Below, one piece after another: positions 1-41,704 of a stretch of DNA of 41,704 nucleotides (the first letter of the stretch is position 1; each line of letters opens with the position of its first letter). The stretch spans positions 222,602-264,305 of the forward strand of contig NZ_JABSNM010000005.1 of NCBI RefSeq assembly GCF_013294065.1, read 5' to 3'. Below the pieces are notes generated by a model. The model was not told the DNA's origin, searched no databases, and saw only the letters and a list, made by a program, of their open reading frames with translations. The stretch is from Sphaerotilus uruguayifluvii. GTDB lineage: Bacteria > Pseudomonadota > Gammaproteobacteria > Burkholderiales > Burkholderiaceae_C. The translations under genes and the position numbers were made by a program.

Positions 1-266
1 GGCACCGGTTCCGGGGCAGGAGCGGGCGCTGGCTCGGGCGCTGGCGTGGGTGTCGGGGCCGGGCTGTTGCCCAGGGCCGCCTGCAGCTGTGCCGACACGC
101 GCGTGTAGAGCTGTGCCACCGACTGGCCGGAGGCCGTCAGCGCGGTTGCGGTCGCGGCGGCCACCAGGGCGCCCATCAGGGCGTATTCGATGGCCGTCAC
201 GCCCGACTCCTCGTCGAGCAGGCGGCGTCGGCCGGGCGTGGGCGGCGGTGGGGGAGGGGTCAGCAT
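1..266 (-). CDS. Flp-type IVb pilin, C-terminus off the left edge
   Basis: Major-subunit-like pilin of the Flp/Tad (type IVb) family, exported and processed at the inner membrane by a TadV/CpaA-type prepilin peptidase. The start is the ATG at 266-264, with AGGA about 9 nt upstream. After a proline-rich, basic leader of 22 residues comes the processing site ESG|VTAIEY, with Glu at +5 and Tyr at +6 as the family requires, then a hydrophobic helix (ALMGALVAAA). The 88 visible codons exceed the usual Flp length (about 55-70), because the pilin core is followed by a Pro/Ala-rich tail that is still open at position 1. Both the proline-rich leader and the tail are unusual. It lies 111 bp downstream of a sensor kinase/response regulator pair on the same strand, so regulation by that pair is plausible but inferred. 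No other tad genes are visible. Confidence 0.85.
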   Translation of the reverse strand, partial: MLTPPPPPPTPGRRRLLDEESGVTAIEYALMGALVAAATATALTASGQSVAQLYTRVSAQLQAALGNSPAPTPTPAPEPAPAPAPEPV

Positions 267-377
267 GGGAGGGTTCCTGGCGTCACGGGCGGAATCTTCC
301 TGATCGTCCGGGGCGTTTCGTGCCGATGAATCCCCGGTTGCTCCTGGGCGGCGGGGGAGTCTCCTCCCGGTCGCCGT

Positions 378-1130
378 TCAGCCTCGGCCCGCGGGGCCCG
401 GCTCGTCCCGGTCCAGTCCGTTCCGCGTCGCGAACACATGCAGCTCCAGCCGGCCGCGCAGATGCAGCTTGCTGTAGATCGTCGTCAGGTGGTTGCGCAG
501 CGTGTGTTCGCTCATGCCGAGCTCGTCGGCGACCGCCATCTGCTTGCGTCCGACGCCGCGGGTCATCGCGGTGATCACCTGGCGCTCGCGCGGCGTCAGC
601 TGCGCGATCGCGTGCTGCTCGGGGCTCTGCGGCGCCACCGGCGGCCGGCCGGTCAGCTGCCCGAGCACCTCGCCGAGCATGCCGCGCTCCAGCCAGACCT
701 CGCCGCGGTGCACCTTCTCGATCGCCAGCAGCACCGTCTCCGGCGCCTGCGACTTGTGCACCAGGCCGCGGGCCCCGTGCAGCACCGCCTCGCGGTGCTT
801 CACCGGGCTGTCCTCGCCGGTCAGCACGAGCACATGGCCGCGACAGCGCTGCAGCAGCTCGCCCAGCGTCTCGCAGGCGTCCTCGCCGCCCAGGTCCATG
901 TCCATCAGCACCAGATCGGCCGACGGCAGCGCGGGATGCTCCAGCAGCGCCTTGCGCGTCGTCGCCGTGCCGATGACCTGCATGCGCGGCGCGGTGCCTT
1001 CGATCAGCCGTTCGAGGCCCCACAGCGTGACCCGGTGATCCTCGGCGATCAGCACCCGGATCGGCGCATCGGCCGCCCGGGTCGCGGCCGGCTGCACAAG
1101 GGGATCTTCAGTCAGCGTGGTGGCGGGCAT
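378..1130 (-). CDS. LuxR/NarL-family response regulator
   Basis: Cytoplasmic two-component response regulator of 250 residues. The receiver domain starts near residue 24 (IRVLIAEDH), with the acidic pocket at E30/D31 and the likely phospho-acceptor D77 in VLMDMDLGG. A LuxR-type helix-turn-helix covers about residues 177-240 (LTPRERQVITAM ... MSEHTLRNHL). The start is the ATG at 1130, supported by AGGAG about 7 nt upstream. It overlaps the end of the upstream kinase gene by 23 bp, so the two are almost certainly cotranslated and form a cognate pair. The 23-residue extension before the receiver domain is not explained. The Flp pilin gene downstream on the same strand is the only visible candidate target. 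Confidence 0.93.
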   Translation of the reverse strand: MPATTLTEDPLVQPAATRAADAPIRVLIAEDHRVTLWGLERLIEGTAPRMQVIGTATTRKALLEHPALPSADLVLMDMDLGGEDACETLGELLQRCRGHVLVLTGEDSPVKHREAVLHGARGLVHKSQAPETVLLAIEKVHRGEVWLERGMLGEVLGQLTGRPPVAPQSPEQHAIAQLTPRERQVITAMTRGVGRKQMAVADELGMSEHTLRNHLTTIYSKLHLRGRLELHVFATRNGLDRDEPGPAGRG

Positions 1131-2838
1131 GCATGTCTCCTGTGGGAACGAGGATCGTCATTTCGGTGTCCATGCCCACGGTCTCGATGCGCAGCGAGCC
1201 GCCGAGGTCCTGGACACGCTCCCGGATCGAGCCGGGGTCGAAGGGGGGCGCCGGCCGGCCGCTGCGCGTGCCGGCATCGTCGCGGAGGGTCAGCTCCAGG
1301 GCCTGCGGCCCGGGAACGAGCCGGATGTGGACCGCGCGGGCAGTGCTGTGCTTGCGCAGGTTGTTGACCACCTCGCTGATCAGATGGAACAGCGCGACCG
1401 CCCGGGGGCGCGGCAGGGCCAGCGAGGGCGGGCATTCCAGCGTGATCTCCAGCCCGAACAGCTCGGCATGGCGCAGCGCCTGGCGGCGCAGCGCGGGCAG
1501 CAGCAGGTCCTGCTCGCCGGTCTCGCCGGCCCGCAGGGTCGAGACCACGCCGCGCAGCGTGTCGAGTTCGCTGCCGACCAGATCCGACAGTGCCTCGAGG
1601 TCGACCTGCAGGCCGGCATCGGTGCTGCCGCGTCGCACCAGGCCGTCGAGCGCGAACTTCAGCCCGAGATAGGGCTGGATCGCGCTGTCGTGCAGATCGC
1701 GGCCGATGCGGCTGCGTTCCTGGGCCGCCAGTTCCCGCTCGAGCCGGTCGGTCAGCTCGGCGCGCGCCAGCAGCTCCAGCAGCGTCGGCGCGATCGCGGC
1801 CGTCAGCGCCCGGGTGCTGCCGGCGGCATCGGGCCGGTCCCGGCCGATCAGCACATGCACATGCGCGGGCGTGTGGCCGCGCATCGGCACCACGTCCAGA
1901 TGCCGGCACTGCAGCAGCGCCCGCAGCGCCTCGAGGTCCGGCCGCGTGCCGATCCCGTCGTCGCGGCGGTCGCTGGAGACCGGGCCTTCCGGGGCCGGCA
2001 CGAGCCGCTGGCGCAGCTCGTGCGCGACCGCGGCCGTCGCGCGGAAGTCGCCTTCGCCCTCGGTGGACAGCCAGGCGATGTCGCCGTCGGGCGAGGGCGC
2101 GAGGATCACGACCAGCGGCACACCGCCATGCAGGCGCAGCCGCCGCGCGGCCTGCTCCAGCGTCGCCTCGATGCCGCGGCGCGGGTCGATCGACTGCTGC
2201 ATGTCCTGCTCGAGCAGCCGGTGCCGCTGCAGCCGCACCAGCGGGGTCGACAGGACCGCCGTAGCCGTGCACAGCGCCACCATGCCCAGGGCCGCCAGAT
2301 CACCGCCTGCCGGCCCGGCGGCGGGCACCAGCAGCATGCCCAGCGTCGCGCTCAGGCCCAGCAGCAGGCCGTGGAGCAGGCCGCACTCCAGCATGACCCG
2401 CAGCATCGGCACCACCATCAGCAGCGCCAGCAGCGGCTGGCTGGGTCGCAGCTGCATCAGCATGACCAGGATCCAGAGCATGTCGATCCAGCCCTCGCGC
2501 AGCGGGCGCAAGGTGTCGCCGCCGGGCGCGGTCCGCGTGCGCCAGAGCAGCAGCGCGGCCCACAGCACATAGCCCGGCAGCAGCCCGTTCGCCAGCGGCG
2601 CATTCCACGACAGGACCGGCTGCAGCAGCAGCGTGCACATCAGCGCCATCGCCAGCCGCAGACCGGCGGCCAGCCGCAGCGCCTGCGCGGGCAGCGCCAT
2701 GCCGTCCGGCAGGCGGGGCCGGGCGATGGCTGCACGCTTTTCCTGGGAATGCGGCTGCTGCTGGGGGTTCGGCTCGGCGTCGAATCCCGGTACGGCTGGG
2801 ATATTCAATTCAAGCTCTCGGACAGGCGGGCACGGCAT
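1108..2838 (-). CDS. Membrane sensor histidine kinase (NarX/DesK-type, HisKA_3)
   Basis: Sensor kinase of 576 residues. About 45 polar residues precede several hydrophobic segments between residues 50 and 205 (for example LAMALMCTLLLQPVL and LLALLMVVPMLRVML), so the N-terminal half is a multi-span membrane sensor. A soluble, GAF-like-sized region follows (about 220-360). The dimerisation/phosphorylation helix carries RIGRDLHDSAIQP with the phospho-acceptor H383. The ATPase domain is short: an N-box-like EVVNNLRKH, then a glycine-poor region ending in LGGSLRIET. This fits the HisKA_3/HATPase_c architecture that pairs with LuxR-type regulators such as the overlapping downstream gene. ATG 2838 is chosen because AGGAG lies about 10 nt upstream. 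The signal sensed cannot be inferred. Confidence 0.93.
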   Translation of the reverse strand: MPCPPVRELELNIPAVPGFDAEPNPQQQPHSQEKRAAIARPRLPDGMALPAQALRLAAGLRLAMALMCTLLLQPVLSWNAPLANGLLPGYVLWAALLLWRTRTAPGGDTLRPLREGWIDMLWILVMLMQLRPSQPLLALLMVVPMLRVMLECGLLHGLLLGLSATLGMLLVPAAGPAGGDLAALGMVALCTATAVLSTPLVRLQRHRLLEQDMQQSIDPRRGIEATLEQAARRLRLHGGVPLVVILAPSPDGDIAWLSTEGEGDFRATAAVAHELRQRLVPAPEGPVSSDRRDDGIGTRPDLEALRALLQCRHLDVVPMRGHTPAHVHVLIGRDRPDAAGSTRALTAAIAPTLLELLARAELTDRLERELAAQERSRIGRDLHDSAIQPYLGLKFALDGLVRRGSTDAGLQVDLEALSDLVGSELDTLRGVVSTLRAGETGEQDLLLPALRRQALRHAELFGLEITLECPPSLALPRPRAVALFHLISEVVNNLRKHSTARAVHIRLVPGPQALELTLRDDAGTRSGRPAPPFDPGSIRERVQDLGGSLRIETVGMDTEMTILVPTGDMHARHHAD

Positions 2839-3262
2839 GGAGCCAGTCTCCTGACGGCACTGAAAGCTCCGGGCGGCTCGCCATCGTGCCTTCGTCGACG
2901 GCCTTATCGGTGCTTGAGCCGGTCAGTGGATGCATTTCTTCCAGATCGGAAGGTTTTCGGTCGGTTCGGGGAGGTCTTTGTGGCGTAAATCACCCTTCTG
3001 ATGGAAATGTAAGGACTTTCCTAGGAGGGCGGCTGCATAGGACGGTGGTGAAGATTTCCACCGGAAAATGAATATGCAGAAAAAGTGCGATATTCGTCGC
3101 CGATCGCGGATGTACCGGCAGGGGTGTCGCCGCTGGGGCGCATGCGCGCTCTACGCCATCCGGCGTATTTCACGAATCGGCCGCGACTTCGACACTGGCT
3201 CCATTCCAACGCTGTCAACGCAACCCGTCAGCCTCACAGCCTCTTCCCGGAGTCAACCTGTC
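2839..3262. other. 424-bp divergent intergenic region (kinase / urtA)
   Basis: No credible gene. An in-frame extension of urtA back to 3068 exists, but it encodes basic, unlike-protein sequence and ignores the signal peptide at 3263. The region must hold the promoters of the leftward kinase operon and the rightward urt operon. Visible structure: a short inverted repeat TTTCC-ACC-GGAAA at 3055-3067, nested beside GGTGG...CCACC (arms about 3044-3062). It is somewhat AT-richer than the flanking genes. I could not identify a convincing sigma-54 -24/-12 element or an NtrC site, which would be expected if urt is nitrogen-regulated. Confidence 0.5.
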
Positions 3263-4540
3263 ATGCAAGCTTCCCGTCGCTCCTTTGCCGCCAAGCTCAG
3301 CGCCGTCGCCCTGGGCGTCGCCGTGACCACGCTGCCGATGCTGGCCCAGGCCGCCGACACCATCAAGGTCGGCATCCTGCACAGCCTGTCGGGCACGATG
3401 GCCATCTCGGAGACGGTCCTGAAGGACGTCGCGCTGATGACGATCGACGAGATCAACGCCAAGGGCGGCGTGCTGGGCAAGAAGCTCGAGCCGGTCGTCG
3501 TCGATCCGGCCTCGAACTGGCCGCTGTTCGCCGAGAAGGCCAAGCAGCTGATCGACCAGGACAAGGTCGCCGTCGTCTTCGGCTGCTGGACCTCGGTGTC
3601 GCGCAAGTCGGTGCTGCCGGTCTTCGAAGAGAAGAACTCGCTGCTGTTCTACCCGGTGCAGTACGAGGGCGAAGAGCTGTCGAAGAACGTGTTCTACACG
3701 GGCGCCGCGCCGAACCAGCAGGCCATTCCCGCGGTGGAATACCTGATGAGCAAGGACGGTGGCTCGGCCAAGCGCTTCGTGCTGCTGGGCACCGACTACG
3801 TCTACCCGCGCACCACGAACAAGATCCTGCGCGCCTTCCTGAAGTCGAAGGGCGTGGCCGAGTCGGACATCATGGAGGAGTACACCCCCTTCGGCCATTC
3901 CGACTACCAGTCGATCATCGCCAAGATCAAGAAGTTCTCCAGCGAAGGCAAGAAGACGGCGGTGGTCTCGACCATCAACGGCGACTCGAACGTGCCCTTC
4001 TACAAGGAACTGGGCAACCAGGGCCTGAAGGCGACCGACGTGCCGGTGGTGGCCTTCTCGGTGGGTGAGGAAGAGCTGCGCGGCGTCGACACCAAGCCGC
4101 TGGTCGGCCATCTGGCGGCGTGGAACTACTTCATGTCGATCAAGAACCCGACCAACGCGGCGTTCATCAAGCAGTGGAGCGACTACGCCAAGGCCAAGGG
4201 CATCGCCGGCCACAAGGACAAGCCGCTGACCAACGACCCGATGGAGGCCACCTACATCGGCATGCACATGTGGGCGCAGGCGGTCGAGAAGGCCAAGTCC
4301 ACCGACACCGACAAGGTCATCGCCGCGATGGCCGGCCAGACCTTCAAGGCGCCGGGCGGCTTCACCAGCACGATGGACAAGGAAAACCACCACCTGCACA
4401 AGCCGGTCTTCATCGGCGAAGTGAAGGCCGACGGCCAGTTCAACGTGGTCTGGAAGACCCCGGGCCCGGTGGTCGCCGATCCGTGGAGCGACTACATCCC
4501 CGAGAACAAGGGCAAGAAGAACGTGCCCGAGAAGAAGTGA
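3263..4540 (+). CDS. urtA: Urea ABC transporter, substrate-binding protein UrtA
   Basis: Periplasmic urea-binding protein of 425 residues (family Peripla_BP_6-type, UrtA). The start is the ATG at 3263, which gives a signal peptide with a Tat-like SRRSF motif, a hydrophobic core and an AQA|AD cleavage site; the mature protein begins ADTIKVGILHSLSGTMA. Family hallmarks are present: VFGCWTSVSRKSVLPV, FYPVQYEGEE, YVYPRTTN and the C-terminal region ending in DPWSDYIPENKG. It is the first gene of urtABCDE; the 94-bp gap to urtB is typical where the binding protein needs excess expression. It delivers urea to the UrtB/UrtC permeases. No urease genes lie in the window, so the fate of the urea is not shown here. 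Confidence 0.97.
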   Translation: MQASRRSFAAKLSAVALGVAVTTLPMLAQAADTIKVGILHSLSGTMAISETVLKDVALMTIDEINAKGGVLGKKLEPVVVDPASNWPLFAEKAKQLIDQDKVAVVFGCWTSVSRKSVLPVFEEKNSLLFYPVQYEGEELSKNVFYTGAAPNQQAIPAVEYLMSKDGGSAKRFVLLGTDYVYPRTTNKILRAFLKSKGVAESDIMEEYTPFGHSDYQSIIAKIKKFSSEGKKTAVVSTINGDSNVPFYKELGNQGLKATDVPVVAFSVGEEELRGVDTKPLVGHLAAWNYFMSIKNPTNAAFIKQWSDYAKAKGIAGHKDKPLTNDPMEATYIGMHMWAQAVEKAKSTDTDKVIAAMAGQTFKAPGGFTSTMDKENHHLHKPVFIGEVKADGQFNVVWKTPGPVVADPWSDYIPENKGKKNVPEKK

Positions 4541-4634
4541 GCGTGCGGCGGGCCTGAACGGCCCGCGCCGGTCGCCTTCCTGACGGCCCTCGTCGCGGCT
4601 TGCCGTGCCGAGGGCCTCGACACGAGATCCTGCC

Positions 4635-6218
4635 GTGAAATTCCTGCGAATCCTGACCCTCGCGCTGGCCGGCTGCCTGCCCGTCGCCCATGCGCTCACG
4701 CCCGAGCAGGCCGCCGCGATCGCCAGCGGCGAGACCGATGCGCGCATCGAGGCGCTCAACCAGGCCGCCGCCGCGGGCGACGCCCAGCTGCCCGGCTTCG
4801 TGCGCGCGCTGCTCGACGGCGAGGTCAAGGTGCTCGACGGGCGGGTGTTCCAGATGCAGGGCGACAAGGTGGTCGTCGCCGGCACCGCGCAGGCGGTCAA
4901 GCTGCCGGAGGCGGCCGAGGATGTCGTCAACAACAACCGCATGCGTGGCGCGCTCGAAGCCGCGCTGGGCGCGCTCAAGCTGGTCTCGCCCGACGCGAAG
5001 GTGCGCGCCGAGGCGGTCGAGGAACTGCGCAAGCAGGCGCTCGACGAGGCGCAGCTGCCGCTGATCGAGAAGGCCTGGGCCGCCGAGAGCGATGCCGCGC
5101 TGAAGGCGCGGCTGGAAGTGATGCGCGCGACGATCCTGATCTCGTCGTCCGATGCCGCCAGGCGCTTGGCTGCGGCGCAGGCTCTGTCCGCCAGCAGTGA
5201 GCCGGCCGTGAAGAGCCTGCTGCAGGAGCGCCTGGCGCCTGGTGCCGAGACGGACCCGGCGGTGCGCGGCGCGCTGATGACGGCGCTCGCCGCGGTCGAG
5301 GGCAAGCTGGCCTGGGGCGAGCGCCTGGGCGTGCTGTTCACCGGCGCCAGCCTGGGCTCGATCCTGCTGCTGGTGGCGCTCGGCCTGGCGATCACCTATG
5401 GCCTGATGGGCGTGATCAACATGGCGCACGGCGAGCTGATGATGATCGGCGCCTACGCCACCTTCGTCGTGCAGAACCTGTTCCGCCAGTACCTGCCCGG
5501 GGCCTTCGACTGGTACATCGTGCTGGCGATTCCGGTGTCCTTCCTGGTGTCGGCGCTGGTGGGCGCGGCGCTGGAGCGCTCGGTGATCCGCTGGCTCTAC
5601 GGCCGCCCGCTGGAAACCCTGCTGGCCACCTGGGGCATCTCGCTGGTGCTGATGCAGGGCGTGCGCAGCCTGTTCGGTGCGCAGAACGTCGCGGTCGAGA
5701 ACCCGGCGTGGCTCTCGGGCGGCGTGCAGGTGCTGTCGAACCTGATCCTGCCCTACAACCGGCTGGCCATCATCGCCTTCGCCTTCCTGGTGCTGGGCGG
5801 CGTGACGCTGATGATCAACAGGACGCGCCTGGGCCTGTTCGTGCGCGGTGTCACCCAGAACCGCCGCATGGCCGCCTGCGTGGGCATCCCGACCGCGCGC
5901 ATCGACACCTATGCCTTCAGCCTGGGCGCGGGCATCGCCGGGCTGGCGGGCTGTGCGCTCAGCCAGGTCGGCAACGTCGGGCCCGACCTGGGCCAGGGCT
6001 ACATCGTCGACGCCTTCATGGTGGTGGTCACCGGCGGCGTCGGCCAGCTTGCCGGCACGGTCTACGCCGCGCTGGGCCTGGGCGTGCTCAACAAGTTCCT
6101 CGAGGGCTTCGCCGGCGCGGTGCTGGCCAAGATCATGGTGCTGGTGTGCATCGTGGTCTTCATCCAGAAGCGTCCGCAGGGCCTGTTTGCCATGAAGGGC
6201 CGGAGTGCCGAAGCATGA
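4635..6218 (+). CDS. urtB: Urea ABC transporter, permease UrtB
   Basis: Inner-membrane permease of the urea importer, 527 residues, with the long form typical of proteobacteria. GTG 4635 is preferred over the GTG at 4605 because it directly begins a signal peptide (KFLRILTLALAGCLPVAHA). Residues about 25-225 form a soluble, helical, exported domain rich in Ala/Glu. From about residue 235 come LivH-like membrane helices (LGVLFTGASLGSILLLVALG, ITYGLMGVINMAHGE) and the conserved segment GQGYIVDAFMVVVTGGVGQL. The stop codon overlaps the urtC start in an ATGA arrangement, so the two permeases are translationally coupled and presumably form a heterodimer. Confidence 0.96.
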   Translation: MKFLRILTLALAGCLPVAHALTPEQAAAIASGETDARIEALNQAAAAGDAQLPGFVRALLDGEVKVLDGRVFQMQGDKVVVAGTAQAVKLPEAAEDVVNNNRMRGALEAALGALKLVSPDAKVRAEAVEELRKQALDEAQLPLIEKAWAAESDAALKARLEVMRATILISSSDAARRLAAAQALSASSEPAVKSLLQERLAPGAETDPAVRGALMTALAAVEGKLAWGERLGVLFTGASLGSILLLVALGLAITYGLMGVINMAHGELMMIGAYATFVVQNLFRQYLPGAFDWYIVLAIPVSFLVSALVGAALERSVIRWLYGRPLETLLATWGISLVLMQGVRSLFGAQNVAVENPAWLSGGVQVLSNLILPYNRLAIIAFAFLVLGGVTLMINRTRLGLFVRGVTQNRRMAACVGIPTARIDTYAFSLGAGIAGLAGCALSQVGNVGPDLGQGYIVDAFMVVVTGGVGQLAGTVYAALGLGVLNKFLEGFAGAVLAKIMVLVCIVVFIQKRPQGLFAMKGRSAEA

Positions 6219-7366
6219 GTGCCGTTCCGATGACGTCTTCCTCCTCGATGAGCTCTTCCCGGCTGACGCCGCGTCGCGGCCTGCTGCTCGGCCCGGCCGG
6301 CTGGTCCGCGGTGATGGGCGCCGTGCTGGTCGTGGCGGTGCTGGTGCCGGTGCTGAACCTGATGGTGCCGGCCGGCAGCGCGCTGCACCTGAGCGACTAC
6401 GCCGTCGCGCTGGTCGGCAAGATCATGTGCTACGCCATCTGCGCGCTGGCGATGGACCTGATCTGGGGCTACACCGGCATCCTGAGCCTCGGCCACGGCC
6501 TGTTCTTCGCGCTCGGCGGCTACGGCATGGGCATGTACCTGATGCGCCAGATCGGCCGCGACGGCAACTACAAGAGCGATCTGCCCGACTTCATGGTCTT
6601 CCTGGACTGGAAGGAACTGCCCTGGGCCTGGACCTTCTCGGACAGCTTCCTGTTCCAGATGGCGATGGTGGTGCTGGTGCCGGGGCTGCTGGCGCTGGTC
6701 TTCGGCTTCTTCGCCTTCCGCAGCCGCATCAAGGGCGTGTACTTCTCGATCATCACGCAGGCGATGACCTTCGCGGCGATGCTGCTGTTCTTCCGCAACG
6801 AGACCGGCTTCGGCGGCAACAACGGCTTCACCGACTTCAAGCGCATCCTGGGCATTCCGATCGCGCACCAGTCGACCCGGGTGACGCTGTTCGTGCTGAC
6901 CGGCCTGACGCTGATCGGCTGCTATCTGATGGCGCGCTGGATCGTCAACAGCAAGTTCGGCCGCGTGCTGCAGGCGATCCGCGACGCCGAGAGCCGCGTG
7001 ATGTTCACCGGCTACGACCCGCTGGCCTACAAGCTGGCGATCTGGACGCTGTCGGCGGTGATGTGCGCGGTGGCCGGTGCGCTCTACGTGCCGCAGGTCG
7101 GCATCATCAATCCCGGCGAGATGAGCGCCGCGGCCTCGATCGAGATCGCGATCTGGGCGGCGGTGGGCGGGCGCGCGACGCTGATCGGCCCGATCCTGGG
7201 CGCCTTCTTCGTCAACGGCGCCAAGAGCTGGTTCACCCAGGTCTTCCCGGAGTTCTGGCTGTATTTCCTCGGCGCGCTGTTCATCGCGGTGACGCTGTTC
7301 CTGCCGCAGGGCATCGTCGGCCTGTTCGACAAGTTCTCGTCCAAGAAGAAGGAGACCCGCGCATGA
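6215..7366 (+). CDS. urtC: Urea ABC transporter, permease UrtC
   Basis: Second inner-membrane permease (LivM-like) of the urea importer, 383 residues. Several hydrophobic helices are visible, including GWSAVMGAVLVVAVLVPVLN, then YAICALAMDLIWGYTGILSLGHG and the loop YFSIITQAMTFAAMLLFF. The region TGFGGNNGFTDFK and the cytoplasmic AIRDAESRVMFTGYDPLAYK are characteristic of UrtC. The start ATG overlaps the urtB stop by 4 bp, and its own stop overlaps the urtD start by 4 bp. The Ser-rich stretch directly after the start contains two further in-frame ATGs (6230, 6248), so the exact N-terminus is uncertain by some 12 residues. Confidence 0.96.
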   Translation: MSAVPMTSSSSMSSSRLTPRRGLLLGPAGWSAVMGAVLVVAVLVPVLNLMVPAGSALHLSDYAVALVGKIMCYAICALAMDLIWGYTGILSLGHGLFFALGGYGMGMYLMRQIGRDGNYKSDLPDFMVFLDWKELPWAWTFSDSFLFQMAMVVLVPGLLALVFGFFAFRSRIKGVYFSIITQAMTFAAMLLFFRNETGFGGNNGFTDFKRILGIPIAHQSTRVTLFVLTGLTLIGCYLMARWIVNSKFGRVLQAIRDAESRVMFTGYDPLAYKLAIWTLSAVMCAVAGALYVPQVGIINPGEMSAAASIEIAIWAAVGGRATLIGPILGAFFVNGAKSWFTQVFPEFWLYFLGALFIAVTLFLPQGIVGLFDKFSSKKKETRA

Positions 7367-8241
7367 CGCCCGACCTGATGGAATCGATGCGCGAGGTGCG
7401 CGAGCGCCACGAGGCGCGCGCCCAGCAGGCCGGTGCCTCCGGCGGCGACGCGTCCTTCGGCCGCCTGCTGCACGCCGGCCAGCCCGACTTCACGCAGGGC
7501 GTGGCGCTCTACCTGGACGACATCACCGTCAGCTTCGACGGCTTCCGGGCGCTGAACAAGCTCAGCCTGGCGATCAACGTCGGCGAGCTGCGCTGCATCA
7601 TCGGCCCGAACGGCGCCGGCAAGACGACGATGATGGACGTCATCACCGGCAAGACGCGGCCGGATGCCGGCAAGGCCTCGTTCGGCTCCACCATCGACCT
7701 GCTGCGCCTGCGCGAGAACGAGATCGCGCAGATCGGCATCGGCCGCAAGTTCCAGAAGCCCACCGTCTACGAGCAGCTCAGCGTGTTCGAGAACCTGGAG
7801 CTGGCGCTGCGCGCCGACCGGCGGGCGCGCGCCAGCCTCTTCCACCGCCTCTCGGGCGAGCAGCTCGACCGCATCGGCGAGATCCTGACGCTCATCCACC
7901 TCAGGGGCGAGGCGCAGCGCACCGCAGGTCTCTTGAGCCACGGCCAGAAGCAGTGGCTGGAGATCGGCATGCTGCTGATGCAGGATCCCAAGCTGCTGCT
8001 GCTCGACGAGCCGGTGGCCGGCATGACCGACGAGGAGACCGAGCGCACCGCCGAGCTCTTCCTGAGCCTGGAGGGCCGGCACTCGCTGGTGGTGGTCGAG
8101 CACGACATGAAGTTCGTCGACCAGCTCACCGAGGGGCGCAAGACCGTCACCGTGCTGCACGAGGGCAGCGTGCTGGCCGAGGGCCGGCTCAGCGAGGTGC
8201 AGGCCAACGAGAAGGTGGTCGAGGTCTACCTCGGCCGCTGA
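7363..8241 (+). CDS. urtD: Urea ABC transporter, ATP-binding protein UrtD
   Basis: First cytoplasmic ATPase of the urea importer, 292 residues. An extension of about 45 residues precedes the ABC domain. Walker A is GPNGAGKT (81-88), the Q-loop lies in GRKFQKPTVYEQL, Walker B is LLLLDEPVAG and the H-loop lies in VVVEHDMKFV. The ABC signature is LSHGQKQWLE instead of the canonical LSGGQ. In UrtD proteins I recall this His-containing form as normal, so I do not treat it as a defect. It is coupled to urtC by a 4-bp overlap and should pair with UrtE on the membrane subunits UrtB/UrtC. Confidence 0.97.
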   Translation: MTPDLMESMREVRERHEARAQQAGASGGDASFGRLLHAGQPDFTQGVALYLDDITVSFDGFRALNKLSLAINVGELRCIIGPNGAGKTTMMDVITGKTRPDAGKASFGSTIDLLRLRENEIAQIGIGRKFQKPTVYEQLSVFENLELALRADRRARASLFHRLSGEQLDRIGEILTLIHLRGEAQRTAGLLSHGQKQWLEIGMLLMQDPKLLLLDEPVAGMTDEETERTAELFLSLEGRHSLVVVEHDMKFVDQLTEGRKTVTVLHEGSVLAEGRLSEVQANEKVVEVYLGR

Positions 8242-8272
8242 AGACCCTCGACGACGCAAGGAAAGAGACGAG

Positions 8273-8965
8273 ATGCTGAAGGTTTCCGGTCTGCACCAGT
8301 ATTACGGCGGCTCGCACATCCTGCGCGGGCTGGATTTCGAGGCCCGGCTCGGCGAGGTGACGGTCGTGCTCGGCCGCAACGGCGTGGGCAAGACCACGCT
8401 GCTGAAGAGCCTGATGGGCGTGGTGCCGATCCGCAGCGGCGCCGTCACGCTCGACGGCGCCGACATCTCGAAGGACACCTCCTACGACCGGGTGCGCAAG
8501 GGAATGGGCTATGTGCCGCAGGGCCGCGAGATCTTCGGCCGCCTCACGGTCGAGGAGAACCTGCGCATGGGCCTGGCGAGCCGGCCGGCGCGCACGCCGA
8601 TTCCCGCCGAGCTGTTCGAGCTGTTTCCGATCCTGAAGCAGTTCATGCACCGTCGCGGCGGCGACCTCTCGGGCGGCCAGCAGCAGCAGCTTGCCATCGC
8701 CCGCGCGCTGGCGCCGGGGCCGAAGCTGCTCATCCTCGACGAGCCGACCGAGGGCATCCAGCCCAGCATCATCAAGGACATCGGCCGCGTCATCCGCATG
8801 CTGGCCGACCGCGGCGACATGGCCATCGTGCTGGTCGAGCAGTTCTACGACTTCGCCGCCGAGCTGGCCGACCAGTACCTGGTGATGGAGCGCGGCGAGA
8901 TCATCCAGCGCGGCCGCGGCAAGGACATGGAGGCCGAGGGGGTGCGGCAGCTGATGGCGATCTGA
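8273..8965 (+). CDS. urtE: Urea ABC transporter, ATP-binding protein UrtE
   Basis: Second ATPase of the urea importer (LivF-like), 230 residues. Walker A is GRNGVGKT (34-41), the Q-loop region is GYVPQGREIFGRLTV, the signature is a canonical LSGGQQQQLAIARAL, Walker B is LLILDEPTEGIQPSI and the H-loop sits near VLVEQFYDF. The residues after Walker B (EGIQPSI) are typical of UrtE rather than LivF. It starts 31 bp after urtD with a purine-rich AAGGAAAGAGA ribosome-binding site. This closes the operon; no T-rich hairpin terminator is evident in the 72 bp that follow. Confidence 0.97.
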   Translation: MLKVSGLHQYYGGSHILRGLDFEARLGEVTVVLGRNGVGKTTLLKSLMGVVPIRSGAVTLDGADISKDTSYDRVRKGMGYVPQGREIFGRLTVEENLRMGLASRPARTPIPAELFELFPILKQFMHRRGGDLSGGQQQQLAIARALAPGPKLLILDEPTEGIQPSIIKDIGRVIRMLADRGDMAIVLVEQFYDFAAELADQYLVMERGEIIQRGRGKDMEAEGVRQLMAI

Positions 8966-9015
8966 GCTGGCGGGATGACACGTAACCAGTTATTTTCAAG
9001 CTTGTATCTTCATTT

Positions 9016-9035
9016 CTGAATGTGAAACGATTCAG
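9016..9035 (+). promoter_or_regulatory. Inverted repeat just before the lipoprotein start
   Basis: CTGAAT (9016-9021) and ATTCAG (9030-9035) form a perfect 6-bp inverted repeat around an 8-nt spacer, ending 2 nt before the ATG at 9038. It sits in a locally AT-rich stretch (about 8990-9060), unlike the surrounding very GC-rich DNA. It could be an operator or an RNA hairpin that covers the ribosome-binding region. The role is not shown. Confidence 0.35.
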
Positions 9036-9037
9036 GG

Positions 9038-9385
9038 ATGAAAATAAAATCTAAATCCTTGTGGCTAGTGATAGGAAGTGTGCTGCTGACAGGCTGTGCG
9101 ACGCAGAGGGAGGTCTGCCAGCCCAAGATCGATGCAGCTCGGCTGAGCGTCGATCAGGAGTGGCGTGCCGATGCGAAACAGCGCAATGAACAGATCTCGA
9201 GCAGCATCCATGCGACATGCGCGGTTGGTGGTGCTGTTCTACCTCTCGGTAAGGTGGTCAAGGCTGGATGCACTGCCGTTGGAAAGCAGCTGGCATCGAC
9301 CTTCAAGCCGAACGCGCTGGATCCCGACGAAATCAACGAGCGCGTGAAAGCCAAGGTCGCTCCCGAGTGTCGAGCCTATCTTTGA
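9038..9385 (+). CDS. Small cysteine-containing lipoprotein, function unknown
   Basis: Predicted lipoprotein of 115 residues. A basic N-terminus (MKIKSKS) and hydrophobic stretch are followed by the lipobox LLTGC with the lipidated Cys at residue 20. The mature part has four further cysteines, a short glycine/alanine-rich hydrophobic stretch (CAVGGAVLPLGKVVKAGC) between two of them, and a charged C-terminus. I do not recognise a family. Codon usage at the 5' end is clearly more AT-rich than the neighbours, which may indicate acquisition from elsewhere or an expression-tuned start. It lies between the urt operon and a flavoprotein gene on the same strand, with no clear functional link to either. 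Confidence 0.7.
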   Translation: MKIKSKSLWLVIGSVLLTGCATQREVCQPKIDAARLSVDQEWRADAKQRNEQISSSIHATCAVGGAVLPLGKVVKAGCTAVGKQLASTFKPNALDPDEINERVKAKVAPECRAYL

Positions 9386-9406
9386 CCTGGCACTAGACTG
9401 TGCAGG

Positions 9407-10684
9407 ATGTCCTTTCCTGCTTTTTCCCTGAAAGTCGCCGTCGTCGGCGGCGGTCCCGCCGGCCTGATGGCCGCCGATGTGCTGCTCGCCGCCGGCGCGC
9501 AGGTCGAGCTTTTTGACGCCATGCCCTCGGTCGGGCGCAAGTTCCTGCTCGCCGGCAAGGGCGGGCTCAACATCACCCATGCCGAGCCAGAGGCCGCCTT
9601 TCGAGGCCGCTACCGCGAGCGCGCCGCCGAAGTCGGTCGCTGGCTGGACGACTTCGGCCCCGAGGCGCTGCGCGCCTGGGTGCATGCGCAGGGCATTCCG
9701 ACCTTCGTCGGCAGCTCCGGCAAGGTCTTTCCCGAGGGCATGAAGGCCGCGCCGCTGCTGCGCGCCTGGCTGTACCGGCTGCGCGCGGCCGGGCTGGTGC
9801 TGCATGCGCGCCACCGCTGGACCGGGCGGATCGACGCGGTGCCGGGTGGCGGCTGGACGCTGGGCTTCGACACGCCGCAGGGGCCGCGGGCGAGCACGCA
9901 CGATGCGGTCGTGCTGGCGCTGGGCGGCGCGAGCTGGGCGCGGCTGGGCTCGGACGGCGCCTGGCAGCCGTGGCTGGCCGGGCAGGGCGTCGACGTGGCG
10001 CCGCTGGTGCCGGCCAACTGCGGCTTCGACATCGCCTGGAGCGACTTCCTGCGCGAGCGCCATGCCGGCACGCCGCTGAAGAACGTGCGCCTGAAGTTCA
10101 CCGACCGCACCGGCCAGGTCTTCGACCGCCTGGGCGAGGCGGTGCTGGGCGCCGGCGGGCTGGAGGGCAATCTCGTCTACGCCGCCAGCGCGCTGCTGCG
10201 CGACGAGATCGCCGCCTGCGGCCACGCCGACATCGCGCTCGATCTGCTGCCGGCCAAGGACGAGGCGACGCTGGCCGCCGCGCTGGCCAGGGGCCGCGGC
10301 GCGCGTTCGATGATCAACCACCTGAAGGAGCAGGCCGGCATCCACGGCGTGCGCGCGGCGCTGCTGCGCGAGGGGCTGGATGCGGCGCAGTGGACCGCGC
10401 TGTGCGCCGATCCGGCGGCGCTGGCCGCGCGCATCAAGGCGCTGCCGCTGCGCCTGATCGCCGCGCGCCCGATCGACGAGGCGATCAGCAGCGCCGGCGG
10501 CGTGCGCTTCGAGGCGATGGACGCGCGGCAGATGCTCGCGGCGCTGCCGGGCGTGTTCTGCGCCGGCGAGATGATCGACTGGGAGGCCCCGACCGGCGGC
10601 TATCTGCTGACGGCCTGCCTGGCCAGCGGGCGCGCGGCGGGACAGGGGGCGCTGGACTGGCACGCGCACCGGCCGCGGGGCTGA
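9407..10684 (+). CDS. NAD(P)/FAD-dependent oxidoreductase of the BaiN/HI0933 family
   Basis: Flavoprotein of 425 residues. The N-terminal Rossmann fold binds FAD through VVGGGPAGLMAA (glycines at 14-19), followed by SVGRKFLLAGKGGLNIT (about 42-58), which is diagnostic of the HI0933/BaiN family. The middle region has the LALGGASW and SGKVFPEGMKA segments, and the C-terminus closes with GVFCAGEMIDWEAPTGGY, the second FAD-contacting motif. The NITHAEP variant and the short domain resemble the subgroup that databases call TIGR03862 (recalled, not searched). The substrate is unknown. The gene starts 21 bp after the lipoprotein stop with only a weak ribosome-binding site (GCAGG). Confidence 0.88.
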   Translation: MSFPAFSLKVAVVGGGPAGLMAADVLLAAGAQVELFDAMPSVGRKFLLAGKGGLNITHAEPEAAFRGRYRERAAEVGRWLDDFGPEALRAWVHAQGIPTFVGSSGKVFPEGMKAAPLLRAWLYRLRAAGLVLHARHRWTGRIDAVPGGGWTLGFDTPQGPRASTHDAVVLALGGASWARLGSDGAWQPWLAGQGVDVAPLVPANCGFDIAWSDFLRERHAGTPLKNVRLKFTDRTGQVFDRLGEAVLGAGGLEGNLVYAASALLRDEIAACGHADIALDLLPAKDEATLAAALARGRGARSMINHLKEQAGIHGVRAALLREGLDAAQWTALCADPAALAARIKALPLRLIAARPIDEAISSAGGVRFEAMDARQMLAALPGVFCAGEMIDWEAPTGGYLLTACLASGRAAGQGALDWHAHRPRG

Positions 10685-10701
10685 ACGAGGGCAGAAAAAA
10701 A

Positions 10702-10723
10702 GACGCCTCCTTGCGGAGGCGTC
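10702..10723 (-). terminator. Intrinsic terminator of dnaE
   Basis: Perfect 9-bp stem GACGCCTCC/GGAGGCGTC with a TTGC loop. On the minus strand the stem is followed directly by seven or more U residues (A-tract 10694-10701 on the plus strand). The orientation therefore fits the leftward dnaE transcript, whose stop is about 230 bp upstream. On the plus strand there is no U-tract after the stem, so it would serve the flavoprotein gene poorly. Confidence 0.85.
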
Positions 10724-10787
10724 CTTGCCGGTCCCGCTCGGGGCGACCGGGCTCTTCATGCGCTCATCAGTCATCAGGTCTGACGAT

Positions 10788-10812
10788 CATGCCGGTTGAG
10801 TAGGCCGGCATG
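10788..10812. repeat. Perfect hairpin in the dnaE 3' region
   Basis: CATGCCGG (10788-10795) and CCGGCATG (10805-10812) make a perfect 8-bp inverted repeat with a 9-nt loop. It lies between dnaE and its U-tract terminator and would be transcribed in the dnaE 3' untranslated region. There is no adjacent U-tract. It could stabilise the mRNA end; the function is unproven. Confidence 0.5.
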
Positions 10813-10845
10813 CAGGGACTCGTCAACCTGGGATGAAGGTTAGCA

Positions 10846-10923
10846 GCGTGAATCTCTGACGCCGAGACCGATTTTCCGGATCGATCTCCCGAAGATGCGG
10901 GGCGAGCGTGAATATCCGACGCC
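10846..10923. repeat. Two 18-bp direct repeats exactly 60 bp apart
   Basis: The 18-mers at 10846-10863 and 10906-10923 share GCGTGAAT..C/C.GACGCC with two mismatches, and each has GCGT/ACGC ends that can pair. They lie just beyond the dnaE stop codon, within the 272-bp gap that otherwise contains only the two hairpins described. I see no gene in this gap. Confidence 0.45.
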
Positions 10924-10956
10924 CCGGCCGCACGGGCGCTTCGCCGGCCCTTCAGT

Positions 10957-13900
10957 TCAGCCGGCGCTGTCCTCGGTGTAGACGAGCTGGGCCTGCGCGC
11001 CGCACTGCGCCGCCCACTGCGCCAGCGCCTCGTCGCTGGGCCAGAAGCGCGAGCGCTCGCCCAGGTCGATGTCGCCCACCGCCTGCTCGCGCACGATGCG
11101 CAGGCGCACCGGCACGCCGCGCGTCAGCGTCTCGCCGTAGTCGGTGTCTTCCTGCTTCGGTGGATGCGCGGCCAGCACCGCGTCGAGCGACGGCAGCGTG
11201 CGCCCGACCACCACGCGCAGGAAGCGCGCATGGCGGCAGCGCGCCTCGGCCAGGTCCGAGATCTGCTGCACGTTGAAGCGCAGGCCGCCGCTGAAGCGGT
11301 CGGGCTGGACCTTGCCGGTCAGGATCAGCAGCTCGTCGTCCTTGAGCCGCTCGGCGTTGGCGTTGAGCAGCTCCTCGGCCACCACCGCTTCGATCGCGCC
11401 GCTCCTGTCGTCGAGCTTGAAGATCGCCGCGCGGCCGCGCTGGCCGTTGACGACGCGCAGGTCGGCGACGATGCCCGCCACCGTCTGCGGCTCGCGGCTG
11501 TCCTGCAGGTCGGCGATCTCGCGGCGCACGAACTGGCGCACCTCCGGGCCGCTCTGGTCGAACAGATGGCCCGAGAGGTAGTAGCCGATGGCGACCTTCT
11601 CGTGCGACAGGCGCGTCTTCACGTCCCAGGGCTCGACGGCCGGGTAGTCGGGCTCGCGGGTCGAGCTGCCGTGCGCGTCCGCCTCGTCGCCGAAGTCGAA
11701 CAGGCCGCCCTGGTCGGCGTGCGCGGCCTGGTTGTCGGCGTACTCGAAGGCCAGCGTCACGCTGGCCAGCAGCTGCGCGCGCCCGTCCAGGCCGAGCGGA
11801 TGCAGCCTGTCGAAGGCGCCGGCCTTGATCAGCGCCTCGACGACGCGCTTGTTGATGCTCTTCCTGTCGACGCGGTGCGCGAAGTCGAAGATCGAGCGGA
11901 AGGGGCCGCCCTCGGCGCGCGCGCGCAGGATGGCCTCGATCGCGCCCTGGCCGGTGCCCTTGATGGCGCCCAGGCCGTAGCGGATGAGCTTGTCGCCGGC
12001 CTTGCCCGGCGCCGGCTCGAAGCGGTAGACGCCGACGTTGACGTCCGGCGCCTCGAAGGCGATGCCGAAGTGCTTGGTGGCGTCGTCGCGCAGGATCTTG
12101 AGCTTGTCGGTGTCGTCGAGCTCGATGGTCATGTTCGCCGCGTAGAACTCGGCGGTGTGATGGACCTTGATCCAGCCGGTGTGATAGGCCAGGAGCGAAT
12201 AGGCGGCGGCGTGCGACTTGTTGAAGCCGTAGCCGGCGAACTTCTCCATCAGGTCGAAGACCTCGTCGGCCTTGTCCTGGTCGATGCCCTTCTTCGCGGC
12301 GCCCTCGCGGAACAGCAGGCGGTGCTGCGCCATCTCCTCGGGCTTCTTCTTGCCCATCGCGCGGCGCAGCATGTCGGCGCCGCCGAGGCTGTAGCCGCCC
12401 AGCACCTGGGCGGTCTGCATCACCTGCTCCTGGTAGACCATGATGCCGTAGGTCTCGGCCAGCACCGGCTCCACCAGCGGGTGCGGGTACTCGACCACCT
12501 CGCGGCCGTGCTTGCGCGCGACGAAGCTGGGGATCAGGTCCATCGGGCCCGGGCGGTACAGGGCGTTGAGCGCGATCAGGTCTTCCAGCCGGCTCGGCTT
12601 GGCGTCGCGCAGCATGCGCTGCATGCCGCCCGATTCGAACTGGAACACCGCCTCGGTCAGGCCGTCGGAGAAGAGCTTGTAGACCCGTGCGTCGTCGAGC
12701 GGAATGGTCTCGAAGGCGAAGTCCTTGCGGTGCGCATGGCGCGCGACGATGAACTCCTTGGCCAGCTCCAGGATGGTCAGCGTGGCCAGACCCAGGAAGT
12801 CGAACTTCACCAGGCCGATGGCCTCGACGTCGTCCTTGTCGTACTGGCTGACCGCCGAGTCGCTGCCGGGCTGCTGGTACTGCGGGCAGAAGTCGGTGAT
12901 CTTGCCCGGCGCGATCAGCACGCCGCCGGCGTGCATGCCGATGTTGCGCACCATGCCCTCGACGCGGGTGGCCAGCTTCAGCAGCTCGGCCACTTCCTCG
13001 TCGTTCTTCTCGCGCTCCTCGATCTCCGGCGCCTCGTGGCGGGCGTAGATCAGCTTGGACTTGGCCGGGTCGAAGTTGGCCGGCAGCGGCGCCAGCGTCA
13101 CCGTCTTGCCCGGCGGCGCCGGGATCAGCTTGGCGATGGAATCCACATGGCCGTAGCCCATGCCCAGCACGCGGCCGATGTCGCGCAGCGCCGCCTTGGC
13201 CGCCATCGTGCCGAAGGTGGCGATCTGGCTGACGGCCGGGCGGCCGTAGCGGTCCTTGACGTAGTCGATGACGCGGTCGCGGTTGCCCTGGCAGAAGTCG
13301 ATGTCGAAGTCGGGCATCGAGACCCGCTCCGGGTTCAGGAAGCGCTCGAACAGCAGGTTGTACTGCAGCGGGTCCAGGTCGGTGATCGACAGCACGTAGG
13401 CCACCAGCGAGCCCGCGCCCGAGCCCCGGCCCGGGCCCACCGGGCAGCCGTTGGCCTTGGCCCAGCGGATGAAGTCCGACACGATCAGGAAGTAGCCGGG
13501 GAAGCCCATCTTGAGGATGGTCGTCAGCTCGAACTCCAGCCGCTCGACGTAGCGCGGGCGCTCGGCGTCGCGCCTGGCCGGGTCGGGGAAGAGCAGCTTC
13601 AGGCGATCCTCCAGGCCCTCGACGGAGAGCTGGCGGAAGTAGTCGGCCATCGGCATCGACGTGCCGTCGGCCAGCAGCGGCGTGGGGAAGTTGGGCAGCT
13701 GCGGCTTGCCCAGCACCAGCGTGAGGCTGCAGCGTCGGGCGATCTCGACGGTGTTGTCGATCGCGCTCGGGATGTCGGCGAAGAGCGCGGCCATCTCGGC
13801 CTGCGTCTTGAAATGCTGGTCGCGGCTGAAGCGGCGCACGCGCTTGGGGTTGGCCAGCGTGTCGCCGTCGGCCACGCAGACGCGCGCCTCGTGCGCGTCG

Positions 13901-14550
13901 AAGTCGTCGGGCTCCAGGAACTGGATCGGGTGCGTGGCGACGACCGGCAGGCCCAGCTTCGCCGCCAGCGGCACGGTGGCGCGCACGCTGGCCTCGTGGC
14001 CGGCCAGCTGCGCGCGCTGCAGCTCGAGGTAGAAGCGGCCGGGGAAGACCGCCGCCAGCCGCTGCGCGACGTCGCGGGCGCGCGCCGTGTCGCCCACTGC
14101 CAGCGCCTGGCCGACCGCGCCCATCAGGCCGCCGGAGAGCGCGATCAGCCCGCCGCCCAGCTCCTCCAGCCACGCCCACTTCACCCAGGCCTGGTTGCCG
14201 CGCTGCACGTTGGTGATCCACGCGCGCGACAGGATCTCCGACAGGTTCAGATAGCCCTGGCGGTCCTGCACCAGCAGCAGCAGCCGGGTGGCCGGACGCA
14301 CCTCGCCGGCCACCGCCGGGCCGTCGGGCTCGAGCCAGACGTCGACGCCGATGATCGGCTGCACGCCCTTCTTGCGCGCGGCGTTGTAGAACTTGATGCC
14401 GCCGAACAGGTTGGAGAGGTCGGTGATGGCCATCGCGACCTGGCCGTCCTGGGCGGCCGCATCGACCGCGTCGTCGATCCGCAGCGTGCCGTCGACCACG
14501 GAAAACTCGGTGTGGGAGCGCAGATGGACGAAGTTCTTCGGGGCATTCAT
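10957..14550 (-). CDS. dnaE: DNA polymerase III alpha subunit
   Basis: Replicative polymerase subunit of 1197 residues, close to the length usual in Burkholderiales. The start is the ATG at 14550 (MNAPKNFVHLRSH), which places the PHP-domain histidines at 9 and 13. The frame stays open far upstream, but that sequence lacks protein character and covers the neighbouring gene. The palm motifs are intact: GPGRGSGAGSLVAY, PDFDIDF (about 413-419, two catalytic Asp) and VKFDFLGL (about 580, third Asp). Then come the fingers, the helix-hairpin-helix region, an OB-type domain near GIVADLRVVNGQ, and a short C-terminal domain. No intein is present. It is divergent from the tubulin-like gene and ends toward the terminator at 10702-10723. 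Confidence 0.98.
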   Translation of the reverse strand: MNAPKNFVHLRSHTEFSVVDGTLRIDDAVDAAAQDGQVAMAITDLSNLFGGIKFYNAARKKGVQPIIGVDVWLEPDGPAVAGEVRPATRLLLLVQDRQGYLNLSEILSRAWITNVQRGNQAWVKWAWLEELGGGLIALSGGLMGAVGQALAVGDTARARDVAQRLAAVFPGRFYLELQRAQLAGHEASVRATVPLAAKLGLPVVATHPIQFLEPDDFDAHEARVCVADGDTLANPKRVRRFSRDQHFKTQAEMAALFADIPSAIDNTVEIARRCSLTLVLGKPQLPNFPTPLLADGTSMPMADYFRQLSVEGLEDRLKLLFPDPARRDAERPRYVERLEFELTTILKMGFPGYFLIVSDFIRWAKANGCPVGPGRGSGAGSLVAYVLSITDLDPLQYNLLFERFLNPERVSMPDFDIDFCQGNRDRVIDYVKDRYGRPAVSQIATFGTMAAKAALRDIGRVLGMGYGHVDSIAKLIPAPPGKTVTLAPLPANFDPAKSKLIYARHEAPEIEEREKNDEEVAELLKLATRVEGMVRNIGMHAGGVLIAPGKITDFCPQYQQPGSDSAVSQYDKDDVEAIGLVKFDFLGLATLTILELAKEFIVARHAHRKDFAFETIPLDDARVYKLFSDGLTEAVFQFESGGMQRMLRDAKPSRLEDLIALNALYRPGPMDLIPSFVARKHGREVVEYPHPLVEPVLAETYGIMVYQEQVMQTAQVLGGYSLGGADMLRRAMGKKKPEEMAQHRLLFREGAAKKGIDQDKADEVFDLMEKFAGYGFNKSHAAAYSLLAYHTGWIKVHHTAEFYAANMTIELDDTDKLKILRDDATKHFGIAFEAPDVNVGVYRFEPAPGKAGDKLIRYGLGAIKGTGQGAIEAILRARAEGGPFRSIFDFAHRVDRKSINKRVVEALIKAGAFDRLHPLGLDGRAQLLASVTLAFEYADNQAAHADQGGLFDFGDEADAHGSSTREPDYPAVEPWDVKTRLSHEKVAIGYYLSGHLFDQSGPEVRQFVRREIADLQDSREPQTVAGIVADLRVVNGQRGRAAIFKLDDRSGAIEAVVAEELLNANAERLKDDELLILTGKVQPDRFSGGLRFNVQQISDLAEARCRHARFLRVVVGRTLPSLDAVLAAHPPKQEDTDYGETLTRGVPVRLRIVREQAVGDIDLGERSRFWPSDEALAQWAAQCGAQAQLVYTEDSAG

Positions 14551-14787
14551 CGCGGGATTGTAGGCAGCAGCTGTTGCAACTCGTGTCAGATGTCGTGATC
14601 TCTGCAACTTCAGGTGCCGGACTGGAAGTGGAAATAACGCAAAATGCCAGCGGATTACCCCGCATTTCCGGGGGCAGACGGGGCGATCCGGCGGTGGGGG
14701 GCCGGCGGTTTGCCGGGACCATATCGACCGGCCGGGCGGCAGCGTTGCCGCTTCCGGCGTGACGACATTGCTGGATACGACGCTGAC
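14551..14787. promoter_or_regulatory. Divergent control region, dnaE / tubulin-like gene
   Basis: 237 bp with no supported gene. It contains the palindrome GTTGCAAC at 14573-14580 with a half-site TGCAAC at 14603-14608 (near the dnaE start), and a small hairpin CCCCG/CGGGG at 14658-14673. No convincing -35/-10 pair could be picked by eye. The open frame from 14644 into the tubulin-like gene is treated as untranslated. Confidence 0.4.
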
Positions 14788-17724
14788 ATGAATCATCTGT
14801 ATCTCGGGCTCGGGGGGGCCGGTGTCCGGGTATGGCAGGCCCTGGGCCGGCGGCTGGCATGCCGGCCGGACACGGCCGGCCGCAAGGCGGTGCTCGAGCC
14901 GCTGCTGATCGACACCGATGCGAGGGAACTGCGCGACGAGGCGCCCGGCTGGCGCCTGCTGGGAGGCACGCTGGCGCCGCCGCCCGCCCAGCGGCTGCTG
15001 CTCGACGCCGACGCGGAGGCGCTGCACACGCTGCTGCGCGCGCGCACCGACCTGCGCGACTGCATCGCCGCCGACGCGGCCGACTGGGAGGCAAGGCTGA
15101 CCGATCTGGGCGCCTTCGATGCGCCGCTGTCGCAGGTCGCGGCGCGGCTGCCCGGCTGGCCCTCCCGCCGCCTGGGCCGGCTGCTGCTGGCGCAGGGCCA
15201 GGGCCGGGTGCGCATCGCGCTCGACGCGGTGGCGCAGTCGCTGCAGGCGCGCCACGCCCATCCGTCGCTGACCATCCATCTGGTGGCGCAGCTCGGCGGC
15301 GCCACCGGCGCCGGCCTGCTGATGGACCTGCTGACGCTGCTGCGCCGCCATCCGCCGGCGCCGCGCTGCAGCGTGCACCTGCATGCGCTGCTGCCCGAGG
15401 CCGACACCGCCGGCGGCCGGCCCGCGCCGCTGGCCGAGGTGCAGGCCTACGCGGTGCTGCGCGAGCTGCAGGCGGCCGCGCGCGAGGGCCTGTTCGAGCT
15501 GTGCCTGCTGTCGGGCCAGACCGACGAGCGCGGCCTGCAGCCGCTCGACGCCGCCAGCCGCGAGCGCCAGCTGGCCGACTGGATCTTCCATCGCGTCAGC
15601 GGCGAGCCGGAATGGGTCGTGCCGCCGCGCGCCGGCGCCGGCGGGGTGCGTCCCGGCGAGTTCGTCGCCTTCGGCCTGGCCGAGCGCGGCGCCGACCGCG
15701 TCGAGCTGCGCACCCACCTGTGCCACGAGCTGATGCTGCGCCTGCTGGCGCAGCTGCGCTACAACCACTGGCGCCCGGGCCTGGGCTTCGTGACGCATCC
15801 GCGGCCGGTGCCTGCCGAGCCGATGGCCGAGCTGCTCGCCGCCTGGGGCCTGTCCGATGCGCATCTGCAGCTGGCCGCACCGCTGCCGGAGATCGACGGC
15901 GAGACCCCGCCGGGTGCGCCGATCGAGGCGGAGTGGCGTGCGCTCGAGCTGCACTACCGCGAGCTGATCGGGCTGGTCGCGCCGGCGCGGCGCGCCCCCG
16001 AGCTGCGCCGCCTGTTCGAGCAGGGCCTGGAGGAGCGCTTCCGCGGCCAGGGCGTCGAGGCGGCCTTCGACCTGCCCGACCATGCGCTGCGGCGCCGTGC
16101 GGTGGTCGTGCGCCAGCGCGTCGAATCGGCGCTGTGGGACGACTGGCGCGACGGCCGGCGCTCGCTGCACGAGTGCGGCCAGCTGCTCGCCGCGGTGCTG
16201 GCCGACCTGTCCGACCGCATCGAGCCGCTGCGCCAGGAGCAGCATGTGCTCGAGACGCAGGCCGCGCTGCTGTGGCAGCAGATCGAGAGCGCCGAGCAGG
16301 CCGCCGCGGTGCGTCCGGGCATGCTCGCGCGGCTGCGCGGCCAGGCCGCGCCGGTCGACCTCGAGGCGCTGATCGAGCCGCTGCGCGAGTACGTGCTGGC
16401 GCGCACCCGCTCGGCTGCCGTCACGCTGACGCTGCGCCTGATCGCCGAGATCGAGGCTCAGCTGACGACGCTGCAGGGCATGGTCGACGGCGGCGAGATG
16501 GCGCTGGCCGCGCTGGTCGAGGAGACCGATGCCGCCGCCGCGGCCGCGCTGCCGCCGGTCCGCCACGAGGCGGGCGCCTCGCGGCTCGAGACGCGCGAGC
16601 AGCTCGCGCACTGGCGCAACCAGCTCATCACCCGCGAGACGATGCAGCGCGAGCACCTGCGGGTGCTGCGCGCCGGCCTGTTCGGGCGGCTGGGCGAGCA
16701 GGCCAGCTTCCGCATCTTCGCGCAGCGCCTGGGCGAGGCGGCGACCTGCGACGCGCTGCTCGCCGCGTGCGCGCAGCGGCTGCAGCCCGCGTCGCTGCAG
16801 CCGGTGGTCTCGGCGGCCTGGGATGCGTGGATGATGGGCCTGCATGCCGAGCCCGAGCGGCTTGCGCGCGAGCAGGCCGCGCTGCGGGCGCAGGCCGCGG
16901 TCTCGATGGTCTGGTCGGCCGACGACCTGCCGCGGGTGCCTGTGCTGGAGTGCCTGCGCGTGCCGGCGGCGCCGTCGCCGGCCGAGTCCGCGCCGGTGGC
17001 CGGCGACGGCGCCGAGGCGGGCGAGGCGGACGAGGGCGAAGTGCTCACCCGGGCCGCGCCGTCGCTGCGCATGCCCGACCTGGCTCAGCTGCTGCGCCGC
17101 CCCGACGGCGGCACGCTGGTGCTGCAGCACCGCGCCGAGGGCGAGGGCGCGATGGTGCTGCTGCGCCTGGTGCGCGGCCTGCCGCTGCAGGCGCTGCGAC
17201 CGGTGCAGGCGCTGCACCGCCTGCACGAGGCGCACCGGCTGCAGGCCGGGCGCGCGGCGCTGTGGCTGCAGCTCGACGCGACGGCCGATCTGCCCGAGCT
17301 GCTGGCGGTCGACGTGCAGGCGCAGCAGGCGCGGGCGCGCACCGTGGTGCTGCTGGCCGAGGCGCTGGGCCTGCTGCGCCACGAGCCCGAGCCGCTGACC
17401 GGCACGCCGGTGCTGGTGCATGTGCGCCTCGACGAGGACGGCTTCGAGCTGGACCGCGTCCGCCTGGGCCGCGATCCGCTCGAGGCGGTCGACCAGGCCC
17501 GCGAGCGGGTGCTGCACGACCTGTTCGACGAGGTCTGCGCCGCGCTGCAGTCCGGCCATCACGCCGATGCCGGTGCGCTCGCGCGGCTGCGCGACACGAT
17601 GCGCGAGCGCATCGAGACGCTGCGCCGGCAGTCGCCGCCGGCGCAGTGGGACACCATCAGCCGGCAATGGAACGAGGCCGCCCGAGAGGCCATGAAGCTG
17701 ATCCGTCAGGAGGGGACCCGATGA
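14788..17724 (+). CDS. Tubulin/FtsZ-like GTPase-family protein (Tubulin_2 type)
   Basis: Large protein of 978 residues whose first ~260 residues follow the FtsZ/tubulin nucleotide-binding order. They show MNHLYLGLGGAG (T1-like, residues 7-12), LLIDTD (T2-like, 39-44), LVAQLGGATGAGLLMDLL (T4 signature, GGATGAG at 170-176 versus GGGTGSG in FtsZ), and HLHALLP followed by EVQAYAVLREL (T5 region). The remaining ~700 residues are helical, Ala/Arg/Glu-rich, with probable coiled coil around 480-560; I recognise no domain there. I could not locate a T7-type NxDxxD synergy loop, so GTP hydrolysis is uncertain. ATG 14788 puts the glycine-rich strand at the extreme N-terminus, as in the family; the upstream in-frame ATG at 14644 would add unrelated sequence. 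It overlaps the next gene by 4 bp. A cytoskeletal or membrane-remodelling role is inferred. Confidence 0.8.
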   Translation: MNHLYLGLGGAGVRVWQALGRRLACRPDTAGRKAVLEPLLIDTDARELRDEAPGWRLLGGTLAPPPAQRLLLDADAEALHTLLRARTDLRDCIAADAADWEARLTDLGAFDAPLSQVAARLPGWPSRRLGRLLLAQGQGRVRIALDAVAQSLQARHAHPSLTIHLVAQLGGATGAGLLMDLLTLLRRHPPAPRCSVHLHALLPEADTAGGRPAPLAEVQAYAVLRELQAAAREGLFELCLLSGQTDERGLQPLDAASRERQLADWIFHRVSGEPEWVVPPRAGAGGVRPGEFVAFGLAERGADRVELRTHLCHELMLRLLAQLRYNHWRPGLGFVTHPRPVPAEPMAELLAAWGLSDAHLQLAAPLPEIDGETPPGAPIEAEWRALELHYRELIGLVAPARRAPELRRLFEQGLEERFRGQGVEAAFDLPDHALRRRAVVVRQRVESALWDDWRDGRRSLHECGQLLAAVLADLSDRIEPLRQEQHVLETQAALLWQQIESAEQAAAVRPGMLARLRGQAAPVDLEALIEPLREYVLARTRSAAVTLTLRLIAEIEAQLTTLQGMVDGGEMALAALVEETDAAAAAALPPVRHEAGASRLETREQLAHWRNQLITRETMQREHLRVLRAGLFGRLGEQASFRIFAQRLGEAATCDALLAACAQRLQPASLQPVVSAAWDAWMMGLHAEPERLAREQAALRAQAAVSMVWSADDLPRVPVLECLRVPAAPSPAESAPVAGDGAEAGEADEGEVLTRAAPSLRMPDLAQLLRRPDGGTLVLQHRAEGEGAMVLLRLVRGLPLQALRPVQALHRLHEAHRLQAGRAALWLQLDATADLPELLAVDVQAQQARARTVVLLAEALGLLRHEPEPLTGTPVLVHVRLDEDGFELDRVRLGRDPLEAVDQARERVLHDLFDEVCAALQSGHHADAGALARLRDTMRERIETLRRQSPPAQWDTISRQWNEAAREAMKLIRQEGTR

Positions 17725-19379
17725 GCCGGGCTGTCTGCACCAATCTTCCCGCGGCCTGCAGCAAGGCGGCCGCGCGCACGCCGCTGCCGATGTCCGGGCC
17801 TGAGGACCGCTGCCCGGAATGCGGCGCCGCGCTGCTGCCGATCGATGCGGCCGTCAGCGCCTCGCCGGCCGGGGCTGCGCGCTGGATCGTGCCGGCGAGC
17901 GGAGTCGCGCTTGCCGCGCTGGCCGGGCTGCTGATGTGGCGCGGCCACGAGAGCCGGACGGTGCCGCCGGCGCCCGGCCCCGGCGCGGTCACCGCCGAGG
18001 CCGTCGTGCCCGCGGCCCCGGCACCGGTCACGCCGGCCGTGACTCAGGCCGCCGCCACGCTCGAGTCCCATCCGCCGGGCGCCGGCCAGCCGGCGGTGCT
18101 GACGCTGTCCGGCGCCGGCCTGATCGGCCTGCCGCAGGCGGCCGCGCTGGTCGAGGGCTTCGTGAAGGCCGAGGGCCTGGGCGAGGTGCTGCGTCCTTCC
18201 GCCGAGGCCTCGGGCGCTGGCGCGGGCCCCTTGCTCGTGCGCCAGCCTTCCGGTGCGCGGCTGGAGCTGCGTCTCGCGGCGGCCGAGGCCGGCCCCGAGG
18301 CCGCCGGCCTGCGCCGCGTCTCGCTGCTGGGCGGCGATGTCGCGACCGGCGATGTCACGCTCGGCCTGGACGCGCTGGCCGTGGTGGTGCATCCGGAGAG
18401 CCCGCTGCAGTCGATCACGCTGGCGCAGCTGCGCCAGCGGCTGGGCGGTCGCAAGGGGCGCGGGCCCGAATCGATGCACCTGCCGGCCGAGGCCTCGCTG
18501 CAGGCTCTGGTCGCGCGCCAGCTGCTCGACGGCGCGGCGCTGCCTGAAGGGGTGGCACGCCACGCCGATGCGGCGGCCCTGGTCGCCGCGGTGCTGGCCG
18601 ATCCGGCCGCGATCGGGCTGGTGCCGCTGTCCGCGGTCGGCTCCGCGCGGGTGCTGGCGGTGGCGGATGCCACCGGGTCGACCTGGCTGCCGACGCCGGA
18701 GACGCTGGCGGCCGAGCGTTATCCGCTGACCCATCGCCTGGTCATTCGCCTGCCCGAGGGTGCCGACAGCCGGCTGCAGCGTCTGGCGCAGTACCTGGCG
18801 GGGCCGACGGCGCAGTCGCGCCTGGCCGCGCAGGTGCGTGTGCCGGCGGCGCCGCTGCTGGTGGAGTCCGAGCGCATCGAGCCGGTCGAGATCGGCGCTG
18901 CGGTGAAGATGCCGCGCGACTACGCCGCGCTGACCCGGCCGGCTCGTCTGCTGACCGGTCGCATCGACTTCGGATCTGGCGAGGATGCGCTGGACGAGGC
19001 GGCACGCGCCGAGGTCGCGCGGCTCGGCCGGGCCCTGTCGGGCGGACAGGTGCCTCCGGGCGGCTCGGTCATCGTCGTCGCGCTGGCCAACGATCCGGGC
19101 AGCTTCTGCGCCAACCGCGCGCTGTCGGAGCGCCGGGCGACGCAGGTCGCGCAGGTGCTGCGCGACGCCGGCGTGCCGGTGGCGGTCGTGCGTGGCGTCG
19201 GGCGCCTCGCGGCGGCCGGGGCTGCCGCCAGTCCGGCCGCGTCGCTGGAGCGCCGCGCCGAGATCTGGGTCAGCGACACGCCGGTGCGGCAGCCCGCGCC
19301 TTTCCGCTGCGTCTCCGGTACCGGGGCCTCGGGCCCCGAGTCGGCGCCTGTGGCGCCCGCCGCAGCCTCCGGGGCGTGA
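17721..19379 (+). CDS. Zinc-ribbon / transmembrane / PstS-like / OmpA-like fusion protein
   Basis: Inner-membrane protein of 552 residues. Cysteines 6, 13, 31 and 34 (ending CPECG) form a cytosolic zinc-ribbon-like head. One membrane helix follows (about 55-73, WIVPASGVALAALAGLLMW), then a Pro/Ala linker, then a periplasmic domain (about 125-400) resembling phosphate-binding-protein/PstS folds (LTLSGAGLIGLPQAAALVEG, LDALAVVVHPESPLQSIT). The C-terminal OmpA-like peptidoglycan-associating domain spans about 412-520 (RIDFGSGEDALDE, NRALSERRATQVAQVL, LERRAEIWV). The start ATG overlaps the tubulin-like gene's stop (ATGA) and follows a strong AGGAGGGG site, so the pair is coupled. The architecture would link the cytosolic partner to the cell wall; that is inference. 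The ending is Pro/Ala-rich. Confidence 0.85.
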   Translation: MSRAVCTNLPAACSKAAARTPLPMSGPEDRCPECGAALLPIDAAVSASPAGAARWIVPASGVALAALAGLLMWRGHESRTVPPAPGPGAVTAEAVVPAAPAPVTPAVTQAAATLESHPPGAGQPAVLTLSGAGLIGLPQAAALVEGFVKAEGLGEVLRPSAEASGAGAGPLLVRQPSGARLELRLAAAEAGPEAAGLRRVSLLGGDVATGDVTLGLDALAVVVHPESPLQSITLAQLRQRLGGRKGRGPESMHLPAEASLQALVARQLLDGAALPEGVARHADAAALVAAVLADPAAIGLVPLSAVGSARVLAVADATGSTWLPTPETLAAERYPLTHRLVIRLPEGADSRLQRLAQYLAGPTAQSRLAAQVRVPAAPLLVESERIEPVEIGAAVKMPRDYAALTRPARLLTGRIDFGSGEDALDEAARAEVARLGRALSGGQVPPGGSVIVVALANDPGSFCANRALSERRATQVAQVLRDAGVPVAVVRGVGRLAAAGAAASPAASLERRAEIWVSDTPVRQPAPFRCVSGTGASGPESAPVAPAAASGA

Positions 19380-19386
19380 AATCGGT

Positions 19387-19426
19387 GGCGCCCTCGTGGC
19401 GCCTATCCCCTGATGAGGGGGTTCTT
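19387..19426 (+). terminator. Tandem hairpins after the tubulin-like operon
   Basis: GGCGCC-CTCGT-GGCGCC (19387-19403) is followed by CCCCT-GATG-AGGGG (about 19407-19420) and a modest T-rich run (GTTCTTT). It begins 8 bp after the stop codon of the OmpA-like gene, the place expected for a terminator. The weak T-tract lowers certainty. Confidence 0.5.
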
Positions 19427-19441
19427 TCCCGTCCTGATCTG

Positions 19442-19476
19442 ACTATGCTGTTTGCATAGTTTTTGCACTTGTTGCA
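19442..19476 (+). promoter_or_regulatory. AT-rich hairpin with T-tract and three TTGCA boxes
   Basis: ACTATGC (19442-19448) and GCATAGT (19454-19460) form a perfect 7-bp stem with a TGTTT loop, continuing straight into TTTT. The same stretch holds three TTGCA pentamers (19452, 19463, 19472). It could be a second terminator for the upstream operon, or the promoter/operator region of the MBOAT gene that starts 114 bp further on. Between here and 19590 nothing else is visible. Confidence 0.45.
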
Positions 19477-19589
19477 ATTCGGCGGGGATCGGCGCCCGGC
19501 AGGGCGCCGCATGCAGTGAAGACGGGCACGGTGGCTTGCCGCCACCGGATCCCGCGGATCTCCGCCATCGTCCAGGGGGGATCCGTCAC

Positions 19590-21035
19590 ATGCTCTTCAA
19601 CTCGGCAGAGTTCATCCTGCTGTTCCTGCCGCTGGTGCTCGTGGTCTACCACGCGCTGCCGCACCGCGGACAGAATGTCTTCCTCGTCATCGCCAGCTGC
19701 GTGTTCTACGCGAGCTGGGACTGGCGCTTCCTGCTGCCGCTGCTGTTCACCACCGGGGTCGACTACCAGATCTCGCTGAAGCTGGCCGAGTCGGTGCGCC
19801 GCGGCGAGCCCCAGGCGGTGCGCAGGCGCTGGATGCAGCTGAGCATCGCGCTGAACCTGGGTCTGCTGGCCTTCTTCAAGTACGCCAACTTCTTCGCCCA
19901 GTCGGCGGTCGACGCCGGCCGGCTGCTCGGGCTGGACTGGTCGCTGCCGGTGATGGAGATCGTGCTGCCGGTGGCGATCTCGTTCTACACCTTCCAGGCG
20001 ATGTCCTACACCATCGACGTCTACCGCGGCGAGCTGCATCCCTGCGACTCGTTCTGGGACTTCTTCCTGGCGGTGCTGTATTTCCCGCATCTGGTGGCCG
20101 GTCCGATCCAGCGCGCCTCGACGCTGCTGCCGCAGGTGATCCGCCCGCGCACGATGCAGCGCGACGTGGTGATCGAGGGCCTGCACCTGATGCTGTGGGG
20201 CTACTTCAAGAAGGTCTACATCGCCGACAACCTGACGCCCTGGGTCGACGCGGCCTTCCGCACCGGCGTCACGCCCGACACCGCGACGGTGGCGACCGGC
20301 GTGCTGGCCTTCACCTTCCAGATCTACTGCGACTTCTCGGGCTACACCGACATCGCGCGCGGCGTGGCGCGGCTGATGGGCTTCGAGTTCGCGCTGAACT
20401 TCCGCCTGCCGTACTTCGCGACCAACCCGTCGGACTTCTGGCGGCGCTGGCACATCAGCCTGTCGAGCTGGCTGGCCGACTACCTGTACAAGCCGCTGGG
20501 CGGCAACCGCGGCTCGCGCTGGATGACCTGCCGCAACCTGATGATCACGATGCTGCTGGGCGGCCTGTGGCACGGCGCGGCGTGGAACTTCGTGCTCTGG
20601 GGCTTCTACCACGGCCTGATCCTGGTGCTGCACCGCCTGGCGCAGCCGGCGCTCGAGCGCATCGGCCGCCGCTTCGAGGCGCTGCCGGGCGTGTGGCTGA
20701 CGATCCGCATCGCGGCGATGTTCCTGATGACCTGCTACGGCTGGCTGCTGTTCCGCGCCACCTCGCTGGAGCAGATCGGCGCGATGACGCATCTGCTGCT
20801 GGTGCCGCAGGGCGGCTTCGACTGGGCGCCGCTGGGCGAGGTGATGAAGCTGGTCGCGCCGCTGCTGCTGGTGCAGTGGGTGCAGTGGCGCACCGGCGAC
20901 CTGTACTTCACCCGCCAGCTCTGGAGCGGCCGCGGCGCGGGCGCGCCGCTGCGGGTGGCCGGCTACGCGGTCATGGCCTACCTGTGCCTGTTCCTGGGCG
21001 GCCAGCCGCAGTCCTTCGCCTACTTCCAGTTCTGA
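19590..21035 (+). CDS. MBOAT-family O-acyltransferase (AlgI/DltB-like)
   Basis: Inner-membrane acyltransferase of 481 residues that should move an acyl (probably acetyl) group across the membrane for transfer onto an extracytoplasmic glycan. It begins MLFNSAEFILLFLP, the usual AlgI-type N-terminus, with an AGGGGGG ribosome-binding site. Many hydrophobic helices are visible. Signature stretches are LPVAISFYTFQAMSYTID, YFPHLVAGPIQRAS, RLPYFATNPSDFWRRWHISL and GGLWHGAAWNFVLWGFYHG, the last carrying the invariant catalytic-site His. The SGNH-type gene 18 bp downstream is the expected partner, as with AlgI/AlgJ-AlgX pairs. No polysaccharide synthesis cluster is adjacent, so the acceptor is unknown. 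Confidence 0.94.
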   Translation: MLFNSAEFILLFLPLVLVVYHALPHRGQNVFLVIASCVFYASWDWRFLLPLLFTTGVDYQISLKLAESVRRGEPQAVRRRWMQLSIALNLGLLAFFKYANFFAQSAVDAGRLLGLDWSLPVMEIVLPVAISFYTFQAMSYTIDVYRGELHPCDSFWDFFLAVLYFPHLVAGPIQRASTLLPQVIRPRTMQRDVVIEGLHLMLWGYFKKVYIADNLTPWVDAAFRTGVTPDTATVATGVLAFTFQIYCDFSGYTDIARGVARLMGFEFALNFRLPYFATNPSDFWRRWHISLSSWLADYLYKPLGGNRGSRWMTCRNLMITMLLGGLWHGAAWNFVLWGFYHGLILVLHRLAQPALERIGRRFEALPGVWLTIRIAAMFLMTCYGWLLFRATSLEQIGAMTHLLLVPQGGFDWAPLGEVMKLVAPLLLVQWVQWRTGDLYFTRQLWSGRGAGAPLRVAGYAVMAYLCLFLGGQPQSFAYFQF

Positions 21036-21053
21036 TCCGTCCCGGAGCCCGCC

Positions 21054-22220
21054 ATGATGAAGACCCTGTTCCGTCGCCGGCCGGTCCGCTGGGCCGCCTA
21101 CACGCTGCTGGCGCTGCTGACGCTCGAATGCTGCTCGCGCCTGGAGGACCGCATTCGGCAGCAGGCGCCGCTGGACCGGCCGCACACCATCGATTCCGTC
21201 TTCCATGACGGGCCGGACGGCCGCCACGGCCGGCCGGGCGCGCACTTCGCCAAGTGGTCGATGAACTCGCTGGGCTACCGCAGCCCCGAGCCGCGGCCCG
21301 ACAGCAGCGTGCGCGTGCTGACCTTCGGCGCGTCGGAGACCTTCGGCCTGTACGAGAGCGCCGGGCAGGAGTACCCGCGCCAGCTCGAGCGCGAGCTGCA
21401 GCGCCGCGGCCTCGAGCGCGCCGAGGTGATCAACGTCGCGCTGCCGGGCATGCGCATCGGCCACGCCGACTACCTGCGCGAGGCGATCGCGCGGCTGCGG
21501 CCGCAGTGGGTGCTGCTCTACCCGTCGCCGGCGAACTACATCGGCGCCGAGGCCCCGCTGTGCCACGAGGGCGCCATCGCGCGGCCGGTGCGCATGACGC
21601 CGCCGCCGGAGCAGTTCGAGCCGCCGCCGCCGCGCGCGCACCTGCGCCTGGCCGGCAAGGTCGAGCAGGTCGTCAAGCCGCTGCTGCCGCTGAGGATGAC
21701 GGTGGCGATGAAGCGCCTGTCGATCCGCCGTGCCGAGGCCGGCGGCGAGGTCATGGACCGTCTGCCCGAGCCGATGATGGGCCATTTCCTGGCCGACCTG
21801 TCCTGCACCGCGCGGGTGGTCGAGTCGATGGGCGCGCGGCCGCTGCTGGTGACGCACGCGACCGTCTTCGGCCCCGGCTTCGAGCGCGGCGACGGGCTGA
21901 TGCTGACGAACTGGCGCTCCTTCTATCCGGAGCTGCGCGAGGACGGCTTCCTCGACATGGAGCGCCGTGCCGCCGAGGGCGTGCGGGCGCTGGCGCGCAC
22001 GCGCCAGCTGCCGCTGGCCGATGCCTCGGCGCAGCTGCCCGGCGGGACGGAGAACTTCGCCGACTTCGTGCACTTCACCGACGCCGGTGCGGCGCAGATG
22101 GCCCGGCTGGTGGCCGACACGCTGCTGCAGGCCGGCGGCCCGCAGGCGACGCGGCCGCAGCTGACCGCGGCGGTCGGGCCGCTGCCCGGCCTGCCCGATC
22201 CGCTCACACGGGTTCGTTGA
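21054..22220 (+). CDS. SGNH/GDSL hydrolase-like protein, MBOAT partner
   Basis: Protein of 388 residues with an N-terminal membrane anchor or uncleaved signal (about 12-27, WAAYTLLALLTLECC). The rest should be periplasmic. SGNH block residues are visible: Ser94 in TFGASETFG, the Gly block in VINVALPGM, Asn in YPSPANYIG, and Asp337/His340 in ENFADFVHFTD, so the catalytic set looks complete. Together with the upstream MBOAT gene this suggests O-acetylation of an exported glycan, with this protein as acetyl carrier/transferase or esterase; which one cannot be told from sequence. Two tandem ATGs lie at the start. Its 3' end overlaps the convergent DUF599 gene by 17 bp. Confidence 0.88.
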   Translation: MMKTLFRRRPVRWAAYTLLALLTLECCSRLEDRIRQQAPLDRPHTIDSVFHDGPDGRHGRPGAHFAKWSMNSLGYRSPEPRPDSSVRVLTFGASETFGLYESAGQEYPRQLERELQRRGLERAEVINVALPGMRIGHADYLREAIARLRPQWVLLYPSPANYIGAEAPLCHEGAIARPVRMTPPPEQFEPPPPRAHLRLAGKVEQVVKPLLPLRMTVAMKRLSIRRAEAGGEVMDRLPEPMMGHFLADLSCTARVVESMGARPLLVTHATVFGPGFERGDGLMLTNWRSFYPELREDGFLDMERRAAEGVRALARTRQLPLADASAQLPGGTENFADFVHFTDAGAAQMARLVADTLLQAGGPQATRPQLTAAVGPLPGLPDPLTRVR

Positions 22221-22923
22221 GCAGCTTCACCACCTCGGAGTGGAACTCGCGGCGGTAGAGCACCCAGATCACCGCCGCCGTGCCCACGACCATCGCCAGC
22301 GGCGACAGGAACCACAGCACCGCCGCGAAGCTCATGTAGACCGCGCGCAGCCCGTCGTTGAAGGTCTCGGCGCCCAGCGCCATCACGCGGCCGGCCCGGC
22401 TGGCGTAGCGCTGGCGCAGCTGTGCGTCGCTGGCGTTCTCGAAGTCGCGGTGCGAGGGCGCCGCGCCGATCAGCAGCGCGCCGAAGCTGTACTGGCGCAT
22501 CGACCAGGTGAAGCGGAAGAAGGCGTGCACGAAGATGCCGGTCAGCACCAGCAGCTTCAGGTCGAGCACCAGCATCGAGGTGCGTGCGGCGAAGGGCAGG
22601 TCGTGCACCATCTCGGCCGTCTTGTCGGTGGAGCCGATCGCGGCGACCAGGCCGCCGATGATGAAGATGGTGGTCGAGGCGAAGAAGCTCGGGCTCGAGG
22701 CCATGCTCTGCGACACCGCCGCATCGACGATGCGGTTGTCGCGGAAGGTGGTCTGCAGCATCCAGTCCTGGCGGATGCGGTTGGTGCTGGCCAGCACCGA
22801 GGGTCGGCGCACCGCACGCGCCTTGGCGAACTTCACGTAGCCGATCCAGCCGGCAAAGAACACCCCCAGCGCCAGCCAGTCGGCCAGCGGCAGCACCTGA
22901 ATCACTCGCAGCAGGAAGTCCAT
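22204..22923 (-). CDS. DUF599-family membrane protein
   Basis: Integral membrane protein of 239 residues, matching the uncharacterised DUF599 family. Four hydrophobic segments are visible: LADWLALGVFFAGWIGYVKF near the N-terminus, FFASTTIFIIGGLVAAIGS, LVLDLKLLVLTGIFVHAFFR and SPLAMVVGTAAVIWVLY near the C-terminus. Family-typical sequence includes NRIRQDWM, FFRFTWSMRQYSF and the region ETFNDGLRAVYMSFA. ATG 22923 is chosen; the longer open frame runs into the downstream gene's reading region. The function of the family is unknown. It ends convergently within the SGNH gene, and lies 53 bp after the flavodoxin-like gene on the same strand. Confidence 0.88.
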   Translation of the reverse strand: MDFLLRVIQVLPLADWLALGVFFAGWIGYVKFAKARAVRRPSVLASTNRIRQDWMLQTTFRDNRIVDAAVSQSMASSPSFFASTTIFIIGGLVAAIGSTDKTAEMVHDLPFAARTSMLVLDLKLLVLTGIFVHAFFRFTWSMRQYSFGALLIGAAPSHRDFENASDAQLRQRYASRAGRVMALGAETFNDGLRAVYMSFAAVLWFLSPLAMVVGTAAVIWVLYRREFHSEVVKLLNEPV

Positions 22924-22976
22924 GCCGCGACTGTAGCGGCTGGCGCCGCCCCGGGTGGCCGCCGCCGGCCGGCCGA

Positions 22977-23537
22977 TCAGGCCAGACGGGCCGCGACGGC
23001 CGCCACGCGGGCGCCGAAGGCGCGCGCGGTGGCCAGGTCGCCCGGCACCATCTCGTCGACGCTGGCGTCCGACGGGGTGGCGGTCATCAGGCCGGCGGAC
23101 ATGCCCAGGTTGTTCAGGTCGTCGCGGGTCGAGGCCTTGGTGTTGGCGGGCATCATGCCGGCGCCCACCCACAGCATGCCGTGCTGCATCGCCAGCGTGG
23201 TCAGGTAGGACATCGTGGTGTGCTTGTCGCCGTACAGCGAGGCCGAGTTGGTGAAGCCCGCGGCCAGCTTGTCCTGCCACTTGCGGGTGAACCAGGCCTT
23301 GCTCGAGGCGTCGGCGAACTTCTTGAACTGCCAGCTCACCATGCCCATGTAGGTCGGCGAGCCGAACACGATGGCATCGGCGGCGTCGAGCTGCTCCCAG
23401 CCGCCCTCGGGCAGGTTGCCCTCGGCGTCGATGGCCAGCAGGCTCGCGCCCGCGCCGGCACCCTCGGCGACGGCGGCGGCGACCTTGGCGGTGTGGCCGT
23501 AGCCGCTGTGATGGACGATGACGATCTTCTTGCTCAT
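22977..23537 (-). CDS. Flavodoxin-like / NAD(P)H-dependent FMN reductase-type protein
   Basis: Cytoplasmic flavoprotein of 186 residues with a flavodoxin fold. The phosphate-binding loop for FMN is HHSGYGHTAKVA (about 9-20), and the FMN-stacking region is FGSPTYMGMVSWQFKKF (about 58-74). Then come NSASLYGDKHTTM and WVGAGMMPAN. This resembles WrbA and related NADPH-dependent reductases, but is shorter. ATG 23537 is preceded by GGAACC, a moderate site. Its promoter region is the 73 bp separating it from the pirin gene on the same strand, and the two may be co-transcribed as redox or aromatic-stress functions (inference). Confidence 0.88.
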   Translation of the reverse strand: MSKKIVIVHHSGYGHTAKVAAAVAEGAGAGASLLAIDAEGNLPEGGWEQLDAADAIVFGSPTYMGMVSWQFKKFADASSKAWFTRKWQDKLAAGFTNSASLYGDKHTTMSYLTTLAMQHGMLWVGAGMMPANTKASTRDDLNNLGMSAGLMTATPSDASVDEMVPGDLATARAFGARVAAVAARLA

Positions 23538-23610
23538 GGCAGGGTTCCTCTCGGTGGAAGGTGAACGGGGGAGGGAGAACGTGAACGGGGACGGGATCGG
23601 GGCGCGCGCG

Positions 23611-24324
23611 TCAGGGCTGGAGCTCGAACACCAGCACCTCGGCGTCCTCGCCGTCGTGCAGCGCCAGCGCGCTCTCGTCGCTGATGGCCAGCGCGTCGCC
23701 GGCGCGCATCGGCTGGCCGGCGACCGTCAGCCGGCCGCGCGCCAGATGCACATAGGCCTTGCGGGACGGATCGAGCTTCAGCTCGGCGCGCTCGGCCGGG
23801 CCGTCGAAGCGGCCGATGTGCAGCCGCACGTCGGCGTTGAGCACGACGGCTGCCTGCGCGGCCTCGGCGCTGCCGACCGGGGCGCCGACCAGGTGCAGCC
23901 GGCCGCGCAGCTCGGCGTCGTCGATCGTGTGCTGGTCGTAGCTCGGCGGCAGTCCGGCCTGGCTGGGCAGCATCCAGATCTGCAGCAGGTGCGCGACCTC
24001 GATGCCGTGGTTCATCTCGCTGTGGCGCACGCCGGTGCCGGCGCTCATGCGCTGGGCCTCGCCGGGGCGGATGGTCGCGCCGTTGCCCAGGCTGTCGCGG
24101 TGGCTGAGCTCGCCGCCGAGCATCCAGGTGAAGATCTCCATGTCGCGGTGGCCGTGCATGCCGAAGCCGCGGTGGCCGGCGACCCAGTCCTCGTTGATGA
24201 CGCGCAGATTTCCCCAGCCCATGCGGTTCGGGTCGAAGTAGTCGGCGAAGGAGAAGCTGTGATAGCTCTCCAGCCAGCCGTGGTGGGCGTGGCCGCGTTC
24301 GGCGGAGGGGCGGAGCTGGATCAT
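23611..24324 (-). CDS. Pirin-family bicupin (YhhW-like)
   Basis: Cytoplasmic bicupin of 237 residues. The metal-site residues His57 and His59 (GMHGHRDME) and His101 and Glu103 (GVRHSEMN) correspond one for one to the iron ligands of pirin. The N-terminal RPSAERGHAHHGWL and the YHSFSFADYFDPNR stretch are diagnostic. Some members, such as E. coli YhhW, show quercetinase activity in vitro; the physiological role is unclear. ATG 24324 is chosen because it matches the family start (MIQLRPSAERG) and has an AGAGAG-type site; a longer frame to 24399 exists. It is divergent from a LysR-type regulator across 112 bp containing a palindrome, a common pirin arrangement. Confidence 0.93.
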   Translation of the reverse strand: MIQLRPSAERGHAHHGWLESYHSFSFADYFDPNRMGWGNLRVINEDWVAGHRGFGMHGHRDMEIFTWMLGGELSHRDSLGNGATIRPGEAQRMSAGTGVRHSEMNHGIEVAHLLQIWMLPSQAGLPPSYDQHTIDDAELRGRLHLVGAPVGSAEAAQAAVVLNADVRLHIGRFDGPAERAELKLDPSRKAYVHLARGRLTVAGQPMRAGDALAISDESALALHDGEDAEVLVFELQP

Positions 24325-24397
24325 GGCGGACTCTCTTTCTGAGCCGTCATGGTGGACCGTCCTCCGCCGCGGCAGGTGGCATGGCGATGATGGCATC

Positions 24398-24414
24398 ATT
24401 CAAATTGATTGAAT
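24398..24414. promoter_or_regulatory. Candidate LysR operator between pirin and LysR genes
   Basis: ATTCAA-ATTGA-TTGAAT is a perfect 6-bp inverted repeat with a 5-bp spacer and contains the T-N11-A core typical of LysR-type regulator sites. It is centred about 30 bp before the LysR start and about 80 bp before the pirin start, in an AT-rich island. The position suits autoregulation plus control of pirin. The assignment to this regulator is inferred from location. Confidence 0.6.
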
Positions 24415-24436
24415 TGAACTTCCGGGAGCCCTCCCC

Positions 24437-25405
24437 ATGCCCGACCGCCGCCGCGCCCTGACGCCCGACGCCCTCGAGATGATGGACACCATCGCCCGCA
24501 CCGGCAGCTTCGCCGCGGCCGCACGCGAGCTCGGCAAGGTGCCCTCGGCGCTGACCTACGGCGTGCGCCAGCTCGAGGAGTCGCTCGACGTGCTGCTGTT
24601 CGACCGCAGCTCGCGCCAGGCGCAGCTCACCGCCGCGGGCGAGGAGCTGCTGCGCGAGGGCCGGCGGCTGCTGCAGCAGATCGACGCGGTGGCCAACCGG
24701 GTGCAGCGGGTGGCCACCGGCTGGGAGACGACGCTGGCGATCGCGGTCGACACCATCATCGCGCCGCGCGCGATCTTCGACCTGACCGCCGCGTTCTACG
24801 CGCTGAACTGCTCCGATGGGCCGCAGGCCGGGCCGCCGCCGACGCGGCTGCGCATCCGCAGCGAGGTGCTGGCCGGCACGCAGGAGGCGCTGCTGAGCGG
24901 GCAGTGCGATCTGGCCATCGGCGTGCAGCCGCTGCCGCAGCAGGCCGAGCGGCTGCACTGCGCGCCGCTGGGCACGATCGAGATGCTGCTGGCGGTCGCG
25001 CCGCACCATCCGCTGGCGGGCATCGACCGGCCGGTCTCGCAGGAAGAGATCGCGCACCACCGCGTCGTCGCGATCGCCGACACCGCGCAGCGCATGGACC
25101 GGCGCACCAGCGGCATCAGTCCCGGCCAGGACGTGCTGACCGTGCCCTCGCTGGCGGCCAAGCTGGAGGCGCAGATCCGCGGCCTGGGCTGCGGCCGGCT
25201 GCCCGAGCCGCTGCTGCGCGCGCATGTCGAGGCCGGCCGGCTGGTGGTGCTGCAGGTGGAGGGGCCGCCGACGCAGGTCGAGCTGCACTACGCCTGGCGC
25301 GGCGGCCCGGGCCAGGGCCGGGCGCTGGGCTGGTGGCTGGAGCAGCTCGGCAGCGAGGTCACGCGCCGGGCGCTGCTGGAGCAGCACGCGGGGCTGATCC
25401 TGTGA
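24437..25405 (+). CDS. LysR-family transcriptional regulator
   Basis: DNA-binding regulator of 322 residues. The N-terminal winged helix-turn-helix covers about residues 8-68 ([45 protein letters not shown]), followed by a linker helix and a periplasmic-binding-fold effector domain from about residue 95. It is divergent from pirin, with the palindrome 24398-24414 between them, so pirin is the likely target. This arrangement (LysR beside pirin and a flavodoxin-like protein) is common in proteobacteria. Its stop overlaps the gluQ start (GTGA), which probably reflects gene packing rather than shared function. The inducer is unknown. Confidence 0.94.
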
Positions 25406-26322
25406 GCGCACGCCCCGATCCGCCCTATGTCGGCCGCTTCGCGCCGTCGCCGACCGGCTGGCTGCATGCCGGCTCGATGGTCGCGGCGCTGGCCTCGTGG
25501 CTGGACGCGCGCGCGCACGGCGGGCGCTGGCTGGTGCGCATCGAGGATGTCGACGGCCCGCGCTGCATCGCCGGCGCCGAGGACGCGATCCTGCGCCAGC
25601 TCGCCGACTGCGGCCTGCATCCGGACGCGCCGCCCGTGCGCCAGTCCGATCGCGGCGCGCTGTACGCGCAGGCGCTGGAGCGGCTGCACGCGGCCGGCCG
25701 GGCCTATGGCTGCCGCTGCACCCGGCGCGAGATCGCGCAGGCGCTGCAGGCGCGTGGCCTGGGCCGCGAGCGCCACGGCGATCTGGTCTATCCCGGCACC
25801 TGCCGGCCCGGCGGGCCGCAGCCGGTGCCCTGGCCCGAGGCGAGGGCGGTGCGGCTGCTGACCTGCGCGGCCGACGGCAGCGACACCGTCATCGACTGGA
25901 CGGACCGCCGGCTCGGGGCCCAGCGCCAGAACGTCAGCCGGGAGGTCGGCGACTTCGTGCTGCGCCGCGCCGACGGGCTGTGGGCCTACCAGCTCGCGGT
26001 GGTGGTCGACGATGCGGCGCAGGGCGTGACCGACATCGTCCGCGGCGAGGATCTGGCCGACAACACGCCGCGCCAGATCCTGCTGCGCCGCCATCTCGGC
26101 CTGCCGCAGCCGCGCCATCTGCACACGCCGCTGGTGCTGGCTGCCGACGGCCAGAAGCTCTCGAAGCAGAACGGCGCCGCGCCGGTCGACACCGGCCGGC
26201 CGGCCGAGGCGCTCGCCGCGGCCGCACGGGCGCTCGGTCTGGACCTGGCCGAGGGCCTGAGCGCCGACGCGGTGCGCGCCGAGGCACTTCGGCAGTGGTC
26301 CCGGAGGCTGGAGCAGGAGTGA
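25402..26322 (+). CDS. gluQ: Glutamyl-Q tRNA(Asp) synthetase
   Basis: Also called GluQRS; it charges the queuosine base of tRNA(Asp) with glutamate. At 306 residues it is a truncated glutamyl-tRNA synthetase without the anticodon-binding domain. The HIGH-like motif is HAGS (22-25) in [17 protein letters not shown] zinc site is suggested by YGCRCTRRE and [26 protein letters not shown] and RGEDL are family-typical, and the KMSKS counterpart is KLSKQ. The GTG start at 25402 overlaps the LysR stop by 4 bp; [17 protein letters not shown] follows as expected. The frame stays open upstream inside lysR, which is a shadow. Confidence 0.95.
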
Positions 26323-26406
26323 TGCGGATGCGGCCGGCCGCGGCTGGTGGCATCATCGCGGCCTTTTCTATCAGTTCTCCCCTTCACACAAGAAAGGCCG
26401 ATCTCC

Positions 26407-26763
26407 ATGATCACCACCGCTTCGGGTCTGCAGTACGAAGACACCGTCGAAGGCAGCGGCGAGCTTGCCGTCGCCGGACGCCAGGTCAGCGTCCACTACA
26501 CCGGCTGGCTGCACGATCCGGCGCAGCCGAACGGCCGCGGCCGCAAGTTCGACTCCAGCAAGGACCGCGGCCAGCCCTTCCGCTTCGGCCTGGGCGCCGG
26601 CATGGTCATCCAGGGCTGGGACGAGGGCGTGCAGGGCATGAAGGTCGGCGGCACCCGCGTGCTGGTGATCCCGCCCAACCTGGGCTATGGCGCCCGCGGC
26701 GCCGGCGGCGTCATCCCGCCGAACGCGACGCTGGTGTTCGAGGTGGATTTCCTCGGGTACTGA
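26407..26763 (+). CDS. FKBP-type peptidyl-prolyl cis-trans isomerase
   Basis: Single-domain FKBP of 118 residues, presumably cytoplasmic since no signal peptide is present. Active-site residues are visible in order: [48 protein letters not shown] and [14 protein letters not shown]. It catalyses prolyl isomerisation and assists folding. The start is the ATG at 26407, with AAAGG about 10 nt upstream; a longer frame back to 26347 adds sequence absent from the family. The gene follows gluQ by 84 bp and ends 50 bp before a long hairpin. Confidence 0.95.
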
Positions 26764-26813
26764 TCGGCCGGTGCTTTGCGACGGGTCGGGCTTGCCCGTC
26801 CGTCTGGACGCAT

Positions 26814-26853
26814 GAATGACAAGCGCCCCGTCGTCGCGGGGCGCTTGTCATTC
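26814..26853. terminator. Long perfect hairpin, probable bidirectional terminator
   Basis: A 17-bp perfect stem (26814-26830 with 26837-26853; arms begin GAATGACAAG and end CTTGTCATTC) with a 6-nt loop. It lies between the converging FKBP gene and the leftward hicAB-linked ORF, whose stop is 7 bp away. There is no U-tract in either direction, so termination would rely on stem strength. Confidence 0.6.
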
Positions 26854-26859
26854 GGGCGC

Positions 26860-27201
26860 TTACGTCGTTGGTTTCCGCCGTGTCTTTGGCGGTACAGGCG
26901 CGGGGGGGCGGCTTGGATTGATCTGTGCGGCATCCACGCTGTTGGGGCCGGCCGTCGGCACCTTGATCAGTCCGACACCGGTCAGGCCGACCATCAGTCC
27001 TGGGGACAGCTCGTTCAAGGAGGGGCCGACCGGACCTGTTCCGATGCTGAAATGCGTCATCAGGTCATACAGGCCGTCGTGAAGGTCAAGGTGGTGCACG
27101 AGCAACTCGGTCAGTTGCCGGATGCTCAGCGAGGGTTCCATGGGCACAGGCTGCTCGGGTGCACCGCCTGTTGCGGTGGCGATGGGCGTGTCAGTGGGCA
27201 T
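26860..27201 (-). CDS. Small unknown protein overlapping the hicB-like gene
   Basis: Putative protein of 113 residues that I do not recognise. It starts inside the last codons of the hicB-like gene (11-bp overlap), which suggests translational coupling as a third gene of the toxin-antitoxin unit. An acidic/hydrophobic segment (SIRQLTELLVHHLDLHDGLYDLM, about residues 26-48, probably helical) is followed by a Gly/Leu/Pro stretch and a basic, proline-rich tail ending KTRRKPTT. No signal peptide or clear membrane helix. The ending abuts the hairpin at 26814-26853. Its reality rests on the overlap, strand and position only. Confidence 0.55.
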   Translation of the reverse strand: MPTDTPIATATGGAPEQPVPMEPSLSIRQLTELLVHHLDLHDGLYDLMTHFSIGTGPVGPSLNELSPGLMVGLTGVGLIKVPTAGPNSVDAAQINPSRPPAPVPPKTRRKPTT

Positions 27202-27655
27202 GGTGGACTCCCAGCGATTGCCAGGTGGGCGTGACGGCCACCGAGGTCGTCACGGTGCGGGTGGACTCCGGGGATTCGTCGAACGTCACGCGCACGTTGT
27301 GGCTGTGCCGGACCTCTTGGCCCGGGTTGACATAGGCCTCAAGCGCACGGCCGACCACCTCGTTGAGCGAGACGCCATCGCGGCAGGCGCGCACGGACGC
27401 GGCGCGGTGCAGCGCCGGGGTGATGCGCACGTTGAACTGGCCCTTGAGGGGCTTCTGCGCTTCCTTGCCGACCAGCTCGCAGGTCTCGATGTAGTCGTCG
27501 ACGGCCGCCTCGAATTCCTGCTGGAGGGCGGCAGGTGACTCAGCCTCGTAGGTCACCAGGTCGTCGATGAAGAGGATGCGACCGCGGCAGACCTGGCGCT
27601 CCATGTCCATGTCGGCGGTGCCTTCGTAGCCTTTGTAGGGACGGGTCGTGGCCAT
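27191..27655 (-). CDS. HicB-family antitoxin
   Basis: Antitoxin-like protein of 154 residues. The N-terminal HicB fold shows YKGYEGTADMDME and CRGRILFIDDLVTYEA, with VDDYIETC closing it near residue 59. A ribbon-helix-helix DNA-binding part follows (about 73-108: FNVRITPALHRAA, GVSLNEVVGRALEAY). It should neutralise the HicA-like protein and repress its own promoter. The gene lies 30 bp downstream of the hicA-like gene, the usual toxin-first order. The C-terminal ~45 residues, rich in Thr/Val/His, go beyond the usual end of the family and overlap the next small gene. Confidence 0.88.
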   Translation of the reverse strand: MATTRPYKGYEGTADMDMERQVCRGRILFIDDLVTYEAESPAALQQEFEAAVDDYIETCELVGKEAQKPLKGQFNVRITPALHRAASVRACRDGVSLNEVVGRALEAYVNPGQEVRHSHNVRVTFDESPESTRTVTTSVAVTPTWQSLGVHHAH

Positions 27656-27685
27656 GTGGATTCTCCTTGGGCAATCAGCAGTCGA

Positions 27686-27940
27686 TCAGATGTGGCCGTG
27701 AGTCCGGAGGTGCTCGACGACATCGGCCACGCATCCCTTGTCCACCGTCGGGGCCGGATGGGGTTCGTGGCAGATGATCAGCGCCTTGGTCTTCGGATTG
27801 AAGAACTTGCGCCGCGAGCCGCTGTTCGTGAGCATCTGGTAGCCCAGATGTTCCAGCACACCCTTGAGTTCCTGCCACTTGATGTCGGACGGTGTGGGCT
27901 TGGCACACAGTCGATCCAGCGCTTTCTGTTGCCTTGACAT
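27686..27940 (-). CDS. HicA-family toxin (variant lacking the usual GSH motif)
   Basis: Protein of 84 residues, upstream of and co-directional with a HicB-type antitoxin. HicA toxins are small dsRBD-like ribonucleases. The fold signature is visible: DIKWQELKGVLEHLGYQM, a turn GSRRKFFNP (41-49), a strand ALIICHEPHP, then VADVVEHLRTHG. The classical catalytic His of the GS-x-H turn is replaced by Arg here, while His58 and His61 of HEPHP are present. A HicA subgroup with this GSxRxxF/HxPHP pattern paired with YxGY-type HicB proteins is familiar to me, so this may be a normal variant. No strong ribosome-binding site precedes ATG 27940. Confidence 0.82.
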   Translation of the reverse strand: MSRQQKALDRLCAKPTPSDIKWQELKGVLEHLGYQMLTNSGSRRKFFNPKTKALIICHEPHPAPTVDKGCVADVVEHLRTHGHI

Positions 27941-28000
27941 GTGATTTTAGGCGTTTGATGGGCAGTGTAACTGGAAAGTAGTCACATCCTCAGCATCTGT

Positions 28001-31000
28001 TCAGGCGCCCCCGCGCCACGCGCCGGCCCCGTCTCGGCTGGCCCGGCCCAGCACGGCCAGCGTCTCCAGGATCTGCGGCAGGCGCTTCTTCCAGGGGCCG
28101 CGGCCGGTGAAGCGTGCGGCCAGCGCGTCGAGGTCGAGCGGCTGGGCGCTGGTGGCCAGGGTGTCGGCGACCGCGCGCATCTGCTCGGGCAGGTCGGCCG
28201 GCCAGGGCTGGCGGGTGGCCGGGGCGGCGGTGGCGGTGGCGGTGGCGGTGGCCGCGGGGGCGCTGTCCTCGTCGGTGTCGGGGGCTGCGGCGTCGGCAGG
28301 AGTTGCGGCGCTGCCGCCGACCAGCTCGATGTCGGCCTGGGTCGCGGGGGTGGCCGGGGCGGCGTGGCGCCGGGCCGGATCCTGGAACTCGGGGCGCAGC
28401 CAGCGGATGGTGCCGCGGGCTTCCTCGGCGGCGCGGCGGGTGTTGAGATCGACCAGGCGCTCCAGCAGCCGCTCGGTCCAGGCCTGTCGCGCCTCGTCGT
28501 CCGACCAGGGCACGGGGCCGAGGTCCTGCCAGCCGTAGGCCTCCAGCACGGCGGCGTCGAGGTCGTCGTGCAGGGTGCGCAGCACGCCGACCAGCGCCTG
28601 TTCGTGCAGCGCCTTGTCCTTGGCGTTCAGCGGCTCCTCGCGGCGCAGCTTGTCCAGCACGTTGTACATGCCGGTGAGCGTCACGGACTCGTGGGCGGCC
28701 TGGCGGGCCTTGCGGTGCGCGTCGATCTGCTCGGCCAGCGTGCGGATGCGCTCGGCCACCGGGGCAGTCAGGCCGGTGTCGTCGGCGGGGAAAGGGAACG
28801 TCTCGAAGCAGCGCGTCTTGTTGTAGCGCGGGTCGTTGCCTACGCCGAGACGCCCGCCAGCCGCCAGTGCCCAGTCGACATGTGTCTGACTGGACAGTAT
28901 TCCGAGGTTGAGTGCGTCCGCCGTGCTGAAAGTGACCAGCGTGCTGTCTGGTGCGATGGTTTGGGGGATGAAGGCGAATGCCCGATGTTTTGCTGTTTCG
29001 ACGGTGGCGATATAGCGCGGCAGACCTTGGACGGCCTGTCTGAACTGCTGCCGAGGGTGTCCGATGACCCACCACAGCTTCTGGAAAGTGGCATTCCGGT
29101 TCTGATCGCGCTCGGGCTTTGCCCGCGTCAGCAGGTGCTGATAAGCGGCAGGAAAACGCGCCCGAACCTCGTCCGACTCAAGTCCGAAGAAGTCGATGAC
29201 CCACACGCCACGCGGCCGCGAAGTGAAGTCGCGTCCGTTCAGATACGGCCGGATGTGTTTGTCCAACCCGCTGACCGATCCCAGTCCCAGCCCGCGGGCC
29301 GTGGTCTCGTCGATCTGGAAGGCTGCGCCGATGGTCTTCATGCCGACCGAGCACAGGTCGAGGTTGGCACGCAGCGGTCGCGCGCCCGCGACATCGGCGC
29401 CGACGCGCAGATCCGCCCCGATCCGGCCGGCGCGCTCGCTCAGCCGCTCGACCAGATCCTCGCCGTCGCCGGTCTCGTCACGTTCGGCCAGCACCTCGCG
29501 CAGCATGCCGGGGCGGTCGCTCCGTTCGGCCACGGTCATGGCGATGCGCACGGCCGCGCCGTCGCCGCTGTCCACCCATGGATGATCGGGAATCGCCATG
29601 ACCAGGGACAGCGCATTCTCGCCGCTCAGGTGCGGCTCGACGGCGCGGCGGACATACGCCTGCCGCAGGCTGTTCGAGGTGATCAGGCCGAAACGCTGCA
29701 CCTCTCCCGCACGGGTCAGCAGGGCGGCCTTGTGCCACCAGCGCACGACGAAATCGGTGGACTCGGGAATGTCCGGCCAGACCGACTGCAGCGCGTCGAC
29801 ATAACCGTCACCCAGCGCGTGACGCATCCGCTTCGAGCCGATGAACGGCGGATTGCCCACGATGAAATCCGCCTGCGGCCACTGCGCCTGACGCGGATTC
29901 AGGTAGCGCCATTCCGGGACACGCGCGGTGTCGTCGGGCACCTTTTCTCCCGTCACCGGATGCACCTTGGTCGTCTTGCCATCCCAGCGCGTGATCGGCC
30001 TCCCATCCGCATCCGTCGCCAGCTCCTGCCGGTCATAGGCCAGCACCGCATCCCGGCACGCGATGTTGCCGTAGTCATGCACCACCGGCTCGGCGACGCT
30101 CTTCTCGCCGCCGGTGCGGATCTGCCACTGCAGCCAGCCGATCCACAGCACCAGCTCGGCCAGCGCCGCCGCGCGCGGGTTCAGCTCGATGCCGAGCATC
30201 TGGCGCAGCGTCACCGTGCCGCCCTCCATCCCGAGCTGCCCCTGTGTCGACTCGCCCAGCGCCTCCAGCCGGTCGAGCACCTCGCCCTCCAGCCGCTTCA
30301 GGTGCTCCAGCGTCACGTACAGGAAATTGCCGCTGCCGCAGGCCGGATCGAGCACCCGCACATGGCACAGCCGGTGATGGAAGCGCCGCAGCTCGGCGCG
30401 CGCCTCGGCCAGCTTGTCCTCGCGCTTCCTGCCGTCGAGCGCGTCGGCCTCGCCCGCCAGCACCAGCGCCGCGCCCAGCGCGTGCTGCCACTCGGCGCGC
30501 AGCGGCTCGATCACCGTCGGCATCACCAGCCGCTCCACATACGCCCGCGGCGTGTAGTGCGCCCCCAGCGCGTGGCGCTCGCCCGGATCGAGCGCGCGCT
30601 CCAGCAGCGTGCCGAAGATCGCCGGCTCCACCTCGCGCCAGTTCGCCTGTGCCGCGCGCAGCAGGCCGTCGATCTGCGCGGTCGTCAGCGGCAGCACATA
30701 GCCCGGCTGCCCGGCGCCCTTGAACAGCTTGCCGTTGAAGCGCATCAGGTCCTGCGCCAGCACCGGGCTGAAGCCGCCACTGTCCATCGTCGCCCACAGC
30801 GCCTGCAGCATCTTGCCCAGCCGCGGCGGCTCGTCACGCCAGCGCGTCAGCAGCCCGACGAAGGCGCCCCGCCCGTCGTCGTCGCGCGGCAGCAGCCCGA
30901 CATCCTCCGCGAACATCGAGAACAGGCAGCGCGTCAGGAAGGCGGCGACCTGCTCGGCCGGATGCCCGGCCTGCTCCAGGCTGCGCGCCAGCTCCGCCAG

Positions 31001-31618
31001 CTCGGCCGACACCGCCCGCGTCACCCGCGCGCTGACGCGCGACGGGTCGAGCGACATCGGATCGAGCCACAGCGCGCGCAGCCGCTCGCGGATCTCCGGG
31101 CGGTGCAGGTCGTCGAGCCGGATGCGGTGCGTGCGCACGTCGGGGTAGGGCGTGTAGGCACCGCCCGAGCGGCTGAACTCGGCGTACAGCTCGATGACAT
31201 GGCCGACATCGACCACCGCGATGAAGGGCGGGCGCCCCTCGGCGGCGGGCAGCGCACGCACATAGCCCTCGGCCTGCGACAGCGCCTGCAGCAGCGCGTT
31301 GTCGAAGCTCTTGCGCGTGCGCCCGGTCGTGGCCGCCTGCGCGCCCGGATCGAGCTTCTTCGACTCCAGCACGAAGCAGCCGCGGCGATAGCAGTCGATG
31401 CGCCGCGCACTGCTCGTGCCGTCGCCATGCATCAGCGTCAGCGGGCGCTCGAACATGTAGTCCTGCTCGGCGGTCGCGTGCGGGCGCGGCACGCCGAGCA
31501 GCTCGCACAGCTCGATGGTGAAGCTCTGTGCCGTCGACAGCTCCGAGGCGGTCGAGCCGCGCCAGCGGGTGACGAAGGCCTCGATGTCGGTCGCGGGCAG
31601 AGCGGTGCTGCTGTTCAT
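28001..31618 (-). CDS. MmeI-like (type IIL/IIG) fused restriction endonuclease-methyltransferase
   Basis: Single polypeptide of 1205 residues combining domains in the MmeI order. The N-terminal nuclease candidate has D75 (RRIDCYRRG) and E85-x-K87 (FVLESKK), a PD-(D/E)xK arrangement. A helical spacer carries FLTRCLFSMFAEDVGLLP. The N6-adenine methyltransferase has DPACGSGNFLY (about 424) and NPPF (about 588). A target-recognition region includes KHIRPYLNGRDF. After about residue 1070, a Pro/Ala/Thr linker leads to a small helical, winged-helix-like end (LPEQMRAVADTLATSAQPLD). It should methylate and cut at one specific site without partner subunits. ATG 31618 has AGGGAGA upstream. No BREX or DISARM partners are adjacent, which argues against PglX or DrmMI. 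Confidence 0.82.
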   Translation of the reverse strand: MNSSTALPATDIEAFVTRWRGSTASELSTAQSFTIELCELLGVPRPHATAEQDYMFERPLTLMHGDGTSSARRIDCYRRGCFVLESKKLDPGAQAATTGRTRKSFDNALLQALSQAEGYVRALPAAEGRPPFIAVVDVGHVIELYAEFSRSGGAYTPYPDVRTHRIRLDDLHRPEIRERLRALWLDPMSLDPSRVSARVTRAVSAELAELARSLEQAGHPAEQVAAFLTRCLFSMFAEDVGLLPRDDDGRGAFVGLLTRWRDEPPRLGKMLQALWATMDSGGFSPVLAQDLMRFNGKLFKGAGQPGYVLPLTTAQIDGLLRAAQANWREVEPAIFGTLLERALDPGERHALGAHYTPRAYVERLVMPTVIEPLRAEWQHALGAALVLAGEADALDGRKREDKLAEARAELRRFHHRLCHVRVLDPACGSGNFLYVTLEHLKRLEGEVLDRLEALGESTQGQLGMEGGTVTLRQMLGIELNPRAAALAELVLWIGWLQWQIRTGGEKSVAEPVVHDYGNIACRDAVLAYDRQELATDADGRPITRWDGKTTKVHPVTGEKVPDDTARVPEWRYLNPRQAQWPQADFIVGNPPFIGSKRMRHALGDGYVDALQSVWPDIPESTDFVVRWWHKAALLTRAGEVQRFGLITSNSLRQAYVRRAVEPHLSGENALSLVMAIPDHPWVDSGDGAAVRIAMTVAERSDRPGMLREVLAERDETGDGEDLVERLSERAGRIGADLRVGADVAGARPLRANLDLCSVGMKTIGAAFQIDETTARGLGLGSVSGLDKHIRPYLNGRDFTSRPRGVWVIDFFGLESDEVRARFPAAYQHLLTRAKPERDQNRNATFQKLWWVIGHPRQQFRQAVQGLPRYIATVETAKHRAFAFIPQTIAPDSTLVTFSTADALNLGILSSQTHVDWALAAGGRLGVGNDPRYNKTRCFETFPFPADDTGLTAPVAERIRTLAEQIDAHRKARQAAHESVTLTGMYNVLDKLRREEPLNAKDKALHEQALVGVLRTLHDDLDAAVLEAYGWQDLGPVPWSDDEARQAWTERLLERLVDLNTRRAAEEARGTIRWLRPEFQDPARRHAAPATPATQADIELVGGSAATPADAAAPDTDEDSAPAATATATATAAPATRQPWPADLPEQMRAVADTLATSAQPLDLDALAARFTGRGPWKKRLPQILETLAVLGRASRDGAGAWRGGA
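28226..28252 (-). repeat. GGCGGT hexanucleotide tandem repeat inside the RM gene
   Basis: Four exact GGCGGT units (28226-28249) plus a partial one encode alternating Thr-Ala in the interdomain linker of the fused enzyme. Units are multiples of three, so copy-number slippage would lengthen or shorten the linker without shifting frame. Confidence 0.7.
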
Positions 31619-31766
31619 TCTGTCTCCCTGATGATCATGTCGGTCGGCTGCCTGCCAGCGATCGACAGCGCGGGGATCATAGGGAGCGTGGATCCAGGGA
31701 GGCTTCGTGCTGACCGGCCATCGATACAGCCGGTTTCAGTTTGTGGCCTTCAGCGCCTCGGACCGT
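31619..31766. other. Spacer upstream of the RM gene
   Basis: About 150 bp between the RM gene start and the cheZ terminator. It must hold the RM promoter (leftward). No gene and no repeat is seen. Confidence 0.4.
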
Positions 31767-31804
31767 GAAAAAACAGACGCCAGCCACCCCGAAGGGTGAC
31801 TGGC
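31767..31804 (-). terminator. Intrinsic terminator of cheZ
   Basis: A stem of about 11 bp with one mismatch (31779-31789 with 31794-31804; GCCAGCCACC against GGTGACTGGC) around a CGAA-type loop. Read on the minus strand it is followed within a few bases by six U residues (A-tract 31768-31773). It lies 47 bp past the cheZ stop. Confidence 0.8.
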
Positions 31805-31850
31805 GCAAAGGTCGGAGACGACAGGAGAAAACGGTACGGGAGAGGGCGCC

Positions 31851-32408
31851 TCAGAAGCCGAGCGAGGCGAGCAGGTCGTCCACGTCGTCCTGCTTCATCG
31901 CCTTGTCGGGGGTCTGCGGTCCCTCGAGCTTGGCCGGAGTCTCGATCTTCGGCGCCGGCGTGTGATGCACCAGCAGCTCCAGCAGCTGCTTCTCGGTGCG
32001 CGAGATGATCTTGATGACCTTGTTGATCACCTGGCCGGACAGGTCCTGGAAGTCCTGCGCCATCATGATGTCGTTGAGCGCGTCCTGCTGGAGGCTGGCC
32101 ACCTCGACCGAGCGCTCGGCGAAGGCCTTGAGCTGGTCGGGCGGCGGATCGGCCGCCAGCAGCGCGCGCCCTTCCTCCAGCAGCGAGCTGCATTCGGGCT
32201 TGGCCATGTCGACCAGCGTCAGCACGCGGTCGGCCGCCTGCTCGGTCATCGCGCCGACATAGGCGAGCCGCTCGCGGGCGTCCGGGATTTCCTGGGTGAC
32301 CTCGTGAAGCACGGCGTCGTATCCCAGGGTCTGCAGGGCATCGTGAAGCTGTCTGACGATGCCGCCGAGTTGCTGGCGGGTGTCGTCGGGCATCAGGTTC
32401 TGGCTCAT
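31851..32408 (-). CDS. cheZ: Chemotaxis protein phosphatase CheZ
   Basis: Cytoplasmic CheY-P phosphatase of 185 residues. The diagnostic segment MMAQDFQDLSGQVINKVI carries the catalytic Asp/Gln pair (DFQDLSGQ), within the long helical hairpin. The C-terminal DDVDDLLASLGF is the CheY-tethering helix, joined by a Pro/Lys-rich linker. It shortens the lifetime of phosphorylated CheY and so resets flagellar rotation. The start is the ATG at 32408; the much longer open frame upstream overlaps the glycosyltransferase and is a shadow. No cheY or other chemotaxis gene is in the window, so it is separated from the usual cheYZ pair, and it has its own terminator. Confidence 0.96.
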   Translation of the reverse strand: MSQNLMPDDTRQQLGGIVRQLHDALQTLGYDAVLHEVTQEIPDARERLAYVGAMTEQAADRVLTLVDMAKPECSSLLEEGRALLAADPPPDQLKAFAERSVEVASLQQDALNDIMMAQDFQDLSGQVINKVIKIISRTEKQLLELLVHHTPAPKIETPAKLEGPQTPDKAMKQDDVDDLLASLGF

Positions 32409-32720
32409 TCGGAATCGACTCCTCGTGTGCACGTCTGAGGTGCGGCCTGGCGTGGCGCGAGGCTGCGGGCGTGGTTGCGCCGGGCCGGCATGGGCAGGTT
32501 GTCGGACGGCAGGGCGGGCAACTTGAGCGACAGCATCGTGACGGGCCGCAGTCGGGGGGGATCCGTGTCGGATGCCACCGATCGGGGACCTTCGGCACGT
32601 CATGGCGCGCCAAAGGTACCGAGGGTGCCCCGCACAATGCCCGCGCCGGACGAGGCGCGGGCTGCATGACATTTCGCCCGCCCTCCTGCGGTCTGTCTGG
32701 ATCAAAAGAGGGGGAAATCG
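32409..32720. other. 312-bp divergent intergenic region (cheZ / glycosyltransferase)
   Basis: No credible gene. One strong feature is a perfect 9-bp hairpin, GCCCGCGCC-GGACGA-GGCGCGGGC at 32639-32662, about 60 bp before the glycosyltransferase start, in that gene's probable 5' leader. A purine-rich GAGGGGG site precedes ATG 32721. The cheZ promoter must lie near 32409-32480; no clear sigma-28 or sigma-70 box was identified by eye. Confidence 0.5.
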
Positions 32721-33956
32721 ATGCGTTTTCTTTTCCTGCACCCGGTCTTTCCGGGGCAGTTCCACAGGATCATGGCCGCGCTGGCCCGCGATCCGGCCCA
32801 CGAGGTGGTGCATTGCTCGCGCGAGTCGGCGCAGGCCGGCATCCCGGGCGTGAAGCGGGTGCGCTACAAGGTGCCCGACGCGCCGGGCGAGGGCGCGGCC
32901 ACGCATGCCTTCGCGCTGCGCACCGAGCAGGCGGTGCGCCACGGCCTGGCGGTGCTCGAGGCGGTCCGCGCGCTCCAGGGCCAGGGCTTCGTGCCCGACC
33001 TGATCTGCGGCTACGCCGGCTGGGGCCCGACGCTGTTCATGAAGGACATCCACCCGAAGGTGCCGCTGCTGGGCTACTTCGAGTGGTTCATGAACCCGAC
33101 CGGCTCGGAGTACAACTTCGACCCGGCCCATCCGCTGGCCTTCGAGGCACAGCTGGCGCTGCGCACCAGCAACGCGCCGATGCTGCTGGACCTGCAGGCC
33201 TGCGACCGCGGCGTCACGCCGACGTTCTGGCAGAAGCGACAGTTCCCGGCCGGGCTGCGCGATCGGCTCGACGTGCTGCACGACGGCGTCGACACCGCGC
33301 GCTTCTGCCCGGCGCCGGAGCCTGCCGGCCTGAGCCTGCCCGGGCTGGAACTGCCGCCCGGCACCGAGATCGTGACCTATGCGACCCGCGGCATGGAGCC
33401 CTTCCGCGGCTTTCCGGAGTTCATGCGCGCGCTGCCCCTGCTGCAGCGGCGCCGTCCGCACTGCCATGCCGTCATTCTCGGCACCGAGGAGGTCTACTAC
33501 TCGCGCGCGCCGCAGGGCGCCCGCAGCTACAAGGAGCTGCTGCTGCGCGAGCTTGACGGACAGATCGACCTGTCCCGGGTGCATTTCGCCGGCTGGTGCG
33601 GCGACGAGGCCTACCGCGCGACGCTGCGGGCCGCGTCCGCGCATGTCTACCTGAGCTACCCCTACGTGCTGTCGTGGTCGCTGCTGGAGGCGATGGCCAG
33701 CGGCTGCGCCGTCGTCGGTTCGCGCACCGCACCGGTCGAGGAGGTGATCGCGGACGGCGAGAACGGCTGGCTGGTGGATTTCCTCGACCATGAGGCCCTG
33801 GCCGACCGGATCGAGCAGGTGCTGTGCGGCGGCGCCGAAGTCGCCCGGGTGCGCGCCGAGGCGCGCCGCACGGTGCTCGAGCGCTATGACCTGGCCCGGC
33901 TGCTGCCGCGCCATCTGGCGATGATGGGCCGGCTGGCGGGGCGCTCGCTCGTCTGA
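32721..33956 (+). CDS. GT4-type (GT-B fold) glycosyltransferase
   Basis: Cytoplasmic or membrane-associated glycosyltransferase of 411 residues. The N-terminal domain starts MRFLFLHPVFPGQFHRI and resembles the Glyco_trans_4-type acceptor domain (DLICGYAGWGPTLF, YFEWFMNPTGSEYNFD). The C-terminal nucleotide-sugar domain has YATRGMEPFRGFPEFMRAL, HFAGW and the donor-binding helix YVLSWSLLEAMASGCAVV with the conserved Glu, followed by TAPVEEVI. Members with this N-terminus occur in polysaccharide and glycoprotein pathways; the sugar and acceptor cannot be named. It stands alone between cheZ and the sigma-factor genes, with no other glycan genes nearby. Confidence 0.92.
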   Translation: MRFLFLHPVFPGQFHRIMAALARDPAHEVVHCSRESAQAGIPGVKRVRYKVPDAPGEGAATHAFALRTEQAVRHGLAVLEAVRALQGQGFVPDLICGYAGWGPTLFMKDIHPKVPLLGYFEWFMNPTGSEYNFDPAHPLAFEAQLALRTSNAPMLLDLQACDRGVTPTFWQKRQFPAGLRDRLDVLHDGVDTARFCPAPEPAGLSLPGLELPPGTEIVTYATRGMEPFRGFPEFMRALPLLQRRRPHCHAVILGTEEVYYSRAPQGARSYKELLLRELDGQIDLSRVHFAGWCGDEAYRATLRAASAHVYLSYPYVLSWSLLEAMASGCAVVGSRTAPVEEVIADGENGWLVDFLDHEALADRIEQVLCGGAEVARVRAEARRTVLERYDLARLLPRHLAMMGRLAGRSLV

Positions 33957-33994
33957 GGGCGGCACGGCGCGACGTGACCCTCGACCGGGGCGGA

Positions 33995-34213
33995 TCAGTC
34001 CTGCCGCCCGCTCTCCTCGGGTTCAGCATGGCGGCGCCAGCTGCCCATGGCCTCGCGCATCAGCTCGACCTGCCGGCCGAAGCGGGCGCAGCCGGTGCAC
34101 ATCCGCCAGTGCAGCCGAACCCGGGCACGCTCGAGCGGCTGGAGCTGGCGATCCTCGCCCTCGAGCACCAGGCGGGTGGTTTCCTTGCAGTCGGGCAGCA
34201 GCATCTTGCGCAT
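33995..34213 (-). CDS. Zinc-finger anti-sigma factor
   Basis: Small protein of 72 residues with a ZAS-like HxxxCxxC motif (HWRMCTGC, about residues 35-42) and an upstream Cys in DCKETTRLV, the zinc-finger anti-sigma layout. It lacks any membrane helix, so it is a soluble ZAS protein. It lies 34 bp downstream of the ECF sigma gene on the same strand, so it should sequester that sigma factor and release it on a metal or redox signal. In bufferin loci such cysteine/zinc anti-sigma factors are a plausible copper sensor (inference). The start at ATG 34213 has GGAC/GGAG-type sequence upstream. Confidence 0.85.
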   Translation of the reverse strand: MRKMLLPDCKETTRLVLEGEDRQLQPLERARVRLHWRMCTGCARFGRQVELMREAMGSWRRHAEPEESGRQD

Positions 34214-34247
34214 GGGGGAGGTCCGTCAGGAAAGAGGGAAGGGGCGC

Positions 34248-34817
34248 TCAGCGCCCGGCCGCTGGCGCGAACCAGTGGATCTGCAGGCACTCGCGCAGCC
34301 GCAGCCGCGCGCGGTGCAGCAGCACGAACAGATGGGTCGCGCTGACGCCGGTTTCCTTGCAGATCTCCTCGGTGTCGAGCTCCAGCCACTCGCGCATCAT
34401 GAAGATGCGGCCCTGCTGGCCGGGCAGGCGCTCGATGCAGGCGTCGAGCACCGCCAGGAACTGGCGTTGCTGCAGCGCCGGCCCGGGCTGGCCCCAGTCT
34501 GCGGGCATCTCTCGCCAGTGGCCGTCCGGGCGGAAGAGCAGCTCGTCGAGATCCTGCGACTCGTCCGCCGCGTCGTGTGCCGGCAGGGCGAACTCGCGGC
34601 GATGGCGGCGGATCTGGTCGATGACCTTGTGCTTGAGGATGCCCACCAGCCAGGTCTTGAGCTGCGATCCGCCCCTGAAGGCCTGCGGCCGCTCCAGCGC
34701 CGCCAGCACCGTCTCGGACACAGCATCCTCCGCCCAGGCGTCCTGGCGCAGCTGGTGACGGGCATAGCGCAGCAGCTCGGGGCGCAGGGCCTGGACCTGG
34801 GTGGCGAAGTCGCTCAT
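34248..34817 (-). CDS. ECF RNA polymerase sigma factor
   Basis: Sigma-70 family ECF factor of 189 residues with the two usual regions. Sigma-2 covers about residues 10-78 (ELLRYARHQLRQDAWAEDAV, FRGGSQLKTWLVGILKHKVI). Sigma-4 covers about residues 125-180 (VLDACIERLPGQQGRIFMMR, LDTEEICKETGVSATHLFV). The linker with ADESQDLDELLFRPDGHW is typical of the group that pairs with small ZAS anti-sigma factors. ATG 34817 is chosen over an upstream open frame to 35027 that overlaps bufA. It is divergent from the buf operon across about 100 bp; that operon is the obvious target. Confidence 0.93.
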   Translation of the reverse strand: MSDFATQVQALRPELLRYARHQLRQDAWAEDAVSETVLAALERPQAFRGGSQLKTWLVGILKHKVIDQIRRHRREFALPAHDAADESQDLDELLFRPDGHWREMPADWGQPGPALQQRQFLAVLDACIERLPGQQGRIFMMREWLELDTEEICKETGVSATHLFVLLHRARLRLRECLQIHWFAPAAGR

Positions 34818-34848
34818 CGAAGGGGCGCCGAAAAAAAGATGCGCGCAG

Positions 34849-34875
34849 TGTAAGGACCGTCGGGCCTGACGCGAC
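34849..34875 (+). promoter_or_regulatory. Candidate ECF-sigma promoter of the buf operon
   Basis: TGTAAGG (34849-34855) and CGAC (34872-34875) are separated by 16 bp, the spacing typical of ECF promoters, and point toward bufA about 45 bp downstream. The element lies in the divergent region shared with the ECF sigma gene. The -35 choice is by eye and has not been compared with other promoters. A strong AAGGAG site follows at about 34910 for bufA. Confidence 0.4.
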
Positions 34876-34920
34876 AGAGCAGGGTCGATCTCGACATTCC
34901 ACCCTTCCAAGGAGTCCTTC

Positions 34921-35202
34921 ATGAGCATCACCACCCGCCTGATCCTGTCGTCCGCCCTGGCCTCCGTGATGGCCGCCGGCCTGGTCGCACCCGCCGCGGC
35001 GCAGTCCAAGGAAAAGTGCTTCGGCATTGCCCAGGCCGGTCAGAACGACTGCGCCAATCTCTCCGGCACCCATTCCTGCGCCGGGCAGAGCAAGGTCGAC
35101 AACGGGGCCGACGAATGGAAGTATGTCGCCAAGGGTACCTGCAAGGACCTCAAGGGCATGACCGCCGACGAGGCTCGGGCCGCGATGGCGATGAAGAAGT
35201 AA
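34921..35202 (+). CDS. bufA1: BufA1-type bufferin precursor (DUF2282)
   Basis: Exported precursor of 93 residues. The signal peptide (residues 1-27, cleavage near AAA|QSK) is followed by a 65-residue mature part with four cysteines at 33, 44, 53 and 74, in the family contexts [26 protein letters not shown] and KGTCKDL. In this family the cysteines are oxidatively modified by the MNIO enzyme BufB, giving a copper-binding (metallophore) peptide that buffers periplasmic copper. The gene has an excellent AAGGAG ribosome-binding site, and the biosynthetic genes bufB, bufC and a DoxX gene follow in an operon. The modification of this particular peptide is inferred. Confidence 0.93.
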
Positions 35203-35227
35203 GTCGTCCCGCGCTGCCTGCTGCACC

Positions 35228-36142
35228 ATGCGACCGCCTGCCTTCGCCCCTGCGCTTGTCCCGGCTGCCGGCATCGGCCTGCGTGCCCCGCATCTTGCCG
35301 AGGTGCGTGCGCGTCAGCCTGAGCTCGGCTTTCTCGAAGTCCACAGCGAGAATTTCTTCGCCGAGGGTGGCGCGGCGCGTGCCGCGCTGCTGGGCCTGCG
35401 CGCCGAGCATGCGATCAGCCTGCACGGCGTCGGGCTGTCGCTGGGCAGCGCCACCGGGCTGGACACCGAGCATCTGGAGTGCCTGGCCGCGCTGGTGGCG
35501 GCGGTCGAGCCGGTGCGGGTGTCGGACCACGCCAGCTTCGCCCGGGTCGATCCGGGGTGTGGCCGGCCGGTCTGGCATGGCGCGGACCTGCTGCCGGTGG
35601 CCTTCACGCCGGGATCGCTGGCGGTGATGGTCGCCAATGTGCAGCGGGTGCAGGAGCGGCTCGGCCGGCGGCTGCTGGTCGAGAACCTGAGCGCCAGTCT
35701 GGCCTGGGCCGACGACACGATGGCCGAGGCCGACTTTCTTGCGGAACTCGCGCGGCGCAGTGGCTGCGGCCTGCTGCTCGATGTCAACAATCTGGTGGTC
35801 AACGCGCTGAACGCGCAGCCGGCGGGCACGCCGGCTGCAGCGGCCGATGCCGAGGCCGGCCGGCGTGCCTGCGCCTGGATCGACCGCCTGGCCGCCGCCG
35901 CCCCGGCCGGTGCAGTCGGCGAGATCCACCTGGCCGGCTACACGGTGGCCGGCGACGGCCTGGTCGTCGACGATCACGGCAGCCGCGTGCATGCGCCGGT
36001 CTGGCCGGTCTATCGCCATGCGGTCCGGCGCTTCGGTGCGGTGCCGACGCTGATCGAATGGGACACCGATCTGCCTGCGCTCGATGTGCTGCTCGACGAG
36101 GCGGCGTGTGCGCAGGCCGCGATGAGCGAGGTGCTGGCATGA
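35228..36142 (+). CDS. bufB: MNIO-family bufferin-modifying enzyme BufB (DUF692)
   Basis: Cytoplasmic non-heme multinuclear-iron oxidative enzyme of 304 residues, a TIM-barrel-type DUF692 protein. Conserved iron-ligand regions are visible in order: [65 protein letters not shown] and [11 protein letters not shown]. It should oxidise cysteines of BufA1 to a heterocyclic product in the presence of the partner BufC. It starts 25 bp after bufA and overlaps the start of bufC by 4 bp (ATGA). Confidence 0.94.
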
Positions 36143-37014
36143 ACCGGCTGGCCGACGACGAGGCGATCCGCCACGAGCAGCTGCGTCAGCAGCTGCTGAT
36201 GGACGCACTGCGCCGGCGTGATGGGCAAGGCGTGGCCGGCTGGCTGCGGCCGCTGGCGCGCGCGAGCGTCGCACGCGGGCTGGTCGCCTATGCCGCCAAT
36301 GCGGACGAGCATGCCGCGCGGGCACTGGCGGCTCGCTATCCGACGGTGCAGGCGCTGCTCGGTGCCGACACCTTCGCGCAGGTCGCGGCGCGCCACTGGC
36401 GCGAGGCACCGCCGTCCTGCGCCGATCTGGCGTGCTGGGGCGAGCGGCTGCCGGCGGCGCTGGCCGATGACGAGCGGCTGGCCGATCTGCCGTATCTGGC
36501 CGAGGTCGCCCGGCTGGATGACGCGGTGGCGCAGGCCGCGGCGGCGGCCGACGCCGACGTGCCCCGGCCCGATACGCTGCTGCGTCTGGCCGACACCGAC
36601 GCGCAGCAGCTGGTGCTGCGTGCCGCACCTGGGCTGGCGCTGCTGGAGGGGGGGCATCCTGCCGGCTCGATCTGGCGTGCGCACCATGAGCCGGCGGAGC
36701 GCGACCGGACCGAGGCCTTTGCCGAGGCCCGCGCGGCGCTGGCCGAAGGCCGTGGCGAGACGGTGGTCGTCTGGCGCCAGGGCTGGGCGGTGCGGGTGGC
36801 GGGCGCGATGCCGGAGGTGGCCTGTTTCATCCGGCGGGCGCTGCTCGAGGCCCGGCCGCTGGCCGAGGCGCTGGAAGGCGCCGGCGAGACCTTCGACTTC
36901 GTCGCCTGGCTGGCGCCGGCAGTGAGGGATGGCCTGGTGCTGCGGCTCGACGCGTGCCGTGGCGGATCTGCCGAACTTTCGAACCGATGGAGTGATCGAG
37001 ATGATCCGACCTGA
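36139..37014 (+). CDS. bufC: Bufferin partner protein BufC (DUF2063 N-terminal)
   Basis: Protein of 291 residues, the RiPP-recognition-type partner that presents the precursor to BufB (HvfC/BufC family, DUF2063-type N-terminus). The N-terminal region (about 10-110) is helical ([56 protein letters not shown]) and the C-terminal part (from about 145) is mixed. It has no signal peptide. It is translationally coupled to bufB (4-bp overlap) and overlaps the DoxX gene by 14 bp. The C-terminus, ending RWSDRDDPT, is somewhat longer than the last recognisable helix. Confidence 0.88.
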
Positions 37015-37474
37015 TGCCTTGTTGCCCGCGCCGCTGCGGCGCGCCCATGCGGCCTTCGTCAGGCTGGCCGAGGCGCTTCAGCCGCTGGCGCAGCTTGCTG
37101 CGCGGCTGTTCGTCGCGCAGGCGTTCTTTCTGGCCGGCCTGACCAAGCTGCGCGACTGGGAGACGACACTGCTGCTGTTCACCGAGGAATACCGGGTGCC
37201 GCTGCTCTCGCCCTCGGTCGCTGCGGTGCTGGGCACGACCGGCGAGGTGCTGCTGCCGGGGCTGCTGGTGCTTGGGCTGGGCGGTCGGGTGGCGGCGCTG
37301 GGGCTGTCGGTGGTGAATGTCGTGGCGGTGCTGAGCGTGCCGGAGATGCCCGAGCCGGCCTTCATGCTGCATGTGTTCTGGGGCAGCCTGCTGGCCGGGC
37401 TGGTGCTGTGGGGGCCGGGGCGCTGGTCGGCGGACGCCAGGCTGGCCTGCGCCCGCTCTCGGGGCCGAGGGTGA
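37001..37474 (+). CDS. DoxX-family membrane protein
   Basis: Inner-membrane protein of 157 residues with about four hydrophobic segments (LAARLFVAQAFFLAGLTKLR, AAVLGTTGEVLLPGLLVLGL, VAALGLSVVNVVAVLSV, HVFWGSLLAGLVLWGP), matching DoxX. DoxX proteins are the usual last gene of bufferin operons, where they have been called bufD; their biochemical role there is unclear. ATG 37001 has GGAGTGATCGAG directly upstream and overlaps bufC by 14 bp. The start 72 nt earlier lacks a site and is rejected. Confidence 0.88.
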   Translation: MIRPDALLPAPLRRAHAAFVRLAEALQPLAQLAARLFVAQAFFLAGLTKLRDWETTLLLFTEEYRVPLLSPSVAAVLGTTGEVLLPGLLVLGLGGRVAALGLSVVNVVAVLSVPEMPEPAFMLHVFWGSLLAGLVLWGPGRWSADARLACARSRGRG

Positions 37475-37483
37475 AGCACCAAG

Positions 37484-37516
37484 AAAAAAGCCCAAGTGAA
37501 TCAATCACTTGGGCTT
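37484..37516. terminator. Hairpin terminator shared by the buf operon and the tRNA-Ser gene
   Basis: A 12-bp perfect stem, AAGCCCAAGTGA (37488-37499) with TCACTTGGGCTT (37505-37516), around an ATCAA loop. On the minus strand it is followed by six U residues (A-tract 37484-37489), so it is an intrinsic terminator for the leftward tRNA-Ser gene whose 3' end is 6 bp away. On the plus strand it is followed by a weak T-rich run (CTTCTGTCT) 14 bp after the DoxX stop and may also end the buf transcript. Confidence 0.8.
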
Positions 37517-37521
37517 CTGTC

Positions 37522-37585
37522 TGGCGGAGAAGGAGGGATTCGAACCCTCGATACGGGGGTACCGTATACCGGATTTCGAGTCCGG
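37522..37585 (-). tRNA. 3' fragment of a tRNA-Ser(CGA) gene (attachment-site half)
   Basis: On the minus strand the sequence forms, in order: the anticodon stem CCGGA/TCCGG with loop CTCGAAA (anticodon CGA), the long variable arm TACGG...CCGTA of a class II tRNA, the T arm GAGGG-TTCGAAT-CCCTC, the acceptor 3' strand CTTCTCC, and GCCA (encoded CCA at 37522-37524). The 5' acceptor strand (GGAGAAG expected) and the D arm are missing; the sequence before the anticodon stem does not pair. A complete tRNA therefore cannot form. This is the piece left beside a tRNA 3'-end integration site. The intact, reconstituted gene should be at the far end of the element, beyond the window. Confidence 0.8.
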
Positions 37586-37700
37586 TCAGGATGGCCTTCA
37601 AGGGGGTTCATCGCTGTTGACTTTGACGGCGTTCACCATAGGAATCAACAACTTAGGCGGCTATCTCTGTTGAGGGGTGTTCATCGGTATGCAAGAATTG

Positions 37701-37739
37701 CTCTTACATCGGCCGTTACATCGGCTGAGGATGTAAGAG
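37701..37739. promoter_or_regulatory. Direct and inverted repeats before the integrase remnant
   Basis: TTACATCGGC occurs twice in tandem (37704-37713, 37716-37725). CTCTTACATC (37701-37710) and GATGTAAGAG (37730-37739) form a perfect 10-bp inverted repeat ending 6 bp before the integrase ATG. They could be an operator of the integrase promoter, or arm-type binding sites of the integrase or excisionase. The rest of 37586-37700 shows no gene. Confidence 0.5.
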
Positions 37740-37745
37740 GGGTGC

Positions 37746-38327
37746 ATGGCGAAGGTTTCGTTCACGGCGGGCAGGGTGTCGGGCTTCAAGTGCCCGGCCG
37801 GCAAGACTCAGGCGTTCCTGTGGGACGCGAACACGCCCGGCCTTGGCTTGCGCGCCACGCCGGCTGGCCGCCCCGCCTACGTGTTCCAGAGCGTGTTTCA
37901 GGGCAAGACCATCCGCGACAAGGTGGAGGGCGAGCGGGTCATCCCGCTGACGCCGCATGTCTGGCGCCTTCTGGCCGCACTGCCGCGCCGTGGTGCCTTC
38001 GTCTTCGCGGGTGAGCGGGGGGACATCATGGCCCGGCCGCACCGCTTCCACGACGCCGCGTGCAGCGTGGCCGGCCTGGAGGGGTTGACGCTCCACGGGC
38101 TGCGCCGGAGCTTCAAGAGCCTGAGCGAGTGGCAGGACATCCCGGCCGGAGTCGTGGCGCAGTTGATGGGCCACAAGCCAAGCGCGACCGCGGAGCGGCA
38201 CTACACCGTCCGGCCGCTTGACCTGCTGCGGGTCCATCACGAGCGCCTGGAGGCGTGGATTCTGGAGCAGGCCGGCTTGCCGGTGCCCAGCGCCAGCGAG
38301 GAGCCTGCCCGCCTGCGCGCAGTCTGA
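37746..38327 (+). pseudogene. int: Tyrosine integrase with an internal in-frame deletion
   Basis: Open frame of 193 residues joining the two ends of a ~400-residue tyrosine recombinase. Residues 1-57 are the arm-binding, DUF4102-type N-terminus (KTQAFLWDANTPGLGLRATP). From residue 58 the catalytic C-terminus follows (IPLTPHVWRLLAAL, LTLHGLRRSF, GHKPS, HYTVRPLDLL). Present are H117-x-x-R120, H143 and the likely nucleophile Y153. Missing are the core-binding domain and the region with the first catalytic Arg. The junction (T55-I56-R57) matches where intact relatives carry similar TIR codons on both sides, so recombination between short repeats probably removed about 200 residues. It may still be translated, but cannot be a full recombinase. 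Confidence 0.8.
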
Positions 38328-38419
38328 GTTTCTGCCACGGATAGGCCGGCCAGCCGAAGAGCGGGACACCTTCACCCGCCTGCCGTGGCACCCCGATGAA
38401 GGGCACCGGAAGGGGTGCG

Positions 38420-39340
38420 ATGGCTCAAGAGATGATACGCGCGCTGCTGGCCGACAAGGAACGGCGCAGGCAGGAGGAGATTCGTGCTCAGGCTGAAGAG
38501 GCAGCACACGAAGCGAGGTTGGTGGCTATGGTGAGGCTGGTCAGCGACCTTGAAAAGCTTGTCATCAATCTAGGCTCTGGCTTGGCCGCTCGCTCCACTG
38601 AGCCGCCGAAGGCCGACGGCTTGACGTTCGGTCGTGACGTTCTCGATTCCATCGTCCGCGACGACATGGGGTTGCTTTGTTGTGGTCAAGATTCGAGCCC
38701 GCTGGTCATTCGTCAAGATGGGATTTACTTGAATGGCGAGGCCGCCAACGAATTGGGTGGTCCTTGGCACCACCCGCACGGAAAAGCAAAGCCGGTCTTG
38801 CCGTTCCCGTTCACGTTGGAGCAGTTCCGCAGCTTCTGCCAATGGCACCTGGTGTTCGAGTGGGAAGCCATCGAGGCGCCATTCATGAACGACGACGGAA
38901 CATTGGATGAGCGCGCGTTGGGCGAACTGGAGGGCCGCAACCAGGTGGCGGCGCGGCTCGTTCGCCTCATCCTGACAAAGGACGCTTCTGCACAAGGCGC
39001 CGCCGATGAGATGCCCGGCATCAGCGGCACACCAGCGGAGTCATCCTTGCCTCAGCATGCCGTCGAACCGCTCGCAGCAGCATCCAGCGCGAGCCCTGCG
39101 GCTGCGGGGCTTCCTGAGGCCGTGCCGGAGCGCAACGCAAGACGGCTGCGCGAGTTCGAGGAGCTGGGCGGGGAGGCGCAGGTGTCCGGCGGCGTGGCTA
39201 CCCTTGTCGGTAGGCGCGGAGCCCTGCAAGAACTGGTAGACCGCGAACGAGCGGCAGGCCGGCCGCGCAGCGACCGCAGTGACATCAGCAAAGCGTTGAA
39301 GGCAGAAGCCCTGCGCCGTCACAAATTCCAGTCCGGCTGA
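38420..39340 (+). CDS. Unknown protein of the integrated element
   Basis: Putative protein of 306 residues with no recognised domain. ATG 38420 is preferred over 38396 because GGAAGGGG lies about 8 nt upstream. The N-terminal ~50 residues are highly charged and probably a coiled coil (KERRRQEEIRAQAEEAAHEA). The centre (about 75-180) is a mixed globular domain with LLCCGQDSSPLVI, IYLNGEAANELGG and FRSFCQWHLVFEWEAIEAPF. The C-terminus (about 225-306) has an Ala/Pro linker, then ARRLREFEELGGEAQ and SDRSDISKALKAEALRR, which looks basic and helix-rich. The centre is less G/C-biased at third positions than chromosomal genes here. Its position next to the integrase suggests an accessory function of the island. 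Confidence 0.65.
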   Translation: MAQEMIRALLADKERRRQEEIRAQAEEAAHEARLVAMVRLVSDLEKLVINLGSGLAARSTEPPKADGLTFGRDVLDSIVRDDMGLLCCGQDSSPLVIRQDGIYLNGEAANELGGPWHHPHGKAKPVLPFPFTLEQFRSFCQWHLVFEWEAIEAPFMNDDGTLDERALGELEGRNQVAARLVRLILTKDASAQGAADEMPGISGTPAESSLPQHAVEPLAAASSASPAAAGLPEAVPERNARRLREFEELGGEAQVSGGVATLVGRRGALQELVDRERAAGRPRSDRSDISKALKAEALRRHKFQSG

Positions 39341-39343
39341 AAT

Positions 39344-39392
39344 GGGGACTCCCCGGATGAATTGGGGAGGTTGACCGAGGAGGCTCCCCAAT
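39344..39392 (+). promoter_or_regulatory. Inverted repeats upstream of the small DNA-binding gene
   Basis: GGGGACTCCCC (39344-39354) is a small palindrome. It is followed by a perfect 9-bp inverted repeat, ATTGGGGAG (39361-39369) and CTCCCCAAT (39384-39392), with a 14-nt spacer. The block sits in the 90 bp between the unknown gene's stop and the next start. It could be a terminator without a U-tract or an operator; the repeated GGGGA/TCCCC half-sites favour protein binding. Confidence 0.45.
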
Positions 39393-39430
39393 CAACAAAT
39401 TAAGCATCGTTCCAAAACGGAAAGCGAACG

Positions 39431-39709
39431 ATGCACATCGAAACTACCGCCGCACTGGCTCCGAAGAAGACCCTGGGCCGCCGCCCTCGCACCACGCCGC
39501 GCACCTTCACGCCGCTGGCGCTGGAAACCCGGACTCACGTTGACACCGAGACGGCCGCGCATCACCTGAGCCTGTCCATGCAGACCCTGCGCTGCTGGGC
39601 GATGCGCGAGAACGGCCGCATCCGCCCGCACCGCATCCCGGGCCGCCTGGGTCTGCTGTGGCCTGTGGCCGATATCCGCCGCCTGCTGGGCGTGGAGGGC
39701 GTGCAATGA
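39431..39709 (+). CDS. Small helix-turn-helix protein (AlpA/excisionase-like)
   Basis: Basic protein of 92 residues. After a basic, Thr/Arg/Pro-rich N-terminus (KKTLGRRPRTTPRTF), the C-terminal half resembles the MerR/excisionase-type winged helix-turn-helix: VDTETAAHHLSLSMQTLRCW, then RIRPHRIPGRLGLLWPVADIRRLLG. Such proteins in integrated elements act as excisionase or activator of early genes; which applies is unknown. Its stop overlaps the next start by 4 bp. A purine-rich stretch ending GGAAAGCGAACG precedes the ATG. Confidence 0.7.
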   Translation: MHIETTAALAPKKTLGRRPRTTPRTFTPLALETRTHVDTETAAHHLSLSMQTLRCWAMRENGRIRPHRIPGRLGLLWPVADIRRLLGVEGVQ

Positions 39710-40095
39710 AGAAGCGCCCGACCCCCCCGAAGGGAAAGCCGAGCGCCGAGGCAGGCCGCAAGGATACCGCACCCGAGAACCAAGGCGACCTGTTCGGCGC
39801 CATTCCTGAGCCGCTGCGCACGCTGCCGCCTGCGGGCACGCAGCCGCGCCGAGTCCTGGCGCTGCTGGCCGAAGGCGAGCGCCCCGACCATGCCGATTGG
39901 TACCACGAGACCGGCTCATGGCGCTTGGCTGCGCACGTTGGCCGGCTGGTGCATGAATTCGGCTGGCCGGTGCAATCGACTGAGGTGTTGGCGCCGAGCC
40001 GGGCGTGCCCTGGCCGGACCATTGCCCGTTATTGGCTCAAGCAGGACGACGTGCAGCGCGCCCGCGTGGCGCTGCGCTGGGAGGGCCAGCCGTGA
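39706..40095 (+). CDS. Small element-encoded protein with helix-turn-helix-like middle
   Basis: Protein of 129 residues in the early operon of the element. The N-terminal 45 residues are Pro/Lys-rich and probably disordered (KKRPTPPKGKP). Then come RVLALLAEGERPDHADWYHE, WRLAAHVGRLVHEFGWPVQS and GRTIARYWLKQDD. That pattern resembles the winged-helix proteins found beside phage and satellite primases, where the second helix recognises DNA. I would not assign a specific function. It is coupled at both ends: 4-bp overlap with the upstream gene and 4-bp GTGA overlap with the tiny ORF that follows. Confidence 0.65.
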   Translation: MKKRPTPPKGKPSAEAGRKDTAPENQGDLFGAIPEPLRTLPPAGTQPRRVLALLAEGERPDHADWYHETGSWRLAAHVGRLVHEFGWPVQSTEVLAPSRACPGRTIARYWLKQDDVQRARVALRWEGQP

Positions 40096-40166
40096 GCGCC
40101 CGCCTGTCCTGTGCGCTGCTGCGCGCTGCTGGCGCTGTGGCGGCCCTGGCCGGGGTGCTGACGTGA
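40092..40166 (+). CDS. Possible 24-codon coupled micro-ORF
   Basis: GTG at 40092 overlaps the previous stop (GTGA) and the frame ends with TGA at 40164-40166, which overlaps the primase ATG (TGATG). The predicted peptide is short and hydrophobic (LSCALLRAAGAVAALAGVL). The exact overlap at both sides suggests it is translated, or serves to keep ribosomes running into the primase gene. It is too short to assign a function, and chance is possible in such GC-rich DNA. Confidence 0.35.
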   Translation: MSARLSCALLRAAGAVAALAGVLT

Positions 40167-41704
40167 TGGTCGGCGCCTACACGGTTGACGAGGCGCGCGA
40201 TGCGCTGCGGTACTGCGACCCGCACCAGCCGCGCCATGAGTGGGTGCGACTGCTGGCCGCAGCGAAGGACGCCGGCCTGAGCTTCGAGGACGTGCGCGAC
40301 TGGTCGGCGACCGCGCCGAACTTCAAGAACGACCGCGACGTGTCCGCCGCCTGGCGCAGCATCAGCCCCGGCCCCGTCAAGGCCGGCACTCTGTTCCACG
40401 AGGCCCGCGCCGCCGGCTGGCAGCCCCGCCAGCGCGACGAAAGCGCCCGGCCTGCCCCGCGTGCCGTCAGGCCTGCCGCGCGCGCTGTGGAGCCTACCAA
40501 GCCGCCGCCGCGCTGGTCGGCTGCCGAGGTATGGGAGGAGGCAGAGCCGGCGACTGCGGCGCATCCCTACATCGCACGCAAGAACGGGTCGCCCGAAGGG
40601 CTGCGGGTCTGCACGCTGCCGGTGCGCATCGGTGGCGCGGACATGGCCGGCGCGCTGCTGGTGCCGGTCCGCGGCCCGGCCGGCGAACTGGTGAGCCTAC
40701 AGTTCATCCCGGCCGACGGTCCGAAGATGAACCTTCCGGGGCACCCGATGAAGGGCGCCCACATCGTCGGCGAGCTGCTGCCGGCCGGGCCGGTCTACGT
40801 GGTCGAGGGCATCGGGCAGGCGTGGGCGTGCTGGCAGGCGACCGGCCGGGCCGCCGTGGTGTCGTTCGGCTGGGGCCGGGTGCGCGCCGTGGCTGCTGAC
40901 CTGCTGGCCGGCAACCCGGGGTTGCGCCTGGTGCTGGTCCCTGACTCCGGCAAGGAAGGCGAGGCCCGCGACATCGCTGCCGAGCTGGGCTGTCTGGTGG
41001 CGCCCATGCCGGAAGGCTTGCCGGCGAACTTCGATGCCAACGACTACGCCACCGAGCACGGCACCGACGACCTGGCCGAGCTGCTGGATAGTGCAGAGGC
41101 CCCGACGCTGCCCGAGCCTGCGCCGGCCCCGTCAGGCCCGCTGACAGAGCGCCCCGCAGCCGACTGGCTCGACGCCCGTGACGGCACCGAGGACACCCGG
41201 GCGCTGACCGAGCACGGGAACGCGCTGCGCCTGTTCGATGCCTACGGCGACCGCCTGCGGCACCTGCCTGACCGGAAATCCTGGCTGCTGTGGGATGGTG
41301 GCCGCTGGGTGCTGTCCGATGGCGGCGCCGTGCGTGCGCTGGCCGCGCAACTGCCGGATGCCATCTACCGCGAAGGCGCCCGCCACAGCCGGGACGGCCA
41401 GCACTTCGCCCGCTGGGCGCGCAAGAGCCAAGAGGCCCGCACCATCGGGGCCGCAGTGCAGATGCTGGGTGACATGCCGCCGGTACGGCTGCATGCGGAT
41501 GACCTGGACGCCGACCCGATGCTGTGCGGTCTGGACGGTGGCCGGAAGGTGCTCGACCTGCGCACGGGCCGCGTTCGCCCGGCTGTGCAGGCCGACCACA
41601 TCACCCGTTCCCTGCGCGTGGCCGACATCGGCGAGGCATCGAGGGCGACACGCTGGCAGCAGTTCATCCGCGAGGTGACCTGCGAGGACGCCGAGCTGGC
41701 CGAC
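40166..41704 (+). CDS. Primase-helicase of the element, C-terminus off the right edge
   Basis: Replication protein with 513 visible codons and no stop before the window end. The N-terminus resembles PriCT-2 (EARDALRYCDPHQPRHEWVR, DVRDWSATAPNFKNDRDV). A Toprim-like domain follows, with E214 in VYVVEGIGQAW and D260 in LVLVPDSGKEGEARDIA; in the second motif DSG stands where DxD is usual. From about residue 330 comes a D5_N/P4-type region (DAYGDRLRHLPDRKSWLLWD). The superfamily-3 helicase domain should lie beyond the edge. ATG 40166 is used; a GTG one codon earlier is in frame. It probably primes and unwinds the element's own DNA. Confidence 0.85.
   Translation, partial: MVGAYTVDEARDALRYCDPHQPRHEWVRLLAAAKDAGLSFEDVRDWSATAPNFKNDRDVSAAWRSISPGPVKAGTLFHEARAAGWQPRQRDESARPAPRAVRPAARAVEPTKPPPRWSAAEVWEEAEPATAAHPYIARKNGSPEGLRVCTLPVRIGGADMAGALLVPVRGPAGELVSLQFIPADGPKMNLPGHPMKGAHIVGELLPAGPVYVVEGIGQAWACWQATGRAAVVSFGWGRVRAVAADLLAGNPGLRLVLVPDSGKEGEARDIAAELGCLVAPMPEGLPANFDANDYATEHGTDDLAELLDSAEAPTLPEPAPAPSGPLTERPAADWLDARDGTEDTRALTEHGNALRLFDAYGDRLRHLPDRKSWLLWDGGRWVLSDGGAVRALAAQLPDAIYREGARHSRDGQHFARWARKSQEARTIGAAVQMLGDMPPVRLHADDLDADPMLCGLDGGRKVLDLRTGRVRPAVQADHITRSLRVADIGEASRATRWQQFIREVTCEDAELAD

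Follow-up and report, generated by a model that had tools for sequence, protein, structure and literature searches.

The window analyzed here (the whole stretch of 41,704 nucleotides) carries a gene for a tubulin-like protein (T) followed by a partner gene (O), and this T-O pair is present in two copies in the same genome, copy A in the window and copy B elsewhere. In copy A the tubulin head is kept, whereas the motifs of the phosphate site and the Asp for wall binding are gone; copy B has no recognizable tubulin head and retains both the motifs and the Asp. That T is an FtsZl1 protein, O its adaptor and the duties of the pair are split between copies A and B is a reading that we hold with evenly balanced confidence. 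Coordinates, strand and order of the two genes had been given correctly by the first-pass annotation. Their features are the following:

14788..17724, plus strand: gene T, FtsZl1/Tubulin_2 family protein of 978 aa (Pfam Tubulin_2; matches of the FtsZl1 of genome G564).
14788..15657, plus strand: tubulin-like head, residues 1-290, a boundary of our own choice (Tubulin_2 over residues 4-251).
14806..14823, plus strand: T1-like loop GLGGAG, residues 7-12 (sequence motif).
14908..14919, plus strand: IDTD, residues 41-44 (sequence motif).
15295..15315, plus strand: T4-like signature loop GGATGAG, residues 170-176 (sequence motif).
15658..17721, plus strand: helical tail of T, in 13/13 aligned copies (alignment A1), its helices taken from a low-confidence model.
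17721..17724, plus strand: four-base ATGA stop/start overlap of T and O, common to 14/16 T-O pairs.
17721..19379, plus strand: gene O, ribbon, span, PstS-related and OmpA-related protein of 552 aa (Pfam, alignment, family profile).
17736..17822, plus strand: zinc-ribbon-like segment with Cys 6, 13, 31 and 34 (invariant; similar segments in adaptors 3' of other FtsZl1 genes).
17883..17939, plus strand: single membrane span, residues 55-73, of inferred topology (hydropathy; aligned with the spans of other adaptors).
18087..18875, plus strand: PstS-related domain, ligand motifs lost in the window copy (family profile against PstS structures).
18933..19274, plus strand: OmpA-related domain (YfiB model, E-value = 3.9e-7; family profile).
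19089..19091, plus strand: Asn457, where the TDxxG motif of OmpA-type domains has its Asp (alignment to YfiB; N or H in 6/6 A-type O, D in 9/9 other O).

Alignment A1 comprises 13 of the 16 T of the genus, leaving out the A copy of G157 (two frames), the A copy of G159 (split over two contigs) and the B copy of G159 (a contig-end fragment). Alignment A2 comprises 13 of the 16 O, leaving out the A copy of G160 (cut by the contig end) and the A and B copies of G159 (whole); the latter two were added to the A2 rows for the motif counts, which thus refer to 15 of the 16 O. The Pfam scores cover 11 of the 13 T in A1, 10 of the 13 O in A2 and, in addition, the O of G337.

The N-terminal part of T exceeds the curated cut-off of Tubulin_2 (51.3 bits against 27, E-value = 1.4e-13), and both nucleotide loops of FtsZl1/Tubulin_2 membership, T1 and T4, are present, with IDTD between them in the order that had been claimed for a tubulin-like protein. 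With the FtsZl1 of G564 as the query, the head of T was matched (E-value = 7.8e-13) and so was its tail (query 308-999, E-value = 2.0e-32). Four FtsZl1 heads from outside the genus share 35 invariant columns, of which the head of T has only 24; the Thr of T4 is preceded by Ala, where these four heads have Gly, and Gln219 stands in place of Asn in the putative T6 region. The structure models, built from 2 aligned T and 3 aligned O sequences, are of low quality (mean pLDDT 38.4 and 42.2), therefore no claim is based on them; long helices in the tail (an extended coiled coil or helical C-terminal domain) are seen in the low-confidence model only. Foldseek with this model placed tubulin-superfamily proteins or tubulin assemblies at six of the top seven matches, the fourth being Get3, and, with all of them above an E-value of 0.001, lends mild support to a tubulin fold. 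For residues 1-260, the segment on which the proposed fold had been staked, the Pfam match is firm and the structural support weak. The T profile gave no match against PDB sequences, NCBIfam matched neither T nor three other FtsZl1, and the T of the window found nothing at 1e-5 in the plasmid and phage collections, where the G564 FtsZl1 matched one plasmid record.

O overlaps T by the ATGA, in line with the translational coupling that had been proposed, and this overlap is kept in 7/7 A pairs. Its N-terminus bears the two cysteine pairs of a predicted zinc ribbon, and all four cysteines are invariant in 15/15 aligned O. The mean hydropathy of the single span is 1.79; a stretch within the PstS-related domain scores slightly higher (1.99), so the span call leans on the alignment with other adaptors as much as on hydropathy. 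Concerning the remainder of the protein, the O family profile leaves both domains clear, with a PstS structure (4gd5, E-value = 7.2e-27) and the OmpA-type YiaD (2k1s, E-value = 1.5e-17), and the ribbon, the single span and the PstS and OmpA ancestry all stand as first annotated. The window O itself stays below the Pfam cut-off for OmpA (26.2 bits against 27.2), matches YfiB structures in that domain (E-value = 1.6e-5) and reaches only 13.3 bits with PBP_like_2 (cut-off 27), against 94-112 bits in 6/6 scored non-A O of the genus. Specifically, GSNTVG and SGT are missing from 6/6 A-type O and present in 9/9 other O, while HGT(A/S)TAF (exact in 7/9) and MASR (in 8/9) occur in no A-type O; we take these four PstS motifs to make the ligand contacts. 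In the OmpA-related domain the Asp kept by YfiB and the non-A pairs is replaced by Asn457 and the Arg is retained (R472), two positions which presumably belong to the peptide-binding site. The ligand sensor and the wall anchor that the first-pass annotation had ascribed to this protein are accordingly not borne out for the window copy.

Outside the genus, 4/10 FtsZl1 loci have as their next same-strand downstream gene a four-cysteine-plus-span protein. The O profile recovered three of them among 1373 ORFs (L125, E-value = 7.2e-7; L051, 8.9e-6; L095, 2.6e-5). The fourth, in L133, falls below the 0.01 limit of the profile and is assigned by its motif and because it matches the L051 adaptor over the full length with 46% identity (E-value = 1.1e-61, search set of 8 proteins). 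Significant matches require ribbon, span and linker together, and composition bias accounts for at most 7 bits. A ribbon-only profile found the G337 O (1.9e-9), and the L095 ribbons, not significant with it (0.58), were found with the full O profile. The other 6/10 loci lack such an adaptor. The FtsZl1 gene of G564 is followed by genes for a ribbon-span protein and then an NMT1-like binding protein, which is the order of T and the domains of O. Because a similar ribbon-span protein lies directly downstream in four of these loci, O appears to have arisen by joining an FtsZl1 membrane adaptor to a PstS-OmpA protein, the latter being found elsewhere without FtsZl1. Given this fused architecture, one polypeptide bridges the cytosol, where the ribbon is predicted to lie, and the periplasm, which answers the published objection to FtsZl1-OmpA complexes. 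The recurrence of the ribbon-span protein 3' of some other FtsZl1 genes therefore makes the adaptor nameable and testable. Neither it nor the duplication and reciprocal erosion had been noticed in the earlier annotation.

The erosion of the two copies is reciprocal. The Tubulin_2 scores are 51.3, 54.7, 51.3 and 40.4 bits in A copies and 13.0, none and none in B copies, and the PBP_like_2 scores are 13.3, 14.2, 27.4 and 32.0 bits in A and 107.6 and 104.7 in B, the last being that of the copy B whose tubulin head is reduced to 163 residues with no Tubulin_2 match left. Comparing the genome of the window with G155, dN in copy A is 0.133 for the T head, 0.314 for the PBP part and 0.266 for the OmpA part, and in copy B 0.388 for the remaining T head, 0.106 for PBP and 0.046 for OmpA. 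In the four genomes where both copies are almost complete, the T identities agree with this direction in 6/6 genome pairs and the O identities in all three comparable pairs of the six, the A-type O cells of G160 being empty. The tree stems (12 O or 13 T sequences from the genus, with two outside rows each) are mirror images as well, with 1.43 for A and 0.2 for B in O, and 0.34 for A and 0.65 plus 1.26 for B in the T tail. Several points weigh against a division of work between the copies. Sisterhood of A and B has a support of only 86/83 in the O tree and is unsettled in the T tree, and the tree is small and counts few erosion events. Three single-copy relatives (G150, G151, G154) have lost T4 and kept the sensor, and no A copy was found in them, which makes the tubulin half dispensable in these genomes; in two metagenome assemblies (completeness 83% and 94%) A is present and B undetected. 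The proposed polymer with a ligand sensor linking it to the wall is thus only half true of the window copy: its tubulin half is in copy A, and the sensor and wall features sit in copy B.

Could the window copy be simply a decaying duplicate, with a functional T and a relic as the periplasmic part of O, so that no envelope-spanning role is left? The loss of the ligand motifs and of the OmpA Asp speaks for it, as does a dN/dS of 0.69 in the A-type PBP part between the genome of the window and G155, yet the G058 pairs give lower values for the same part, 0.29 and 0.23, the O frame is open in the six A copies uncut by a contig end, and the O cysteines and the ATGA are conserved as described above, hence we consider such decay unlikely.

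The two genes are adjacent in 11/13 genomes of the Sphaerotilus-like genus of the window, beyond chance. Adjacency, which had been put forward as a test, holds in every genome of the genus having both genes and in none of the outside loci examined, where no T-O pair was seen. In the searches across the family, order and class, 2-5 candidates were scored per genome, and absences hold among the matches listed; a weak T match was noted in G112 in this wide search. The neighbors of the pair in the window are dnaE (minus strand, named from its sequence) and an MBOAT acyltransferase gene; beside T there is no vWA, kinase or GTPase gene of the kind that FtsZl1 operons frequently, although not universally, contain, and the absence of an adjacent vWA, kinase or phosphatase gene had been rightly noted before. 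Copy B (L040, L042, L050, L044) lies near ackA/pta/fabI-like genes, again named from sequence, an association that we do not read as functional.

Tubulins have been placed within GTPase-centred conflict systems of multicellular prokaryotes (PMC7159879), and the pair may have derived from, and still work as, a conflict or cell-death device, since related FtsZl1 operons contain caspase- or CHAT-domain genes. Specifically, the FtsZl1 of L051 is adjoined by caspase-domain and DUF4384 genes and that of L095 by CHAT, caspase-DUF4384 and DUF4384 genes; PADLOC matches the L095 caspase (2.5e-24), and its ZorB/MotB models match the OmpA-related region of O in copy B, at best with 7.1e-8. However, PADLOC gave nothing on T, the B-copy T or the window O, no effector gene was recognized beside the pair in the listed loci (few neighbors were profiled), and the A pair adjoins dnaE in the six A loci with the upstream flank read (window, L043, L045, L096, L097, L100), which renders this reading quite improbable. 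Finally, a role in shaping the sheathed filament, with wall and phosphate status coupled to cell-chain or sheath growth, would fit the restriction of the pair, within the searches made, to a genus close to the sheath-forming Sphaerotilus, and the patchy filaments of Leptothrix cholodnii under phosphorus limitation (PMC8264430), but G153 is without the pair and no gene links to sheath functions were observed, so it is very doubtful.

Under the preferred reading of an FtsZl1 and its adaptor, T would act on the cytosolic side of the inner membrane, where O would hold it through a cytosolic cysteine ribbon, one span and a periplasmic PstS-OmpA module. The conserved helical tail of T may dock on the ribbon of O, and the nucleotide state of the head and its assembly, presumably GTP-dependent, would thereby be linked to what the periplasmic part of O binds, presumably a phosphate-like ligand, with a signal direction that is likewise conjectural. 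After duplication in the genus, copy A would have kept the cytosolic tubulin half and copy B the phosphate-like sensing and wall-binding half. Cooperation of the two copies would go one step further, and we offer it tentatively, as rather unlikely: A as the nucleotide-binding tubulin and B as the phosphate sensor and wall anchor would form one mixed machine, joined via tails and ribbon spans. If so, duplication would have divided a tubulin-based signaling device into two complementary halves, one cytosolic and one periplasmic.

Tubulin relatives of the FtsZl1 family are widespread and, as had been stated, are not known to have a described function, with no experiment on it found in the literature searched; the two copies can serve as a natural experiment, providing ready-made separation-of-function alleles. 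The family description (Makarova and Koonin, 2010, PMC2875224; Pfam Tubulin_2) gives FtsZl1 a tubulin-like domain with its T1 and T4 loops at the N-terminus, a long C-terminal part and, in some operons, an OmpA-type partner, all of which T and O share. In contrast to the family, T-O is a two-gene unit with no vWA, kinase or GTPase gene adjoining, the OmpA domain shares its chain with a predicted cytosolic ribbon and a span, and the tubulin head is eroded in the paralogue. Proteins annotated as phosphate ABC transporter substrate-binding/OmpA family protein (e.g., in Pseudoalteromonas sp. THAF3) have, like O, a PstS-type and then an OmpA domain, but they are without the four-cysteine ribbon and no FtsZl1-like frame accompanies them in the loci examined, while G337 has a PstS-OmpA protein with the ribbon, yet no FtsZl1. 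O resembles the ribbon-span proteins of L051, L095, L125 and L133 in having four cysteines followed by one span, at the same place and strand; the periplasmic part is a shared repeat-like domain in L051, L133 and L095 and nearly absent in L125, whereas in O it is the PstS-OmpA module.

The window (G000:C5:222602-264305, host genome 4.89 Mb) carries two genes that overlap by ATGA:

14788-17724, plus strand: gene T, 978 aa, FtsZl1/Tubulin_2 protein
17721-19379, plus strand: gene O, 552 aa, partner with ribbon, membrane span, PstS-related and OmpA-related domains, in that order

The tubulin-like/PstS-OmpA gene pair reported in the first-pass annotation is real. Residues 4-251 of T match Pfam Tubulin_2 (E-value = 1.4e-13), while no match was obtained against NCBIfam. 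Concerning the 35 columns invariant in four FtsZl1 heads from outside the genus (L051, L095, L091 and L090), T of the window and of G155 each keep 24, L045 and L013 keep 23 and L048 keeps 19. The window's T retains the T1-loop glycines, D42, R131, T173-G174, D180, P203 and E226; compared with the same four heads, its T4 has Ala instead of Gly before Thr, and Gln219 replaces the Asn preceding the YAxLxEL-like stretch. The homology of T with FtsZl1 reaches beyond the head, since residues 308-999 of the G564 FtsZl1 match it (E-value = 2.0e-32), in addition to residues 1-221 (7.8e-13). The structure model of T is poor (mean pLDDT 38.4); six of its first seven Foldseek matches belong to the tubulin superfamily or to assemblies of tubulin (CetZ, sperm doublet, PhuZ, gamma-tubulin complex, TubZ and FtsZ) and one is Get3, the best E-value of 0.024 falling short of 0.001. 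The window's O, taken alone, falls below the Pfam cut-offs for both OmpA and PBP_like_2; searched against the PDB, the O family profile hits PstS phosphate-binding proteins at 7.2e-27 and OmpA-type domains at 1.5e-17. Cys 6, 13, 31 and 34 are invariant among 15 aligned O proteins. OmpA and PstS domains work in the periplasm, so the ribbon of O would be cytosolic.

Of 13 genomes in the genus, the same 11 carry T and O; judged by T, the nearest relatives with a name are two Sphaerotilus sp. metagenome assemblies, and the genus is probably Sphaerotilus-like. Sixteen pairs were counted, seven of type A (like the window's), five of type B (the second copy) and four from single-copy genomes; T lies directly upstream of O in all 16, with a four-base overlap in 14 (exceptions L044 and L099). 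A gene named dnaE from its sequence adjoins all six A pairs for which the upstream side was inspected (window, L043, L045, L096, L097, L100), and one gene separates it from the pair in single-copy L048. T is seldom met beyond the genus: Tubulin_2 occurs in 7/349 genomes of the order (own genome counted), T by sequence in 5/150 family genomes (two of the five in the genus) and the T profile in 6/299 (three of the six in the genus). O at E 1e-30 was detected in 4/299 family genomes, three of them in the genus. At 1e-10 the O profile has some match in 267/349 genomes of the order, yet among the matches listed outside the genus it covers one domain, except in G337 (positions 5-540); at 1e-40 it matches 7/274 genomes of the class, own included, the six others beginning at profile position 107 at least, beyond the ribbon. 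Profile searches found no T-like frame in nine O loci outside the genus (L112 and L113 being under 4 kb) and no full O, only partial matches, in eight T loci outside it.

Directly downstream of the window's pair, on the same strand, are an MBOAT O-acyltransferase gene and a weak GDSL-like gene (19590-22220), which also accompany the A pair of G155 (L043) and do not accompany that of G058 (L045) or G159 (L098). At L012:2739-5922, on the contig of L097 from a metagenome assembly, T is split between two reading frames about a low-complexity repeat, representing either an assembly error or a real frameshift. Elsewhere in the window, the minus strand encodes a 1205 aa MmeI-type restriction-modification protein (28001-31618) with N-terminal, helical, methyltransferase and target-recognition domains. 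At 34248-37474, a minus-strand sigma factor is followed by a DUF2282 protein, an MbnB/TglH/ChrH-type RiPP enzyme (E-value = 1.3e-77), DUF2063 and DoxX; the set resembles a RiPP operon of the bufferin type.

The two copies of the pair have eroded reciprocally. Tubulin_2 scores in A-type T are 51.3 bits (window), 54.7 (L043), 51.3 (L045) and 40.4 (L013), against 14.3 in L048 (single) and 13.0 in L044 (B) and no match in L046, L047, L049 (single), L040 or L042 (B). The PBP_like_2 scores of O run the other way, with 13.3 (window), 14.2 (L043), 27.4 (L045) and 32.0 (L013) in type A and 94.1 (L048), 107.6 (L044), 112.4 (L046), 107.9 (L047), 98.2 (L049) and 104.7 (L040) in the rest. The T head, measured to window residue 290, spans 290-296 residues in type A, 163 in L040, L042 and L050, and 230 in L044. 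All five A-type T proteins and L048 retain both T1 and T4; the remaining 7 of 13 have lost T4, L044 among them still having T1. In O, GSNTVG and SGT are gone from 6/6 A-type proteins and retained in 9/9 others, HGT(A/S)TAF is exact in seven and MASR present in eight of these nine, both being absent from every A-type, and the OmpA Asp position holds N or H in 6/6 A-type and D in 9/9 others (N457 of the window aligns opposite the Asp of YfiB TDNYG). This Asp and the PstS motifs are putative ligand-contact positions.

The rates mirror this erosion. When the window's genome is compared with G155, dN for T is 0.133 (head) and 0.121 (tail) in copy A and 0.388 (remaining head) and 0.272 (tail) in copy B; for O it is 0.314 (PBP) and 0.266 (OmpA) in copy A and 0.106 and 0.046 in copy B, with dnaE at 0.019. 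All dN/dS values are below 1, the maximum being 0.96 for the B linker. Among four two-copy genomes, T is closer in A than in B in 6/6 pairs and PBP plus OmpA closer in B than in A in 3/3 pairs with both values, while ribbon likeness is similar. In the trees the A copies form one clade and the B copies another, with stems of 1.43 (A) and 0.2 (B) for O and, reversed, 0.34 (A) and 0.65 then 1.26 (B) for the T tail. Single-copy genomes form one clade in the T tree and fall into a basal polytomy in the O tree; A-B sisterhood has support (86/83) in the O tree only, branching not being settled in the T tree.

The independent losses behind the pattern are few. B was never found without A (5/5), while A was found without B in G156 and G157, whose assemblies are incomplete (83% and 94%). 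In single-copy G150, G151 and G154, where no other copy was detected, T4 has been lost, so in these genomes the pair needs no help from a tubulin-bearing copy. Both loops and the sensor are retained in G152 (L048), though with the low head score, and an ancestor with both halves intact is plausible.

Most likely, the T tail would bind the O ribbon at the inner membrane, and the periplasmic part of O would once have tuned the tubulin head or been tuned by it. After duplication, copy A would act on the cytosolic side, copy B in sensing and at the wall. GTP binding and assembly by T, its contact with O, a ligand of O and A-B cooperation are all predicted from sequence.

Regarding the origin of O, at three of eight T loci outside the genus a short same-strand gene directly downstream of FtsZl1 matches the O ribbon and span, cysteines included (O-profile E-values: L125 7.2e-7, L051 8.9e-6, L095 2.6e-5); L095 additionally encodes another ribbon protein (2.2e-4) and has OmpA as a gene of its own (1.2e-9). 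A Paraburkholderia sp. PREW-6R plasmid encodes, within L133:10991-11788 and some 40 bases downstream of FtsZl1, a membrane-span protein that shares these four cysteines; its match to the O profile fell short of 0.01, and it aligns with the L051 adaptor along its full length (46% identity, E-value = 1.1e-61, set of 8 proteins). The adaptor is thus present at 4/10 FtsZl1 loci outside the genus and absent at L090-L094 and at the tenth, L134, where a 1381-residue FtsZl1 frame is followed by an ATPase-like frame (L134:7171-11313). In G564 (L125) the gene after ribbon-span encodes an NMT1-like binding protein (4.4e-15), giving the order of T and the domains of O. Ribbon-less PstS-OmpA proteins occur without FtsZl1 in Pseudoalteromonas and at L126-L129, and G337 has a ribbon-PstS-OmpA protein and no T. 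Because at some loci ribbon-span stands alone behind FtsZl1 and PstS-OmpA stands elsewhere without it, the simplest account is that O arose as a fusion of the two. The FtsZl1 loci L051 and L095 also hold caspase-domain and DUF4384 genes, and L095 a CHAT gene; no description of FtsZl1 with such genes was found in the portions of the literature consulted.

No account of the T-O pair, of its reciprocal erosion or of the adaptor turned up in titles and abstracts, in a search covering few subscription journals and preprints. The paralogue and the adaptor are of more interest than the arrangement originally noted; the FtsZl1 family itself is already known. In PMC2875224, where the family was defined, its partners are OmpA, vWA, kinase and GTPase proteins and its putative role is membrane remodelling; a reviewer, whose objection concerning compartments is printed there, offers transport or signalling with PBP neighbours as the alternative.
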